Source of the DNA: Magnetococcales bacterium
GTDB taxonomy: Bacteria > Pseudomonadota > Magnetococcia > Magnetococcales > JADFYX01
Assembly: GCA_002753565.1 (NCBI GenBank)
Contig: PEAM01000017.1
Location: 1 to 64,000 of the forward strand
DNA length: 64,000 bases
Direction: 5' to 3'
How positions within the stretch are numbered: the first letter of the stretch is position 1; each line of letters begins with the position of its first letter. The translations under genes were made by a program, and so were the position numbers. Shown here piece after piece: positions 1-64,000 of this stretch. The notes beneath the pieces are model-generated. The model was given only the letters and a program-made list of their open reading frames with translations, was not told where the DNA came from and ran no database searches.

Positions 1-3
1 AAA

Positions 4-79
4 TGGTGGGCCCACCAAGATTCGAACTTGGGACCGGCCGGTTATGAGCCGGCGGCTCTGACCGCTGAGCTATGGGCCC
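4..79 (-). tRNA. tRNA with CAU anticodon (Met elongator or Ile2)
   Basis: Read on the minus strand this is a complete 76-nt cloverleaf. The 7-bp acceptor stem (GGGCCCA/TGGGCCC) is followed by an encoded CCA end. The D-arm contains AGCTCAGCGGTCAGAGC, the anticodon stem is GCCGG/CCGGC around the loop CTCATAA (anticodon CAU), and the T-arm carries GTTCGAATC. CAU can belong to elongator Met or to Ile2, whose C34 is modified to lysidine by TilS. The loop lacks initiator features: the acceptor is fully paired and there is no run of three G-C pairs in the anticodon stem. I cannot separate Met from Ile2 by eye. Confidence 0.93.
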
Positions 80-125
80 TGATGACTGCTTTATTATAGA
101 AAAAACAGGGGGCTATTGGGGGTTT

Positions 126-2156
126 TTATGACTCCAAAAAGCTCCGTAATTTTCGAGATCGGGTTGGGTGGCGAAGCTTTCTTAGTGCTTTTGCCTCGAT
201 TTGACGGATCCTTTCCCGTGTTACATGAAACTGCTTGCCAACCTCTTCTAGTGTGTGATCTGTCTGCATTCCTATTCCGAAACGCATCCTTAAAACATTT
301 TCCTCTCGATCAGTCAAGGTTTTAAGAACCCGTCCAGTTGTATCCCGTAGATTGGACATGATAGCCAATTCTGAAGGAGATAGCATTGATTTATCTTCAA
401 TGAAATCGCCCAGGTGAGAATCCTCTTCATCACCAACCGGTGTTTCGAGAGAAATGGGCTCCTTGGCGATTTTTAAAACTTTACGAACCTTTTCCAAAGA
501 GAGGTCCATCCGAGCAGAAATCTCCTCTGGTGTAGGCTCTCGTCCCATCTCTTGAACCATCTGACGACTGGTTCTAACCAGTTTATTGATGGTCTCAATC
601 ATGTGAACAGGAATACGAATCGTCCTGGCCTGGTCTGCTATGGATCGGGTAATGGCCTGTCTGATCCACCACGTGGCATAGGTTGAAAATTTATAGCCTC
701 GACGCCACTCAAACTTATCAACCGCTTTCATTAATCCGATATTGCCCTCCTGGATGAGATCCAAAAACTGCAATCCACGGTTGGTATATTTCTTCGCAAT
801 GGAGATTACCAAACGTAAGTTAGCCTCCACCATCTCCTTTTTTGCCCAAGCTGCGGCACGTTCACCACCTGTGATGGATTTATTGGTGGATTTCAACTTT
901 TGAATGGTCTGGCCAGACTCCTCTTCAATAAATCGCAGGTCATCTTGCAGTTGATTAAGCAGGTCTGCAGATTCGTAAAGATTTCGCCAGGATTTGGCTG
1001 AGTGTTTCTTTAGGCCTTCGACCCATTCACGACTTCCTTCATTGCCGGGAAACTCTTTTAAAAACGACTTTTTGGTAATACCTGCTTCATCGGAAAGTCT
1101 AAGAATCTGTTCCTCAATTTTTCGTGTTCGTTCAACAAATTTTTTGATTTTACGGACTATCTTGTCAACCTGCTTCTGGGAGAATTTAATCTCACTCATG
1201 ACAGCAACAATGTGTTTCTTCTGTTCTTGACAACGCTTTCGACACTTCTTGGCACGCTTGGCGTCGTTTGCTTCTACCAAAGCATTCAACTCAGCCCGAT
1301 CTACCAACAACTGCTGGTAGAGCTCATCAATGGTAACAAAGGCCTCTTGGGTTGTAGCCCGCAACTCCTGCATTCTGATTTGATCGTTTAACTTCTCTTC
1401 ATTCTCTTCGGAGAGAGCATCCTCATCTTCTGTCTCTTCCTCATCGTCCTCTTCATCCTCATCGTCGTCATCTGTTTCTTCGGAAGATTCCACTTCGTCG
1501 GAATCCTCATCATCATCATCATCGTCATCGCTATCATCATCCGAAACGTCTACAACAATCTTGACGTCCAACAAGACATCCTCATCATCGTCATCATCCT
1601 CATCCTCGTCATCATCAACCTCTTCAACGCGAGGTGTCGGAATATCGATAATTTCTCTGAGAACGGTGCTGTTATCGAGAATTTTATCTTTGAGGTCTCT
1701 GATAATTCTGAAGGTAATGGCAGAGTCGCTAATCGCTTCAAGAATATCGTTGCGACCTGCCTCAATCCGTTTTGCAATAACGATTTCGCCTTCACGGGTC
1801 AGAAGATCTACCGATCCCATCTCACGAAGATACATTCGGACCGGATCATCGGTCTTGCCCAGGTCGATATCCTCAATGGATGATTCGATACCTTTGCGTG
1901 CTTCCTTACTTTTTACTTCATCAATTTCTTCGGATTCATCTGGTTTTACCAACTCTTCCGAGGGGCTTTCAGACTCGTTTTTTTCAGTAACCTTAATACC
2001 CATTTCATCCAAAATCGAGTAGACGCCCTCGATTTGATCCTCACTGTTAAAATTACTGGGTAATGCATCATTAATCTCATCGTAGGTCAGAAAGCCACGC
2101 TCTTTCCCGCGGACGATGAGCTGCTTCATGTGGTCTTCTCTGCTATCCTCACCCAT
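126..2156 (-). CDS. rpoD: RNA polymerase sigma-70 factor RpoD
   Basis: Primary housekeeping sigma factor, which directs RNA polymerase to -35/-10 promoters. The 676-residue product has region 1.1 at the N-terminus ([19 protein letters not shown]), region 1.2 near residues 100-135, a long non-conserved region, and regions 2-4 after about residue 440. Region 2 motifs include [13 protein letters not shown] and the [10 protein letters not shown] core, and region 4 ends with the [18 protein letters not shown] helix-turn-helix. Residues 178-250 are almost entirely Asp/Glu (see findings). The gene follows dnaG by 46 nt on the same strand, the conserved macromolecular-synthesis order; no rpsU is visible upstream of dnaG. 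Length and domain order are normal for RpoD. Confidence 0.97.
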
Positions 2157-2202
2157 TATGGATCATCCGTATCTTTCATGATGTTATTATCGTGTCTGAG
2201 CA

Positions 2203-4059
2203 TCAATGCGACTGCACCGACCGTACTTTACTCTGCTGCAATCTTGCCAGATCCAGCTTCAAACCAAGCAAAGTGTCATAATCTTCTTTTTTTGTATTTG
2301 GGTCTGTTTCTATTTTGATTTTCGCCTTTTGGAGCTCTTTTTTTGTCTGTTGGATTTGAATGGCTGTCATGCATCCCAACAACTCCTCTTCTTCTGACTC
2401 TGGTATAATCTCTTCCTTCGATAAAATCTCCCGTGCTGTCGCCAGCAATCCAGGGGAAGAGAGGTGATTGAATAAATCGAACCCTTCCTGCTCCAACTTC
2501 TCCGCCTCTACCCCCAATAGATCGGTTAATAACTGAGCAAATTGAGGGTTTTCTAATGCCAACTCTCCCAGCTGGTCTTCCTGCTCTACAATTCGACCGG
2601 GCTTTCGCAGAAGAAGATAGAGCAGCAGTTGCTCCACATCTCGGCCAAAGGTGACAGGAGCTTGGAACACTCTCCCTGGTCTATTCTCTTCTCTCCCTCC
2701 AGGCCTTGACCGTTGGGCTGAACCAATCCAGGGAGGAGGGGAGGGGGTTACTTTCCTCTCTGTCGCCCTATCGGAGACCACTCGGTGGAGAGGAATATTA
2801 TAACGTTGACCAACTGTATCGGCATAGAGTTCCCTAAGTAGCGGATCCCCCACTTTTTCCAGGAAGGGACGGACCCGATGAACCAGAGCTGCCCGACCTT
2901 CTGGACTATCAAGGGTCAGACCCCGTCCCAGACGACGAATCAAAAAATCGATCAGGGGGGTGGCCCGTTCCATCAGCTTTTTAAAGCCGGCAGCCCCCTC
3001 TCGTCTGACGACCTCATCGGGGTCCTCATTTTGACCCAAAAAAAGAAACTGGGCTGTTCGATCTGCCTTCAACCCATCAATAACCTGTTCCAACGCCCGC
3101 CAAGCAGCGTCTTCTCCGGCACGGTCCCCATCAAAACAGAATAGGATACGTCGAGTACGCCGCCAGAGCAAGCGAAGATGATTGGGTGTCAGGGCGGTTC
3201 CCAATGTGGCAACAACAGGGTCAATACCATGGTTGGCCAGAGCAATCAGGTCCATATACCCTTCAACAACTAAAACCTGCTCTTCCCGCTGTATGGCCTC
3301 CTGATTTTTTTCAAGACCGTACAGAATGTCCCCTTTTCTATAGAGCGGGGTCTCCGGAGAGTTAATATATTTCGGCTGACCGGACCCCAAAGCCCTCCCA
3401 CCGAAGGCAATACAGTGACCTTTAAGATCGAAGATGGGAAAAATAATCCTGTCCCGGAAACGGTCGTACTGTCTATTCTCCTCATCCTTGCGAACGACCA
3501 GGCCCACCTTTTCCAACTCTTTGGAGAGGGACTCCTGATTGCCAAAGTGGTCAAGTAGATTCGACCAACCCGGCGGGGCATAACCCAGTTGAAACTTTTC
3601 GATGGTTTCTGGTTTCAGCCCTCGGTCTGACAGATAGCGGCGAGCCAACTGTCCATGAGGAGCATGGAGCGTCTGACGAAAAAATGAGAGTGCAGAAGCC
3701 AGCCGTTGTCTTAGTTTTTCCCGCTCCTGTTTTTCTTGAGATTGTTTAGGGGTATCCCTTGTGAGCTTTGGTAAGGGAATTCCAGCTATTCCAGCCAGCT
3801 CTTCAATGGCTTCAAAAAAGTCCACCCCTTTGATTTTAATTAAAAAATCAAAGGCATCACCCCCTTTACCACAGCCGAAACATTTATAAAACCCTTTATC
3901 GGGCCTCACATTGAAAGAGGGTGTTTTTTCACTGTGAAAAGGGCAGAGCCCCAGCCAGTTCACCCCATTTTTTTTTAAATTAACGTACTGACCAACCACC
4001 TCGAGCAGATCGATACGTTCCCGAATCTCTTCAATTAGACTCTCTGGATAACGAGCCAT
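2203..4059 (-). CDS. dnaG: DNA primase DnaG
   Basis: Synthesises RNA primers at the replication fork. The 618-residue protein starts with the CHC2 zinc-binding domain (Cys39, His42, Cys60, Cys63), followed by the catalytic core and TOPRIM domain with VVEGYMD and the acidic FDGDRAGEDAAW motif. A C-terminal helicase-binding region covers roughly the last 140 residues. I chose ATG at 4059 (MARYPESLIEEIRERIDLLEVVG), which matches the family N-terminus. A TTG two codons upstream (4065) is possible but has no better ribosome-binding site. The gene lies directly upstream of rpoD in the same direction, so the two are probably cotranscribed. Confidence 0.96.
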   Translation of the reverse strand: MARYPESLIEEIRERIDLLEVVGQYVNLKKNGVNWLGLCPFHSEKTPSFNVRPDKGFYKCFGCGKGGDAFDFLIKIKGVDFFEAIEELAGIAGIPLPKLTRDTPKQSQEKQEREKLRQRLASALSFFRQTLHAPHGQLARRYLSDRGLKPETIEKFQLGYAPPGWSNLLDHFGNQESLSKELEKVGLVVRKDEENRQYDRFRDRIIFPIFDLKGHCIAFGGRALGSGQPKYINSPETPLYRKGDILYGLEKNQEAIQREEQVLVVEGYMDLIALANHGIDPVVATLGTALTPNHLRLLWRRTRRILFCFDGDRAGEDAAWRALEQVIDGLKADRTAQFLFLGQNEDPDEVVRREGAAGFKKLMERATPLIDFLIRRLGRGLTLDSPEGRAALVHRVRPFLEKVGDPLLRELYADTVGQRYNIPLHRVVSDRATERKVTPSPPPWIGSAQRSRPGGREENRPGRVFQAPVTFGRDVEQLLLYLLLRKPGRIVEQEDQLGELALENPQFAQLLTDLLGVEAEKLEQEGFDLFNHLSSPGLLATAREILSKEEIIPESEEEELLGCMTAIQIQQTKKELQKAKIKIETDPNTKKEDYDTLLGLKLDLARLQQSKVRSVQSH

Positions 4060-4205
4060 CGACAATCAGCCATTAAGAGAAAAGGGGGTTGGCGGCGTAA
4101 GAGAACCCAATAAATGACAAAAAGGGCCGACTAATCCCTATACCAAAATCAGGTAAGCTAATTTGGCTGGAGAGTTTTGTCAAGTTTTCCCTTGTGTCCA
4201 TTCAA

Positions 4206-4562
4206 TCAGCTTGATCGGGCGACCATCGGACCGATGGCTCGACCACCCAGAATATGAACATGAAGGTGAAAAACCACCTGACCCCCATCCTGGTTGGTAT
4301 TGATGATGGTCCGATAGCCCGATTCATGGATCTTGAACTGACGGGCTAGATGAGCAACCCTTTCCATGACCACCCCCATGATATCACGATCTTGCTCGGT
4401 CAGCAGGTTCAGGGATTCGATGTGCTGTTTGGGGATGACCAGCAGATGGACCGGTGCTTGGGGAGAGATATCCTTGAAAGCGCAAACCTGATCATCTTCA
4501 TAGACCATTTGGGCGGGCACCTCTTTTGCAGCGATTCGACAAAACAGACATTCGGTAGACAT
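4206..4562 (-). CDS. HIT-family nucleotide-binding hydrolase (HinT-like)
   Basis: Histidine-triad protein of 118 residues, similar to the purine nucleoside phosphoramidase HinT. CLFC opens the protein (residues 6-9) and the active-site triad HLHVH is at 99-103, followed by ILGGR. The start is set by an AAGGAT ribosome-binding site 5 nt before ATG 4562 and by the family N-terminus. The frame stays open about 260 bases further upstream, but that extension looks unlike a HIT protein and would run into the spacer before the next gene. It is monocistronic, divergent from the uracil-DNA glycosylase gene. The exact cellular substrate of such proteins is usually unknown. Confidence 0.93.
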   Translation of the reverse strand: MSTECLFCRIAAKEVPAQMVYEDDQVCAFKDISPQAPVHLLVIPKQHIESLNLLTEQDRDIMGVVMERVAHLARQFKIHESGYRTIINTNQDGGQVVFHLHVHILGGRAIGPMVARSS

Positions 4563-4877
4563 GGTTGGATCCTTAAAAAAAAGTTCGTTCAGAACTATTG
4601 TTTGGAAAAGAGCATCCACTCCCTGACGGTAATGTGCTATAGTTCGGCAATCAATGATGATTCGTGGCTTTGCCCCAAATAATCCTAAGGAGTCTAGCAA
4701 AAATAACTTGCACCTCTTGCTTCTCTTTTGGCCCACCTGGTGCGTTGTGGAAAGGCTTACATACAACGAGTATGCGCACCTTTCCACGCCTTGCAGGTGA
4801 ACCAAAATCCGGCGCAATCTGCACAAGTTATTATTGCTAGACTCCTAAGAATTGGATACGAGTTAAAGGTATGGGTA
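4563..4877. other. 315-nt divergent intergenic region with a two-step hairpin
   Basis: This lies between the HIT gene (minus) and the uracil-DNA glycosylase gene (plus). I see no convincing reading frame of its own. Its main feature is the strong inverted repeat at 4747-4787, listed separately. Promoters for both genes must lie here, but I see no clear -35/-10 pair. Confidence 0.5.
4747..4787. repeat. Inverted repeat / hairpin upstream of udg
   Basis: GTGGAAAGG (4747-4755) pairs perfectly with CCTTTCCAC (4779-4787). Inside, CATAC (4760-4764) pairs with GTATG (4770-4774) around the loop AACGA, leaving a 4x4 internal loop. No T-run follows, so a factor-independent terminator is unlikely. It sits about 90 nt before the uracil-DNA glycosylase start and could be a structured leader or a protein site. 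Confidence 0.5.
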
Positions 4878-5750
4878 ATGGAAAGAGATGACTGGGTTGC
4901 GACACTGGAATATTGGCAGACCTGCGGTGTCGATCTCCTCTCTGGCGACAGGTTGGACTTTCCAAGCCCTACCGCGCCGCCTCCCCACACCCCCGGACCC
5001 AATCCGGCAACCCCACCGTTTCAACCCTTCAAGCCACCTGAAAGCCATCCAGCCCGGCCTGCTCAGCATCCGCCACCTGCTGGCGCCAGCCAAGATGCTG
5101 TCCAGAAAAAAGCCTCTCCAGTCCTCTCTTCAGCTGAGGGAAGCCTGCCTGCTCTGCTTAAAAGCGACCAAAAAAAGAGTCTGCTGACACAACGCGAAGA
5201 GGAGGCCAGCAACTGTCGACGGTGTGAGCTTCATCTGACCCGCAGCCAGGCTGTCTTTGGGGTAGGCGATGCCGATGCCCCGGTTGTCTTTGTTGGAGAG
5301 GGGCCAGGAGCCGACGAGGACCGAATGGGGGAGCCTTTTGTTGGAGCAGCCGGCAAGCTGCTCGATAAAATGTTGTACGCGGTTGGCTTGACCAGAGAGC
5401 AGGTCTACATCGCCAATGTGATCAAGTGTCGACCTCCGGGGAACCGCAACCCCCTCCCGGAAGAGGTAGCGCTGTGCCAACACTTTTTGATTGATCAACT
5501 TCAGACCATTCAACCCAAAGCCATTTTTTGCTTGGGAAAATTTGCCCTGCTCACCCTGATGGGCTATGACGGGCCGGTGGGGAAGGCCAGAAACCAACCT
5601 TTCTCCTGGCAAGGCATTCCGGTTATTGCCAGCTTCCACCCGGCCTACTATCTGCGAACGCCCAGCAAAAAGGGGGCGGCCTGGCAAGATCTCATCCGGC
5701 TGCAAAAGCTCTTGGAGAGCCTGGAAAAAAAAAGGGGTAAGAAGGGGTAG
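4878..5750 (+). CDS. Family 4 uracil-DNA glycosylase (Fe-S)
   Basis: Removes uracil from DNA in base-excision repair. From the ATG at 4878 the product has 290 residues: a Pro-rich, probably disordered linker (about 30-75), then the UDG fold. Four likely [4Fe-4S] ligands are visible: CRRC (113-116), the Cys of VIKCRPP (184) and Cys200. Motif 1 is GEGPGADED (140-148) with EPFVGAAGKLLD, and the C-terminal motif is SFHPAYYLR. All fit thermostable-type family 4 (Udg4, SPO1-polymerase-like) enzymes. The frame is open 150 nt further upstream, but that stretch covers the hairpin region and does not resemble the family, so I use the later ATG. Confidence 0.93.
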   Translation: MERDDWVATLEYWQTCGVDLLSGDRLDFPSPTAPPPHTPGPNPATPPFQPFKPPESHPARPAQHPPPAGASQDAVQKKASPVLSSAEGSLPALLKSDQKKSLLTQREEEASNCRRCELHLTRSQAVFGVGDADAPVVFVGEGPGADEDRMGEPFVGAAGKLLDKMLYAVGLTREQVYIANVIKCRPPGNRNPLPEEVALCQHFLIDQLQTIQPKAIFCLGKFALLTLMGYDGPVGKARNQPFSWQGIPVIASFHPAYYLRTPSKKGAAWQDLIRLQKLLESLEKKRGKKG

Positions 5751-5807
5751 AATCCACGACGGTCTGTTTGAGAAGGGATTCCACCCCATCAACCCCCTGG
5801 TTTCTGG

Positions 5808-6770
5808 TTAGATTCGAGCGGCGTCTCCCTCTTGCTCATTCAAAAATCGTTCAGACTCCAGAGCTGCCATACAGCCGGTTCCCGCTGCGGTTACCGCCTG
5901 ACGATAGGTTTTGTCCTGAACATCCCCTGCAGCAAAAACACCGGGAATATTGGTGGCGGTAGAGTCGGGTTTGGTGATGAGATAGCCCGCCTCATCTTTA
6001 TCCAACTGATCACCAAAAATGGCGGTGTTGGGTGTGTGTCCGATGGCGATAAACACCCCGGTTACCGGTAACTCCGATAGTTTATCTGTTTTGACATTGC
6101 GGATTTTAAGGGCATTCACCCCCCCAGCACCTGCTTCGCCAAGGATATCCTCTACGACGGAGTCCCATACGGGGACAATTTTATCGTTGGCCCGCATCTG
6201 ATCCTGCATCACCTTTTCGGCACGCAGCTCATCCCGACGGTGAACCAGGTAGACCTTGTTACAAAAATTGGTCAGGAACATGGCCTCTTCAACTGCGGTA
6301 TCCCCTCCACCCACGACAGCCACATCCTGGCCCTTGAAGAAAAAACCATCACAGGTAGCACATGCCGAGACACCAAAGCCGTTCAACTTTTTTTCGGCCG
6401 GAATACCCAACCAACGGGCAGAAGCACCGGTTGCAATGATGAGGGCGTCGCAGGTATAGAGATCACCAGAATCGCAGGTTAATTGAAAAGGGCGTTTGGA
6501 AAGATCGGTTTTGGTCACAGCATCAAAGATCATCTGGGTATCGAATCGCTCTGCTTGCGCCCGCATTTTCTCCATCAACTCTGGCCCTTGAACACCGCTT
6601 TCAAATCCGGGAAAATTGTCTACATCTGTGGTGATGGTCAACTGACCTCCTGGCTGCATGCCTTGGATGACAACCGGTTTCATATTAGCTCGGCCGGAAT
6701 AAATGGCGGAGGTGTAACCGGCGGGGCCGCCACCTAAAATAATAACTCGATGATGTTTTGCCTCGGACAT
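5808..6770 (-). CDS. trxB: Thioredoxin-disulfide reductase
   Basis: FAD- and NADPH-dependent reduction of thioredoxin in the cytoplasm. The 320-residue length is standard for low-molecular-weight TrxB. The FAD-binding GGGPAGYTSAIYSGRA is at residues 12-27, the redox centre CATC at 136-139, and the NADPH-binding VVGGGDTAVEEA about residue 151. The C-terminal FAD motif GVFAAGDVQDK is followed by AVTAAGTGCMAAL. The gene faces away from the H-NOX-like/PilZ gene, with 281 nt between them. Confidence 0.96.
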   Translation of the reverse strand: MSEAKHHRVIILGGGPAGYTSAIYSGRANMKPVVIQGMQPGGQLTITTDVDNFPGFESGVQGPELMEKMRAQAERFDTQMIFDAVTKTDLSKRPFQLTCDSGDLYTCDALIIATGASARWLGIPAEKKLNGFGVSACATCDGFFFKGQDVAVVGGGDTAVEEAMFLTNFCNKVYLVHRRDELRAEKVMQDQMRANDKIVPVWDSVVEDILGEAGAGGVNALKIRNVKTDKLSELPVTGVFIAIGHTPNTAIFGDQLDKDEAGYLITKPDSTATNIPGVFAAGDVQDKTYRQAVTAAGTGCMAALESERFLNEQEGDAARI

Positions 6771-6812
6771 TGTCTGGGTTCTCCATTATTATTCTGATGA
6801 ATGATTCTGTCT

Positions 6813-6828
6813 CATACTAATTGGTATG
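6813..6828. promoter_or_regulatory. Near-perfect palindrome between trxB and the PilZ gene
   Basis: CATACTAATTGGTATG is a 16-base palindrome with one mismatched pair, lying 43 nt upstream of the trxB start in the divergent promoter region. Its size and position suit a dimeric repressor or activator, but no factor can be named from sequence. Confidence 0.3.
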
Positions 6829-7051
6829 TTCAGCCGGTTTTAGAGTGGATGCCACCTTTTCCAGCCACAATATGTTGCTCAAACAGATGAACTGTACCAC
6901 TATATGGTGAGGTAGAGGAGGGAACTTTTCGTTTTTTTCCCTGTTTGGTTTACTCTCTCCCCAGTTTATCTGAAAATAGGCTGCGAGGGTATTGTGGTTT
7001 TATTTGACCTTCTGATAATGGTTCAAATAGGTTGCCGGAGTTTTATCTGTT

Positions 7052-8320
7052 GTGAATGGGCTGATTTTCTTAGCATTGGATGATTTTCTAGAGTCTCGCC
7101 TGGGTGAAGGTGCCTGGACGGAAGCGGTGGCTTTGGCTGGCATCAAAGAGACTGAATTTGCACCAGACCGTTTCTATCCCGACCAACTCGCATCCAAACT
7201 TTTTACGGCGACCGCCAGCCAACTGAACCTTCCCCTGCCAGAGATGCTGGAACAGTTCGGGCAACATCTGGCGCCCGGTCTGGTTGAGATGGGGAGATTG
7301 ATGGGGGTGGTTAAAAAATCCTGGAAAACCATCGATATCCTGGAAAACCTCCGCACACCGATTCTCGAAGCCTTTGCCAACAAAGAGGAGGGAATTCACC
7401 CTCCAGATATTCGCACCTACCGATTAAAACACAGCGAAGTGGCGGTCGCTTATGTCTCTAAACGTCAGCTTTGTCATCTTCTTAAGGGAATTATCATGGG
7501 GATGGGGGCTTTTTTTGAAGAGCCTATCCTCTTCAAAGAGCGGGTTTGCATGTTGCAAGGAAAAGCCCCTCTGTGCCGACTCTCGGTTTTTTTGGATGAT
7601 CCCCAAATGGTCCGCTACGTCGATATCAAGCGAGAGTTCGAAATTGTCCATAGCCGTATTGATGAGCTGGTTTTCTACAACCAGTTCGGTGGATTACCCT
7701 TTAGCCATCCGGGTCTGGTTCTGCAGTTCAGTGATACCGAGGTCATTGTCCAGGCACCTAGGGAACAGTTGATCACCATGGAAGAGGAGGGGAGAACCTT
7801 CATCTCTGTCAACCACCTGCCTATCGGCCTGCAGGCCTCAGTCAAAGAGATTAACCTGGACCAGGGGTTTGCCACCCTGAACAACTTTATCCTCTCCCAT
7901 GGCACCATCGGCCTCCGCTGTTACAAACGGGTCACACCCAACGACAAGTTTCCCATCGAAATTGAGGTGGAAGGGAAGCGGTTCAAGGGGATGGTGATCA
8001 ACATTTCCGGCGGTGGTGTCAAAATAGAGCTTAGCAAGCAGATCCCCGTCGATGAAACCCTGCTGTTTGTTCAGGTCTCTTTAACCTTTTCTCTCCCTCT
8101 TAAATGGGTAAAAAAAGGGGATACCATCGAGTTGGGTCCTCAAGATCTGGCTCTGGATGGTAATATTCTAGATGTGTATGAAGAGGGGGACCAACGCTAT
8201 CTACGTATCGTTTTCTCGACTCTATCCGGCCACAACCTTTTTTTGATGGACCAACTCTACCAGCGTTATATGGAGGAGGTAAAACCTCGCATCCAAAAAC
8301 GACTGGAGTCCCTTCAATAA
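7052..8320 (+). CDS. H-NOX-like sensor fused to a PilZ domain
   Basis: 422-residue cytoplasmic protein. Residues 1-185 resemble the heme-NO/O2-binding (H-NOX/HNOB) fold: FYPDQLASKL, LVEMGRLMG, and the heme-propionate motif Y-x-S-x-R at 134-138 (YVSKR), followed by LLKGIIMGMGAFF. Aligned with soluble guanylate cyclase beta, the proximal heme His corresponds to Ile104 (ILENLRTPILEAF), so heme binding is doubtful. Residues 220-280 look like a YcgR-N/PilZ-N type beta domain. Residues 285-400 are PilZ, with R289-x3-R293 and N317-x-S-x-x-G322, the c-di-GMP ligands. I infer an effector coupling an unknown ligand to c-di-GMP output. GTG start with CCGGAG about 11 nt upstream. Confidence 0.75.
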   Translation: MNGLIFLALDDFLESRLGEGAWTEAVALAGIKETEFAPDRFYPDQLASKLFTATASQLNLPLPEMLEQFGQHLAPGLVEMGRLMGVVKKSWKTIDILENLRTPILEAFANKEEGIHPPDIRTYRLKHSEVAVAYVSKRQLCHLLKGIIMGMGAFFEEPILFKERVCMLQGKAPLCRLSVFLDDPQMVRYVDIKREFEIVHSRIDELVFYNQFGGLPFSHPGLVLQFSDTEVIVQAPREQLITMEEEGRTFISVNHLPIGLQASVKEINLDQGFATLNNFILSHGTIGLRCYKRVTPNDKFPIEIEVEGKRFKGMVINISGGGVKIELSKQIPVDETLLFVQVSLTFSLPLKWVKKGDTIELGPQDLALDGNILDVYEEGDQRYLRIVFSTLSGHNLFLMDQLYQRYMEEVKPRIQKRLESLQ

Positions 8321-8490
8321 CCCACCAGACACCATCATATTCTATTGTTTTTATAGAAAGTTTTCTTCTATAACCAACATTTCTCTTGCCCTTGTTTTTC
8401 TTTGGTTTTCTTCTTGCATACTGCAGTCGAATGTCACCCTTCACCTTAAGGGAGATTAGAAAAAGATTAATAGAATCAATGGAGATTTCG

Positions 8491-8637
8491 ATGGCAGCAA
8501 GTCAAAGTGGTCACAAATTCCAACAAGCACAAAACGTATTAGTCAAAATTCTAGCAGCGGTCTATGTCGGTGGAGCCTACGGATTGATTCTCATCTCCAT
8601 GGTTCAGATCGCTATCGTCATCTCTTGGTTTAATTAG
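8491..8637 (+). CDS. 48-residue single-span membrane protein, unknown
   Basis: Not recognised. From ATG 8491, with GGAG six nt upstream, the product is a short polar head (MAASQSGHKFQQAQN) followed by one hydrophobic stretch (about residues 18-46) ending ISWFN. In-frame ATGs at 8479 and 8431 would lengthen it, but have weaker ribosome sites. Its last 8 nt overlap the end of the convergent ketopantoate reductase gene. No clear operon partner; function unknown. Confidence 0.55.
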   Translation: MAASQSGHKFQQAQNVLVKILAAVYVGGAYGLILISMVQIAIVISWFN

Positions 8638-9592
8638 CCGAAAAAGGTTGCTTTGCCTTCAATTTAAGCAGGCTGTACAGGGTTTGGAGCCGCACAACCC
8701 TAACCGCTTTTTTTTCTGCCGCTTTGATAATATTACCCAAAATAGCCTCCACCTCCATGGGACGTCCAGACTCATAGTCCAATAACATGCTGGTGCGATA
8801 GGGCTTCATTTTATGGGTATCATCCAGATTTTTCTCTACCGCCTCTTGGGTCAGGTTATGCCCCAAAGAGAGAGCGACAGCCAACACCTCCTCCATCACC
8901 CCTCGAATCAACGAAACCATATCCGGTTGGGCCATGATCTGCTGAGTATCCACCCCGCCAGCCAACACCGAGATCGGGTTGTAGGGTGCATTCCACAGCA
9001 GTTTCCGCCAACGTTCGGTCACAATGAAGGCCGAGGTATGACACGGTACGTTTGATCGCTCAAACAGAGCAGACAACTGTCGAACAGCCGGGGAGATCCC
9101 CTCCGGATAGCAGCCTATCATCAATCGTCCATAACAGAGGTGGCGAATCATCCCCGGACCGATACGGTTGACACAGATAAAAGCCAGACCGCTGATGATC
9201 TCGTTGGAAGGAAACCGCTGTTGCACAGGCTCTTCAATTTGGATGCCATTCTGCAGCAATATAACGGTGGTGTCAGGACCGACAGCCGGAGCAATAAGAG
9301 AGGCAATATCCAACTCTGGCAACGATTTAAGAGAGACCAGCAGGTAGTCCGGGAAGCCCTGATAGTCAGCAACCCGTCTCAGCACCTGTTGAGGATGAAA
9401 GTGGGCGGGACCATCGATACTGTCGATGGTGATCCCCTTTTGACGGACCGCCTCATAATCAGAGCGATGCACCGTAGAGACCTCGGCACCGGCCTGACTT
9501 AATCGACATCCGTAAAAACCACCCACAGCCCCCGCCCCAACGACCAAAATTGTCACTGGGTTATTGTTTGAAAGTACTGTATCCTTTTTCAT
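8630..9592 (-). CDS. panE: 2-dehydropantoate 2-reductase (ketopantoate reductase)
   Basis: NADPH-dependent reduction of ketopantoate to pantoate in vitamin B5/CoA synthesis. The 320-residue protein opens with the Rossmann motif VVGAGAVGGFYGCRL (residues 17-31). It has a VSLKS segment and VILLQNGI, which resembles the family's LQNGxG, and the C-terminal helical domain with KLLWNAPYNPISVL, matching the family KxxxN motif. It ends with a SMLLDYESGRPMEVEAI segment typical of PanE/ApbA. The first 12 residues are a polar extension before the fold. Several PanE homologues act on other keto acids, so the substrate is likely but not certain. Confidence 0.88.
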   Translation of the reverse strand: MKKDTVLSNNNPVTILVVGAGAVGGFYGCRLSQAGAEVSTVHRSDYEAVRQKGITIDSIDGPAHFHPQQVLRRVADYQGFPDYLLVSLKSLPELDIASLIAPAVGPDTTVILLQNGIQIEEPVQQRFPSNEIISGLAFICVNRIGPGMIRHLCYGRLMIGCYPEGISPAVRQLSALFERSNVPCHTSAFIVTERWRKLLWNAPYNPISVLAGGVDTQQIMAQPDMVSLIRGVMEEVLAVALSLGHNLTQEAVEKNLDDTHKMKPYRTSMLLDYESGRPMEVEAILGNIIKAAEKKAVRVVRLQTLYSLLKLKAKQPFSAN

Positions 9593-9633
9593 TGAATCTC
9601 ATGATCATTCTCTAAAGATGGAAGGAGAAAAAA

Positions 9634-9942
9634 ATGTTAAAATCACCGCTGGTTATCCTCGCCTTTGTCTCTATCACCCTTTTCTCACCCAACCTCTGGA
9701 GTGCCGATGCCGCCCGAGGAGAGGAGCTACATGATAAAAGCTGCCTGACAGCCTGCCACAGCGCCAAGGCTGGTGGAGTCTCCAACGACCTCTATAAACG
9801 ACCCAACCGCCGTAACACCCTGGCCAAGCTGACCGCCATGGTTACCTATTGCAATCAACAGGTTCTTGACTCTGAATGGTGGCCAGAAGATGAAGCTGAC
9901 GTCGTCGCCTATTTAAACAGCAACTTCTACCACTTCAAATAA
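9634..9942 (+). CDS. Small periplasmic cytochrome c with CX3CH heme site
   Basis: 102 residues with a clear Sec signal peptide (MLKSPLVILAFVSITLFSPNLW, cleavage near SADA), then GEELHDKSC and the heme-attachment motif Cys37-Leu-Thr-Ala-Cys41-His42. This has three residues between the cysteines instead of two. A conserved family tail follows (YKRPNRRNTLAKLTAMVTYCNQQ, then W-W-P-E-D-E-ADVVAYLN and NFYHF). Monoheme proteins of this type are probably electron carriers in the periplasm. AAGGAG ribosome site 6-7 nt before ATG. It stands alone between two minus-strand genes. Confidence 0.82.
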   Translation: MLKSPLVILAFVSITLFSPNLWSADAARGEELHDKSCLTACHSAKAGGVSNDLYKRPNRRNTLAKLTAMVTYCNQQVLDSEWWPEDEADVVAYLNSNFYHFK

Positions 9943-9950
9943 CAGCCAAC

Positions 9951-10466
9951 CTAACCACCCGACAAACCAAGCCTCTCCTGGATGAACCGAGCCACAGAGA
10001 CCGGATCACCCAGGGGAAGCAGGGGAAGTTTCACCTCCAGTTTGGGATCGTCACTTGCCAGGGCGACGACGTTGGTCAGCTGTTGATAAAACAGAGGGTC
10101 TGACCTCCCGCGCCTGTGGAGGACAATCTTTGGATGGTCATCGTTTTTATAGCCCTCAACCAAAATCAGATCATGCTCTTTTAGTCGCTCAATCTGCTCA
10201 GCCAGGTTTGGCTCGGGACGGTTTTTCAACTCCTGAATCATAAACCACCGCTCTTTAGAAGCGAACATGACCGTTTCCGCCCCCGCCTGTCGAAAACGGT
10301 AGGTATCTTTTCCTGGGATATCCGGGTCGGCCGGATGGTGGCCATGTTTAATGGCCGCCACACACAGCCCCGACCGGGTAAGTTGCGCAATAACCCCTTC
10401 CATTAAAGTGGTTTTGCCGGTACCGCTTGGGGCGGTAAAACCGAGCAGGGGGGTAGAATAGCTCAT
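9951..10466 (-). CDS. mobB: Molybdopterin-guanine dinucleotide biosynthesis adaptor MobB
   Basis: GTP-binding accessory protein for attaching GMP to molybdopterin. The P-loop GFTAPSGTGKTTL is at residues 9-21, then IKHGHHPADPDIPGKDTYRFRQAGA, the family signature, and ILVEGYKNDDHPKI. 171 residues is normal. Its start overlaps the end of moaD by 4 nt (10463-10466), so the two are translationally coupled. No moaE or mobA lies in this window. Confidence 0.92.
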   Translation of the reverse strand: MSYSTPLLGFTAPSGTGKTTLMEGVIAQLTRSGLCVAAIKHGHHPADPDIPGKDTYRFRQAGAETVMFASKERWFMIQELKNRPEPNLAEQIERLKEHDLILVEGYKNDDHPKIVLHRRGRSDPLFYQQLTNVVALASDDPKLEVKLPLLPLGDPVSVARFIQERLGLSGG

Positions 10467-10714
10467 CCGCCACTCACCGGAGGAAAAATAGCGATCTCAT
10501 CGCCGTTGGACACGCCACTTTCAGGTTGCGCATAGGTTTGGTTGATCGCCACCTGCAGATTGGGGTCAGAGAGGGCGCTATCATACTGTGCGCCCCTCTG
10601 CCTCAGATGGGAAAGCATATCGGAAACACAAGTGACCTCTGCGGGAAGCTCCAAGCTCTCCGAGGCGGTACCGATCTTTTCCCGAACCCAGGCAAAATAG
10701 AGAAAACGAGCCAT
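10463..10714 (-). CDS. moaD: Molybdopterin synthase small subunit MoaD
   Basis: 83-residue ubiquitin-fold sulfur carrier that, as a C-terminal thiocarboxylate, donates sulfur to precursor Z with MoaE. It has the typical MoaD opening RFLYFAWVREKIG and the diagnostic end FPPVSGG, whose terminal Gly-Gly is adenylated and thiolated. It forms an overlapping pair with mobB. The absence of moaE next door means the partner must be encoded elsewhere. Confidence 0.93.
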   Translation of the reverse strand: MARFLYFAWVREKIGTASESLELPAEVTCVSDMLSHLRQRGAQYDSALSDPNLQVAINQTYAQPESGVSNGDEIAIFPPVSGG

Positions 10715-10841
10715 GTCTTTTTATTTCCAATTATCATAAGAGGGAGGACAATCTATCTGCATCCTAAAGTTTGCAGGAGATTGGCTCAACTTAAAATAAT
10801 AGGCAATGTTAAAAAAAGGCCCTTAGAGACCATTGGGTACA

Positions 10842-10876
10842 AAAAAACCCGCCCCTCAATACGGAGGAGCGGGTTT
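10842..10876 (-). terminator. Rho-independent terminator of the porin gene
   Basis: Read on the minus strand, AAACCCGCTCCTCC pairs with GAGGGGCGGGTTT around a short loop and is followed by seven T residues (10841-10847 as A on the plus strand). It lies 35 nt downstream of the porin stop. Confidence 0.8.
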
Positions 10877-10910
10877 AAACCTAAGGCCGCAGGATAATGA
10901 AAAAAGAAAC

Positions 10911-12125
10911 TTAAAAATCAACCGTTAGCTTAAGGGTTGCCATATCTTTCTTTTTCCCGGTTCCCGTCGTCGCAGCGGCAGCATTGTCAACTCTGGTGCT
11001 GTCGGAAGTGCCGTAATCCTTGTCATGTTTCCACTCGAAGGCCAGAGTGGTATTCTCAAAAATACCCACGGAGATGCCACCCAGAATGGTCTTTTCAGGC
11101 AGACCCAAACCCAGAGCCTCGTCACTTTCCTGGTAGCCCACAGCGATGGTGGTCTCTTTTTCAGCCATCATGAAGGTGTAGCCAATCTCGGCAGTCCATG
11201 CGGAAGGGCGAGCCTTGTTACCGTTCCAGGTCAACTCGGTCATGTCAAAGTCTTCCAGCGCGGTGACATATTCACCAATAAGGGTAAACCCTTTAAAGCC
11301 CAAGATCCCATGGATCTCACCACCGGAGATATGGTTGATCATGTTGCCGATGTTGTTGGGTAGAAGACCGCCAATGGTATCGGAATCTTCTAAAGAGTTG
11401 ATCCAGCCGGCCCCGATGTCGAGGGTGGCGGGACCGGACTCACCGGCATAGCCCAAGCTGAAACCAAACTGATCGATGACATTTTCGCCGGTCTGGGCGC
11501 TACCGTTAAATCCATAAGCAGAAGCGGTCAATCCACCACCGGAGACAGAGATCAGGGCAGCGGTCTCGGCGGTTTCACCCAACGATTGGGTGAGTGGGTC
11601 GGAGAGCAGGTTGGTTGCATACCCACCAAAAGGGAGACCCATGGAACCAAAGGTGAAGGAGAAGGGGGACTTTTCGGGATTGGCAAGGGTAATGGTTGCC
11701 GAATCAACGGTCAAAGCCGTGTCATCCTCTTCATAGAGGAGGGTGATATTGGTCGAGACCCAATCGTTGATCTGGGTATCGATAGCCAGCTCTGCCGTGG
11801 CAACGGTGATATCGCTGGAGTCAACCCCGGTATAGCTGTCACCGCTGGTTGCTTGAACAGCCACCGAACCACTGATATTGATCCTATCAGACCATTTCAT
11901 CCCACCACCCGAATGGGACTCGGTGGAGGATTCAACTTGAGCGACAGCCTTGTCTACTTTTTTTTCTGACTGGTTCAGGCGAGCTTTAAGAGCTTGAATT
12001 TCCTGGTTCTGCCTCTGTAACATTTCCCACATTTCAGCCCGTGTTGGTAGAGAATCTGCCTGGGCAGAACCGACAACGGCCAGCGTAAGAAATAAACCGA
12101 GGGAAGAGAGCGTTGACTTTTTCAT
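10911..12125 (-). CDS. LbtU-family outer-membrane porin
   Basis: 404-residue beta-barrel protein. The signal peptide is clear (MKKSTLSSLGLFLTLAVVGSAQA, then DS). A coiled-coil segment follows (MWEMLQRQNQEIQALKARLNQSEKKVDKA), then alternating beta-strand sequence ending in an aromatic residue (LKLTVDF), as outer-membrane barrels do. The order coiled coil, INISGSVAVQA and FGSMGLPFGGYATNLLSDPLTQSLGE recalls Legionella LbtU, a siderophore porin; that ligand is not demonstrated here. I chose ATG 12125 because AGGA lies at proper distance; upstream starts at 12134 and 12161 are less well placed. A terminator follows the gene. Confidence 0.78.
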   Translation of the reverse strand: MKKSTLSSLGLFLTLAVVGSAQADSLPTRAEMWEMLQRQNQEIQALKARLNQSEKKVDKAVAQVESSTESHSGGGMKWSDRINISGSVAVQATSGDSYTGVDSSDITVATAELAIDTQINDWVSTNITLLYEEDDTALTVDSATITLANPEKSPFSFTFGSMGLPFGGYATNLLSDPLTQSLGETAETAALISVSGGGLTASAYGFNGSAQTGENVIDQFGFSLGYAGESGPATLDIGAGWINSLEDSDTIGGLLPNNIGNMINHISGGEIHGILGFKGFTLIGEYVTALEDFDMTELTWNGNKARPSAWTAEIGYTFMMAEKETTIAVGYQESDEALGLGLPEKTILGGISVGIFENTTLAFEWKHDKDYGTSDSTRVDNAAAATTGTGKKKDMATLKLTVDF

Positions 12126-12478
12126 TTTTTTCATCCTAGATTTCAAACATAAACCAAACAATAAGTGAATAGATTCATACTGTTAAACAAAGAAAACCCA
12201 AATAATCCAATCACTATAACAAAAAAATATCACACTTTCATCTAAAATCTCATCCAATCCTTAACAACAAGGGAACAAAAAACAGGAATAATAATTTTAA
12301 TACAAGGTTTTACAAGGAGACAATAAATATGTCACACCAAGTCGATATAAAAACAACACCCAGGTAAAAACTCTGGTTTCCCGATGCATCAGAGAGGCTT
12401 AACAAGCTGGATAGCTCTATCATTACAGCTTGTTAAAGTGCCACAAACAATCTTCACCCGCCCTTTAAGACCACACTG
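12126..12478. other. 353-nt AT-rich divergent intergenic region
   Basis: This is the promoter region shared by the porin (minus) and PEGA/SPOR (plus) genes. It is clearly more AT-rich than its flanks and contains the 11-bp perfect inverted repeat at 12399-12436. I looked for a Fur-type box and found none convincing. No coding frame of note. Confidence 0.5.
12399..12436. repeat. 11-bp perfect inverted repeat
   Basis: TTAACAAGCTG (12399-12409) and CAGCTTGTTAA (12426-12436) are exact reverse complements separated by 16 nt. There is no T-run on either side, so an operator or structured leader for the gene starting at 12479 is more likely than a terminator. Confidence 0.55.
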
Positions 12479-14089
12479 ATGAACAAAAGGGGTGAGAGTT
12501 TGTCTTACCGTATTTACCTTTTGGATATACTGTTGTATTCTGTATATTCCTGGCTACTTGAAGGCTTGCTTGTTTCACGCGTTAGTAGGGAGAGCATTAC
12601 ATTGTTGACACGCATTGTTGGTATTTTCTGTTTTAGTTTCAGCCTCCTATTAATGGTAACGGGGTCGGTTTTGGCTGTTGAAGCGCCATCAGAAATCGGC
12701 CAAAAAGAGGGGGAGCAACGTTTTCAACTGACCATTATTACGGAGCCCACCGAGGCAACCGTGGAGATTCTCAATAGCTCCATCGCCTACTCACCTGGGG
12801 TTCGCCTTCCTTCGGGCCGATACAACATCTCTGTCTCTTTTCCCGGCTACGAAGAGGAGAAGGGGTACATCGAAATCCTCTCCAAAGATTGGGTAGGAAA
12901 AGTGGTACTGCGTCCTGAAGAGACCCAGCCTGACACCAGCGCGATTGATGAGGAGTGGCAGCGGATTCACGAAGAAAAAGTCGATATTGAAGAGGCCCGT
13001 CGCCAGCTGGAGAAAGATCAGCAGGCGTTGGAAAAAGCTAAAATCGAGATTGAAAGGCAGAAAAAGAATATCGTTTTCGAACAGCTGGAACTGGCCCAAG
13101 CCCAATATGAGATTGATGCACAACGGCTGGAAATCTCAGAAAGACTCAATCAACTGGAACGAGGAGAGAAACCCAGCCTGGCCATGGACTCCTCGGCACA
13201 ACTCTCTCGTCTGAACGCCAAAACAGCTTCAGATGAGCCAATCAGCAGAACGGGCGCAACAGATTCCAACACCCTAAAACCGGACTCAGCCCAGACGACG
13301 GTTGAAGGGAGTCTGCCTGAAAGTGGGGCGATAAAACCTCGAGCCAAGGTGACAACGCCCACGGCTAACGCTCAAAAGCCACGAGCCAAACTTATCTCTC
13401 CCGTGGCTGAGGCAAAAACCCCCTTGGCCAAGGTGACCACACCCTCTACCCAAGCTAACAAACCCCGAGGGAAAATGAAACAGGCGCAAACGCCCACCCC
13501 TCTATCCGAACCCAAAGTGGCCTCTAAAAAGCCGGTAATCATCGCAGACATCCCGCCAGTAGCTCCAGACGATACACGGGATGAGGATGCTACCTCACTG
13601 GCTGACAGGCCTGAAAAAGAGAAGTTGGAGACCATCACCTTCGACTTTACATCAGAATCCTCCCAAAACGAAGCTCCTGTAGATGAGCTCCAGCCCCTTT
13701 TGGACGCCACACGGGAAGAGCTTAAGGTGTATCAAACCAAAGCCGAAGGAGGCGGGGCCAATACCAAGCTTAACAGCCAGATTGAGATGTTGAAAAACCT
13801 GGCTCCCAACGACCCCCGTGTTCAACAACTATTGCGTCTTTACAAAAAACGCTACATCATTGTTGTTGGTCTGTTCTCCGCAGAGGAGAGAGCCATTGCC
13901 CTGAAGGAGCGGATTCTTAATGCGGGTCTACCCTCTTATCATGAACCAACCTTGGTCAACAACAACACCCTGTACCGGGTTGCCATTGGACTGTTTGAAA
14001 ACCGATCACAAGCCCAAACAGCCAAGAAAAAACTTCTAGCGGAAAAATTCAACATCAAAGAGGTTATCTTCCGCTCTTTTAAAAAATAA
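12479..14089 (+). CDS. PEGA-domain / SPOR-domain envelope protein
   Basis: Up to 536 residues. A hydrophobic export segment (TRIVGIFCFSFSLLLMVTGSVLA) precedes a PEGA-like beta domain (ITEPTEATVEILN to GKVVLRPEE). Then come a charged coiled coil (about 155-230), a Pro/Thr/Lys-rich stretch with 14-residue repeats, and a C-terminal SPOR domain (YIIVVGLFSAEERAIALKER to the end), a fold that binds denuded peptidoglycan at division sites. I infer a periplasm-facing cell-wall-associated protein. Start uncertain: ATG 12479 gives a long N-terminus, while TTG 12602/12605 with GGAGAG upstream gives a cleaner signal peptide. It stands alone, with the DUF1538 pair 90 nt downstream. Confidence 0.7.
   Translation: MNKRGESLSYRIYLLDILLYSVYSWLLEGLLVSRVSRESITLLTRIVGIFCFSFSLLLMVTGSVLAVEAPSEIGQKEGEQRFQLTIITEPTEATVEILNSSIAYSPGVRLPSGRYNISVSFPGYEEEKGYIEILSKDWVGKVVLRPEETQPDTSAIDEEWQRIHEEKVDIEEARRQLEKDQQALEKAKIEIERQKKNIVFEQLELAQAQYEIDAQRLEISERLNQLERGEKPSLAMDSSAQLSRLNAKTASDEPISRTGATDSNTLKPDSAQTTVEGSLPESGAIKPRAKVTTPTANAQKPRAKLISPVAEAKTPLAKVTTPSTQANKPRGKMKQAQTPTPLSEPKVASKKPVIIADIPPVAPDDTRDEDATSLADRPEKEKLETITFDFTSESSQNEAPVDELQPLLDATREELKVYQTKAEGGGANTKLNSQIEMLKNLAPNDPRVQQLLRLYKKRYIIVVGLFSAEERAIALKERILNAGLPSYHEPTLVNNNTLYRVAIGLFENRSQAQTAKKKLLAEKFNIKEVIFRSFKK
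13334..13501 (+). repeat. Tandem 42-nt (14-residue) repeats
   Basis: Three diverged copies plus a partial fourth encode K/T-P-x-A-K-V-T-T-P-T-x-x-A-x units (KPRAKVTTPTANAQ, KPRAKLISPVAEAK, TPLAKVTTPSTQAN, then KPRGKM...). They lie in the Pro-rich linker between the coiled coil and the SPOR domain. Confidence 0.75.
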
Positions 14090-14178
14090 CCAATGGAGAT
14101 ATGTGTGCAGACCATTCATCGGGTTCAAACGGCCTCTGCTGCTTGTTCACAGCGGTCTCTGCCGATTAGATCTAAGAC

Positions 14179-14940
14179 ATGATTGCTTTCATCCAAGTCA
14201 TTTCCAAGACCTTTACAAAAAGGATCCTTGATTCCGGGAAAGATCTTCTCCCCATCATTGTTGTTATTGCCCTTTTTCAGACTCTGGTACTGGGTCAACC
14301 TATTCCAGATCTGGCGGGAATCCTCACGGGGACTTTTCTTGTTCTGATGGGTTTGACCTTCTTTATTGCCGGGTTGGAGCTGGCTCTTTTTCCCATTGGC
14401 GAGGGCATGGCCCACTCTTTTGCCCGGAAGGGGAGCCTGTTTTGGCTGTTGACCTTCAGCTTTTGCCTGGGCTTTTCAACTACCGTTGCCGAACCAGCTC
14501 TGATTGCCGTTGCCAAGGAGGCCGCCTCCATTGCCAGTGATGCAGGGCTTCTTAAACCGGGCGCCGAGGAACAATCTTCCTACGCCCTGGGACTCCGTCT
14601 CTCGGTGGCGGTGGCGGTTGGTCTCTCTATTCTCATCGGTATTTTGCGTATTCTTCGTGGCTGGCCAATCTCCCGCCTGATCATTGGCGGGTATGTCACC
14701 GTCTTGATCATGACCCTGTTTGCCCCACGAGAGATTGTCGGCATCGCTTTTGACTCAGGCGGGGTTACAACCTCCACGGTCACCGTTCCACTGGTTACGG
14801 CACTGGGGGTTGGTCTGGCCTCTGCCATTCGGGGTAGAGACCCCATGATTGACGGCTTTGGCCTCATCGCCTTTGCCTCTTTGCTTCCCATGATCTTTGT
14901 CATGGGGTACGGTATTTTACTCTTTGGTCCATCTCTGTAG
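14179..14940 (+). CDS. DUF1538 integral membrane protein, copy 1
   Basis: 253 residues with about six or seven hydrophobic spans. Signature segments of DUF1538 are present: QPIPDLAGILTGTFLVLMGLTFFIAGLELALFPIG, FSTTVAEPALIAVA and FDSGGVTTSTVTVPLV. It is a paralogue of the next gene, which begins 9 nt after its stop; many bacteria carry both halves in one polypeptide. The repeated TTVAEPALIAVA and SGGVTTSTVTVP motifs in both halves suggest a pseudo-symmetric membrane channel or transporter. No function is established for this family to my knowledge. Confidence 0.85.
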   Translation: MIAFIQVISKTFTKRILDSGKDLLPIIVVIALFQTLVLGQPIPDLAGILTGTFLVLMGLTFFIAGLELALFPIGEGMAHSFARKGSLFWLLTFSFCLGFSTTVAEPALIAVAKEAASIASDAGLLKPGAEEQSSYALGLRLSVAVAVGLSILIGILRILRGWPISRLIIGGYVTVLIMTLFAPREIVGIAFDSGGVTTSTVTVPLVTALGVGLASAIRGRDPMIDGFGLIAFASLLPMIFVMGYGILLFGPSL

Positions 14941-14949
14941 GGGGTTGAT

Positions 14950-15723
14950 TTGGCACTACTCTCCCATCTTCTTTCGACCTTTATCGACACCTTGGCCGAT
15001 ATCACCCCTATTTTGGGGCTGATTTTCGGGTTTCAGTTACTGGTCCTTCGCCAACCTATTCCCCACCCCAAAAAAACCGCCTTGGGCTTTTTATTTGTTT
15101 TATTGGGGCTGACCCTTTTTCTGGTCGGATTGGAAATTGCACTGTTTCCCATCGGCAAGTTGATGGCAACCCAACTCTCCTCTCCCCAGTTTGTCTTTGG
15201 AACCGCCACCGCCCCGGAAAATCCTCCTTGGCAGGCTTATGGGTGGGTCTATGCCTTTGCTGCTTTAATCGGCCTGGCAACCACCATTGCCGAACCGGCC
15301 CTGATTGCGGTTGCCCAGAAAGCTCATGAAGTCTCTCGTGGCACCATCGATCCCTGGGGGCTGCGGCTTTCAGTTGCTGTTGGCGTATCTATCGGTATCT
15401 CTCTGGGCTGTTTTAGAATTATTACCGGCACCTCTTTGGTCTCCTACATTGTGGTTGGCTACTCCATCGTCATTATCCAGACCTTTTTTGCCCCGAAAAT
15501 GATTATTCCCCTTGCCTATGACTCGGGTGGCGTCACCACCTCCACGGTTACGGTTCCGCTGGTGGCCGCATTGGGGTTGGGGCTGGCGGCCACGGTTCCG
15601 GGGCGAAATCCAGCACTGGACGGCTTTGGCCTCATCGCCTTTGCCAGCCTGTTCCCCATGATGACGGTGATGGCTTATGCCCAAATAGTTCAGTGGTTTG
15701 CCAGCAGAAAAGAGGCCCTTTAG
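14950..15723 (+). CDS. DUF1538 integral membrane protein, copy 2
   Basis: 257 residues, multi-spanning, with the same motif series as the preceding gene: QPIPHPKKTALGFLFVLLGLTLFLVGLEIALFPIG, TTIAEPALIAVAQKA, YDSGGVTTSTVTVPLVAALGLGLA. TTG start supported by GGGGG a few nt upstream; no ATG or GTG fits. Translation is probably coupled to copy 1, so the two proteins are likely subunits of one complex. The function is unknown. Confidence 0.83.
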   Translation: MALLSHLLSTFIDTLADITPILGLIFGFQLLVLRQPIPHPKKTALGFLFVLLGLTLFLVGLEIALFPIGKLMATQLSSPQFVFGTATAPENPPWQAYGWVYAFAALIGLATTIAEPALIAVAQKAHEVSRGTIDPWGLRLSVAVGVSIGISLGCFRIITGTSLVSYIVVGYSIVIIQTFFAPKMIIPLAYDSGGVTTSTVTVPLVAALGLGLAATVPGRNPALDGFGLIAFASLFPMMTVMAYAQIVQWFASRKEAL

Positions 15724-15742
15724 GCCATTTGATCTTATGATT

Positions 15743-15768
15743 TGAAGCCATTCCTGGGCATGGCTTCA
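15743..15768. terminator. Hairpin between convergent genes
   Basis: TGAAGCCAT and ATGGCTTCA form a 9-bp stem around TCCTGGGC. It lies between the DUF1538 pair and a gene in the opposite direction. No long T-run is present, so termination is inferred from position. Confidence 0.45.
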
Positions 15769-15775
15769 GCCTGGT

Positions 15776-16576
15776 CTACTGATGAGGTTTCCGAATCACC
15801 CGAGAGCGCCACTGCATGGCCTCTTGGGCATCGAATGGCTTGTTATGACGCTTGATATACTGCAGGTAGGTTCCCGGCTCGGGATTATCGCCAAATTCTG
15901 AAAAATTGCGACGGATTTTTTTTATCTCCGTCAACAACGCCTTCAATTCCGGCAGCCAGTGGCTTTTATAGGCTGCGTCCAATTTCTCTTTAGTCTTGGG
16001 ATCGTCTTTAGGGATATTTTTTAGCTTGATGGTCTTGACAATCTCTTTGCGTACCTCACTGAGTTGATCGGCATACCAGTTGCCTCCCAGCACCAAAGCG
16101 ATGCCTAACAGAATGACCGGAATGAGATAGAGGGCCTGTTTTTTTTCTTGGGAGAGATGAAGAGGGCCGTCATAATCAAACCCCTCCGCCGGTTTGTACC
16201 AGGTGCCATCCTCTCTTTGCCGAAACCCCTTCTCCCAACGCAGACGAATGGGGTGGTTTTTGGGCAGTTTGGCAATATGCTCCGGCAACCCCCCTTTTCG
16301 CGCCTCAACTTCTGTTTTAATATCCTTGAGGTCGATCTTCTCTTCGGACTTTTTATCTTTATTTTTGGCCTCTTCTTGGGCTTTTTTTAGACGAATCTTC
16401 TGCAGCTCTTCCCGAGAACCGCTCTCTTGAAGTGCCTTGAGCTCCTTGCCCATGGCTTTCATCTCTTCAAAGGTGGGTTCTGCTGGAATAGCATCTTTTG
16501 TAGTATCGTCTTCAGCAGGTTTGCCGCCTGTTTTTTGTTTGACAATGGGTTGTTTGGCGCGGCCAGGTAATGCCAT
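15776..16576 (-). CDS. Unknown single-span membrane protein with charged domains
   Basis: Not recognised. From ATG 16576, with GGAG 8 nt upstream, the product has 266 residues. A Lys/Glu-rich helical N-terminus (FEEMKAMGKELKALQESG, then KKAQEEAKNKDKKSEEK) is followed by a small aromatic motif (WEKGFRQREDGTWYKPAEGFDYDGPL). One strong transmembrane segment (ALYLIPVILLGIALVLGGNWYA, about 148-170) follows, then a basic helical C-terminal domain. A TTG at 16594 could extend it by six residues. It is divergent from copA and convergent with the DUF1538 genes. No function is suggested by the context. Confidence 0.65.
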   Translation of the reverse strand: MALPGRAKQPIVKQKTGGKPAEDDTTKDAIPAEPTFEEMKAMGKELKALQESGSREELQKIRLKKAQEEAKNKDKKSEEKIDLKDIKTEVEARKGGLPEHIAKLPKNHPIRLRWEKGFRQREDGTWYKPAEGFDYDGPLHLSQEKKQALYLIPVILLGIALVLGGNWYADQLSEVRKEIVKTIKLKNIPKDDPKTKEKLDAAYKSHWLPELKALLTEIKKIRRNFSEFGDNPEPGTYLQYIKRHNKPFDAQEAMQWRSRVIRKPHQ

Positions 16577-16805
16577 GATCCTGCTCCCAAGCAAGGTAAA
16601 TCAAAAGGTTGTGCCAGACGGGTGTATACAACAGGCAAATTTAGGTTAAAATACCCCTCTGTCTTATCTAATCTATCGGACAGCCAAGAGAACAACTTTA
16701 GCCTCGCCTGCATACAGGTTGACAGGCAGAAGCCATCCATAAACAGCAAGAAACAGCGCATCCATAGGGGTGTTACTCTTGGTCTTTGCGCAGGGATACT
16801 CAAAC

Positions 16806-19223
16806 ATGAAAAAATGGACCTTATCTATAGCCGGTATGAAGTGCGCCTCCTGCTCTTCCCGTGTAGAGAAGAGCTTGTCTGCCATGGAGGGGGTCAATCG
16901 GGCCTCCATCAATCTGGCCATGGGGATGGCAACCGTCGAAGGGGATATCCCCCTGGAGTCTATCGCCAGGCAGGTGACGGAGATTGGCTTCAAGGTTCCG
17001 GAGATGACGGAAACCTACCATTTGAAAGGGCTATCCTGTGCAGCCTGTGTGGCCCGTTGTGAAGGGGCCTTTTTGGCTATTGATGGCGTACGGGAGGCTC
17101 AGGTCAATCTGGCCACTCAAGAGGCAACCATCCGCTTTATTGCCGGCGCAGTCCCTTTCGAAACCTTAAGGGGTGCCGTTACCGAGAAAGGCTTTGATCT
17201 GATTCGCCTGGGAGCGGCAGAAGACCCAGGAGCCATCGCTGAACAGGAGCGGGTAGAGGAGTACCGTGATATTCGCAAAAGATTGACCATTGGTGGACTG
17301 CTGAGCTTGGGGATTGCTCTTCTTGGCCACTGGAGTGGCTTGGGTCTGGATGGATGGATAGCGTTGGAGAAGCCCGAGATTTTTTTCTGGCAGTGGCTGC
17401 TGGTTAGCCCCATTCAGTTTTGGGTTGGGTGGTATTTCCATAAAAGTGCCCTGGTTGCTGCCCGTTCCGGCTCAGCCAACATGCACACCCTGGTGACTGT
17501 CGGCACCTTTGCCGCCTATTGTTATTCGGTTATGGTTTTACTTGTGCCGGAGATGTTTGTGGTGGAGGGGATCTCGGCTGAGGCCTATTTTGACACCTCC
17601 GGCTCCATTATTGTCCTGATTCTTCTAGGACGTTTTCTAGAGGCCAGAGCCAAGGGTCATACCTCACAGGCCATTCGGAAATTGATTGAACTAACCCCCA
17701 AGATGGCCCGCCTCATCCGGGATGGGGAGGAGGTAGAGGTCCCTTTGGCAGAGGTGGCTCCGGGGGATCGACTGTTGGTAAAACCGGGAGAGAAGGTGCC
17801 GGTTGATGGGGTTATTCTACGTGGAACCACCACCTTGGATGAGTCGATGATTACCGGTGAATCGGTACCCATAGACCGCACTCCAGGAGAGGATGTGGTA
17901 GGTGGCACCCTGAATAAAACCGGCGCCTTTACCCTTCAGGTCACCAAGGTGGGGGGGGATACGGTCCTGGCTCGCATCGTCAGCATGGTACGCAACGCCC
18001 AGGGATCCAAACCTCCCATAGCCCGCCTTGCCGACCAAATTGCCGGTATTTTTGTGCCGGTGGTTCTGGTGCTGGCAAGCCTCACTTTTCTGGTCTGGTG
18101 GATCTGGGGACCGGAACCCACTCTGACCTACGCCCTGCTCAATGCTGTCTCGGTCTTGATTATCGCCTGCCCCTGTGCTTTAGGTCTGGCAACCCCGACC
18201 TCGATCATGGTGGGAACGGGAAAAGGGGCAGAAAATGGTATTTTAATTCGGGGCGGCGAGTCTCTGGAGATGGCCCATAAGTTGGATATGGTCGTCTTTG
18301 ATAAAACCGGCACCCTAACCCAAGGCCAGCCGGCCCTGACCGATTGGTTGGGTACGCGGGAGGATCTGGTCCTGGTGGCCTCTGCCGAGCGGGGGTCGGA
18401 ACATCCCATTGCCCAGGCGGTGGTGGCGGGGGTAAAAGAGGAGGGGATGGCGCTGAGGGAGGCGGAGAGCTTTGAGGCTGTGGTGGGCATGGGGGTAAAA
18501 GCTCAGGTGGATGGAAAACAGATTATGGTCGGTACCCGGCGCTTGATGGAGGAGAATGGGGTAGACTTTTCTGCCATGCTGCAACCCTTGGAACAGTATG
18601 AAGCAGAAGGAAAAACCGCCATGCTGGCTGCCTGTGACGGTAAGATAATCGGTGTAATCGCTGTGGCAGATACGGTTCGCCCGGAGAGCCGGGAGGCGGT
18701 GGCAACACTGCAAAAGATGGGTATTTCGGTTGCCATGCTAACCGGTGACAACCAAAAAACCGCCCAGGCCATTGCCGACCAACTGGGCATTGACCGGGTC
18801 ATCGCCCAGGTGCTACCCAACCAAAAAGAGCAGACAATCGAGATGTTCCGCCAAGAGGGCAAGGTGGTCGCCATGGTGGGAGATGGTATCAACGATGCCC
18901 CGGCTCTGGCCCGGGCAGATGTTGGCTTTGCCATGGGAGGGGGAACTGATGTCGCCATGGAGACCGCAAGCATTACCCTGATGTCGGGAGATCCTCGTGG
19001 CGTCGCCCGAGCCATTCGGCTCTCTCGGATGACCATGAGAAACATCCGGCAGAATCTCTTCTGGGCCTTTGCCTACAACGTGATTCTCATCCCCCTGGCG
19101 GCGGGGGTTTGGTTTCCGTGGTTTGGGATTTTACTCTCGCCCATTTTTGCCGCCGGCGCCATGGGGCTCTCCAGTGTTACAGTTGTCTCCAACGCCTTGC
19201 GCCTGCGCACGGTTTCTATTTGA
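16806..19223 (+). CDS. copA: Copper-exporting P1B-type ATPase (CopA-like)
   Basis: Inner-membrane ATP-driven exporter of Cu(I). The 805-residue protein has two N-terminal heavy-metal-binding domains (GMKCASC at 10-16 and GLSCAAC at 75-81). Eight transmembrane helices follow, with the ion-binding CPC in IIACPCALGLATP. The phosphorylation site is DKTGTLT, with SEHPIAQA, TGDN and GDGINDAPALARAD in the soluble domain, and a C-terminal membrane pair. The start at 16806 follows AGGGAT and the family N-terminus. CPC plus two HMA domains favours Cu(I), although Ag(I) is also typical. I saw no CueR-like operator upstream. Confidence 0.94.
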   Translation: MKKWTLSIAGMKCASCSSRVEKSLSAMEGVNRASINLAMGMATVEGDIPLESIARQVTEIGFKVPEMTETYHLKGLSCAACVARCEGAFLAIDGVREAQVNLATQEATIRFIAGAVPFETLRGAVTEKGFDLIRLGAAEDPGAIAEQERVEEYRDIRKRLTIGGLLSLGIALLGHWSGLGLDGWIALEKPEIFFWQWLLVSPIQFWVGWYFHKSALVAARSGSANMHTLVTVGTFAAYCYSVMVLLVPEMFVVEGISAEAYFDTSGSIIVLILLGRFLEARAKGHTSQAIRKLIELTPKMARLIRDGEEVEVPLAEVAPGDRLLVKPGEKVPVDGVILRGTTTLDESMITGESVPIDRTPGEDVVGGTLNKTGAFTLQVTKVGGDTVLARIVSMVRNAQGSKPPIARLADQIAGIFVPVVLVLASLTFLVWWIWGPEPTLTYALLNAVSVLIIACPCALGLATPTSIMVGTGKGAENGILIRGGESLEMAHKLDMVVFDKTGTLTQGQPALTDWLGTREDLVLVASAERGSEHPIAQAVVAGVKEEGMALREAESFEAVVGMGVKAQVDGKQIMVGTRRLMEENGVDFSAMLQPLEQYEAEGKTAMLAACDGKIIGVIAVADTVRPESREAVATLQKMGISVAMLTGDNQKTAQAIADQLGIDRVIAQVLPNQKEQTIEMFRQEGKVVAMVGDGINDAPALARADVGFAMGGGTDVAMETASITLMSGDPRGVARAIRLSRMTMRNIRQNLFWAFAYNVILIPLAAGVWFPWFGILLSPIFAAGAMGLSSVTVVSNALRLRTVSI

Positions 19224-19235
19224 TAAGCAAGGGGG

Positions 19236-19727
19236 TCAGAACGAGGGGCGTGGCAGGGCAAAGTGGATCAAAGCGGCCTCACCCCCTCCGGGCCTATCCA
19301 TGAACTCCATGGAAAAAGGTCTGAAACCCAAGCTGAAGTATAATTTCAAGCCGCGTATGTTTTCGTTAAAACAGCAGAGGTGCATGGTATCGACGTGGGG
19401 ATTATTAAAACCCAGATCAATCAGGGTCTGGACCAGATAGCGGCCAATTCCCTCGCCCCGTTTGCTGGGGTCAACCAGTAGATTACCCAGATAACAGAGG
19501 CCGTTTTCCGGGTGGTTGTACAGGTTGCCAAAACCGACAACACGACCATTAAAGAGGACGGTTGTTGAGCCAAACCGGCTCTTGACATTAACCTGAAGCT
19601 GTTGCGGAGTAAGGGGAAAAACCGCATTGGGAAAAAAGAAAAACAGGCTCTGCTGGCTATCGGCAAACTGACAGATGAGCGGAATATCGGCATCCAGGGT
19701 AGGGCGATGGGAGAGGGGGTGTGTCAT
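19236..19727 (-). CDS. GNAT-family N-acetyltransferase
   Basis: 163 residues with the GCN5-related acetyltransferase fold. The acetyl-CoA motif A is LLVDPSKRGEGIGRYLVQTLIDLG (V-x-x-x-x-R-G-x-G-x-G), and motif B is NENIRGLKLYFSLGF. Start ATG 19727 has GGAG 7 nt upstream; the longer frame to 19775 is unlikely. It ends 12 nt from the copA stop in the opposite direction. The substrate cannot be inferred. Confidence 0.85.
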   Translation of the reverse strand: MTHPLSHRPTLDADIPLICQFADSQQSLFFFFPNAVFPLTPQQLQVNVKSRFGSTTVLFNGRVVGFGNLYNHPENGLCYLGNLLVDPSKRGEGIGRYLVQTLIDLGFNNPHVDTMHLCCFNENIRGLKLYFSLGFRPFSMEFMDRPGGGEAALIHFALPRPSF

Positions 19728-19825
19728 GGGGCAGCTCCAAAGAGGATGGAAAAAAGGGGGGGTTATCCGCCGCAAAGTATGCCGCTATTCGGGAGAAGGG
19801 ACCAGTTTTTTTTGGCTTTCTTCGA

Positions 19826-19853
19826 TTGCGACACGATTGAACTGTGATATGAT
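19826..19853 (+). promoter_or_regulatory. Putative sigma-70 promoter for the 19889 gene
   Basis: TTGCGA (19826-19831) and TATGAT (19848-19853) are separated by 16 nt, with TGA just before the -10 (extended -10). Transcription would start near 19860, about 30 nt before the ATG. Confidence 0.5.
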
Positions 19854-19888
19854 GACCCCTTATCCAACCTCCAAATAGAGCAACGACA

Positions 19889-20278
19889 ATGGATCGATCT
19901 GAATCAGAAACGGTGGATACCACCCGGTTTGACACCCTGCCCACCCTCTCGGTAACCGAAGCGGCCTGGATGGCTGGTGTTACTCTGGAGGCTTATGAAC
20001 GTTTTATGACCGTAGCCGGCATGACCGATCTGCGGAGTATCAAGGCCGACAAACTGATCCGTACCGCCTTTACCCTTTTGGGTCAAAAAGAGTCTCAACT
20101 GACCATGTTGCGCCTACAGCTAGCCGCCACCCTGCAACGAGAGAAAGAGCTGTCGGAAGCCTTAGGCTCCAAACTCAGTCAAAACACCCCTCTGGCTATG
20201 GACTTTATCAAGGAGTCACCCCCCCCTTCCGCCCAAGATGGCCCTAAAAAGAAAAAGAAAAAGAAAAAGGGGAAATAG
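19889..20278 (+). CDS. Unknown 129-residue protein with poly-Lys tail
   Basis: Not recognised. A helical region resembles a short helix-turn-helix start (LSVTEAAWMAGVTLEAYERFM), followed by a heptad-like helix (QKESQLTMLRLQLAATLQREKELSEALG), a Pro-rich linker, and a C-terminal run of eight lysines encoded by repeated AAAAAG. It may bind nucleic acid or membranes, but this is inference from charge alone. It has its own promoter and is followed by a T-rich stretch. Confidence 0.6.
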   Translation: MDRSESETVDTTRFDTLPTLSVTEAAWMAGVTLEAYERFMTVAGMTDLRSIKADKLIRTAFTLLGQKESQLTMLRLQLAATLQREKELSEALGSKLSQNTPLAMDFIKESPPPSAQDGPKKKKKKKKGK

Positions 20279-20332
20279 TTTTTTTCTCTTATTTTCAAAT
20301 TGTTACACAAATCATTTTGCCGTAGAGAAATA

Positions 20333-20357
20333 ATACTTGACAAAATTCATCGGATAT
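20333..20357 (+). promoter_or_regulatory. Candidate IscR type 1 site overlapping the cysE-isc promoter
   Basis: A 25-base segment beginning ATACTTGAC and ending CATCGGATAT fits the degenerate E. coli type 1 IscR consensus at 21 of 25 positions by my count; misses are positions 10, 16, 17 and 22. It embeds a perfect -35 hexamer TTGACA at 20337-20342. The -10 is weak (around 20360-20365). Occupancy by [2Fe-2S]-IscR would block RNA polymerase, giving feedback repression of the whole operon. Confidence 0.6.
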
Positions 20358-20483
20358 TAGAGCATACCCTTACTGTTAAGGGAGGAGAGGGTGATTGAGG
20401 CAGTGATCATCTCGCCTTTCTTTGCCGTCTTCAGGGCTTGGGCTCTCTTACTGTTTCTTTAGAAGGAACGTTTGGAACGTATC

Positions 20484-21173
20484 ATGTTCAACCGTATTAA
20501 AGCCGATATCCGCGTCATCTTCGAACGAGACCCCGCTGCCCGCAATTTCCTAGAGGTTCTGTTTTGTTATCCTGGTGTCCACGCCCTGCTGGGCTATCGA
20601 CTCTCCCATTGGCTCTGGAACCACAACTTCCGCTTCATCGCCCGTGTCAACTCTCACCTTTCCCGTTTTTTAACCGGTATAGAGATTCATCCCGGTGCCC
20701 GGATAGGCCACGGTTTTTTTATTGACCACGGTATGGGCGTTGTGATTGGAGAGACCACGGAGATAGGCAATAATGTCACCCTCTATCACGGTGTCACCCT
20801 GGGAGGCACCACCTGGAACAAAGGCAAACGCCATCCCACTTTGGGCGATAATGTGGTCATTGGTGCAGGCGCCAAGGTTTTGGGGCCTATTAAACTGGGA
20901 ACCAACGTGCGGATCGGCTCCAATGCCGTTGTGGTGGCCGATGCTCCCGACAACAGTACCGTCGTTGGTATTCCCGGTCGGGTGGTTTATGGCAACAGTA
21001 AAGATCGAGATCATGGAACCGGCAAGTTCTCCTCTTATGGCGAGACCAACGGCATGCCCGACCCGGTTGCCAAGGCGGTGGGCTGTCTATTGGACCAGGT
21101 CCATCAGATGGATGATCGAATCAAAGAGTTGGAGGCAGAAAAAAGCCGGAAAAAACGAGGAAAGAAGTCATGA
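20484..21173 (+). CDS. cysE: Serine O-acetyltransferase
   Basis: Makes O-acetylserine from serine and acetyl-CoA, the committed step of cysteine synthesis. From ATG 20484 it has 229 residues: an N-terminal helical part ([21 protein letters not shown]) then the left-handed beta-helix of hexapeptide repeats ([23 protein letters not shown] to VVGIPGRVV), with the catalytic DHG. It is the short EpsC/CysE type. A TTG at 20472 would add four residues. It is the first gene of the Fe-S operon and its stop overlaps the iscR start by 4 nt. Co-transcription couples cysteine supply to desulfuration. Confidence 0.95.
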
Positions 21174-21646
21174 AACTGACGACTCGAGGCCGCTATGCGG
21201 TGACCGCCATGTTGGATCTCTCCTGTTATGACACCGGCAAGCCGATTGCTCTTGCCGACATTTCATCCCGACAAGCCATCTCTCTCTCCTACCTGGAGCA
21301 ACTGTTTGCCAAACTGCGGCGCAGCGGTCTGGTGCGTAGTGTTCGAGGACCGGGTGGGGGCTATATGCTGAATGAACGCCCCAAAGAGATCAGCATTGCC
21401 GATATCATCCGTGCGGTGGATGAGCCTATTAAAGCCACCTCCTGTGATGACGAGGAGGGTAGCGGTTGCAAACAGTCCACCCGCTGCATCACCCACCATC
21501 TCTGGGCTGATATGGGAGACCATATATTCAACTATCTGGAGTCGGTCAACCTGGGTCGACTGGTAGAAGAGAGCCGGGCCAATGGCACGGTGCCCGAGTC
21601 CTCCCCCTCGGCAGATAAAAAACACCGAAAGAAGGTGCGTCCATGA
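21170..21646 (+). CDS. iscR: Fe-S cluster regulator IscR
   Basis: Rrf2-family repressor that senses cluster status. The winged helix-turn-helix begins [17 protein letters not shown] and contains [26 protein letters not shown]. The [2Fe-2S] ligands Cys92, Cys100, Cys106 and His109 are in place, with two extra residues between the first pair compared with E. coli. 158 residues is normal. It overlaps cysE by 4 nt and the next gene by 4 nt, so the three are translationally coupled. It probably represses its own operon through the site at 20333-20357. Confidence 0.96.
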
Positions 21647-22800
21647 TCTATCTCGACCATAACGCCACCTCACCGGTCCGTGGAGAGGTGGTGCCGCTTA
21701 TCACCCCCTATTTTACCGAATTTATCGGTAACCCCTCGTCGGTTCATGGCTCGGGAAGGGCGGCCCGCAAAGGGCTGGATGAGGCTCGCCGCAAGCTGGC
21801 CCAACTGGTTGATGTCCATGAGAGCCAGATTATTTTTACCAGTGGCGGTACCGAGGCCAATAATCTGGCCCTGATGGGGGTGGCCTTGCAGGCCAACTTT
21901 AATGGGCACCTGATCACCAGCGCCATTGAACACCCTTCCATATTGGCCATGTGTGACCTGCTGGAGCAGAGAGGGGTAGCGGTTACTCGAATCGGGGTTG
22001 ATAGCCAAGGGGTTGTGGATCTGAACGCTCTGGAAGAGGCCATGACCCCCGAAACCTTTCTTGTCTCTGTGATGCATGCCAACAACGAAACCGGTGTGAT
22101 CCAGCCCATCCAGCAGATTGCGCAACGCTGTCGCCAAGCCCAGGTTATCTTCCACTCCGATACGGTACAAAGTGTTGGCAAACTGCCGGTCACTCTGGAA
22201 GGGGTAGGCGCAGACATGATCTCCCTTTCGGCCCATAAATTCGGTGGCCCCAAAGGGGTGGGGGCGTTGGTAATCAACAACCGACTCGCCCTCTCTTCCA
22301 TGCTATTGGGCGGAGGTCAGGAGAGAAATCGCCGGGCTGGCACCGAAAATCTACCCGGTATTGTCGGCTTTGGGGCAGCATGCCAGTTGGTCGGTTCCAA
22401 CCAACGTAAAGAATATGAACGCTTGTTAGGGTTGCGGAACCAACTCGAAGCTGATCTGTCCAATCTATTACCGGAACTGATTGTTTTTGGAAATGAAACC
22501 GAACGTCTGCCCAACACCACCTTGGTGGGGGTGGCCGGTTTGGATGGAGAGACTTTGGTGATGAACATGGATTTGGCCGGCTTTGCCATCAGTGCAGGCT
22601 CAGCCTGTGGTTCTGGACGTACTCAGGCCTCTCCTGTGCTTGCCGCCATGGGTTATGATGGAGCGGTTGGTCAGAGCGCCGTTCGCATCAGCCTGGGATG
22701 GAGCAGCCAGAGAGAAGATATCAACCGCTTTGCCCCTGTTTTTGCTCGTACTGTCAAAAGATTACAACAGATGTCTGCCCCTCTGACCATGGCTGTTTGA
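21643..22800 (+). CDS. Cysteine desulfurase, NifS-like (first of two)
   Basis: PLP enzyme that moves sulfur from cysteine onto its active-site cysteine. 385 residues. N-terminal YLDHNATSP, the PLP lysine Lys199 in SLSAHKFGGPKG, and the catalytic Cys322 in SAGSACGSGRTQASPVL. The loop after the Cys (SGRTQAS) is more NifS/aminotransferase-V like than the TSASLEP of true IscS. It overlaps iscR and sits 41 nt before a second desulfurase. This resembles the two-gene arrangement (nifS-like then iscS) of some alphaproteobacteria. Its acceptor protein cannot be read from sequence. Confidence 0.93.
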   Translation: MIYLDHNATSPVRGEVVPLITPYFTEFIGNPSSVHGSGRAARKGLDEARRKLAQLVDVHESQIIFTSGGTEANNLALMGVALQANFNGHLITSAIEHPSILAMCDLLEQRGVAVTRIGVDSQGVVDLNALEEAMTPETFLVSVMHANNETGVIQPIQQIAQRCRQAQVIFHSDTVQSVGKLPVTLEGVGADMISLSAHKFGGPKGVGALVINNRLALSSMLLGGGQERNRRAGTENLPGIVGFGAACQLVGSNQRKEYERLLGLRNQLEADLSNLLPELIVFGNETERLPNTTLVGVAGLDGETLVMNMDLAGFAISAGSACGSGRTQASPVLAAMGYDGAVGQSAVRISLGWSSQREDINRFAPVFARTVKRLQQMSAPLTMAV

Positions 22801-22841
22801 GGACGACACGCTCTAAAGGAATAGGATAGGACCATACTCTT

Positions 22842-24053
22842 ATGAAACGACCAATCTATATGGATAATCAAGCCACGACACCTGTTGATCCCCGTGTCCT
22901 GGAGGAGATGATTCCCTGGTTTACAGAAAAATTTGGCAATCCTGCCTCCAGCTCCCACGCCTTTGGCTGGGAAGCCGATGCGGCTGTTAAAAAAGCCCGC
23001 AAACAGGTGGCCGATCTGATTGGTGCCGATGCCAAGGAGATTGTCTTTACCTCCGGCGCAACCGAATCCAACAACATCGCCATCCAGGGTATTGCCCAGT
23101 TTCACAAAGACCGAGGCAACCACATTGTCACCTTGGTTTCAGAACACAAGGCGGTGTTGGACACCTGCCGTCATCTGGAATCCGAAGGGTTTGAGGTGAC
23201 CTACCTGCCGGTTCAACCCAACGGTCTGGTTGACTTGGAGGTGTTGACCGCAGCCCTGACCGATCAAACCATTTTGGTGACGGTTATGGCAGCCAACAAC
23301 GAAATCGGCGTGTTGCAACCGATTGCCGAAATCGGCGCCATCTGTAAAGAGCGCAGCATCTATTTCCACACCGATGCAGCTCAGGCTGTTGGCAAAATCC
23401 CCATGGATGTCAATGCCATGAATATCGACCTGCTCTCGCTTTCGGGCCATAAATTCTATGGTCCCAAAGGGGTGGGAGCGCTCTATGTTCGTCGTCGCCC
23501 TCGGGTACGGCTCAAGGCGGTTATGCATGGCGGTGGTCATGAGCGAGGCATGCGTTCGGGCACCCTGGCGACCCCTTTGTTGGTCGGGCTCGGTTTTGCG
23601 GCCCAACTGGCCATGGAGGAGATGGAAGAAGAGAATAAACGGGTGTATGCCCTACGAGAAAACATGCGCCAGGGAATCATGAAACAGCTGACCCATGTCG
23701 AACTCAATGGTGATCTTGAAAAACGTCTGGCTGGCAATTTAAATATCTCCTTCAACTATGTGGAGGGGGAGTCCCTGATGATGGCCATCAAGGATGTGGC
23801 GGTCTCATCCGGTTCGGCCTGTACCTCCGCCTCGTTGGAACCCTCTTATGTGTTGCGGGCCTTGGGGGTCAATGAGGAGATGGCCCACACCTCCATCCGT
23901 TTTGGGCTGGGCCGTTTTTCAACCCAGGAAGAGGTGGATTTTGTTGTAAAAACCGTAGTAAAAGCCGTTAATAATCTAAGAGAAATGTCCCCGTTGTGGG
24001 AGATGGCCCAAGAGGGTGTCAATATGGATGACATCGAATGGGCTGCTCACTAA
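22842..24053 (+). CDS. iscS: Cysteine desulfurase IscS
   Basis: Main sulfur donor for the IscU scaffold and for tRNA thiolation. 403 residues with the canonical IscS N-terminus ([20 protein letters not shown]), PLP lysine Lys204 in [12 protein letters not shown], and the catalytic loop [21 protein letters not shown] with Cys327. The C-terminus ([21 protein letters not shown]) matches the IscU-binding tail of IscS. It is followed by iscU after 27 nt. MnmA, further along the window, is a known sulfur acceptor of IscS. Confidence 0.97.
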
Positions 24054-24080
24054 ATTGGTGATATAAAAGGAACCGTAATC

Positions 24081-24458
24081 ATGGCATATAATGACAAAGT
24101 ATTAGACCACTATGAAAACCCCCGTAATGTCGGCAGTATGGACAAAGCCGACTCTCACGTTGGAACCGGCATGGTAGGGGCCCCCGCTTGTGGTGATGTG
24201 ATGAAGCTGCAAATCCGGGTTGAAGACGACGGCACCATCAGCGATGCCAAGTTTAAAACCTTTGGTTGCGGTTCGGCCATTGCCTCCTCCTCTCTGGTGA
24301 CAGAGTGGATCAAGGGTAAAAGCCTGGATGAAGCGCTATCCATTAAAAACAGCGACATTGCCGAAGAGTTGGCCCTGCCACCAGTAAAAATTCACTGTTC
24401 GGTTTTGGCAGAGGATGCCATCAAACAGGCCATATCAGACTATCAGAAAAAGCAGTAG
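24081..24458 (+). CDS. iscU: Fe-S cluster scaffold IscU
   Basis: Scaffold on which [2Fe-2S] clusters are built before transfer. 125 residues. Three ligand cysteines Cys37 (GAPACGDVMK), Cys63 (TFGCGSA) and Cys106 (IHCSVLAEDA), with Asp39. LPPVK at 99-103 is the recognition motif for the HscA chaperone, which is encoded downstream. The standard length and neighbours make this secure. Confidence 0.98.
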   Translation: MAYNDKVLDHYENPRNVGSMDKADSHVGTGMVGAPACGDVMKLQIRVEDDGTISDAKFKTFGCGSAIASSSLVTEWIKGKSLDEALSIKNSDIAEELALPPVKIHCSVLAEDAIKQAISDYQKKQ

Positions 24459-24469
24459 GAGGTTTAACC

Positions 24470-24811
24470 ATGGACGAGGGATTTAAAGGCATTACCCTGA
24501 CAGAACTGGCCGCTGAGAAGGTTCATGGCATGTTGGCAAAAAGGGGTACGCCCAATGCAGCTGTTCGGCTTGGCGTGACCAGCTCCGGCTGTTCGGGACT
24601 CTCCTATAAACTGGAGTATGCCGATCAACTGGAGGAGAGCGACAAGGTTTTTGAACAGCATGGGGTCCGTCTGGTGATTGATGAAAAATCGCTTTTAACC
24701 ATGGACGGTACCCAAATGGATTTTGAGACCAAACAGTTTAAATCCGGGTTTAAATTTACCAACCCCAAGATGAAAGAAGAGTGCGGTTGTGGGGAATCTT
24801 TTAAGGTGTAA
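24470..24811 (+). CDS. iscA: A-type Fe-S carrier IscA
   Basis: Carrier of iron or assembled clusters to apoproteins. 113 residues with the three conserved cysteines: Cys41 in SSGCSGLSY and Cys105/Cys107 in ECGCGESF. The N-terminus is a few residues longer than E. coli IscA. It starts 11 nt after iscU, and its TAA overlaps the ATG of hscB by one base, implying coupled translation. Confidence 0.96.
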   Translation: MDEGFKGITLTELAAEKVHGMLAKRGTPNAAVRLGVTSSGCSGLSYKLEYADQLEESDKVFEQHGVRLVIDEKSLLTMDGTQMDFETKQFKSGFKFTNPKMKEECGCGESFKV

Positions 24812-25458
24812 TGACCATGAATCCTGCTCCTCAACCCTGCTGGTCTTGTCGTGGGCCCATCCCCAAGCCGGTGCCTTTCTGCCCAACCTGTCAGACGATT
24901 CAACCACTTGATCCCAATCTGGATTTTTTTGGCCTTTTCATGATTAAGCCAGGCTACCAGATAGATCGGGGTCAGGTGGAGAGTCTCTATCGGCAGCTTC
25001 AACAGCAGTTTCACCCCGACCGGTTTGCCACCAAAAGCCCCAAGGAGCGCCGCTACTCTCTGGAGCATGTTACCCGTCTCAACGAGGCCTACCGCACCCT
25101 TAAAGACCCCCTCACCCTGGCCCTCTATATTCTCCAACAAGGTGGCGTTACCATGGATGAAGGCCACCCCACCACCCCCACAGACCCCGCCTTTTTGATG
25201 GAAGCAATGGAGCTGAGAGAGGGGTTGGAAGAGCTGGACCTCAACACGGACGGGGCCTCAGATGCCCTGGATGCCATGCGTAAAGAGGTACAAGGACGGT
25301 GTAAGAGAGAGATTGATGGCTTATCCGCCCTGTTCGATGACTATTTTTCCAACAACAATCAGGCCGCTCTGGAATCCGCTGCGGCTGGGGTTAACCGTCT
25401 TCGATACCATAATCGCTTTCTAGAAGAGCTGGATCAGCGAGAGGAGTCTCTGTTTTAG
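24811..25458 (+). CDS. hscB: Co-chaperone HscB with N-terminal zinc-binding domain
   Basis: J-domain protein that delivers IscU to HscA. Residues 1-34 form a compact Cys4 motif (Cys10, Cys13, Cys24, Cys27 in PCWSCRG and PFCPTC), as in human HSCB and unlike E. coli HscB. The J-domain follows with HPD at 68-70, then the three-helix C-terminal domain that binds IscU. 215 residues. A second ATG two codons downstream is also possible. It is embedded between iscA and hscA. Confidence 0.94.
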   Translation: MTMNPAPQPCWSCRGPIPKPVPFCPTCQTIQPLDPNLDFFGLFMIKPGYQIDRGQVESLYRQLQQQFHPDRFATKSPKERRYSLEHVTRLNEAYRTLKDPLTLALYILQQGGVTMDEGHPTTPTDPAFLMEAMELREGLEELDLNTDGASDALDAMRKEVQGRCKREIDGLSALFDDYFSNNNQAALESAAAGVNRLRYHNRFLEELDQREESLF

Positions 25459-25540
25459 GTTGTCTACCTTGTTCACACGAAGCAAATGACCAGTTTTCGG
25501 TTGTATCGTCCCTCGGTTCAACCAAGAGGAAGGGCAGAAA

Positions 25541-27433
25541 ATGGATGTATTGTTGGATATTGCAGAACCGGGCCAATCTTTGAAACCCCACGAGATTCGA
25601 ATGGAGCAGCAGCGCCGGGTTGTGGGTATTGATCTGGGTACCACCTACTCTTTGGTCTCTGCGGTTAACAGTGAGGGTATTCCGGCCTGTATCCCAGATG
25701 AATCGGGATCGGTCTCGCTGCCGTCGGTTGTTCACTATCCCGACCAAGCCGACCGAGAGCCGATTATCGGGCAGGCGGCTCGGGAGATGATGATCAGCCA
25801 TCCCACCTCCACCATCGCCTCGGCAAAACGGTTTATGGGCCGGGGATTGGCCGACCTGCACGAGGAGGCTGCCCGCACCCCTTTCATTTTGGAAGAGGGG
25901 GAGGGGGGTATGGTACAGATTCGCATCCACAACCAACCCATCTCTCCGGTAGGAGTCTCGGCTGAAATCTTGAAAAGCCTGAAAAATCGGGCTGAAGAGG
26001 CTCTGGGTGGCGAGATTAGCGGGGCGGTTATTACCGTACCGGCCTATTTTGACGACGCCCAGCGCCAAGCCACCAAAGATGCCGGACGTCTGGCCGGGTT
26101 GGAGGTGCTGCGACTGGTCAATGAACCGACGGCGGCGGCCCTGGCCTATGGGTTGGATCAAGGCCGGGAGGGGATGTATGCCATCTATGATCTGGGTGGC
26201 GGGACCTTCGACATCTCCATCCTCAAATTAACCCAAGGGGTTTTCCAGGTGATGTCTACCGGTGGCAACTCCGCTTTGGGTGGCGATGATTTTGATCACT
26301 GCCTGGCCGATCTTTTTATCCAAGAGATGGGAGAAAAAAACCCATCGGCCTCTCTGATTCAAGGCTGCAAAAAAGCCGCCAGATGGCTAAAAGAGCAGTT
26401 AACCGACAAAGAACAGGCCTCCATTACCCTAACCCATGGAGAGGGCGAAGCCTACCAGCGCACCGTAACCCGTGCCGAATTTGACGGGTTGATCAACAAA
26501 CTGATCCGGGCAACCGGCCTGCCCTGTCGTCGGGCCTTGAAAGATGCCGGTATCACAGCCGATGAACTCAAGGGTGTGGTGTTGGTTGGAGGCTCGACTC
26601 GGGTGCCGGCTGTGCGTGCTTTTGTGGCAGAACTGTTTAAACAAGAGCCCTTAATCGATGTCGACCCAGATCAAGTTGTGGCTCTGGGGGCAGCGTATCA
26701 GGCCGACCTGCTTTCGGGCAATCGCCGGGATGGGCTCCTCCTTTTGGATGTCAGCCCCCTGTCGTTGGGCATCGAGACCATGGGAGAGCTGGTAGAAAAA
26801 ATCATTCCACGCAACAGCCCGATCCCCACCGCCCGCGCTCAAGAGTTTACCACCTTCAAGGATGGACAGACCGCCATGGCAATCCATGTGGTGCAAGGGG
26901 AGCGGGAGTTGGTTTCTCAGTGTCGATCCCTGGCCCGTTTTGAACTGCGCGGCATCCCCCCCATGACCGCTGGAGCGGCCCGTATTCGCGTTACTTTTCA
27001 GGTGGATGCCGATGGCCTGCTCACAGTCTCTGCTCGGGAGGAGACAACCAAAATGGAGCAGTCGGTCATGGTCAAACCGGCCTATGGACTGAGTGATGGT
27101 GAAATTGAAACCATGCTGCGTGATGCCATCAACCACGGTGCCGAAGATATGCGCATCAGGCTGTTCAACGAGGCCAAAGTCGATGCCGACCGGGTTCTTG
27201 CCGCATCGGGAGCCGCACTCAAACAGGATGGTGACCTCCTCAACGAAGCTGAAACCAAAAAGGTCAAGGCAGCCATGTTGCGACTTTGGGAGACCACCCA
27301 GGGGAAAGATCATGAAGCCATCAACCAATCCATCAGGGAGCTGGATCGAGATACCACCTTTTTTGCCCAACGACGGATGGACCGGGGAGTTCAGTCAACC
27401 ATGACCGGTCGTCGTGTCGAAGATTTTTCGTAA
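25541..27433 (+). CDS. hscA: Fe-S chaperone HscA (specialised Hsp70)
   Basis: ATPase that drives cluster release from IscU. 630 residues: nucleotide-binding domain with GIDLGTTYSLV, VITVPAYFDDAQR, AIYDLGGGTFDIS and VLVGGSTRVPAV, then the substrate-binding domain with LLLDVSPLSLGIETMG and a short helical lid. It is shorter than DnaK and lacks the acidic EEVD-like tail, as expected. A 20-residue N-terminal extension precedes the fold, so a later ATG (25601, MEQQRRVVGID) is also possible. AGAGGAAGGG lies upstream of 25541. It is the last gene of the operon: no fdx follows, and only 43 nt separate it from convergent map. Confidence 0.96.
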   Translation: MDVLLDIAEPGQSLKPHEIRMEQQRRVVGIDLGTTYSLVSAVNSEGIPACIPDESGSVSLPSVVHYPDQADREPIIGQAAREMMISHPTSTIASAKRFMGRGLADLHEEAARTPFILEEGEGGMVQIRIHNQPISPVGVSAEILKSLKNRAEEALGGEISGAVITVPAYFDDAQRQATKDAGRLAGLEVLRLVNEPTAAALAYGLDQGREGMYAIYDLGGGTFDISILKLTQGVFQVMSTGGNSALGGDDFDHCLADLFIQEMGEKNPSASLIQGCKKAARWLKEQLTDKEQASITLTHGEGEAYQRTVTRAEFDGLINKLIRATGLPCRRALKDAGITADELKGVVLVGGSTRVPAVRAFVAELFKQEPLIDVDPDQVVALGAAYQADLLSGNRRDGLLLLDVSPLSLGIETMGELVEKIIPRNSPIPTARAQEFTTFKDGQTAMAIHVVQGERELVSQCRSLARFELRGIPPMTAGAARIRVTFQVDADGLLTVSAREETTKMEQSVMVKPAYGLSDGEIETMLRDAINHGAEDMRIRLFNEAKVDADRVLAASGAALKQDGDLLNEAETKKVKAAMLRLWETTQGKDHEAINQSIRELDRDTTFFAQRRMDRGVQSTMTGRRVEDFS

Positions 27434-27476
27434 AACACCAACCTTAACAGGCCAGCTTGACAGAGACCCTACCTCA

Positions 27477-28253
27477 TCAACTTGGTTTAAGAGGGGTTTT
27501 TGTCCCGGCCAAATCGGTCAGAACCTCATTTCCAGCCTCTGTAATGAGGATGGTATGTTCAAACTGAGCTGAGAGAGAGTGGTCTTTGGTGACAACTGTC
27601 CAGTTATCGGGCATATGTTTGATGGCCGGTTTGCCCAGGTTGATCATCGGCTCGATGGTAAAGATCATGCCGGGGCGGATCATGACCTGATCCCGCTTAT
27701 CCTCATAATGGAGAACCGCAGGCTCTTCATGAAACTCCCGCCCAATGCCGTGACCACAATATTCTCGGACCACCGAACAGCGGTTTTTCTTAGCCAGTGC
27801 CTCGATGGTGGCACCAACCACCCGCAGAAGGGTTCCCGGTAGAGCCACAGCAATACCGGCCTCCAGACAAGAGAGCGCAACCCGACGGACCTTCTCCCCT
27901 TTAGGGGTCGGCGCCCCGACATGGAAGGTCTTACTGGTATCGCCATGAAAACCATTGAGATAGGTGGTAATATCGATATTGATGATATCCCCCTCCCGAA
28001 TCACCCGTTCGCTGGGAATACCATGACAAATCTGCTGATTGACCGAAGTACAGATGGATTTGGGAAACCCCCGATAGTTAAGAGGAGAGGGTTGGGCACC
28101 GTGGGAGATGATATAGTCATGGCAGATATCGTTTAGGTCGAGGGTGGTGACGCCGGGCTTGACATGTGACTCAATCATAACCAACGTCTCCGCTGCCAAT
28201 CGACAGGTTGCCCGCATGCCTTCAATCTCTTCTTCACTCTTTATTTGAATCAT
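27477..28253 (-). CDS. map: Methionine aminopeptidase, type I
   Basis: Removes the initiator methionine from nascent proteins. 258 residues from ATG 28253. The pita-bread fold metal ligands are visible in DIINIDITTYLNGFHGDTSKTF (two Asp), CGHGIGREFHEEP (His), FTIEPMIN (Glu), and the final Glu near FEHTILITEAGNEVLT. The start lies 5 nt after the sfsA stop, inside a minus-strand run, so the genes are probably cotranscribed. Confidence 0.95.
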   Translation of the reverse strand: MIQIKSEEEIEGMRATCRLAAETLVMIESHVKPGVTTLDLNDICHDYIISHGAQPSPLNYRGFPKSICTSVNQQICHGIPSERVIREGDIINIDITTYLNGFHGDTSKTFHVGAPTPKGEKVRRVALSCLEAGIAVALPGTLLRVVGATIEALAKKNRCSVVREYCGHGIGREFHEEPAVLHYEDKRDQVMIRPGMIFTIEPMINLGKPAIKHMPDNWTVVTKDHSLSAQFEHTILITEAGNEVLTDLAGTKTPLKPS

Positions 28254-28258
28254 TATCC

Positions 28259-28957
28259 TCAAAGCTCCATGGGTAACGGGTCGGTCACATCAATGCCCTC
28301 TTTTCCCAGTACACACCGCCAAGCCATCACCTCAACCCCTGCCCGAACCGCCTCCTGAAGGGTGGATGCATAGGTTGGATCGATATCGGCGGCGGGACTA
28401 AAAAAGGCACCGTCACTGCGCTGGGCCAAAAAAAACAGTACGGCCCTATCTCCCTGAGCGGTCACCTCCATCAAGGATTGAAGATGACGGGTTCCGCGCT
28501 GAGTCACGGCATCGGGAAAAGCCAGTTGATCTCCTCGTCGTAGGGTAACGCTTTTCACCTCGACAAAACAGCGAGAATGATCATGATCCGTCAATAGAAA
28601 GTCCAATCGGCTCTTTTGACCAAAGGGCACCTCAGATCGTAGGGTCTCATAATGGGCCAAAGAGGGGATTTTTCCCGCCTCCCAAGCCTCCCGAACCAGA
28701 GGGTTGGTTCGGCTGGTGTTGATCCCAACCCAGGTGCCGTCAGCCAGACTCATCTCCCAGGAGTAGGAGAGCTTTCGTTTGGGATTATCAGACTGGGAGA
28801 GCAAAACCGCCATACCCGGCTGAGCCAGACCGGTCATGGAGCCGGTATTGGCACAGTGGGCCACCACCAGACGACCGTCAGCCAACTCAATATCAGCCAA
28901 AAACCGTTTATAACGGCGAACCAGAACACCCTCTATCAGGGGGGGAGAAAACAACAA
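28259..28957 (-). CDS. sfsA: SfsA family DNA-binding / nuclease-fold protein
   Basis: Homologue of the sugar fermentation stimulation protein. Most of the family motifs are present: LVAHCANTGSMTG-like opening (residues 30-43), DFLL and FVEVKSVTL (PD-(D/E)xK-like core), FPDAVTQRGTRHLQSLMEV, and a C-terminal WRCVL. 232 residues. The start is TTG at 28957, or TTG 28954, with AGGAT about 7 nt upstream; no ATG fits. The biological role of the family remains poorly defined. Confidence 0.9.
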   Translation of the reverse strand: MLFSPPLIEGVLVRRYKRFLADIELADGRLVVAHCANTGSMTGLAQPGMAVLLSQSDNPKRKLSYSWEMSLADGTWVGINTSRTNPLVREAWEAGKIPSLAHYETLRSEVPFGQKSRLDFLLTDHDHSRCFVEVKSVTLRRGDQLAFPDAVTQRGTRHLQSLMEVTAQGDRAVLFFLAQRSDGAFFSPAADIDPTYASTLQEAVRAGVEVMAWRCVLGKEGIDVTDPLPMEL

Positions 28958-28994
28958 TCAGCTAATCCTCTTCTCTATCCTACGTCCATCTGTC

Positions 28995-29774
28995 TTATTG
29001 ACTGGCCGGATGAAGAGCCATTATAGCTTGGACCGTCTTGGTTTCACCCTGGCTATTCAGGCCGATCAAAACCAGATCATCCGGTTTGAACTGCCGCATC
29101 ATCCGAACCAAAGAGGCGGGTGTGGAGACAGCCTGTCCGTTGATGGCGATGATGAGATCTCCCGTGCGTATACCCGCTTGCTCTCCAGGACTTTGTGGAG
29201 CCACCCCTTTGACCAACACACCGTCCTCCGCCATACCCGGCGCTATACCAAGCCAGACGGTAGGATGGGAAGGGAAGGGCTGCCGTTCTGGGGGAGAGGG
29301 GAGGGCGTGAGGTGAGGGGTAACCCTGCTCTAACAGTTCAGGAGCGGGTGGAATCAGAGAGCCAAGCTGAGAAGTGGGGGGTGAAGCGAGATGGTTGGAC
29401 CCCGGTAATCGATAAAAAGGGGTTTGAGAGACCGAAGGGTGATCGTTGCTATCATCCAAGGTGACCCTCACCTCCTGTTTTTTTCCCTGCCGAACAATCC
29501 CCAACACCACCTGCTTACCGGCGCCCAGGCGAGAGATGTCCCGTACAAAAGAGTGCAGGGAGTCAACCGGTTGTTGATCGATGGATTGGATAATGTCTCC
29601 ATTCTCCAACTTGGCCCGGTCTGCCGGTCCTCCTTTAATGATCTCACCAATTTGAACCCCATGAGGCGGCTCGACTGTCACCCCCAACCATCCACCGGCC
29701 TGCAGGGGAGAGAGGGTGGCAAAAAAGAGAATCAGCGCATAAAAAGGGACACAATTGACAGATAAGCGGCTCAT
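28995..29774 (-). CDS. Secreted double-PDZ-domain protein
   Basis: 259 residues. The signal peptide (MSRLSVNCVPFYALILFFATLSPLQA) is followed by one PDZ domain (GGWLGVTVEPP to VTLDD), a long Pro/Ser-rich linker, and a second PDZ (WLGIAPGMAEDGVLVKGVAPQSPGEQAGIRTGDLIIAINGQAV). It carries the usual peptide-binding loop WLG. No protease domain is present, so it is a DegP/DegS-like adaptor without catalysis, probably periplasmic. GGGAG lies 8 nt before ATG 29774. It follows the dynamin-like gene by 130 nt on the same strand. Confidence 0.82.
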   Translation of the reverse strand: MSRLSVNCVPFYALILFFATLSPLQAGGWLGVTVEPPHGVQIGEIIKGGPADRAKLENGDIIQSIDQQPVDSLHSFVRDISRLGAGKQVVLGIVRQGKKQEVRVTLDDSNDHPSVSQTPFYRLPGSNHLASPPTSQLGSLIPPAPELLEQGYPSPHALPSPPERQPFPSHPTVWLGIAPGMAEDGVLVKGVAPQSPGEQAGIRTGDLIIAINGQAVSTPASLVRMMRQFKPDDLVLIGLNSQGETKTVQAIMALHPASQ

Positions 29775-29904
29775 GAGCAAGACTCCCAACCGTTGCGAAC
29801 AAGATCGACACAGAAGAGGCCGCCTCACATGACTTCAAGGCGACCTCTGCTAATGTTATCCAAGAGTGATCAGCCAGACCAAATGGTCTGATTATCCGTT
29901 GGCT

Positions 29905-31401
29905 CTATTCTACTTCCAGATCGACCGTACCGGGACGATCTTTCTTTCCTGAGGGGTTGGTGTATTTATCATTCAAGCTCTGGACAAAGACATCGGTACT
30001 CTTGAGTACCTTCTCGATGGCTCCTTTGGAACCTGAAAAACGACCCCATCCAGCCGGTACTGTTTTAAAAACCGAACGCCAAGGCTTGGTGTTGTAGAGA
30101 AAGGCATTACCAACAAACTCACGCAGGTCTTCTCCTTTGATCTCTCTATCCAGGTCGTATTTAATCGCGCTGGTTGCCATTTTGCGGAAGGCTTGGTGCA
30201 CAAAGGCACCCAATCCGATAACACCAACACCTAACAGGCCAGCGACCATTTTCTTCCAGACAGCTACCTCACCAGAGAGCCAATGCTCTACGGTAAACCA
30301 GGGAACGACATTGACGTCGGAGTTCATGACCAGGGCGGCAATACCGGCCCCGGCAGCCCCCAAGACCACCGCATCAGAGATCAATACCCGCTTGCGCCAG
30401 CGACCCAACAACTCGGTCAATTTGGGTGCCACCTCATTTTCGATCATTTTAGCGGTATGCTCCAGCACACCGATAATCCGATAGGCCCGTTCTACCTCTA
30501 CTTTATTGATACGGTCATTGATCTCTGCCATATCTTCGGCTCTTTTCCCCTCATAACGAGCCTTGACAGACTCATCATCGATCTGTGGGGCAACCTCTTG
30601 GTTGTAGATTTGGTAAAAACGACCAGCGGTCAATCCGGCTTGTGCCAGAGAACGCTGCCAGGCAGCAACCACATCTTCCAGATTATCATCTTGAATGGTG
30701 CAGTCAATTTGGTTGAGAATAAAAAGGAACTTGTTGGAGTCGGATCGGTGGATGGTATTTTGAACCAAATGCTCCAGGGTATCACGCATGGCGCCGGGCT
30801 CGGGGTGGCGAGCATCGAAGAAGACCAGCACCAGATCGGACAATTTCATCATGTCGTCGGTAATCTTCAAGGTGGCGTTACGTTGGGAGTCTGCATCGAA
30901 ACCGGGGGAGTCGATTAAAATTTTTCCGCGCAGATGCTCTGTCTGACAGGTTTTCAGTTGAAGATAGGCATCAATGCGCTGTCCCTCCCCTGTACTGACC
31001 CGTTCAATCTCCTGACTGATATTATAGAAAGGAAACCGGGGGTCGGCATCCAGAGCCAGACCGGGAAGGGTGCGTGCCTCTTCCCCCTCGGAAAAGCAGA
31101 TGACGGTAAACTTGTCATCGACCGCCTGGTTACCGGTCCGCTGCATGTCCTGGTTGAGGAAGGTGTTGATAAAGGTTGATTTTCCCGAAGAAAAAGTGCC
31201 AAGAATAGAGATCATCGGCCACCAGGTTACCCGAGTGGTAAAGGAGTCTGTTGGCGGCAAAATACCCATTTTATACGCAACGTTATCCAAGTCTCTAAAG
31301 CTCTTGACCGCTCCGAGCAGAAGGGTCTTATTCTCTTGTTTAAGATGTTTTTCCAGGCTCTCCACCCGGCGCTTGATTTGACCACTTGAACGGTTGAACA
31401 T
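29905..31401 (-). CDS. Dynamin-like GTPase with membrane segments
   Basis: 498 residues. GTPase motifs: G1 GTFSSGKST (68-76), G3 DSPG (164-167) and G4 NQID (230-233), with a dynamin/EHD-type context (WPMISILGTFSSGKSTFINTFL). A helical middle part follows, then two hydrophobic segments (about 345-365, AAGAGIAALVM, and 390-410, GLLGVGVIGLGAF) that should insert in or span the membrane. A basic C-terminal region lies after them. Bacterial dynamin-like proteins remodel membranes; the substrate membrane here is unknown. It is divergent from gltA and upstream of the PDZ protein gene. Confidence 0.85.
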   Translation of the reverse strand: MFNRSSGQIKRRVESLEKHLKQENKTLLLGAVKSFRDLDNVAYKMGILPPTDSFTTRVTWWPMISILGTFSSGKSTFINTFLNQDMQRTGNQAVDDKFTVICFSEGEEARTLPGLALDADPRFPFYNISQEIERVSTGEGQRIDAYLQLKTCQTEHLRGKILIDSPGFDADSQRNATLKITDDMMKLSDLVLVFFDARHPEPGAMRDTLEHLVQNTIHRSDSNKFLFILNQIDCTIQDDNLEDVVAAWQRSLAQAGLTAGRFYQIYNQEVAPQIDDESVKARYEGKRAEDMAEINDRINKVEVERAYRIIGVLEHTAKMIENEVAPKLTELLGRWRKRVLISDAVVLGAAGAGIAALVMNSDVNVVPWFTVEHWLSGEVAVWKKMVAGLLGVGVIGLGAFVHQAFRKMATSAIKYDLDREIKGEDLREFVGNAFLYNTKPWRSVFKTVPAGWGRFSGSKGAIEKVLKSTDVFVQSLNDKYTNPSGKKDRPGTVDLEVE

Positions 31402-31541
31402 TAGCAGACTCCCTGAATTTTTTTTTTAGAAAGAGGTATGCCATCCACACTTTTTGGTATAGGCTAAAATAATTCGATGAGCAAATGTACCATCAATTTC
31501 TCTCACACTCTATTGTTTAGGATAAAAAATAAGGTGACACT

Positions 31542-32837
31542 ATGAATGGAGATACTTTAACCGTAATAGACAGCAGGACAGGCAAGGAAGCTATTCTCCC
31601 AATCATCACTGGAACAGATGGGCCTCCGGTAGTTGATATTGCTAAATTATCAAAGGAGTTAGGGCTTTTTACCTTAGACCCGGGATTTCGCTCAACGGCC
31701 TCATGCCGAAGCAGAATCACCTTTATTGATGGTGATAAAGGGGTACTGCTGTACCGGGGCTACCCCATTGATCAATTGGCAGAGAAAAGCTCCTTCGTGG
31801 AGGTTTGCTACCTTTTGAAGAATGGAGAACTGCCAACAAAAGAGCAGTACACCAAGTATGAAAAGATTGTGACTGAACATACCATGGTTCATGAACAGTT
31901 GCTCAACTCCTTCAAGGGCTATCGCCGGGATGCCCATCCCATGGCTATCATGGTGGGTGTGGTTGGGGCGCTGTCGGCCTTCTATCATGACTCTCTGGAT
32001 ATCCATAATCCTCGCCATCGGGAGGTCTCCTCCTTCCGATTGATTGCTAAAATTCCAACCATTGCCGCCGCCTCCTACAAATATTCCGTTGGTCAGCCGT
32101 TCGTCTATCCCAAAAACGATCTAAGCTATACGGAAAACTTTTTACGGATGCTTTTCAAGGTGCCCTCCCAGCGCTTTAAAATGTCTCCGGTTCTGATTCG
32201 GGCCATGGATCAAATCCTCATTCTGCATGCCGACCACGAACAGAACGCCTCCACCTCTACCGTTCGATTGGCTGGCTCATCCCAGGCCAACCCTTTTGCG
32301 GCTATCTCTGCCGGTATCGGTGCACTTTGGGGGCCGGCTCATGGGGGTGCCAACGAAGCGGTACTCAACATGCTCGATGAGATCGGTGATGTCTCCAATG
32401 TCGGTGAGTTTGTCAAGCGGGCCAAAGATCCCAAAGATCCGTTCCGCCTGATGGGATTTGGTCATCGGGTTTATAAAAACTACGATCCACGGGCCAAGGT
32501 TCTCAAACAGGCCTGCCATGATGTCCTCTCTGAGTTGGGCCAACATGACGATCCCAAGTTTAAACTGGCGTTGGCACTGGAAAAAATTGCCACCGAAGAT
32601 GAATACTTCGTCGAGAAGAAGCTCTATCCCAACGTGGATTTCTATTCCGGAATCATCCAGTCCGCCATCGGTATTCCCACCAATATGTTCACGGTGATTT
32701 TTGCCGTCGCCCGAACCATTGGTTGGATCACCCAGTGGGATGAAATGATCGAAGGTGGAGAAGCTATCGGACGTCCTCGTCAGCTCTATACTGGCGAAGG
32801 CTTCCGAGATTATGTCCATATTTCTCAACGCGAGTAG
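31542..32837 (+). CDS. gltA: Citrate synthase, type II
   Basis: Condenses acetyl-CoA and oxaloacetate, opening the TCA cycle. 431 residues, as in hexameric Gram-negative enzymes. Catalytic histidines sit in [11 protein letters not shown] and [14 protein letters not shown], and the catalytic Asp in NVDFYSGI. An N-terminal beta domain ([28 protein letters not shown]) is present, as in NADH-sensitive type II enzymes. A GTGA-containing ribosome site (AAGGTGA) precedes ATG. A very stable hairpin follows the stop. Confidence 0.97.
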
Positions 32838-32848
32838 AGCCGTCTAAT

Positions 32849-32887
32849 GGGTTATTGATAGCCGGGTTGTTCGGCTATCAATAACCC
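32849..32887 (+). terminator. 16-bp perfect hairpin after gltA
   Basis: GGGTTATTGATAGCCG (32849-32864) and its exact complement (32872-32887) enclose the 7-nt loop GGTTGTT, 11 nt after the gltA stop. No T-run follows (TCACTC), so it may stop transcription weakly or protect the 3' end. Confidence 0.65.
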
Positions 32888-32958
32888 TCACTCAGGCCAA
32901 AAAATAATAGCCAACCCGTTTTTTCATGCGCTTTAGGCCCTTTTCTCGCAGGTTGCTG

Positions 32959-32987
32959 TTGACACCTGGGTTTTGAAACCTCATATT
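32959..32987 (+). promoter_or_regulatory. Putative sigma-70 promoter of ilvBH
   Basis: TTGACA (32959-32964) and CATATT (32982-32987) with a 17-nt spacer, about 130 nt before ilvB. I looked for a leader peptide rich in Ile/Leu/Val codons between promoter and gene and did not find one. Confidence 0.45.
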
Positions 32988-33118
32988 CCCTCAAGTCCTG
33001 GCTTTTTTTAATTGGCTTGCTCTATAAGGGTTGAGTGTGGTCACTGTTTGGTTATCGGGGCTGAGTTAATTTTCATCCAAAGGATTCAATCCAAAGAGGA
33101 ATGGCAGGAGTTGGCAAC

Positions 33119-34813
33119 GTGGAACTGACTGGCGCAAAGATCGTTATTCAGACACTGCTTGACTTGGGAGTAAGCACGGTTTTTGGCTATCCAGGCGGAG
33201 CAGTTCTGTTTATCTATGATGAAATCTATAAAGAGAAAAAACTCACCCACATTTTAACCCGACACGAACAGGGGGCCCTTCATGCCGCTGACGGTTATGC
33301 ACGGGTCAGCGGTGAGGTAGGGGTGGCGATTGTCACCTCGGGTCCGGGTGCTACCAATGCCGTTACCGGCTTGGCGACAGCCTACATGGACTCTATCCCC
33401 ATGGTCTGCATTACCGGACAGGTTCCGGTTCCCCTGATCGGCAACGACGCCTTCCAAGAGGCTGATATTGTTGGCATTACCCGCTCCTGCACCAAACATA
33501 ACTATCTGGTTCGTGACGTCAAGGATCTGGCTCGGGTATTACGGGAGGCTTTTCATATTGCCAAAACCGGCCGACCAGGCCCGGTCCTGGTGGATATTCC
33601 CAAGGATGTTACCACGCAAATAACCGAATATGTCAATCGATCGGAAGAGGTCAAGATCCGCTCCTACCGACCCAACCTTAAAGGTCATGCCGGTCAGATA
33701 AAACGGGCGGTCACCCTGCTTAAAAATGCTCAGCGCCCCATGATTTATACCGGTGGAGGTGTGGTGCTTTCCAACGCCTCCGATGAGCTGTTTCACTTTA
33801 CAGAACAGATGAACGCCCCCATCACCAACACCCTGATGGGGTTGGGAGCCTTTCCGGCAAGTGATGGTCGTTTTGTGGGTATGTTGGGCATGCACGGAAC
33901 CTATGAGGCCAATATGGCGGTCTCCCATTGCGACCTCCTGATTGCCATCGGCGCCCGTTTTGATGATCGTGTTACCGGTAAACTCTCCGAGTTTGCGCCT
34001 CACGCCAAAATTCTCCATATCGATGTTGACCCGACCTCCATCTCTAAAAATGTTCATGTCGATATCCCCATTGTTGGCGATGTCAAGCTGGTTTTGGAGC
34101 AGATCAATAAACAGATTGAGTCGAAGTCGTTTCAAAAAAGCAAGCCCGACATGACCCCATGGTGGCAGTTGGTGGAAGAGTGGCGTAGCAAGGATAGCCT
34201 GGCCTACACGCAGGGCGAAAGCGCTATTGAGGCTCAGTATGTCATCCAAAAGCTGTGTGAGCTGACAAAGGGCAACGCCATTGTTGCCACCGATGTGGGA
34301 CAGCACCAGATGTGGGCTGCCCAGTTTTATGACTTCGACAGACCCCGCCGTTGGGTGACATCGGGGGGGTTGGGTACCATGGGCTTCGGTCTTCCGGCAG
34401 CCATGGGCGCCCAGATTGCCAAACCTGACGATACGGTTGTGGTCATTTCTGGCGATGGTTCCATTCAGATGAACATCCAGGAGTTGGCTACTTGTCTGCA
34501 GTATAAACTTCCGGTCATCACCATTATTCTCAACAACGGTTTTTTGGGTATGGTCAGGCAGTGGCAGGAGTTTTTCTATGAGCGCCGCTATGCAGAAACC
34601 GACATGTCTCACCAGCCCGATTTCGTCAAACTGGCCGAGGCTTATGGTGCCCTGGGTCTGCGGGCCAAAAAACCGAACGAGGTTGAGCCAGCCATCAAAG
34701 AGGCGCTGGCTAGCGGTCGAACCGCCATCATCGATATTCACATTCGCCCCGAAGGGAATGTCTATCCCATGGTGCCGGCTGGTGCGGCTCTCAACGACAT
34801 GATTTTGCTGTAG
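33119..34813 (+). CDS. ilvB: Acetolactate synthase large subunit
   Basis: ThDP- and FAD-dependent first common step in valine, leucine and isoleucine synthesis. 564 residues from GTG 33119. It has [17 protein letters not shown], the FGYPGGAVL motif with catalytic Glu in [15 protein letters not shown], and the ThDP-binding [20 protein letters not shown] lies 8 nt before GTG 33119, whereas ATG 33101 has AGAGGA directly abutting it; I prefer the GTG, with the ATG as alternative. ilvH follows after 14 nt. Confidence 0.95.
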
Positions 34814-34827
34814 GTAGGACAGATAAC

Positions 34828-35322
34828 ATGCGACACATTATTTCAGTTTTGGTTGAAAATGAGGCGGGGGTTCTCTCTCGGGTTTCCGGGCTGTTCTCAG
34901 CCAGGGGATTTAACATCGAAAGCCTGACCGTGGCGCCGGTAGGCGATGGTGAAACCTCCCGGATTACCCTGGTCTCCATCGGTGAAGATCACATCATCGA
35001 GCAGATCATCAAGCAGCTCAACAAACTGATTCCGGTACTTCATGTGGCCGACTTTACCGACGGCCCCCATGTCGAGCGTGAGTTGATGTTGGTCAAGGTG
35101 GCGGCTGAACAGGCTCAACGAGCCGAAATTCTTAGAATTGCCGATATTTTCCGCTCTCGTGTGGTGGACGCTACCCCCAGTTCGTTTACCATTGAGGTGA
35201 CGGGGGATGTAGGCAAACTGGACGCCTGTCTGGCTCTTCTGATGCCGTTGGGTGTCACCGAAATGGTTCGTACCGGTCAGGTCGCCCTGGGGCGTGGTGA
35301 TCGGAGTATGGCAAAAGGATAA
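34828..35322 (+). CDS. ilvH: Acetolactate synthase regulatory subunit
   Basis: Small subunit that activates IlvB and confers valine feedback inhibition. 164 residues: an N-terminal ACT domain (RHIISVLVENEAGVLSRVSGLFSARGFNIESLTV) with a typical DGE/HIIEQIIKQLNKLIPVLHV pairing, then the C-terminal half (ERELMLVKVAAEQAQRAEILRIADIF). The pair ilvB-ilvH is followed by ilvC after 81 nt, so the whole pathway entry is one cluster. Confidence 0.96.
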   Translation: MRHIISVLVENEAGVLSRVSGLFSARGFNIESLTVAPVGDGETSRITLVSIGEDHIIEQIIKQLNKLIPVLHVADFTDGPHVERELMLVKVAAEQAQRAEILRIADIFRSRVVDATPSSFTIEVTGDVGKLDACLALLMPLGVTEMVRTGQVALGRGDRSMAKG

Positions 35323-36420
<1,098 letters not shown>

Positions 36421-36434
36421 TTTTATCACCTATT

Positions 36435-36480
36435 GGGGTTCAATCTCTTCCATTAAGGGAAGGTTGAACCCCGTTTTTTT
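36435..36480 (+). terminator. Rho-independent terminator of ilvC
   Basis: GGGGTTCAAtctcTTCC pairs with GGAAGGTTGAACCCC (small bulge), followed by GTTTTTTTT. It lies 14 nt after the ilvC stop. Confidence 0.85.
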
Positions 36481-36504
36481 TAGAAGAAAAAGAGGAGCGT
36501 TTTA

Positions 36505-37167
36505 ATGGCATCACGGAGTCCCATTGCCCGTGAGGGTTTTCCTTTTATCGCTATTTTTATTGCGGTAGCAATCATTGGTACGCTCACCAACAGCGCTTTT
36601 CCCCTGGGCAATGTCCTGTTGTGGATTTTGGCTTTGTGGTGTATCTGGTTTTTCAGAGATCCTGACCGTAACACTCCGGTGGTTCCAGGTGGGGTCATTG
36701 CCCCGGCCGATGGTCGGGTGGTGGCCATCGAAGAGGTCGCCCAGGCACCCCTCTCGGGAGAGCCTGCTCGCAAATTTTCCATTTTCATGAATGTCTTCAA
36801 TGTCCACGTCAACCGCTCTCCCATGGAGGGGACGGTCACCGACCTGGCCTACCATAAGGGTCAATTTGTCAATGCTGCGCTGGATAAAGCCTCTATCGAG
36901 AATGAACGGATGGAGATTTTACTTACCTTGCCGAATGGAACAAAGCTCCCCTTTGTTCAAGTGGCCGGCTTGGTTGCCAGACGGATTATCTGTCGCGCTG
37001 TGGTGGGGGACAGGTTACAGGCGGGAGAGCGGTTTGGTCTGATTCGTTTTGGTTCTCGGGTGGATATCTATCTTCCTTTGGATGCCGAGGTTAAAATGGG
37101 CTTGGGGGATATCACCCTTGCCGGTGAGTCGGTTATTGCCCAGTTGGGGGAGGTCAAACCATCGTGA
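36505..37167 (+). CDS. psd: Phosphatidylserine decarboxylase proenzyme (short form)
   Basis: Converts phosphatidylserine to phosphatidylethanolamine. 220 residues, the short bacterial form. A hydrophobic N-terminal anchor (FPFIAIFIAVAIIGTL) precedes FFRDPDR and the self-cleavage site Gly183-Ser184 in RFGSRVDIYLP, where Ser becomes the pyruvoyl cofactor. The pssA start overlaps its stop (4 nt), giving a two-gene operon for phosphatidylethanolamine synthesis. Confidence 0.95.
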   Translation: MASRSPIAREGFPFIAIFIAVAIIGTLTNSAFPLGNVLLWILALWCIWFFRDPDRNTPVVPGGVIAPADGRVVAIEEVAQAPLSGEPARKFSIFMNVFNVHVNRSPMEGTVTDLAYHKGQFVNAALDKASIENERMEILLTLPNGTKLPFVQVAGLVARRIICRAVVGDRLQAGERFGLIRFGSRVDIYLPLDAEVKMGLGDITLAGESVIAQLGEVKPS

Positions 37168-37964
37168 ATGAACTCAAGGGGAAGAGAAAAGGGGCCTATA
37201 TTTTCCCTAATCTTCTCACAACAGGCGGCATGTTTTTTGGCTTTTATGCCATTATGGCCGCTTTGACCGGACAGTTTGAAAACGGCGCCATGGCTATTCT
37301 GGCGGCGGGGGTTTTCGATGCTCTGGATGGTCGGGTTGCTCGCGCCATGAACGCCACCTCGGCTTTTGGCAAAGAGTATGACAGTCTGGCGGATTTTCTC
37401 TCCTTTGGCATTGCTCCTGCGGTTTTATTGCACCAGTGGGCTTTGGCCCCTTTCAACCGGGTTGGTTGGGCGGCGGCTTTCCTTTTTGCCGTGTGTGGCG
37501 CGTTACGGCTGGCCCGTTTCAATGTTCAGCACTACACCCAGGATGAACAGGTCTCCAACCGCTATTTTCAAGGATTACCCATTCCTGCTGCCGCTGGCAT
37601 CCTGGCTGCGACGGTGCTTTTTTATGTGGAGATGGGTTTTTCCAGTGAGATCAGCGGTGTCAGCGGCGATGGCCTCTGGCGGTGGCTGCCGCTTATTTTG
37701 GTCTTTTCTTTGGGCATTCTGATGGTCAGCTCCATCCGTTTTCGTAGCTTTAAAGATTTTTCCTGGCACAAAAAAAAGCCTTTTCTCACCCAGGTAGTGG
37801 TGGTGGTCTTTCTAACCATGATGACCATCCATCTGGCTGTGACCCTGTTTCTGGTTGGTCTGGCCTATCTTTTCTCCATGATCCACAGCCACCGGGAGTA
37901 TCGAAAACTGCTTGCTGAAGGCAAGGAGGTTGAGGAGGATGAGGTCAAAGATCTGAGTGTCTGA
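37164..37964 (+). CDS. pssA: CDP-diacylglycerol-serine O-phosphatidyltransferase
   Basis: Integral membrane CDP-alcohol phosphatidyltransferase that makes phosphatidylserine for Psd. 266 residues with about seven or eight hydrophobic spans. The family motif is clear: FDALDGRVARAMNATSAFGKEYDSLADFLSFG (D-G-x2-A-R-x8-G-x3-D-x3-D). GTG start overlapping the psd stop. This is the Bacillus/alphaproteobacterial type rather than the E. coli PLD-like PssA. A hydrophilic acidic tail (KEVEEDEVKDLSV) ends it. Confidence 0.95.
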   Translation: MNELKGKRKGAYIFPNLLTTGGMFFGFYAIMAALTGQFENGAMAILAAGVFDALDGRVARAMNATSAFGKEYDSLADFLSFGIAPAVLLHQWALAPFNRVGWAAAFLFAVCGALRLARFNVQHYTQDEQVSNRYFQGLPIPAAAGILAATVLFYVEMGFSSEISGVSGDGLWRWLPLILVFSLGILMVSSIRFRSFKDFSWHKKKPFLTQVVVVVFLTMMTIHLAVTLFLVGLAYLFSMIHSHREYRKLLAEGKEVEEDEVKDLSV

Positions 37965-38047
37965 GTGCTGTCTCAGGCCTTGACATGGAAAACCTCTTTA
38001 CACCCAAACAGATTATCTTCCTCTTTTTTCTTTAAGGGATGTTTGCC

Positions 38048-39592
38048 ATGGCGGATAGAATTTTCATCTTTGATACCACACTTCGGGATGGTGAACAGTC
38101 TCCCGGTGCATCCATGAATGTGGAGGAGAAACGCCGGATTGCCCGTCAGTTGGAACGGTTGGGGGTGGATGTCATTGAAGCGGGATTTCCCATTGCCTCT
38201 CTTGGGGATTTTGAAGCGGTCAAAGCGGTAGCGGGGGATATTACCGACTGCTCGGTAGCCGGACTTTGCCGAGCCAGTGTCAAAGATATCGACCGTGCCT
38301 GGGAGGCCCTCTCCGGTGCAGCCGACCCCAGAATCCACACTTTTATTGCGACCAGCCCCATCCACATGAAGCACAAGCTGAACATGACCCCGGATGCGGT
38401 TTTGGCGGCCGCAGTCTCTGCGGTCAGCCATGCGGCAAACTACACCAGCAACGTCGAATGGTCTGCCGAAGATGCCGGACGCAGTGATCTGGATTTTCTC
38501 TGTCAGATTGTCGAGGCGGTCATCAAGGCGGGAGCCAAAACGGTTAATATTCCCGATACCGTCGGCTACACCTTACCTCACGAGTTTGGCGAACGTATTC
38601 GCTATCTGATGGACCATGTGCCCAACATTGACCAGGCCATCCTGTCGGTCCATTGCCACAACGATCTGGGGCTGGCGGTTGCCAACTCTCTGGCTGCCAT
38701 CAACCATGGCGCCAGACAGGTGGAGTGTACCATCAACGGCTTGGGAGAGCGGGCTGGTAATGCCTCATTGGAGGAGGTGGTCATGAGCCTGCGTACCCGT
38801 CGGGATATCATGCCTTACCAGTGCCGAATCAACACCACTGAAATCACCAACACCTCTCGTCTGGTCTCCGGTATTACCGGTTTTACGGTTCAGCCCAATA
38901 AAGCCATTGTTGGGGCGAATGCGTTTGCCCATGAAGCGGGTATTCATCAAGATGGTGTCCTCAAAGAGGCCACCACGTATGAGATCATGACCCCCGAGTC
39001 GGTGGGGCTTTCAGCCAACCGCATGGTGTTGGGGAAACACTCGGGTCGCCACGCCTTCAAAGACCGTTTGAAGGCATTGGGTTATACGCTTAACCAAGAA
39101 GATTTGGACCGAGCCTTTATCCGTTTTAAAGACCTTGCAGATAAGAAGCAGGAGCTTTTTGATGAAGATCTGGAGGCTCTGGTGGAGGATGAGATTATCC
39201 GGGGGACGGAATATTTCAAGCTGTTGCGGATTCACGTCGCCTCCGGCACCCAAGACACCCCTGTGGCCGCTGTTGAGATGGAGATCAGGGGAGAGCATGC
39301 CCAGGGAGCCGGGTGGGGGACCGGCACGGTTGATGCGGCCTTTAAATCCATTCGGGCTCTGATTCCAGAGGCAAAAGGGGCTCAACTGGATCTTTATCGT
39401 GTGGAAGCGATTACCGGAGGCACCGATGCTCAGGCCAAAGTGGTCGTCCGATTAATGAAAGCTGGGGTATCGGTTCAGGGGGTGGGCGCCCACAACGATG
39501 TCATCGAAGCCTCGGCCAGGGCCTATGTCAACGCCCTTAACAAACTGGTTCAGAAGAGAGATAAACCCCTGAAAAACCAAAAGGGTATTTAA
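38048..39592 (+). CDS. leuA: 2-isopropylmalate synthase
   Basis: First committed step of leucine synthesis. 514 residues from ATG 38048, preceded by AAGGGA at a 9-nt distance; an ATG three codons upstream (38039) is less well placed. Catalytic TIM barrel with [16 protein letters not shown], the [38 protein letters not shown] metal motif and [12 protein letters not shown]. The C-terminal leucine-sensing domain (about 400-500) is present. It is separate from ilvBHC but in the same direction. Confidence 0.96.
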
Positions 39593-39693
39593 TATATTTC
39601 CGCGTTGGTTGGGAGGGTTTATCCCCATAGGGTGCCGAGGCCTGGTCACAGAAACCAGCAGCTGGACAGCTTTTTTTGGTTGGATTAAAAGTT

Positions 39694-39709
39694 TGGCATG
39701 GCTTTTGTA
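39694..39709 (+). promoter_or_regulatory. Putative sigma-54 (RpoN) promoter
   Basis: TGGCATGGCTTTTGTA matches the RpoN consensus TGGCACG-N4-TTGCW at 10 of 12 specified bases, including the GG, but the GC element is GT. It lies 113 nt upstream of the FliX-like gene. In FliX-bearing bacteria flagellar genes are often sigma-54 dependent, which fits. Confidence 0.45.
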
Positions 39710-39741
39710 CTGAACCAGGGTAGAGGTAATGTGGCAAAACA

Positions 39742-39772
39742 TTTTTCAGGGGCCTGAGAGATCCCTGAAAAA
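39742..39772. terminator. Bidirectional-type hairpin before the FliX-like gene
   Basis: TTTTTCAGGG and CCCTGAAAAA form a perfect 10-bp stem around an 11-nt loop, with A/T tracts on both sides. It lies between leuA and the next gene, but downstream of the sigma-54-like site, so it could also be an attenuator in that transcript. Confidence 0.45.
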
Positions 39773-39806
39773 AATTAAATGATTCAGCAAGATAAGGAGT
39801 TTGTCC

Positions 39807-40271
39807 ATGAGCATCCGCCGCGTTGGTAAGGCTGATAAAACCATTTCAGCCCCGGTGTCCGCCGGGAAGAATAAGAGTGCTGCTGTTGGGGCAGGGGAAA
39901 ATTTTGCCCAACAATTGGCACAAGTTGCCGGTGTTCGTGTTTCTGAGGCTGTTGATCAGATTGCTGCGGCTAAGTCGGTAAACGGCGTCTCCAGCCAAGG
40001 GCCAAGCCATCATCAACGACGTGAACAGATGGAGCAGGCCAGCGAACTGTTGGACACATTAGAGGCTTTGGGCCAGGATTTGGACCCAACCCTGCTGGCA
40101 AGTGGTGGAAATGAGGCGTTGGCACGCCAACGACTCAAAGAGACCAGAGATCAAGCATTAAGAACGCTTTCCGACTCTCCAGCCCATAGTGAAGAGCGAG
40201 AATTGCTCCACAGAACTGCACTTCTTGCAACAGTGGAACTGGCTAAAAGTGAGCGAGGGGATTATAAGTAG
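39807..40271 (+). CDS. FliX-like flagellar assembly regulator
   Basis: 154 residues. The N-terminus is flexible (SIRRVGKADKTISAPVSAGKNKS), and the C-terminal half is helical: QASELLDTLEALGQDLDP, then ELLHRTALLATVELAKSERG. The order of a leader, MLDxLExL helix and a final hydrophobic helix ending in VELAK recalls FliX of Caulobacter, which links flagellar assembly to FlbD/sigma-54 transcription. The similarity is moderate and no flagellar gene lies next to it. AAGGAG 7 nt before ATG 39807. It is followed by lepA after 52 nt. Confidence 0.6.
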   Translation: MSIRRVGKADKTISAPVSAGKNKSAAVGAGENFAQQLAQVAGVRVSEAVDQIAAAKSVNGVSSQGPSHHQRREQMEQASELLDTLEALGQDLDPTLLASGGNEALARQRLKETRDQALRTLSDSPAHSEERELLHRTALLATVELAKSERGDYK

Positions 40272-40323
40272 GGGGAATTGGTTTCCCGTCGCTTTGGCGA
40301 CCCCCGAAAAGAAGTTACCCTAA

Positions 40324-42138
40324 ATGTCTCTGCAACATATTCGCAACTTTTCAATTATTGCCCATATCGATCATGGGAAAAGCACCCTCGCCGACCGGTT
40401 GATCGAGTTTACCGGCGGCCTGGAACAACGAGAGATGTCCGCACAGGTTCTCGACAGCATGGACCTGGAACGAGAACGGGGCATTACCATCAAAGCCCAA
40501 TCTGTTCGCCTTAACTACAAGGCGAAGGATGGTCAGACCTATCTACTCAACTTTATCGATACCCCTGGACATGTGGATTTCTCTTACGAGGTATCCCGCT
40601 CACTGGCTGCGTGTGAGGGGGCACTTTTGGTTGTAGATGCAGCCCAGGGGGTTGAGGCTCAAACCCTGGCTAATGTCTATCTTGCCCTGGAAAATAATCT
40701 GGAGATCATCCCGGTCCTCAACAAGATCGACCTCCCTTCCGCCGAACCGGATAAGGTTCGCGCCCAGATAGAAGATGTCATTGGTCTGGATGCCAGCGAT
40801 GCGGTGGAGGCTTCGGCTAAATCGGGTATCGGTATTGAAGAGATTTTGGAGGCGGTTGTCTCCCGCATTCCCCCTCCCACGGGGGATATGGAAAAACCTC
40901 TCAAGGCTCTGATTGTCGACTCCTGGTACGATAACTATCTGGGTGTGGTGGCCCTGGCGCGGGTTTATGATGGGCAGTTGCGGCTCTCTGGTGGTGCCAA
41001 CAAGACCAGGAAGATTCGTTTCATGAGTTCCGGTCAGGACTATCCGTTGGATCGAATCGGCGCCTTTACCCCCCACATGACCGATATGAATGTACTCAGT
41101 GCCGGTGAGGTGGGTTTTGTGATTGCCGGGGTCAAAGAGCTTTCTCAGGCGCGGGTAGGGGATACCATTACCGAATCTTCCCGACCGGCTGAAGCCAAAC
41201 TGGCCGGTTTCAAAGATGTTCAGCCCATGGTCTTTGCCGGGCTCTATCCGGTGGTTTCTGCAGAGTATGAAAATCTGAAAGAGGCCTTGGAAAAACTCTC
41301 TCTTAACGATGCGGCCATCACCTACGATGCTGAAACCTCTCCTGCTTTGGGGTTTGGATACCGGTGTGGTTTTTTGGGTATGCTCCATATGGAGATTGTC
41401 CAGGAGCGACTGGAGAGGGAGTTTAACCTCTCTTTGGTTATTACCGCTCCAACGGTTGTCTATCAAGTCACCCGAACCAACGGTGAAATGATTGAGGTTC
41501 ACAACCCTTCCGACCTGCCACCCCAGGTAGAGTTGGCATCGATCGATGAACCCTTTATCCTGGTCTCCATCATGGTCCCGTCGGAACATATGGGGGCGGT
41601 CATGACCCTCTGTACGGAGCGCCGTGGTATTCAGCGGGATATGAGCTACATTTCCGAGACTCGGGTGATGATTAAATATGAGCTGCCCATGAGTGAGGTG
41701 GTGATGGACTTCTATGATCGACTCAAGTCCATGACCCGAGGCTATGCCTCTCTGGATTATGAGCTGCTCGATTATCGACCTGGTCAGCTGGTCAAGTTGG
41801 ATATCATGATCAACGGTGAACCGGTTGACGCCCTCTCCATTATTGTCCACAAAGACAAGGCCCAATCACGAGGTCGGGATTTGGCGAAAAAAATGAAGGA
41901 GATCATCCATCGACAGATGTTTGAGGTGGCTATCCAGGCGGCGGTTGGTGCCAAGATCATTGCACGGGAGACCATCAGTGCCATGCGAAAAAATGTCACG
42001 GCAAAATGTTATGGTGGTGATATCAGCAGAAAAAGGAAATTGTTAGAAAAACAGAAAGCTGGTAAAAAGAGGATGAAACAGATTGGCCGGGTCGAAATCC
42101 CCCAGGAAGCCTTTCTGGCTGTCTTAAAGGTGGAATAG
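40324..42138 (+). CDS. lepA: Elongation factor 4 (LepA)
   Basis: Ribosomal GTPase that can back-translocate or aid initiation. 604 residues. G1 [15 protein letters not shown]2 RERGITIK, G3 DTPGHVDF and G4 [11 protein letters not shown], followed by EF-G-like domains II-V and the LepA-specific C-terminal domain ([50 protein letters not shown], in part). It precedes the signal peptidase gene, as in many proteobacteria, although a terminator separates them here. Confidence 0.97.
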
Positions 42139-42185
42139 GAGGCTATTCACCTGGTGTTATTGAGTATTTTATTCAGGATGAATGA

Positions 42186-42225
42186 ACCGGTTTGAATCCA
42201 TTCAAACCGGTCCTGGTTTTTTTTT
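42186..42225 (+). terminator. Rho-independent terminator of lepA
   Basis: ACCGGTTTGAAT and ATTCAAACCGGT are perfect 12-bp arms with only two bases between them, followed by CCTGG and nine T residues. Stop of lepA is 48 nt upstream. Confidence 0.88.
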
Positions 42226-42412
42226 ACAGAAAAATTTAGCCTCATCAGGATCTGCAGGATACAATGATCGGATCGTTCGTTGAGGGATTATCATCAAATA
42301 ACTGGTCGTATTGGTCGGATAGCTTCCCCATTACTCTTAAATAGCAAGAGATACAGCAGATATTTGATGATAACCCCTGCCGAGACCGTATGGTTGATGT
42401 CTATTTTTATAA

Positions 42413-43411
42413 ATGCGTGATGGTCGTGTCTCAATGGGTATTGGGGAATTAATAGAGATGGTTTCGAAAGTTCAGTTAAATCAAGAAGATGGGGAAAAAA
42501 GGAGCGATGAGGACGACGACCCCTCTTCCGAGAAGGGCCCGCATACCCATGGTAAACAGTACTGGTGGGGAGGGCTCTTCCTGGTTTTTGGTTTTTATAT
42601 TCTTGGCTCCTACATCTCCTCTGGTCCGGCTGTGGACAGTGAAGAGGGGGGCAGTCTGGGCGCACCTCTCTCCATGCTTGTTATTGGTGTGGGAACCTAC
42701 TTTCTTTTTTACGGGAAAAAGTTTTTCTCTAAAGAGAGCGAAACCCTGGAATATTTTGAAGCCATTGCCATGGCTGTGGGGATTGCCCTCACGGTGCGTG
42801 CTTTTGTGGTGGAACCCTTCAAAATTCCTTCCGGCTCCATGATCCCCACCTTGCTGGTTGGCGACTATCTTTTTGTCAGCAAATCGGCTTATGGTTTTCG
42901 TCTCCCCTTTACTCAAAGCAGGATTCTCATGGGTGACGGACCGGAGAGAGGGGATGTGGCGGTTTTTGAATATCCGAGAGACCCCTCCAAAGATTATATC
43001 AAACGGGTTGTGGGGTTGCCGGGAGATCGTATTGTCTACCGAAACAAGAGGCTCTATATCAACGGTAGCCAGGTGGAGTATCAGCCGGTAGGAGAGTATA
43101 CCTATCAGACCGTCCGAGATACCCAGGAGGAGGCCACCCTTTTTACCGAAAAACTTGAAGGGGCTCCCCATCCCATCCTGGTACAATCCTACTCCTTCAT
43201 GGATGGCTACACCGATCAGGTCGTCCCGAGCGGACACTATTTTGTCATGGGAGACAATCGGGATAACAGTAACGATAGTCGAGCGTGGGGGTTTGTCCCT
43301 GCCCACCGACTGGTTGGCAAGGCATTGAGAATCTTCTGGTCTTGGGAACAGCACTCCGACGGCTTGATGGATGGGGTCCGTTGGGACCGACTCTGGACTC
43401 AGGTTAAATGA
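42413..43411 (+). CDS. lepB: Signal peptidase I
   Basis: Inner-membrane protease that removes Sec signal peptides. Up to 332 residues. A cytoplasmic acidic head (DGEKRSDEDDD) leads to membrane segments near 50-65 and 80-100, then the catalytic domain: Ser in KIPSGSMIPTLLVGD, Lys in DYIKRVVGLPGDRI, and GHYFVMGDNRDNSNDSRAWGFV. The extra N-terminal membrane part is longer than usual. Starts at 42413, 42434 or 42452 (MVSKVQLNQ) are all possible. DUF4845, rnc, era and recO follow with 4-nt overlaps or short gaps. Confidence 0.94.
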   Translation: MRDGRVSMGIGELIEMVSKVQLNQEDGEKRSDEDDDPSSEKGPHTHGKQYWWGGLFLVFGFYILGSYISSGPAVDSEEGGSLGAPLSMLVIGVGTYFLFYGKKFFSKESETLEYFEAIAMAVGIALTVRAFVVEPFKIPSGSMIPTLLVGDYLFVSKSAYGFRLPFTQSRILMGDGPERGDVAVFEYPRDPSKDYIKRVVGLPGDRIVYRNKRLYINGSQVEYQPVGEYTYQTVRDTQEEATLFTEKLEGAPHPILVQSYSFMDGYTDQVVPSGHYFVMGDNRDNSNDSRAWGFVPAHRLVGKALRIFWSWEQHSDGLMDGVRWDRLWTQVK

Positions 43412-43800
43412 GCCCAACCACAACAATCCGAAGAGGAGGGCAATCCGGCTCTTCCCTCTTGAAGGTGATGATCATCCTCACCCTCCTTGGTGGCTTTCTG
43501 ACGGTCGCTGGTCGGGTGGTTCCGGGGGTTTACAACTATTTTCTACTGCGAGATCTTGCCGATCGGGTGGTGGGTGAGTATGCCACCTTATCGTTAGACA
43601 ATGTCAAAAGCCGGATTCAGTTTGAGATGACCCGCTCGCAGATCGATGTCGATGATGAAACCTTTGTGGTTGTTCGGAGTGGGCGTGGATATCGGGTCTA
43701 TGTCGATTATCAGATCTCCCTGGTTTTCGAATTCAAAGAGACCCCGCTTTTTTTAAAGGGATATGAAACCGTGACCCTCACCTACGAAACGGAGTCTTGA
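43408..43800 (+). CDS. DUF4845 protein between lepB and rnc
   Basis: 130 residues. An N-terminal membrane anchor (LLKVMIILTLLGGFLTVAGRVVPGVYNYF) is followed by a small beta-rich domain (VVGEYATLSL, then VVVRSGRGYRVYVDYQISLVFEFKE). This family is found between the signal peptidase and RNase III genes in gammaproteobacteria; function unknown. It overlaps lepB by 4 nt, and rnc starts 6 nt later. The G-x-S-L-L-K start resembles pilin-like leader sequences, but no cleavage motif is convincing. Confidence 0.83.
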   Translation: MSPTTTIRRGGQSGSSLLKVMIILTLLGGFLTVAGRVVPGVYNYFLLRDLADRVVGEYATLSLDNVKSRIQFEMTRSQIDVDDETFVVVRSGRGYRVYVDYQISLVFEFKETPLFLKGYETVTLTYETES

Positions 43801-43806
43801 ACGTCA

Positions 43807-44586
43807 ATGGGTTCTGACGCTGAAGACCAGCCCCAAACCACCTGCCAGATCGCCTCTCAACCCCTACAGGATTTACAGAATCGATTGGGCTATTTTTTTA
43901 CGGATGATCAACTGCTCTGTCAGGCTTTGACCCACCGATCCACCCCTCAGGATTTTGATCTCAAGCAGGATACCAAGCCACCAGTCTGGCACAACGAACG
44001 GCTGGAGTTTTTAGGGGATGCCGTACTGGATCTGGTTGTCTCCGCCCTCCTTTATGAACGCTATCCAGACGCTCCGGAAGGTGCTCTTTCCCACTGGCGG
44101 TCATCCCTGGTCAACACCCGCTCCTTGAGTATTCTGGCCAGAGAGATTGGGTTGGGTGACTGTTTGATTATGGGCCGAGGTGAAGATTTAAGCGGAGGAC
44201 GGAAAAAGATCTCCATTTTGGGTGACTGTTTTGAGGCTATTTTGGGCGCCATTTATCTGGATGGGGGGCTTGTGGCGGTTCAGACCCTTCTGTCCCGCTT
44301 GATGGGAGAAAAGGTGGAAAAGCTGCGGGATGCCAATAAACATAAGGATTACAAGTCCCTTCTCCAAGAGAGTCTGCAAAGTAACGGTCGCCCCTTACCC
44401 GCCTATCAGGTCGCCTCGATTGAAGGTCCCCCCCATGAGAGAACCTTTGAGGTAAACTGTCGGCTGGAAGATGATGGCACCCTGGGTATTGGTGTCGGCA
44501 ACTCCAAGCGCCATGCTGAACAGTCTGCTGCCAGGCAGGTTTTTGAAAAACTCATTCATCTTGACAAAGAGAGGAATTCACCGTGA
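43807..44586 (+). CDS. rnc: Ribonuclease III
   Basis: Cleaves double-stranded RNA in rRNA and mRNA processing. 259 residues. The signature ERLEFLGDAVLDLVVS with catalytic acidic residues, DCFEAILGAIYLDGG, and a C-terminal double-stranded RNA-binding domain (DYKSLLQESLQSNGRPLPAYQVASIEGPPHERTF, followed by KRHAEQSAARQVFEKL). It overlaps era by 4 nt. Confidence 0.97.
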   Translation: MGSDAEDQPQTTCQIASQPLQDLQNRLGYFFTDDQLLCQALTHRSTPQDFDLKQDTKPPVWHNERLEFLGDAVLDLVVSALLYERYPDAPEGALSHWRSSLVNTRSLSILAREIGLGDCLIMGRGEDLSGGRKKISILGDCFEAILGAIYLDGGLVAVQTLLSRLMGEKVEKLRDANKHKDYKSLLQESLQSNGRPLPAYQVASIEGPPHERTFEVNCRLEDDGTLGIGVGNSKRHAEQSAARQVFEKLIHLDKERNSP

Positions 44587-45599
44587 AGCAGAACGTAGAG
44601 ACCGTTCAAGATGAACAGGCCCCATTCAAATCCGGTTACATCGCCATTGCTGGTCGCCCCAACACAGGAAAGTCCACTTTTTTAAACCAGGTCCTGGGTA
44701 GAAAAGTGGCCATTGTCACCCATAAGGCCCAGACAACCCGCTCGCAAATTTTGGGTGTTCATCACGGTCCTCACTGTCAGATGGTTTTTTTGGATACACC
44801 GGGAATCCATGATCCGGGGCGCTCTTTTCTCAACTCGGCCATGGTTCAGACGGCTCTGGACACCTGCCGGGATGTGGATCTTATTCTCTATTTTATCGAC
44901 GTACCTGGCGGAGTCACCCAAGAGGATTGGGATATTCTTGCCAAACTGCCCCATGAAAAAGTTCCCATCCTGTTGATCATCAACAAGGTAGACCGGGTTC
45001 CCAAGACCAAGTTGATGCCGATGATGGGGGCGTTGGGTGAAGGCGGGCAGGGGGTTGTTTTCAAGGAGCTGATTCCCCTCTCGGCCTTGACGGGTGAAAA
45101 CGTCGAGCGGGTTTTGACTGCCATTCCAAACTATCTCCCGGAAGGTCCTCGCTATTTTCCAGAGGATCAGATTACCGATCAACCGGAGAGTTTTATGGCG
45201 GCTGAGATTATCCGAGAGAAGCTATTCAACCTTCTTCAGCAAGAGCTTCCGTACTCTTTGGCGGTTCGAGTGGACTCCTTCGAAAAGCGAGGAGAGGATG
45301 AGGATCGGACGGGAAAAAAGGGCAAGAAGGGTCAAAATAAAGCCCGCCAACCCATTTGGGATATGTCTGCCACCATTCTGGTTGAAAGAGATTCCCAGAA
45401 AGGCATCGTCATTGGCAAGGGTGGGGTGGTGTTGAAGCGGGTGGGCATGTCGGTACGCAAAGAGCTGGAAGAGCTTTTAAAAATCAAGCTTTATCTAAAA
45501 TTATGGGTCAAGGTGAAGAAAGATTGGAGTATCAACGCTGAACTTCTGCGCTCGTTGGGCTATCCCGATGGTCAAAATCGGGATGAAGAGGGCTCGTGA
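44583..45599 (+). CDS. era: GTPase Era
   Basis: Ribosome-assembly GTPase that binds the 3' end of 16S rRNA. 338 residues, about 35 longer than E. coli Era. G1 GRPNTGKST, G3 DTPGIHDPG, G4 NKVD, and the C-terminal KH domain (GIVIGKGGVVLKRVGMSVRKELEELL). A Lys/Gly-rich insert (KRGEDEDRTGKKGKKGQNK) lies just before the KH domain and explains part of the extra length. GTG start overlapping rnc. Confidence 0.96.
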   Translation: MKQNVETVQDEQAPFKSGYIAIAGRPNTGKSTFLNQVLGRKVAIVTHKAQTTRSQILGVHHGPHCQMVFLDTPGIHDPGRSFLNSAMVQTALDTCRDVDLILYFIDVPGGVTQEDWDILAKLPHEKVPILLIINKVDRVPKTKLMPMMGALGEGGQGVVFKELIPLSALTGENVERVLTAIPNYLPEGPRYFPEDQITDQPESFMAAEIIREKLFNLLQQELPYSLAVRVDSFEKRGEDEDRTGKKGKKGQNKARQPIWDMSATILVERDSQKGIVIGKGGVVLKRVGMSVRKELEELLKIKLYLKLWVKVKKDWSINAELLRSLGYPDGQNRDEEGS

Positions 45600-45605
45600 G
45601 CTCCC

Positions 45606-46403
45606 GTGCGCATTCAGGATGAAGCTCTGGTTCTGCGTCGAACCCCGTTTCGAGAAACCTCTCTGGTTATCCACTTTTTAACCCGAAACCATGGTCTGGT
45701 CAGTACGGTGGCAAAGGGTATTCGCCGTAGTGGTCGTCGAGGTCGTTCGGATCGGGGGGCTTTGTCTGGTTTTCATACTGTCAGCCTGGCGTGCCGCTCT
45801 CGTTCCTTCACCGCCATGGGTACCCTGACCCGAGCCGAAATCCTCACCGCCCGCCAGACCATCCCAGCCTCTGCAACAGCCTTGGCGGCTGCCCAGGTGA
45901 TTCTGGAAGTAGCCTACCGCTTTTCGGTTGCGGGAGATGCCCGCCCGGAGGTGATGATGTTGATTGAGTCCTCTCTGGATCTTCTCGATAAAGGGGCTCC
46001 CCCTTTGGAGGTGGTCTCTTCGGTGTTGTCTGTACTGGTACACGCTGTGGGGTATGGTTGGCGGACAGATGTCTGTGCCGGCTGCCAGGGAGAGGATTTA
46101 CTGCTCTTTTTTTCTCTGCGCAGAGGGCAGGTTGTCTGCCAACCCTGTGGTCAACCCTACACCAGCCGCTTGGTTCCGCTCAGTAAAAATATGTTCAATT
46201 GCATGAGAAAACTGGCATGGCCCCCTGATTTTGGGCTATTATCCACGGCTGAGCAGGCTCTTGTCTATCGAGTGGCTATCGCCTCCCTGATTAGAGCTGG
46301 TGGAAAAGCGTTGATGACAGACCCTCCTTTCAGAAACTTGGTCGGCCATGGTCTCTTTTCGCAAACAGGTTATACACCGACAGATATAAGGTTTTCCCAA
46401 TGA
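45606..46403 (+). CDS. recO: DNA repair protein RecO
   Basis: Mediator that loads RecA on SSB-coated DNA with RecR. 265 residues. The N-terminal OB-fold ([37 protein letters not shown]) is followed by a helical domain and a zinc-finger pair (CAGCQG and VCQPCG, about 158-183). GTG start, 6 nt after era. Its stop overlaps the ATG of a Trm112-like gene. Confidence 0.93.
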
Positions 46404-46570
46404 TCGACAAAGAGTTGCTGGAGATTCTAGTTTGCCCTCAATGCAAGGGGGGCTTGACGTATGACGCCAAAGAGAATGAATTAATCTGCCAGGGGGATAA
46501 GCTGGCTTTTGCTATCCAAGATGATATTCCTGTCATGCTGGTGGATGAGGCAAGACGACTGGAAAAATAA
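46400..46570 (+). CDS. Trm112-like zinc-ribbon protein (YcaR family)
   Basis: 56-residue protein beginning [19 protein letters not shown] and ending [16 protein letters not shown], with two metal-binding cysteines in CPQC and a later Cys in [10 protein letters not shown]. It aligns along its whole length with E. coli YcaR/Trm112-like proteins (LLEIxxCPxC, LICxxDxLAFPIRDGIPVLL). The ATGA overlap with recO indicates coupled translation. Eukaryotic Trm112 activates methyltransferases; the bacterial role is less clear. Confidence 0.92.
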
Positions 46571-46590
46571 GATTAAACCGCATGATTCAC

Positions 46591-46652
46591 CTGGTATCGG
46601 GCAGAAACTCTCATCACCAATCAAGTGACGATGATTTCTGCCATGACACCAG
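46591..46652. repeat. Long imperfect hairpin after trm112-like gene
   Basis: The left arm CTGGTATC-GGCAGAAA-TCATC and the right arm GATGA-TTTCTGCC-GACACCAG pair over about 20 bp with small bulges (46591-46615 against 46630-46652). No T-run follows. It may terminate or protect the upstream transcript, or be a dispersed repeat copy. Confidence 0.5.
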
Positions 46653-46830
46653 ACAGCCAACCGCCGTTTCCGGGTTAAACCTTCCCAAGTAAAACAGCCT
46701 TAATCAACTGATTCATCTGTTTTTCATTTATCTTATTATCCTGTTATTCCTTGATTATTATCGGCAGTAGGATACCCTTTGAGGTTTAGGGAACCCACTG
46801 AAGACACCAGATAAGGATATTTCAAGTTAA

Positions 46831-49743
46831 ATGAGCAACCCACATTTTCAGCTGATCAGCCAGGAGACCATCGACTCCCTGCATATTACCGTCGAGCATT
46901 ATCGCCATAAACAGACCGGAGCCAGACATCTGCACCTGGCCTCCGAAGATGCTCATAACGCTTTTTTGGTGGCTTTTTTGACGGTACCGGAAGACTCTAC
47001 CGGTGTGGCCCACATTTTGGAGCATACCGCTTTGTGTGGTAGTGAGCGGTTTCCGGTTCGAGACCCCTTTTTCATGATGTTGCGCCGCTCCCTGGCGACC
47101 TTCATGAATGCCTTTACCTCCAGTGACTGGACCGCCTACCCTTTTGCCAGCCAATCCCGCAAAGATTTCGACAATCTGATGCAGGTCTATCTGGATGCCA
47201 GTTTTTTCCCCAATCTCACCAAAGAGGATTTTTCTCAGGAGGGGTTCCGGGTGGAGTTTTCCCAGGCAGATGACCCCAACACCGAGTTGGTCTATAAGGG
47301 GGTCGTCTTTAACGAAATGAAGGGGGCCATGAGCTCTCCGGTTCGGGTTTTGTGGGAGCAGATTTCCGCCAACCTTTTTCCCACCACCACCTACCGATTT
47401 AACAGTGGCGGCAGCCCGGAACATATTCCAGACTTAACCTGGGAGCAACTCAGAGCCTTCCATGCCCGCCACTACCACCCCTCCAACGCTACCTTCATGA
47501 CCTTTGGCGATATCCGTGCCGACGAACACCAGGCTCAGTTTCAAGAGCGGGTCTTGAATCGATTTGAGGCCCTTGACGTCAGCGATCTGCAGGTTCCTGA
47601 CGAACCGCGGAAACAGAGCCCGATGCGTGCCGTACAGAGCTATGCTCTGGATGGAGAGGAGGATACGACGGCCAAGACCCATATTGTGGTCAGTTGGTTG
47701 TTAGGCCACAGTTTTGATCAGGAGACTCTCCTCAAGGCCCATGTTCTTTCGGCGGTTCTTCTGGATAACAGCTCTTCCCCCCTCCTCAAGCTACTGGAGA
47801 CCTCCAAGCTGGGAACGGCTCCCTCTCCGGCTTGCGGTCTGGATGACTCCAGCCACGAAATGGTCTTCTCTTGCGGCCTGGAAGGGTCGGAGGCTGACCG
47901 GGCCGATGCGGTAGAAGCAGAGATTTTCTCCCTGTTAGAGCAGGTTGCTGATCAGGGGGTGGAGTTGGAGAGAATTGAGTCGGTCCTGCACCAGTTGGAG
48001 CTTTCTCGCCGTGAGATTGGTGGTGATGGCATGCCCTACGGCCTAAAACTGATGCTGACCACCATCACGGCAGCCCTTCATGGGGGCGACCCGGTCACAG
48101 CCCTGGCCCTTGATCCGGTTATTGAAAAACTGCGAGAGGAGATCAAAGAGCCTGACTTTATCAAAAAACTGGTCCGTGATCTTCTTCTGGACAACCGCCA
48201 CCGGGTTCGGGTGGTTCTGGTTCCCGACAGCCAACTGAATGCCAAACGCAATCAGGCTGAAAAAGAGCGTCTGGCCCAGATTAAAAAAGGGTTGAGTGAT
48301 GCCGACTGCCAAGCCATCATCCAACAGGCCGCTGAGCTGAAAAAACGTCAAGAGAGCGAAGATGACCCCGAACTGCTGCCTCGGGTCACCCTGTCGGACG
48401 TACCCAAAGATCTCCCCATTCCAGAGGGTCACACCAACCTGGAGGGAACCACCCCCTTCCATTACTACGATCAGCCCACCAATCGACTGGTCTATGAGCA
48501 GGTGATCATCGACGTGCCTGATATGGCACCCGAGTTGGTTGATCTGATGCCGATCTTCTCCTCCTGCCTGGCTGAGGTGGGGAGTGGGGAGCGAAACTAT
48601 CTGGAGACCCAGGCCTATCAATCAGCCTGTACCGGCGGGATAGGGGCACGGTTTGGGGTGCGGGGTGGAGTGGATGATTTAAAGCAGTTCCAGGCCTTTT
48701 TTGTGGTCTCGGGAAAAGCGTTGACCCGCAACCACGAAAAGCTGGCCAATCTGCTTAAAGAGACCTTGGAAAAAGCCCGTTTTGATGAGCTGGACCGCCT
48801 TCGAGAGCTGGTCGCCCAGATGCGGGCCTCTTCGGAGATGCGTGTGACGGATAACGGACATCTTCTGGCCATCTCTGCCGCCTCTGCTGGCCTTAATGTC
48901 TCTTCCGCCATCCATGATCGATGGGGTGGGCTGGAGGCGATCAAGCGGTTGAAAGCTCTGGATGAATCCTTAAACGATGCATCCGCTTTGCAGGATTTTG
49001 CCCAGAAACTGCAACAGATTCGAGATCGGTTGCTGACAGCTCCCCGTCAGCTTTTGTTGGTGGGTGAAAAAGAGCAGGCTGCTGAGGTAGAAGCTGCCTT
49101 TAAAAAGTGCCTTTCGGAGTCACCGGCCGGAGACGGAACACAGTTTATGCTTGGGGAGGCGGTTGGCCCTCAAAAAGTGGCTTGGGCAACGGTTACGGCG
49201 GTCCATTTCTGCGCTCGGGTTCATCTCTGCGTTCCCTATACCCATCAGGATGCCCCGATACTTTCAGTTTTGGGTCAGTTTTTACGCAACGGCTTTCTGC
49301 ATCGGGCCATTCGGGAACGGGGCGGAGCCTATGGGGGAGGGGCCGGTTTTAATTCCGATAATGGCACCTTCCGCTTTTACTCCTACCGAGATCCTCGCCT
49401 CTCAGAGACCCTGGCCGATTTTCAACATGCTCTCGACTGGCTTCAAGAGGAGCAGCACGATCCAAGAACCTTGGAAGAGGCGATCCTGGGGGTGATAGGA
49501 TCCATCGATAAACCGGGTTCTCCCGCAGGAGAGGCACGGGGTGCCTTCCATGACACCCTGAACGGTCGCACACCCGAACGTCGCAGAGCCTACCGCCGTG
49601 CGGTGTTACAGGTAACCATTGAAGATATGAAACGGGTTGCCAGAGCCTATCTGCAAGAGGAGGGAGCCAGTCTCGGTGTGGTGAGTAATGGCCCAAGTTT
49701 GGCAAAAGAGACCGGAGAAGGTTGGGTCTGTCATACCCTGTAA
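46831..49743 (+). CDS. M16C metallopeptidase (presequence-protease-like)
   Basis: 970 residues. The inverted zinc motif HILEH is at about residues 54-58 (GVAHILEHTALCGSERFPVRDPFF), followed by SLATFMNAFTSSDWTAYPFAS and the downstream acidic ligand near YKGVVFNEMKGAM. The two-halved architecture with a helical hinge matches PreP/falcilysin M16C enzymes rather than insulysin. The bacterial role is probably degradation of peptides. ATG at 46831; it leads a four-gene run with thiO-like and mnmA genes. Confidence 0.93.
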   Translation: MSNPHFQLISQETIDSLHITVEHYRHKQTGARHLHLASEDAHNAFLVAFLTVPEDSTGVAHILEHTALCGSERFPVRDPFFMMLRRSLATFMNAFTSSDWTAYPFASQSRKDFDNLMQVYLDASFFPNLTKEDFSQEGFRVEFSQADDPNTELVYKGVVFNEMKGAMSSPVRVLWEQISANLFPTTTYRFNSGGSPEHIPDLTWEQLRAFHARHYHPSNATFMTFGDIRADEHQAQFQERVLNRFEALDVSDLQVPDEPRKQSPMRAVQSYALDGEEDTTAKTHIVVSWLLGHSFDQETLLKAHVLSAVLLDNSSSPLLKLLETSKLGTAPSPACGLDDSSHEMVFSCGLEGSEADRADAVEAEIFSLLEQVADQGVELERIESVLHQLELSRREIGGDGMPYGLKLMLTTITAALHGGDPVTALALDPVIEKLREEIKEPDFIKKLVRDLLLDNRHRVRVVLVPDSQLNAKRNQAEKERLAQIKKGLSDADCQAIIQQAAELKKRQESEDDPELLPRVTLSDVPKDLPIPEGHTNLEGTTPFHYYDQPTNRLVYEQVIIDVPDMAPELVDLMPIFSSCLAEVGSGERNYLETQAYQSACTGGIGARFGVRGGVDDLKQFQAFFVVSGKALTRNHEKLANLLKETLEKARFDELDRLRELVAQMRASSEMRVTDNGHLLAISAASAGLNVSSAIHDRWGGLEAIKRLKALDESLNDASALQDFAQKLQQIRDRLLTAPRQLLLVGEKEQAAEVEAAFKKCLSESPAGDGTQFMLGEAVGPQKVAWATVTAVHFCARVHLCVPYTHQDAPILSVLGQFLRNGFLHRAIRERGGAYGGGAGFNSDNGTFRFYSYRDPRLSETLADFQHALDWLQEEQHDPRTLEEAILGVIGSIDKPGSPAGEARGAFHDTLNGRTPERRRAYRRAVLQVTIEDMKRVARAYLQEEGASLGVVSNGPSLAKETGEGWVCHTL

Positions 49744-49752
49744 AGAGCCCCC

Positions 49753-50883
49753 ATGACCGAACATTTTTCTGAAAAATCGTTCTATCTTTCTGCCTTTCAT
49801 GGCACAACACTGGCCTTCTCCCTCTCCCAAGAGACCGATTGGGAGGGGGAGGCTCTCTGTCGTTTTATCGAGTGCCTGGTCGAACTCTCCCAGCAGGGAT
49901 GCCGCACGCTTCTGTTTATCCAAAAATGTACGGCAGGGCAACAGGCCTACAGAGCGCTCTCTCCACTCTTTATTCATCAATACCCCCCCTCCACCCCACC
50001 ATATGAGCATGGCTTTGGTCAACCGGTTATCCTGCCTTATCCTTTATGGCAGGAAGGATCACCGGTGGTTCCCATCCCCATTAAGACAGAGGAGACCGAC
50101 CTTTTTTTGCATGAGGTGGTCAGGCTGGCTATCGCCTGGAGAGTCAAACGGCTGGTCATGACCCAAAGAGGAGGGGGGGTGGCCAGCTTGGATACCGGGC
50201 GGACCCTGCCCTATGTCAACATCCACAAACTTACTGGCTTGGTGGCTAGCTTGAATGGAGAGTCCAGGGAGAAGGAAGACAGCATATTATACGCCGTTCA
50301 AAATCTTTTGAATCACGGTGTCGAAGCGGTCAGTCTCTGCCGGCTTGCCGATGTTCCCAGAGAGCTGTTCACCTATGAAGGGTGTGGCACCTTCTTTTCC
50401 AAAGAGTACTACTGCCAGGTCAGAGCCCTTGAGATTGACGACTTTACCCAGGTGGCCACCCTGATCAGACAGGGTGAGTCGGAGGGGTATCTGCTACCTC
50501 GGTCGGACCGGGAGCTTTCGGAAATTCTACTCTCGGGTTACGGCGCTTTTCTCTCCAGCAACCGGGTGGCGGGGGTCTGCTGTTTGATTCGGGACCCCTA
50601 TCAGGAGAGCCAAGCCGGAGAGATTGTCACCTTATACGCTCTGACCCGTTTTCAGGGGGAGGGTATTGGTGTCCAGTTGATTCGCTATGCGGTTCGGGAG
50701 GCCAGGCGGTTGGGTCTGCGCTATCTTTTTTCCTGCACCACTCGGGAGCAGGTGGTTGATTTTTTTGAACGGAACGGTTTTTCCCAGGTAGACAAGAGTC
50801 AGCTACCCGAGAAAAAATGGTGCGGTTACGACCGTAAACGAAAAGAGCGTTTGGTCTGTCTTCGTCTGGTTTTGACGGAATAA
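49753..50883 (+). CDS. N-acetylglutamate-synthase-like protein with degenerate kinase domain
   Basis: 376 residues. The C-terminal half is a GNAT domain very like that of ArgA: ELFTYEGCGTFFSKEYYCQVRALEIDDF and RDPYQESQAGEIVTLYALTRFQGEGIGVQLI (acetyl-CoA loop). The last segment VVDFFERNGFSQVDKSQLPEKKW is also ArgA-like. The N-terminal half follows the amino-acid-kinase pattern in length and secondary structure, but the lysine and Gly-Gly motifs of that fold are missing (SAFHGTTLAF in their place). I infer an acetyltransferase related to arginine synthesis or a regulator. 9 nt after the protease gene. Confidence 0.72.
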   Translation: MTEHFSEKSFYLSAFHGTTLAFSLSQETDWEGEALCRFIECLVELSQQGCRTLLFIQKCTAGQQAYRALSPLFIHQYPPSTPPYEHGFGQPVILPYPLWQEGSPVVPIPIKTEETDLFLHEVVRLAIAWRVKRLVMTQRGGGVASLDTGRTLPYVNIHKLTGLVASLNGESREKEDSILYAVQNLLNHGVEAVSLCRLADVPRELFTYEGCGTFFSKEYYCQVRALEIDDFTQVATLIRQGESEGYLLPRSDRELSEILLSGYGAFLSSNRVAGVCCLIRDPYQESQAGEIVTLYALTRFQGEGIGVQLIRYAVREARRLGLRYLFSCTTREQVVDFFERNGFSQVDKSQLPEKKWCGYDRKRKERLVCLRLVLTE

Positions 50884-50905
50884 CCCTTGGGAGGTCGGTT
50901 TTCTT

Positions 50906-51997
50906 ATGGAACATGTTGTGATCATTGGCGCGGGCGTGATGGGGTGCGCCTGTGGACACCGACTGCTGGAGTCTGGGTTTCGGGTGACGCTGCTGGAAAA
51001 ATCCCTACCCGGAGCCGAGTCCTCGGCGGCGGCGGCCGGTATTCTGGGCGCCCAATCGGAAGTCTCGGAAACCGGTCCCTTTTTTGAGTTGTGTCTGGCC
51101 AGCCGCAACCGATTCAGAGCCTATGCCGAGGAGCTGCAATCCTTGACCGGCATCTCGATTGATTATGAAGATTCCGGGGTGTTGGAGGTGGCCTTGGACC
51201 CGGCAGAAGGGCGGATGGCGATTGGTCGGGCCGAGTGGATGTTGGCGCGGGGTTTGCGGGTTGATGTTTTGGATCGGGACGACGCCAAAAAACTGGAGCC
51301 CGCCCTGACCGACCATATGGTCGGCGCCAACTACTACCCGGATGACCATCAGATCGATCCCATCAGACTATCACGGGCTTTAGCGGCAGGTGTGGCACGG
51401 CTGGGGGGTGTTTTCCAGAGTGGAACCCGAGTGGTTGGAGTGGCAGTTGAGTCGGGGGAGGTGGTGGGTGTGGAGACGGAGTCGGGCCGCATAGCCTGTG
51501 ATCGGGTGGTGGTAGCCGGTGGAGCCTGGAGCAGCCATCTGCTTGGCCTGGAGAAAGTACGAACCCGGATCAAACCCATGTCGGGGCAGATTGTTCAGGT
51601 GGAGAGCCGGCCCCCTCTGTTTCGTCATGTTGTCTATGGTTTTAAAGGCTACATTGTGCCTCGGGCGGATGGTCGGGTGTTAATGGGATCAACCTTGGAG
51701 GATCGAGGCTTCGATAAAGCGGTCACCGTTGCAGGCATCAATCGGGTGACCGGCATGGCGGTGGAGATGGTGCCGGGTTTGGGAGCCGCCCGTTTGACCG
51801 ATTGCTGGGCCGGTCTGCGCCCGGCACCCGAAGATGGCAACCCTTTGTTGGGGGCGGCCAAAGAGGTCAAAGGGCTCTATTTTGCCACTGGGCACTACAG
51901 AAATGGGATTTTACTCACCCCGATTACAGCCGATGTCATTGTCGATCTGATGATGGGCAGAAAATCGGAGGTGGATATTTCCAGCTTTTGTCCGTAG
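50906..51997 (+). CDS. FAD-dependent glycine/D-amino-acid oxidase (ThiO-like)
   Basis: 363 residues. N-terminal dinucleotide-binding GAGVMGCACGHRLLESGFRVTLLEK, then SSAAAAGILGAQSE, typical of ThiO (which supplies the imine for thiazole synthesis). The C-terminal motif is GLRPAPEDGNPLLGAA and FATGHYRNGILLTP. It sits 9 nt upstream of mnmA, with no thiamine genes nearby, so the oxidase role is secure but the pathway is inferred. Confidence 0.86.
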   Translation: MEHVVIIGAGVMGCACGHRLLESGFRVTLLEKSLPGAESSAAAAGILGAQSEVSETGPFFELCLASRNRFRAYAEELQSLTGISIDYEDSGVLEVALDPAEGRMAIGRAEWMLARGLRVDVLDRDDAKKLEPALTDHMVGANYYPDDHQIDPIRLSRALAAGVARLGGVFQSGTRVVGVAVESGEVVGVETESGRIACDRVVVAGGAWSSHLLGLEKVRTRIKPMSGQIVQVESRPPLFRHVVYGFKGYIVPRADGRVLMGSTLEDRGFDKAVTVAGINRVTGMAVEMVPGLGAARLTDCWAGLRPAPEDGNPLLGAAKEVKGLYFATGHYRNGILLTPITADVIVDLMMGRKSEVDISSFCP

Positions 51998-52006
51998 GGT
52001 ATACCC

Positions 52007-53080
52007 ATGAAAAAACGTCTTGCAATAGCCATGTCTGGTGGTGTCGATTCGGCAACGGCAGCGGCCTGGCTGGTGGATCAGGGTCATGAAGTGGTTGGAT
52101 TGACCATGCAGCTGTGGGATCACGGCGAAACCTTGCCCGCCAGCAGCCGAACCTGCTGCGCAACAGAAGATCTTTACGATGCCAGACAGGTAGCCCAGCG
52201 GCTGGATATCCCCTTTTATGTCATCAACCTGGAGGAGACCTTCCGCCAGGCGGTTGTTGACGATTTTTTATCCGCCTATGCCGCAGGTCAAACCCCCAAC
52301 CCCTGTGTTCGCTGTAATCAGCGTCTTAAATTTGAACCCCTTCTCAACAAGGCTCTCTCTTTGGGGGTCGACGCGCTGGCTACGGGCCATTATGCCATTC
52401 GTCGAGAGGATGATGGAGGTCACCCACTGCTCTATCGGGGGGTGGATCGTATGAAGGATCAATCCTATTTTTTATTTGCCACCACTCTCTCCCAACTCCG
52501 CCATATCGCCTTTCCTCTGGGTGCGTTAACCAAGGAAGAGACCCGACACCTGGCCAAACGGTTCAATCTCCACCTATCCAATAAGCGGGAAAGCCAGGAT
52601 GTCTGCTTTGTCCCCGATGGAGACTATCGGGCTTTTTTTGAACGAGAGGGTAGCTCGGCGGCCATTCCCGGCCCTATTGTCGACCAGCAGGGTGTGGTCT
52701 TGGGGGAGCATAAAGGGGTGGGCAATCACACCATCGGGCAACGAAAGGGGTTGGGCATTGCTGCCGCTCATCCTCTCTATGTGATCGAGATCCAAGCAGG
52801 GGATAATCGGCTGGTGGTAGGGCCGGAGTCGGCACTCTATCGAGAGAGTCTGACCTTAAAAGAGCTGAACTGGTTGGGGAGGAGGGGGCTGGAGGGGCCA
52901 CGAGAGGTTCAAGCCAAAATTCGCTACGCCACCGAGCCAGTAGCCGCCACCATTCAACCCCTGGCTGAGAGTGGCTCGGCCCACGTTCAGTTTAAGGTTC
53001 CCCAAAAAGCCATCACCCCTGGTCAGGCGTGTGTACTCTATGATCAGGAGCGGGTCATGGGCGGGGGGTGGATCTGTTGA
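52007..53080 (+). CDS. mnmA: tRNA 2-thiouridylase MnmA
   Basis: Adds sulfur to U34 of Lys, Glu and Gln tRNAs, using sulfur relayed from IscS. 357 residues. PP-loop AIAMSGGVDSATAAAWL, catalytic cysteines in NPCVRCNQRLKF (Cys at about 102/105) and in KRESQDVCFVPDGDY, and the C-terminal beta-barrel ending VLYDQERVMGGGWI. It is convergent with the HAD phosphatase gene. Confidence 0.96.
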   Translation: MKKRLAIAMSGGVDSATAAAWLVDQGHEVVGLTMQLWDHGETLPASSRTCCATEDLYDARQVAQRLDIPFYVINLEETFRQAVVDDFLSAYAAGQTPNPCVRCNQRLKFEPLLNKALSLGVDALATGHYAIRREDDGGHPLLYRGVDRMKDQSYFLFATTLSQLRHIAFPLGALTKEETRHLAKRFNLHLSNKRESQDVCFVPDGDYRAFFEREGSSAAIPGPIVDQQGVVLGEHKGVGNHTIGQRKGLGIAAAHPLYVIEIQAGDNRLVVGPESALYRESLTLKELNWLGRRGLEGPREVQAKIRYATEPVAATIQPLAESGSAHVQFKVPQKAITPGQACVLYDQERVMGGGWIC

Positions 53081-53091
53081 CCCCGCTTGTA

Positions 53092-53748
53092 TTAGCTGCG
53101 CAGGCTAATAACAGGCCATCCCGCCTGTTTGGCGTAGAGAGCAAGCTTCTCATCCGGGTCGACCACCACAGGATTGTCCACCACCTTGAGGAGCGGCAGA
53201 TCATTGTGGGAGTCGGAGTAGAACCAGCTTCCGGATAGATTTTGGCTGTTACTTTTTAGCCACTGGTTGAGTAGTGTTACTTTTCCCTCTTGAAAACAAG
53301 GGGTTCCCTTTGGTCGACCGGTATATTGTCCCTCCCGAACCTCCACCTCTGTTGCAATCAGGTGGTCGACGCCCAACGCCTGGGCGATGGGGGTGGTGAC
53401 AAAGCGGTTGGTGGCCGTAATGATAACCAGCCTATCTCCTTGCCCCCTGTGCTTTTCCAGAATAGAGAGAGCTTGCGGGGCAATAATCGGACGAATCATC
53501 TCCTCTAGAAATACCAGCCGCAGTTGATCCAGCTTTTTTTTGTCATATTGGGCTAATACACCAAGCTGAAAGCCAAGATAGGCCTGAATATCCAAGATTC
53601 CTTCTTTATACTCCTCAAAAAAACGCTGGTTTTCCCTCTCAAAAAGGGTGCCGTCAACCATCTTGTTTTTGACTAAAAATTGCCCCCAAAGATAGTCGCT
53701 ATCTCCGGCTAGCAGGGTGTTGTCCAAATCGAATAGGGCGAGAGTCAT
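53092..53748 (-). CDS. HAD-IB family phosphatase (SerB-like)
   Basis: 218 residues. Motif I FDLDNTLLAGDS, motif II ITATNRF, and motif III in YSDSHNDLPLL. The four-helix cap region (YLWGQFLVKNKMVDGTLFERENQRF) is typical of the HAD-IB/SerB-related phosphoserine phosphatase family. Members include phosphatases for phosphoserine and for lipid or sugar phosphates; the substrate is not evident. Stop only 11 nt from the mnmA stop in the opposite direction. Confidence 0.88.
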   Translation of the reverse strand: MTLALFDLDNTLLAGDSDYLWGQFLVKNKMVDGTLFERENQRFFEEYKEGILDIQAYLGFQLGVLAQYDKKKLDQLRLVFLEEMIRPIIAPQALSILEKHRGQGDRLVIITATNRFVTTPIAQALGVDHLIATEVEVREGQYTGRPKGTPCFQEGKVTLLNQWLKSNSQNLSGSWFYSDSHNDLPLLKVVDNPVVVDPDEKLALYAKQAGWPVISLRS

Positions 53749-53983
53749 GGTTTAAGCCATCTTTAAAAGTGTGAATAATCCTTGTTTTGTATCGATATTT
53801 TTATAAAATAGAAAGGAGAAATAGTGGATGGGTCAAAATGGCAAAGCTGTTTTTTTTGCCTCTTATGAAAAAAAAACTAAACCTTCCACCGTTTCCAACC
53901 GATACGTTAGATAAGAGAGTGTCCAGCAAGTGTATTAAGATTCTCTATCCCATCAACCCTAGCAGCAGTGGCAGGAGAGTGCC

Positions 53984-54298
53984 ATGTTTAGTGCCATACC
54001 AGCCGTCACGACTCTAGCCGTTAATAGCCCAGCGGCCCAGTCATCCGCTCTGGAGACAGTATCTCAAGGGCTGAGAACCAACAATGCCGAACAGTTGGAA
54101 TCCCGAAGCGTCGCCGCCCTTCAAGAGGGGGCCGATAGCCAGAAGGTCGACCGTAAAAAGGAGGATGAAGATCGTCCCAAACGCCAGACCCAAGAGAAGA
54201 CCACCTTTCAATCTCAAAAGCACGAACTGTCCGAGAGCGAAAGACAAATTGCCCAAACCAACAACCGCTCCTACTTTTCACTTGATATTATGGCCTGA
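53984..54298 (+). CDS. Unknown 104-residue low-complexity protein
   Basis: Not recognised. Ala/Ser-rich start (MFSAIPAVTTLAVNSPAAQSSALETVSQGLRT) with a charged middle (KKEDEDRPKRQTQEKTT) and an aromatic end (NNRSYFSLDIMA). There is no clear hydrophobic span or fold. AGGAG is 7 nt before ATG. It is preceded by a 235-nt gap where a short frame at 53787 is probably not a gene, and followed by an imperfect inverted repeat (54301-54345). Confidence 0.5.
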   Translation: MFSAIPAVTTLAVNSPAAQSSALETVSQGLRTNNAEQLESRSVAALQEGADSQKVDRKKEDEDRPKRQTQEKTTFQSQKHELSESERQIAQTNNRSYFSLDIMA

Positions 54299-54300
54299 CT

Positions 54301-54345
54301 CCCCTAAGCTATCGAGCTGATATTCGTTAATAGCTTCAAGGGGAT
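54301..54345. repeat. Imperfect inverted repeat
   Basis: CCCCTAAGCTAT and ATAGCTTCAAGGGG pair with a two-base bulge around a loop of about 19 nt. No T-run. It may terminate the small upstream gene. Confidence 0.35.
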
Positions 54346-54371
54346 GGAACATTCTAAACTATTTGAAAAAA

Positions 54372-54890
54372 ATGCGTGGAACAGGCAAAAGCCTGCCCCG
54401 CACAACCCTGTGTGATATCTTTTGGTCCGGGCTCGGCTCCTTTCTGGGTATCGCCTTGGTGGCCGTTCTCAACTACAAACTCCTGGATGAGTCGGACGCT
54501 GTGCTGCTGATCGGCTCTTTTGGCGCGTCTGCTGTCCTGATTTTCGGCGCAATTTCCGGCCCACTTTCCCAACCGCGTAATTTAATTGGCGGGCATATTA
54601 TCTCTGCCCTGGTTGGGGTAACCATGATGCAGCTCTTTCCCAACATTCTCTGGTTGGCAGCAGCGTTGGCGGTTTCTGTCGCCATTGTCCTGATGCACAT
54701 CACCCGAACCCTACACCCCCCTGGTGGGGCTACGGCTCTGATTGCCGTCATCGGTTCAGAAAAAATTCATGCTTTGGGCTATCTCTACACCCTCATACCG
54801 GTCGCCTCCGGGGCGCTGCTTATGCTGCTGGTGGCATTGATTGTCAACAATATCCACAGCAAGCGACAGTATCCCAAATTTTGGTGGTAG
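54372..54890 (+). CDS. HPP-family integral membrane protein
   Basis: 172 residues with about four transmembrane segments. The HPP signature TRTLHPPGGATALIAVIG lies at about residues 112-129. GSFGASAVLIFGA and GHIISALVGVTMMQLFP are also family features. Some HPP proteins act as nitrite carriers in chloroplasts; the substrate here is unknown. ATG 54372; a TTG three codons upstream is possible. No strong ribosome site is visible. Confidence 0.85.
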   Translation: MRGTGKSLPRTTLCDIFWSGLGSFLGIALVAVLNYKLLDESDAVLLIGSFGASAVLIFGAISGPLSQPRNLIGGHIISALVGVTMMQLFPNILWLAAALAVSVAIVLMHITRTLHPPGGATALIAVIGSEKIHALGYLYTLIPVASGALLMLLVALIVNNIHSKRQYPKFWW

Positions 54891-54973
54891 GGTAGGGGAG
54901 CAACAAGGGCGAGGAAACGAAAAGGAGAGGTGTGGTGCTACTGCCTCTTTTTTTGATTCAATGGATTTCACTT

Positions 54974-55228
54974 ATGGCAAATAGAGTGGACAAAAAAGCG
55001 CCGAGAATTCTCTGTCTCGATTGTCGCCATTTTAAAATCACCTGGGAACCATCCCATCCTCGGGCCTGTCAGGCCATGGGGTTCAAAACCAAAAACTGGC
55101 CCTGCTTCGAGGTGCTGAACACCTCGGGAGAGCCGTGCATGAAATTCTCTCCCAAGCCAGGAAGTGACAGCGGAAAAGAGAATCAAGAGAACAGAGCCGC
55201 CAACGACCGACTCTCCCTTAAGGTTTGA
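54974..55228 (+). CDS. Small Cys-rich conserved protein
   Basis: 84 residues from ATG 54974. Cysteines are spaced as CLDCRHFKITW, RACQAMGF, WPCFEV and EPCMKF, a pattern that could bind zinc. It resembles short conserved proteins of the form C-x2-C-R-H-F, C-R-A-M-G-F that I recall from proteobacteria but cannot name. The C-terminus is a charged tail. The frame is open 42 nt further upstream without a better start. Function unknown. Confidence 0.6.
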   Translation: MANRVDKKAPRILCLDCRHFKITWEPSHPRACQAMGFKTKNWPCFEVLNTSGEPCMKFSPKPGSDSGKENQENRAANDRLSLKV

Positions 55229-55284
55229 TTGGCATGATAAGATTCCAAACCAAATATTATGACAACGGTTTAAGGCAAAACTTC

Positions 55285-57555
55285 TTACCGGTTGAAATAG
55301 CTGAAAACACCATCCCAATCTTCCTCGGGTGGGTTGGTGTTAAAGTGTTGTATTCTTGAAAGATAGATATCGTAAATCATCCGTTCTGGATTTCTTTGCT
55401 GCAGGTTTTTGAACCGTTTTTCCGCCTCATCCCACTGCTGATTACGATAGAGTTCCAGTGCTTGGTGGTAGCTTGCAAGCTGAGCCTGGGTATCCGTTGT
55501 AATCTGATGAATGAAATCGACCGGCTCAAACAAAATCTCCGGCTCCACCCTCCCTTTAACCCGCACCCGATCCAGCTCCCGAAACAGCATTTCAGGGACC
55601 GCCTTTTGGGTCTCCTCTCCAACAATAATCAGCACCCCATACTGTTTGGTCAGCCCCAGCATATGAAAACCCAAATTGACCGCATCGCCCATAACCGTGT
55701 AGGCCACACGAAACTGGGAGCCCATGTTTCCCACCGTCATCCGACCGCTATTGATGCCAATGCCTATTTTCAGCAGAGGCCAACCACGGGCCTGGAACTC
55801 CGCTTTTAAGAGCTCCATGTTCTGCACAATATCGAAGGCAGCCAACAGGCTGTTTCTAGCATGGTGGCCATCAATCATGGGAGCGCCCCAGAAAGCCATG
55901 ACCGAGTCACCCATATATTTGTCTATTGTTCCTGAATGGCTCTGAATGGTTTCAGTGATAGGGGTTAAAAAAGCGCTCATCAATCGAGAGAGATCCTCGG
56001 GTTCAATCTCTTCGGAAAGGGTGGTAAATCCTCTTAGGTCGGTCAATAAGACGGTCATGTTCCTGGTCTCACCACCCAGGGAAAAGGTTTCATCGCTTCG
56101 AACCATCTCTTCCAGGCGGGGGGGGGAGACATAGTGACTAAACGCCTCGATGATAAGTCGCCTTCCTCTGGATACAACAAAAAAACCGTAGGCAAAGTGC
56201 CAGATAAAAAGCCCGATGGTCAGAAAAAGCGGAGAGGCCAGAGGGAGGATCAGATCATTGTTTTTCCATAAGAACAGATTACCACTTACCACAATCAAGA
56301 CCATCAACAGAGCCAGATAGAGGATTAAGGCAGGAGAAGATTTGGCGCTGATAAAACCAAACATCAGACCAATTATCAGTAAAATCAACACCTCCACCAA
56401 CAGGGTGTACTGACCAGGAGTATGCTTGATAAGCCCATCCAACATACCGCTGATAATGTTGGCGTGAATTTCTACACCAGGAAACAGAGGCTGAATAGGG
56501 GTAGAACGCAGGTCCTTCAATCCCGGTGCGGTAGTGCCGATGAGAACGATGGCATCTTGCAGAATAAGAGGGTCGGCTTTTTTGGTGATCACATCAACTG
56601 CCGAGACGTAGGGGAAACTTCCCTGACCACCCCGGTAAGGGATGAAAACGGCCCCCTGTTCATCGATTGGAATATGATGGGGTCCAAGGCCGATCCAGGC
56701 CAAGCCCGTCTCGATGGTCCTGTTTTGTTGCCCAACGGTTTTATTGATTCCCAACGTTAAGGGAGGCTCACCAAGAATGGCTCGAATCACAGCCAAAGAG
56801 AGCGCTTGGTACAGTTTGCCTTGATACTCTTGAAGAAGTGGAACCCGGCGGAAAAAACCGTCGTTATCAACCAGGGGGTTATCAAAAAAACCGGCACCCA
56901 GGGCAACATCTTGGAGCATCTCCAGGTTGGCACCAAATCCGGTCGCTTTAAGAAAGGGAATGGTATGTTGTCCCAACTCATCCAGCGTGATAACCGGCTC
57001 TGGCAACTGCCCAAAGGTGTGAGTACCCGCATGAACCGACCCCCGAAAATAGTAACCGAGAATGATGTTTCTATCCTCAATACTATCAGCCAACCGTTCG
57101 TCTCGTTCCAGGGAGGGGCGTATTTTTCTAAGTTCAGTCAAGAAGGGGTCATTATTTTTCAATGGCCCCCTGGCCAACTGCTCAAGAATGGGCAGACCGG
57201 AGCTGGTATCCGGCTCGGAAAAGGTGACATCAAACCCAACGACCCCCACACGATAGTGATCGAAAAGATTGTCCACCAGGTCGGCCATTTTATCTCGACC
57301 CCAGGGCCAACGACCAATGTTGGCAAGACTTTTTTCGTCTAGATCAACAATAACTACCCGTTGGTCAACCGTATTAGCCGCACTCAATCGGACCCGAACA
57401 TCATAGGCCAGAGTCTCCAACCGGTCCAAAAACGGCCAAGGAAGAATCCCCAAGGTATGGAGCAGCACCCCTGCTAACAGCAGAAGGCCAATGATATGGC
57501 GAAGGGGATGACGATGGGTCAACAGGGATCTCCTCTCAGCCAACCCGTCATCCAA
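55285..57555 (-). CDS. CHASE2-domain class III adenylate/guanylate cyclase
   Basis: Membrane receptor cyclase of 756 residues. One N-terminal hydrophobic segment (HIIGLLLLAGVLLHTLG), the extracytoplasmic CHASE2 domain (RVVIVDLDEKSLANIGRWPWGR, DVTFSEPD, VLIGTTAPGLKDLRSTPI), and a set of three hydrophobic segments (about 375-460). The cyclase domain begins TVLLTDLRGFTTLSEEI. Both metal Asp (TDLRGF, MGDS) are intact, with the substrate Lys in IDKYMGD. The transition-state Arg is replaced (VNLGFHM instead of VNLA-x-R). TTG starts only; a later TTG at 57522 has GGAG upstream. Confidence 0.88.
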   Translation of the reverse strand: MDDGLAERRSLLTHRHPLRHIIGLLLLAGVLLHTLGILPWPFLDRLETLAYDVRVRLSAANTVDQRVVIVDLDEKSLANIGRWPWGRDKMADLVDNLFDHYRVGVVGFDVTFSEPDTSSGLPILEQLARGPLKNNDPFLTELRKIRPSLERDERLADSIEDRNIILGYYFRGSVHAGTHTFGQLPEPVITLDELGQHTIPFLKATGFGANLEMLQDVALGAGFFDNPLVDNDGFFRRVPLLQEYQGKLYQALSLAVIRAILGEPPLTLGINKTVGQQNRTIETGLAWIGLGPHHIPIDEQGAVFIPYRGGQGSFPYVSAVDVITKKADPLILQDAIVLIGTTAPGLKDLRSTPIQPLFPGVEIHANIISGMLDGLIKHTPGQYTLLVEVLILLIIGLMFGFISAKSSPALILYLALLMVLIVVSGNLFLWKNNDLILPLASPLFLTIGLFIWHFAYGFFVVSRGRRLIIEAFSHYVSPPRLEEMVRSDETFSLGGETRNMTVLLTDLRGFTTLSEEIEPEDLSRLMSAFLTPITETIQSHSGTIDKYMGDSVMAFWGAPMIDGHHARNSLLAAFDIVQNMELLKAEFQARGWPLLKIGIGINSGRMTVGNMGSQFRVAYTVMGDAVNLGFHMLGLTKQYGVLIIVGEETQKAVPEMLFRELDRVRVKGRVEPEILFEPVDFIHQITTDTQAQLASYHQALELYRNQQWDEAEKRFKNLQQRNPERMIYDIYLSRIQHFNTNPPEEDWDGVFSYFNR

Positions 57556-57611
57556 ACCCGGAGCAGGGGGGGCTTGTCCCGTCCAGAGGAGCAGTCAGAA
57601 TAAAAAAGGTG

Positions 57612-59303
57612 CTATTGCGGTTCATACCCAGGAATTTTTTCGTGGATAACCTCATCAATTTGATCCGGGCGCAGATGTTTTTCAGCATATTCCAAATAGA
57701 CCTTTTCATCAATAAAAACTTGAAAAAGGTCTGGATCAACATGCTGATCCTTCTTCATAAAGCCAAGAATTTTGAGGGATTCGGAGAGGCTTTTGGGTTT
57801 TTTGTAAGGGCGATCAGCAGCTGTAAGGGCTTCAAAAACGTCGGCAATAGCCATGATTCGGGCGGGGATGGACATCTGTTCTCGAGTCAAGCCGTCGGGG
57901 TATCCGGTTCCAATCATGGTTTCGTGATGGGATCCGGCCATTTCTGGAACATTTTTCAAGTTTTTGGGGAAGGGAATCGTGCTGAGCATTTTTTTGGTTG
58001 CAACCACATGGTGATTAATGATCTCTCGCTCTTCGGGTGTCAGGGTTCCTTTGGCAATGTTGAGGTTATAGACCTCATTTTCAGAGAGGAAAGGTTTCTC
58101 TTCGCCGCTTGGGTCGGTCCAGCGGTAGTTGGCAATGTTGACAACCCGCTCCTGGCGCTCTTTAGACATAAACTCACCGCCCATATTGGACTCTTCTATA
58201 AACTTACGGTCCTCATTAATCTCTCCTATTCTCCGTTTCAGCTCATCCTCCAATGCTGGGATATCTTCACTTTTACCGGCCTCCAGAAGGGCTATTTTTT
58301 TCTGGAGAAAAGCAATTTCAGCATCCCGTTTCAACACCTCAAAGCGGGTGGAAACGGTCTCTATTCGATCGTAAATGGTTTCTAGTTTTGTGGATTTATC
58401 GACAACATATTCTGGTGTTACCACCTTTCCACAGTCATGCATCCAGGCAGCAATCCTGATTTCATAGATATCTTCTTCATCTGGGGTAAAATCTTTTAGC
58501 TCGCCGATGTTAGACCGTTTAGCCGCCTTGGAGAGCATATCTGCCAGAACAGGAACACGATCGCAATGGCCGGCGGTATAGGGAGACTTGTCATCAATAG
58601 CCCCAGCAATGGCTTGAATGAAGGATTCGAAGAGGGCCTTAAGGTCGGTGATCAACTTCTGGTTGGTCATGGCAATCGCGGCCTGAGAGGAGAGAGACTC
58701 CGCAAGCTGCTGATCTTCTTGACTAAATGACCTTATCTCGCCGCTATTCGCATCGATAGCGTTGATCAGTTGAAGGACACCGATAATCTCATTTTCATGG
58801 TTTTTCAGGGGGACGGTCAAAAAAGATTTAGAACGGTATCCGGTGTTGCTGTCAAAAGCCTTGGTTCCTGAGAAATCGAAACCTTTGGCTTCGTAGGCAT
58901 CGGGTATATTGATGGATCTCTCTTCCAGGGCCACATAGGCGGCAATCATCTGTTTGTTGGGAACCCCATCTTTATACAGGGGAAGCTCGGGAAAATTAAT
59001 CGTAATACCGGTGGTGCCACCCATGGCAATATTGAGAGAGTCAGTTCGAATAATTTCAAAACGCAGGGTATCATTTTCCGTGCGAATATACATGGTTCCG
59101 GCATCGGCATTGGTCAACTCCTTGGCGCCGACAAGGATACTCTCCAACAGCCGAGAGGTATCTTTTTCGGAGGAGAGGGCTATACCAATTTTATTGAGTT
59201 TATCAACCCGTTCCAGAATACTGTTAATTCGATCTTCCACCACGGTCGAGTCCGGGTTGGGCAGGTCGACCAAATCATTGTTATCCGTTGTTTCGGAACC
59301 CAT
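57612..59303 (-). CDS. GAF / HD-GYP phosphodiesterase with insert
   Basis: 563 residues. GAF domain at about 35-205 (LLESILVGAKELTNADAGTMYI, GVLQLINAIDAN). HD-GYP: AGHCDRVPVLADML and WMHDCGKV near 290, then a charged coiled-coil insert of about 85 residues (ETVSTRFEVLKRDAEIA to MSKERQERV). The second half follows, with INHHVVATKKML, GSHHETMIGTGYPDGL and ADVFEALTAADRPYKK. Most ligands for c-di-GMP hydrolysis are present, though the Asp of HHExxDGxGYP is Ile. ATG 59303. The family degrades c-di-GMP, so this likely opposes diguanylate cyclases in the PilZ network. Confidence 0.87.
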   Translation of the reverse strand: MGSETTDNNDLVDLPNPDSTVVEDRINSILERVDKLNKIGIALSSEKDTSRLLESILVGAKELTNADAGTMYIRTENDTLRFEIIRTDSLNIAMGGTTGITINFPELPLYKDGVPNKQMIAAYVALEERSINIPDAYEAKGFDFSGTKAFDSNTGYRSKSFLTVPLKNHENEIIGVLQLINAIDANSGEIRSFSQEDQQLAESLSSQAAIAMTNQKLITDLKALFESFIQAIAGAIDDKSPYTAGHCDRVPVLADMLSKAAKRSNIGELKDFTPDEEDIYEIRIAAWMHDCGKVVTPEYVVDKSTKLETIYDRIETVSTRFEVLKRDAEIAFLQKKIALLEAGKSEDIPALEDELKRRIGEINEDRKFIEESNMGGEFMSKERQERVVNIANYRWTDPSGEEKPFLSENEVYNLNIAKGTLTPEEREIINHHVVATKKMLSTIPFPKNLKNVPEMAGSHHETMIGTGYPDGLTREQMSIPARIMAIADVFEALTAADRPYKKPKSLSESLKILGFMKKDQHVDPDLFQVFIDEKVYLEYAEKHLRPDQIDEVIHEKIPGYEPQ

Positions 59304-59846
59304 AGTTACACCTTACAAAAAACTGTTTTGAGCAGATTGAAAATTTATCAGAGAAACATACCACACCAATCCTCTAAATTCACTTCAAATCTATCTCTTT
59401 TTATCTCCATCATAAATGTTTAGACAGCAGCAAACATGTTTTTATTCGAAACTTTTTTAAATGATTCTTATTCCCAACATAAAAGACGTCTTAGATTTTT
59501 AACATAACGTAGATTATACGCTTTTCACTCTTATTTCTGTTATTACAAATGGTTATCATCATTATCCTGCGAACAACTGTCGCATAAGATGTATTATGTT
59601 AAATTATCTGTTGGGAGTCCTTTTTCTCTATGGCTTTTGATCTAACTTTCTTTATTCATTATCTAACTTACATAAAAGACTACCCTCTTGTGCCCTTGCA
59701 AGGGGTGGAAAACAATTATCTGTTCGCAAGGCTTGCCGTGGGAGCTTCCAGGGAATAGTATCCTTGTTGTGTCAGCTGGTTTTTCTGAGGCACTACAATC
59801 CGTTTTTATTGATTTATTGGTCTGATTATAAGGATTTTTCCCTATC
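59304..59846. other. 543-nt AT-rich divergent intergenic region
   Basis: This lies between the HD-GYP gene (minus) and metG (plus). It is strongly AT-rich up to about 59690, with a Fur-like site (59548-59566) and a 12-bp perfect palindrome CCCTTGCAAGGG (59693-59704). A short minus-strand frame at 59663-59866 overlaps the metG start and is not credible. A GC-richer stretch from 59690 to 59790 could fold as a metG leader. Confidence 0.45.
59548..59566. promoter_or_regulatory. Candidate Fur-box-like site
   Basis: Nineteen bases ending ATCATTATC match the Fur 19-mer at 14 positions by my count; the right half is perfect and the left half weak. Position fits control of the HD-GYP gene or metG. 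Low confidence, because AT-rich DNA makes chance matches common. Confidence 0.3.
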
Positions 59847-61889
59847 ATGCGTCGTCTATTGGTCACCAGTGCGCTTCCTTATGCCAACGGGCATATTCAT
59901 CTTGGTCATCTGGTGGAGTATATCCAAACCGATATCTGGGTGAGGTTTCATAAGCTCCAAGGTCGGGAGTGTTACTATTTTTGTGCGGATGATACCCACG
60001 GAACCCCCATCATGATCCGGGCTAGAAAGGAAGGGATCTCTCCAGAAGAGCTGGTGGAAAAGATGCACCACCATCATCTGGAGGATTTTTCCGGTTTTAA
60101 TATCGAGTTTGACAACTATTACACCACCAACTCCGAAGAGAATCGCCTGCTCTCCGAAGAGGTCTATCTGAGCAATAAAAAGGCCGGTCATATTCGCAAA
60201 GATACTGTCCGCCAAGCCTATTGTGAACACGATGCCATGTTTCTTCCCGACCGTTTTATTCGGGGCTGCTGTCCCCGCTGTGGTGCGGAAGATCAGTATG
60301 GCGATGCCTGTGAATCCTGCTCGGCTACCTACTCTCCTCTGGAACTTGTCAAACCAGGTTGCGCTTTGTGCGGCAAGAAACCTGTCGAGAAGGAGTCTGA
60401 ACACCATTTCTTTAAACTCAACGACTTTGAATCTTATCTTAGAGAGTGGACCCGTTCCGGTACCCTTCAAGAGGAGATGGCCAACAAGCTGGATGAGTGG
60501 TTTGATTCCGGCTTGAGAGATTGGGATATCTCTCGGGACGGGCCTTACTTCGGGTTTGAAATTCCCGGTGCCCCAGGGAAATATTTTTACGTTTGGCTGG
60601 ACGCCCCCATCGGCTATATGGCCTCAACCTGGGACTACTGCAAACGAAACAACCTGGATTTTGATCAATTTTGGCGTCGGGATGACTATTCTGAAGTGTA
60701 TCATTTTATTGGCAAAGATATTCTCTACTTCCACACTCTTTTCTGGCCGGCCACCCTCAAAGGAGCGGGATTTCGCAGGCCGACGGCGGTTTTTGCCCAT
60801 GGGTTTCTCACGGTTAATGGACAAAAAATGTCCAAATCCCGAGGTACTTTTATCAACGCACGGGATTATCTTACCTATCTGGACCCAGAATACCTGCGCT
60901 ATTACTATGCTGCCAAACTGACAAGCCGTGTGGATGATCTGGACCTGAGTCTGGATGATTTTGTGCTTCGTGTAAACAGCGATCTGGTCGGAAAGGTAGT
61001 CAATCTAGCCTCTCGAACCGCCGGATTCATCCTAAAACGTTTTGATGGCAAGTTATCGACCCCCTATCCTGATGATGGCGGGTTGCATCAACGCTTTGTT
61101 GCCGCCGGCGACGACATCTCACAGCTTTATGAGTCCAGAGAGTTTGCCAAGGCCATGCGGGCCATCATGGTGCTGGCCGATGAGGCCAACCGCTACGTTG
61201 AAGAAAAAGCCCCCTGGAAACTCGCTAAAGGGAAAGCAGAAGCGCCACTTCAAGAGTCCTGCTCCGTCGCCTTGAACCTGTTTAGAATCCTCATGATCTA
61301 CCTTCAGCCTGTGCTTCCAGAAATGGCTGAAAATTCAAGAAATTTTCTTAACTTACCCCCCTTTTCATGGCAGGATGTCAAGGAACCGTTATCGGGAATA
61401 ACCATTCAAAAATTCAGCCACCTGATGAACCGGGTCGACCCTAAAAAGGTCGCCGCCCTACAGGAGGCCTCTCGAGAGGCTCTCTCCCCTCCTCCCACCG
61501 CTTCTGCCAACAACAAGAGGCAGGAAGCCAAGAAAAAGCAGAACCAGGATACCGCTGATGAGATCACCATTGACGACTTCCTGAAGGTGGATTTACGGGT
61601 GGCAGAAATTGTTGCAGCTCAATCGGTCGAAGGGGCGGACAAACTGCTGCAACTGACCCTGAACTTTGGCGAAACAATTGGAAACCGTACGGTTTTTGCT
61701 GGTATTAAATCGGCCTATCAGCCGGAGAAACTTCTTGGCAGGCTTACGGTTGCTGTGGTCAATTTACAACCCAGAAAGATGAAATTTGGTCTCTCGGAGG
61801 GGATGGTGCTGGCGGCAGGACCGGGTGGTGAGGCACTTTTTCTACTCTCTCCCGATTCGGGCGCCAAGCCTGGGATGAAAATAAAATAG
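59847..61889 (+). CDS. metG: Methionyl-tRNA synthetase
   Basis: Charges tRNA-Met. 680 residues. HIGH-like motif in [15 protein letters not shown], zinc knuckle [19 protein letters not shown] with CALCGK (two metal sites), and KMSKSRGTF. The C-terminal tRNA-binding domain ([24 protein letters not shown], after a Lys-rich linker) makes it the dimeric E. coli-like form. ATG 59847 gives the standard N-terminus. Confidence 0.97.
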
Positions 61890-61926
61890 ACGCCCTGTCA
61901 CACCTTTAAATGGAAGGAAATCTGCC

Positions 61927-63681
61927 ATGTCAAACTCACTCTTTTCAATTGTTTTATTAACGGATGCTACGACAGTCAATCTCATTATCAAGAGTGCACT
62001 CGACCCAGAGCAGTTTTCTGTACAGATCGTCAAATCGTCCGATCCAGATTTTTTTGAACAGATTGCTGAAATCAAACCGGATCTTGTTTTTCTTAAAACA
62101 GAGCTAAGCCAGGCCAATGGTATAGAGGTTTGCGATAAGATCAAGCAGGATAAAGAGCTAAAATCAACCAAGGTGGTTTTTCTCTCTTCCAACCACAACA
62201 TCCGAGAACAGGCCATTCAACATCGAGCCGATCGATTCATCATTATTCCCTTCAAACGACCAGATGTCGAAAAGGTGGTGGAGATTCTTACCGAAAAACA
62301 AAAGAGAATTCTCTATGTGGACGATAGCGATCTTTTCCACAAATTGGTGGTACCGGCCCTTAAAGAGGAAGGCTATGAGGTCTTCGAAGCCTGGGATGGG
62401 CGGGAAGGGCTGGAAATTCTTGATGAGGAGGGCGCGGTTGATCTCATTCTATCTGATGTTGAAATGCCGGAGATGGATGGACTGGCTTTTTGTCGGAACG
62501 TACGAAAAAGCATGGTGGAGGATATCCCCTTTGTGCTGGTAACCTCTCTGGGAACCGAAGAGTCGGTTGCCCAGGGGTTTGAAGCAGGAGCTGACGACTA
62601 TATCCTCAAGCCGATTGTTCTGCCCGAACTGCTCTCTCGGGTTAAACGTCTGCTGAGTGCCAATGATGCGGATGATGTCAGCCGTCCTGAGCGGGTATTG
62701 GTGGTTGATGACTCCGAGATCATTCGGAATATTATTGTTAAATCCCTGCAGACCCACGGCTTTGCCGTTGACGAGGCAGAGCATGGTATCGAGGCTTTGG
62801 CCAAGCTTAGAGAGCGCAAGTACCATCTGTTGATTACCGACTATGAGATGCCCCACCTGGATGGGGTGGAGCTCTGTTTAAAGCTGCGAGAGAAGAGCAG
62901 CGAATTTAAAAATCTGCCTATTATTTTTGCCACCTCACGGGACTCTCGCACCGACCTGGTCAAGATGAGTTCCATCGGCATCCAGGCCTTTGTTGCCAAA
63001 CCTTTTGATGCAGACCGTATTATCGCAGAAACAGAGCGGGTTCTGGCGGAGTCAACGTTAACGATTCAAAAAACACAGTTCAACCAATTTTTCCAAGGCT
63101 CTCAAGTCTCTCGCGCTGTTGATCCCCATACCAAGGAGGAGTATCTCTCCGACGATCAGTATCGAACCATTCTCTCTACGGGTATTCTTGGTTTTCCGGC
63201 TTTGTGCCGAGAGATGCCCTCGGTTGAATTGGTTGCCATGCTCAATCGTTATTTTGACCGTATGGCAGAGATTCTCGACTCGGTGGATGCCATGGTAGAC
63301 AAATATAACGAAGATCGGATCTTCACCTCTTTCGGTAGTCAGGCCGAAGGGGCTGGTCGCGCCATTCAGGCCGCACAAAAAATGATCGAAGCCTTACCGG
63401 CATTGAACAAAAAGAACGGTCACCAGATCAAGATCCAAGTAGGCATTCACTCCGGTCATGTTATCCTGGGTCAACTGGGTGCCAAGCCTTTGGGACGGCG
63501 ACTGACCCTGATTGGGGAGAATATCCAAAACTGCGCAGCCATCAAGAGTCTAGCAGGTGGAAATGAGATTTTTCTAAGCAAGTCGACGGTTGACCTGGTG
63601 GGTGACAAAGTCAAGGTAGAGGCGGTGGACAAGAAGATACAGGTTGGAGAAAAAGAGGAGCCACTTTTTCGTCTCGTTTAG
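61927..63681 (+). CDS. Three receiver domains plus degenerate cyclase homology domain
   Basis: 584 residues. The first receiver-like domain (residues 1-120) has Lys57 where phospho-Asp should be (VFLKTEL), so it is a pseudo-receiver. Receiver 2 has Asp177 (ILSDVEMPEMDG) and receiver 3 Asp305 (LITDYEMPHLDG), both intact. The C-terminal class III cyclase homology domain (410-584) keeps one metal Asp (Asp463, DKYNED), but the other position is Gly419 (STGILGF). The Asn/Arg pair is also replaced (IQNCAAIK). I infer a signalling protein that integrates phosphorylation without cyclase activity. The gene starts 37 nt after the metG stop. Confidence 0.82.
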   Translation: MSNSLFSIVLLTDATTVNLIIKSALDPEQFSVQIVKSSDPDFFEQIAEIKPDLVFLKTELSQANGIEVCDKIKQDKELKSTKVVFLSSNHNIREQAIQHRADRFIIIPFKRPDVEKVVEILTEKQKRILYVDDSDLFHKLVVPALKEEGYEVFEAWDGREGLEILDEEGAVDLILSDVEMPEMDGLAFCRNVRKSMVEDIPFVLVTSLGTEESVAQGFEAGADDYILKPIVLPELLSRVKRLLSANDADDVSRPERVLVVDDSEIIRNIIVKSLQTHGFAVDEAEHGIEALAKLRERKYHLLITDYEMPHLDGVELCLKLREKSSEFKNLPIIFATSRDSRTDLVKMSSIGIQAFVAKPFDADRIIAETERVLAESTLTIQKTQFNQFFQGSQVSRAVDPHTKEEYLSDDQYRTILSTGILGFPALCREMPSVELVAMLNRYFDRMAEILDSVDAMVDKYNEDRIFTSFGSQAEGAGRAIQAAQKMIEALPALNKKNGHQIKIQVGIHSGHVILGQLGAKPLGRRLTLIGENIQNCAAIKSLAGGNEIFLSKSTVDLVGDKVKVEAVDKKIQVGEKEEPLFRLV

Positions 63682-63699
63682 TTAACCTGAAAACGGCCT

Positions 63700-63743
63700 T
63701 TGGCGCTCTGGGAAGGGCGGTTCTTCTCTTCCCAGAGCGCCAA
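63700..63743. terminator. 16-bp perfect hairpin between convergent genes
   Basis: TTGGCGCTCTGGGAAG and its exact complement enclose a 12-nt loop, about 18 nt after the receiver-protein stop and 27 nt before the iscX stop. Its GC-rich arms and position between convergent genes indicate a bidirectional terminator. Confidence 0.75.
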
Positions 63744-63770
63744 TCAAGCGACTCTGGTTTTCTGGCGGAT

Positions 63771-63965
63771 TTACTCCCGCTCATCCAGCCAGACCATCTG
63801 GATGGCCTCCAGAACTTTTTCATTGCACCGCTCCGGAACATCATCAAACCCCGGAAGGGCCATGACCCACTCTCTTAAGTCGGTAAAGCGGACAGAGAGT
63901 GGATCGATATCCGGCTTGGAATCAGCCAGTTCGATGCCAATATCTTGAACGTCGGTCCATTTCAT
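63771..63965 (-). CDS. iscX: Fe-S assembly accessory protein IscX
   Basis: 64 residues that align along the whole length with E. coli IscX (YfhJ): MKWTDVQDIGIELADSKPDIDPLSVRFTDLREWV, with the acidic conserved surface, and the end NEKVLEAIQMVWLDERE. IscX binds IscS and modulates desulfuration and iron delivery. GAGGGG precedes the ATG. It is unusual that it lies about 36 kb from the isc operon. A stop codon 3 nt before its ATG ends another frame that runs in from beyond the window. Confidence 0.93.
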   Translation of the reverse strand: MKWTDVQDIGIELADSKPDIDPLSVRFTDLREWVMALPGFDDVPERCNEKVLEAIQMVWLDERE

Positions 63966-63968
63966 GGT

Positions 63969-64000
63969 TTACCCCTCTTTTTTATCGACACGGATGTTTT
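63969..64000 (-). CDS. C-terminal end of an unidentified gene (upstream of iscX)
   Basis: Partial: reading from the right edge, the frame gives N-I-R-V-D-K-K-E-G then TAA, 3 nt before the iscX ATG. The tight spacing implies an operon. In many proteobacteria iscX follows fdx, and fdx is missing after hscA here, so this could be the ferredoxin gene. Nine residues are too few to tell. Confidence 0.35.
   Translation of the reverse strand, partial: NIRVDKKEG

Follow-up and report, generated by a model that had tools for sequence, protein, structure and literature searches.

Three receivers and a catalytically incomplete class III cyclase domain in a protein family of the order Magnetococcales

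PleD is a second-messenger response regulator in which two receivers precede a GGDEF output domain that makes c-di-GMP. Among kinases and GGDEF proteins, pseudo-enzymes are a familiar finding. Second-messenger production is the role described for response regulators of the CheY-cyclase type (PMC1183210). What defines a class III cyclase is its set of metal, substrate and transition-state residues (PMC4886424). According to PMC8815786, the active sites of class III cyclases are shared by two subunits; some are heterodimers, where the partner may supply the missing residues or a degenerate site may be regulatory. In the alpha chain of soluble guanylate cyclase (PDB 3UVJ_A) the two metal Asps are kept, with T and K at the positions of the transition-state Asn and Arg. 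Here, as in the mammalian C1/C2 cyclases, the shared site is incomplete in one chain and is completed by the partner.

We analyzed a protein that joins three receivers (REC1 to REC3) to a class III cyclase homology domain (CHD). Its gene lies in a 64,000-nucleotide stretch of DNA (the window) from a genome assembly of the order Magnetococcales (3.87 Mb in 92 contigs). Pfam recognized three Response_reg stretches (E 4.9e-66) in the 584-residue protein, followed by a Guanylate_cyc match that spans residues 414-568 (E 2.2e-12). Only receiver-level matches, all below cut-off, were found for this protein in NCBIfam among the best 25 of the 99 matches listed. The ATG is separated by 37 bp from the stop codon of metG, with the purine-rich GGAAGGAAA just 5' of it. 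The features of the locus are listed in Table 1. Note that the sole tRNA gene of the window, tRNA-Met (CAT), is located at the window edge (4-79, minus strand).

Table 1. Position of the receiver-cyclase gene, its domains and the neighboring genes in the window.
Feature	Coordinates	Strand	Basis and details
CHASE2-cyclase gene	55285..57555	-	Pfam and residue alignment; metal Asps and Asn present, transition-state Arg -> His (H631)
GAF + HD domain protein (HD_5)	57612..59303	-	Pfam; adjoins metG in most loci read
metG, methionyl-tRNA synthetase	59847..61889	+	Pfam; directly upstream of the orthologue in 17/25 loci
pREC-REC-REC-pseudoCHD gene	61927..63681	+	ATG start, 584 aa; ORF call and orthologues
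REC1, pseudo-receiver	61942..62292	+	phospho-Asp -> K57; T12-D13 in acidic pocket; Ile107 at Lys position
REC2, intact receiver	62302..62670	+	D132, D133, D177, T206, K228
REC3, intact receiver	62689..63054	+	D261, D262, D305, T336, K358
Predicted long helix, residues 362-388	63010..63090	+	AlphaFold; last helix of REC3 toward CHD
Class III CHD, no full catalytic set	63142..63678	+	G419, D463, Q534, A538; K459 and T527 kept

PleD was the top Foldseek match of the receiver part (PDB 1W25, 2V0N, 9G85), and the two proteins have in common that several receivers precede a cyclase. In contrast to PleD, the focal protein has a third receiver, and its output is a class III CHD that lacks the full catalytic set. 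Neither the receivers and the CHD nor their arrangement is new; what differs is the conserved dead output. A literature search limited to open-access sources found no pseudo-cyclase of this kind.

Orthologues were present in 25 of the 48 Magnetococcales genomes. A profile built from them gave no match at E <= 1e-60 beyond these 25 in 398 genomes of the phylum. A partial second copy in one genome (L136 in G043) was excluded from all orthologue counts. Its absence from the remaining genomes shows that the order can dispense with the gene. The preliminary description of this DNA, made from the sequence of the window, had read the protein as a pseudo-cyclase whose first receiver is dead and whose other two are intact. 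This reading is supported, and the arrangement is conserved across the order. The alignment confirmed the proposed loss of the phospho-Asp of REC1 (K57), with Arg (19) or Lys (6) at position 57 in every orthologue. The invariant residues of REC1 include T12, D13, P51, F55, L60, G65, F85-S87, R93, A96, F104, P108 and F109. The phospho-Asps assigned to REC2 (D177) and REC3 (D305) were likewise borne out. In REC2 the phospho-site Asp, Thr and Lys are kept in 25/25 orthologues, and in REC3 D305 is kept in 24, with Ala in the remaining one (L024). In the focal protein both domains contain the acidic pocket, phospho-Asp, Thr/Ser and Lys expected in a response regulator, whereas REC1 does not. From their residues, two of the three receivers thus look switchable.

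We next consider the CHD, for which the absence of one metal Asp (Gly419) and of the Asn/Arg pair had been claimed. Both losses hold residue for residue in the 25-orthologue alignment: metal Asp 1 is Gly419, metal Asp 2 is D463, Asn is Gln534 and Arg is Ala538. D463 is therefore the sole catalytic residue of the four left in the focal protein, while the substrate-specifying pair (Lys and Asp/Thr) is present as K459 and T527. Pairwise alignment with 2W01, a cyclase of known structure, also placed G419/D463/Q534/A538 on D/D/N/R. The domain scored 47.4 bits against Pfam PF00211 (cut-off 21.9). AlphaFold, run with the 25-row alignment, modelled the focal protein at a mean pLDDT of 86.6, and the predicted CHD (residues 406-584) superposed on P. 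aeruginosa CyaB (3R5G) with a Z score of 24.1 and 1.7 A over 178 residues. Taking CyaB, Cya2 (2W01) and CyaC (1WC1) together, Z scores were 23-24 over 178 residues at 22-26% identity. These three proteins share the fold and are enzymes with the catalytic set, in contrast to the focal protein, which lacks three of the four residues. Since the alignment to 2W01 matches D/D/N/R and the model can be superposed on cyclases of known structure, the missing residues are not simply located elsewhere in the domain, and the structural comparison sustains the earlier assignment.

The survey of homologues suggested in the preliminary description extended the catalytic loss to the whole family. D/D/N/R together was found in none of the 25 orthologues. 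At metal Asp 1, five orthologues have D, 13 have G, five R, one N and one T; at metal Asp 2, 21 have D; a single protein (L023), which lacks Arg only, has kept the Asn; and Arg is kept in 7. Three orthologues (L003, L007, L025) show the pattern of the soluble guanylate cyclase alpha chain. In soluble guanylate cyclase, as in the mammalian C1/C2 cyclases, the partner can complete the site, but no partner can do so for the focal protein, in which metal Asp 1 is missing as well. The earliest branches of the family are less degraded, as metal Asp 1 is present in five orthologues.

The structural Gly residues of the CHD are kept (G506 in 23/25, G510 in 25/25, G515 in 24/25 and G530 in 25/25), and all orthologues have R413 at the beginning of the first CHD strand. 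Mean pairwise identity among the orthologues is 49% for REC1, 64% for REC2, 58% for REC3 and 37% for the CHD; the dead REC1 is thus better conserved than the CHD. By a simple counting method, dN/dS of the CHD was 0.04-0.41 in 7 of 9 near pairs, the other two being saturated in dS. Selection on the CHD is purifying, although the receivers are mostly under stronger constraint. Sequencing error or a pseudogene as the source of the substitutions was ruled out by the intact frame in 25 genomes together with dN/dS below 1. Loss at the four catalytic positions was not significantly worse than loss at 19 other CHD-conserved columns (p = 0.10), several of which sit beside the active site; the set of 64 'canonical' proteins in this comparison takes in L048, L090 and L097, all of which lack Arg.

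Could the protein still be an enzyme, either a cyclase with unusual residues or a catalyst that employs the remaining Asp, K459 and T527 for a different reaction of nucleotides? D463, K459 and T527 are present in the focal protein, and Asn is, according to PMC4886424, not essential in every cyclase; Rv1900c has His at this position, yet is described there as active. However, metal Asp 1, Asn and Arg are jointly lost, K459 is Lys in only 10 of the 25 orthologues, and the replacements of Asp 1 vary (G, R, N, T), as expected under relaxed constraint. Because the focal protein fails in both roles at the metal site and at the transition-state pair, an enzymatic function would need new chemistry, and we regard it as very improbable. 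Alternatively, the dead CHD might serve as a sensor, gating the receivers upon binding of ATP/GTP or a cyclic nucleotide; forskolin acts in a similar way on mammalian adenylyl cyclase, at its degenerate site. The intact predicted fold would allow this, and the degenerate mammalian site is regulatory (PMC8815786). The base contacts are variable, however, with Lys at 459 in the minority of orthologues just given and Thr at 527 in 15/25 (counted from the alignment). We consider a sensor function improbable.

The other cyclases of the same genomes served as a control. The focal genome contains nine CHDs, and all seven besides the focal and CHASE2 proteins keep D/D/N/R. In eight other genomes of the order we found 61 CHD matches, consisting of 7 of the focal family, 4 of the CHASE2 family and 50 others. 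All 50 were retrieved and D/D/N/R was complete in 48, the exceptions being L239 and L257 (Asn -> Gly). From its sequence pattern, L239 is taken as the CHASE2 orthologue of its genome (G024). A general decay of cyclases in Magnetococcales is thereby ruled out, and the residue pattern of the focal family lies well outside what chance would give.

The presence of seven canonical CHDs in the cell bears on a further possibility, that the pseudo-CHD acts as a dominant negative. It would pair with active cyclases to form incomplete heterodimers, and phosphorylation of the receivers would tune cAMP by titration. Because class III sites span two subunits, as stated above, such pairing is conceivable: with the residues of the focal protein, both composite sites formed with a canonical partner would be incomplete, and the same applies to 21 of the 25 orthologues. 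In contrast, the four orthologues that have both metal Asps would form one complete site with a canonical partner. Moreover, the pairing of cyclases is usually set by their receiver and coiled-coil parts. Titration is therefore unlikely in our estimate.

The preliminary description had pointed to the CHASE2 cyclase 4 kb away as a possible heterodimer partner, treating it as a normal enzyme. The latter assumption did not survive the alignment, as the copy in the window carries His (H631) at the transition-state Arg. A match to the CHASE2 family (E <= 1e-100) was found in 28 of the 48 Magnetococcales genomes. Of these 28 genomes, the full residue set is kept in 10; metal Asp 1 is changed to Asn in 10 (genus g7, with G024 counted via L239); none of the four residues is left in 7 (family f13); and Arg is changed to His in 1, the focal genome. 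Thus, a second family is decaying in the same order.

Can the two proteins complete each other as a heterodimeric cyclase? Their genes are neighbors in 8 of the 25 loci, with CHASE2 on the far side of metG (some contigs end early). Neither is found at this locus in G004, a genome of the same genus (L283, compared with window positions 59847-64000 and with L146), in which metG is followed at once by a GspE-like ATPase gene. In the focal genome the pseudo-cyclase gene, an IscX-like gene and a ferredoxin-like gene lie between metG and the GspE-like gene, and all three are absent in G004; GspE, IscX and ferredoxin identities were assigned from the sequence by eye. In addition, in the 17 genomes with both proteins, the pseudo-cyclase has metal Asp 1 in 4, in all of which CHASE2 is complete, and lacks it in 13, in 12 of which CHASE2 is decayed. 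This correlation looks strong (12/13 versus 0/4), but we rejected it as proof, since the tree provides only two independent pairs, one agreeing with correlated decay and one showing no difference.

The residues themselves argue against such a heterodimer. No pairing completes a site in the focal genome, because both proteins lack Arg and the focal protein lacks metal Asp 1. A composite site is complete in only 3 of the 17 genomes (G011, G021, G025), where CHASE2 is complete by itself, and is incomplete in the other 14. Co-occurrence was not beyond chance among the 48 genomes (both proteins in 17, pseudo-cyclase only in 8, CHASE2 only in 11, neither in 12; Fisher p = 0.24), and the 8 genomes with the pseudo-cyclase only have no CHASE2 match at the above threshold. 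Note that the CHASE2 gene adjoins the GAF-HD and metG genes also in three genomes lacking the pseudo-cyclase (G005, G008, G031), and thus the 4-kb spacing probably reflects metG. The proposal that CHASE2 supplies the missing residues is therefore not supported, and we consider a heterodimeric cyclase highly unlikely. A looser tie between the two families may exist, given the decay of CHASE2 in the same order and the absence of both genes from G004.

To place the family among its relatives, genome contigs were scanned for proteins of the same layout, and eight were found outside Magnetococcales (L036-L043). The focal protein shares with them the domain order pREC-REC-REC-CHD and similarity over the full length. 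The 25 orthologues formed one group against the eight outgroup receiver-cyclases with support of 100/99, the program warning of long branches. A quick tree of the CHD only again recovered them as one group (SH-aLRT 89), with L036 and L038-L043 nearby and L037 outside. Six of the eight outgroups have complete D/D/N/R: L036 (bacterium JPMR_maxbin.121), L037 (Deltaproteobacteria ADurb.Bin207), L039 (Methylococcaceae), L040 (Verrucomicrobia) and L042/L043 (Opitutia). Like the focal protein, these six have a dead REC1, an intact REC3 and a C-terminal CHD, with 26-33% identity to it over most of the length. They differ from it in their complete catalytic set, and in L039, L040, L042 and L043 REC2 is altered as well. 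REC1 was already dead in the outgroups. The number of catalytic residues kept ranges from none to three in the orthologues, compared to four in these six relatives.

The two exceptions, L038 (Ignavibacteria bacterium Clear-D13) and L041 (Candidatus Kapabacterium Prado071), have metal Asp 1 -> Asn, Lys -> Ser, Arg -> Gln/Leu and a degenerate REC2; their genomes carry 25-26 CHD matches. They apparently represent a second, independent cyclase decay. Separately, we observed that the Chloroflexota-type receiver-cyclases L048, L090 and L097 (Thermoflexus, Anaerolineae, Thermoflexales) keep Asn and have M/T/D at the Arg position. Because six of the eight receiver-cyclase relatives in other phyla have complete active sites, the focal CHD would have decayed from an active enzyme, and the simplest reading of the tree is that activity was lost within the Magnetococcales line.

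At loci away from metG, several orthologues are located next to signaling genes. In G015 these encode CheA, CheB, Hpt and a cNMP-binding protein; G011 has CheB, a hybrid kinase with Hpt and an MCP-hemerythrin protein; G014 has a PilZ-CheX protein together with a Crp-type regulator; and G021 has a hybrid kinase. These signaling neighbors are compatible with phosphorelay input. Neighbors that do not fit are a flavoprotein and a U32 peptidase in G007 and an ankyrin protein in G006. In G014 (L157, 11292-13334), a 195-residue protein without Pfam match and the PilZ-CheX fusion lie downstream of the orthologue; an ORF similar to the 195-residue protein follows the orthologue in G025.

Taken together, we favor the view that the focal protein is probably a response regulator with a catalytically dead class III cyclase output, which arose from an active receiver-cyclase with this domain order and would act, under control of phosphorylation, by dimerization or protein contact instead of making cAMP. 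The ancestor would have been an active enzyme consisting of a pseudo-receiver, two receivers and a cyclase. In the Magnetococcales line the catalytic residues would then have been lost stepwise, with retention of the fold, the two phosphorylatable receivers and the dead REC1. We infer that a histidine kinase, a hybrid kinase/Hpt or a chemotaxis kinase phosphorylates REC2 and/or REC3, and that this alters self-association of the protein. The predicted long helix could relay the change to the cyclase-fold dimer, which would signal by binding a partner, possibly with nucleotide sensing, and not by cAMP synthesis. A broader proposal is that a non-enzymatic cyclase fold operates across the order: phosphorylation of two receivers would control a pseudo-cyclase dimer, and this dimer would regulate further proteins, for example active cyclases via dead heterodimers. 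CHASE2 would be converting in parallel, turning a former two-branch cAMP module into a protein-contact switch. This extension is doubtful at present.

The findings have consequences for how cyclase genes are counted, as the number of such genes does not equal the number of cAMP makers; only seven of the nine CHDs of the focal genome have the full set. With orthologues that keep none to three of the catalytic residues and outgroups that keep four, the transition from enzyme to non-enzyme is directly testable by assay. An order-conserved bacterial class III pseudo-cyclase with receiver input and graded catalytic loss would be a good case for the conversion of an enzyme into a non-enzymatic signaling part. 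The order Magnetococcales includes the magnetotactic cocci, and in this order the family is broken yet kept by selection, which points to a signaling job other than cAMP production.
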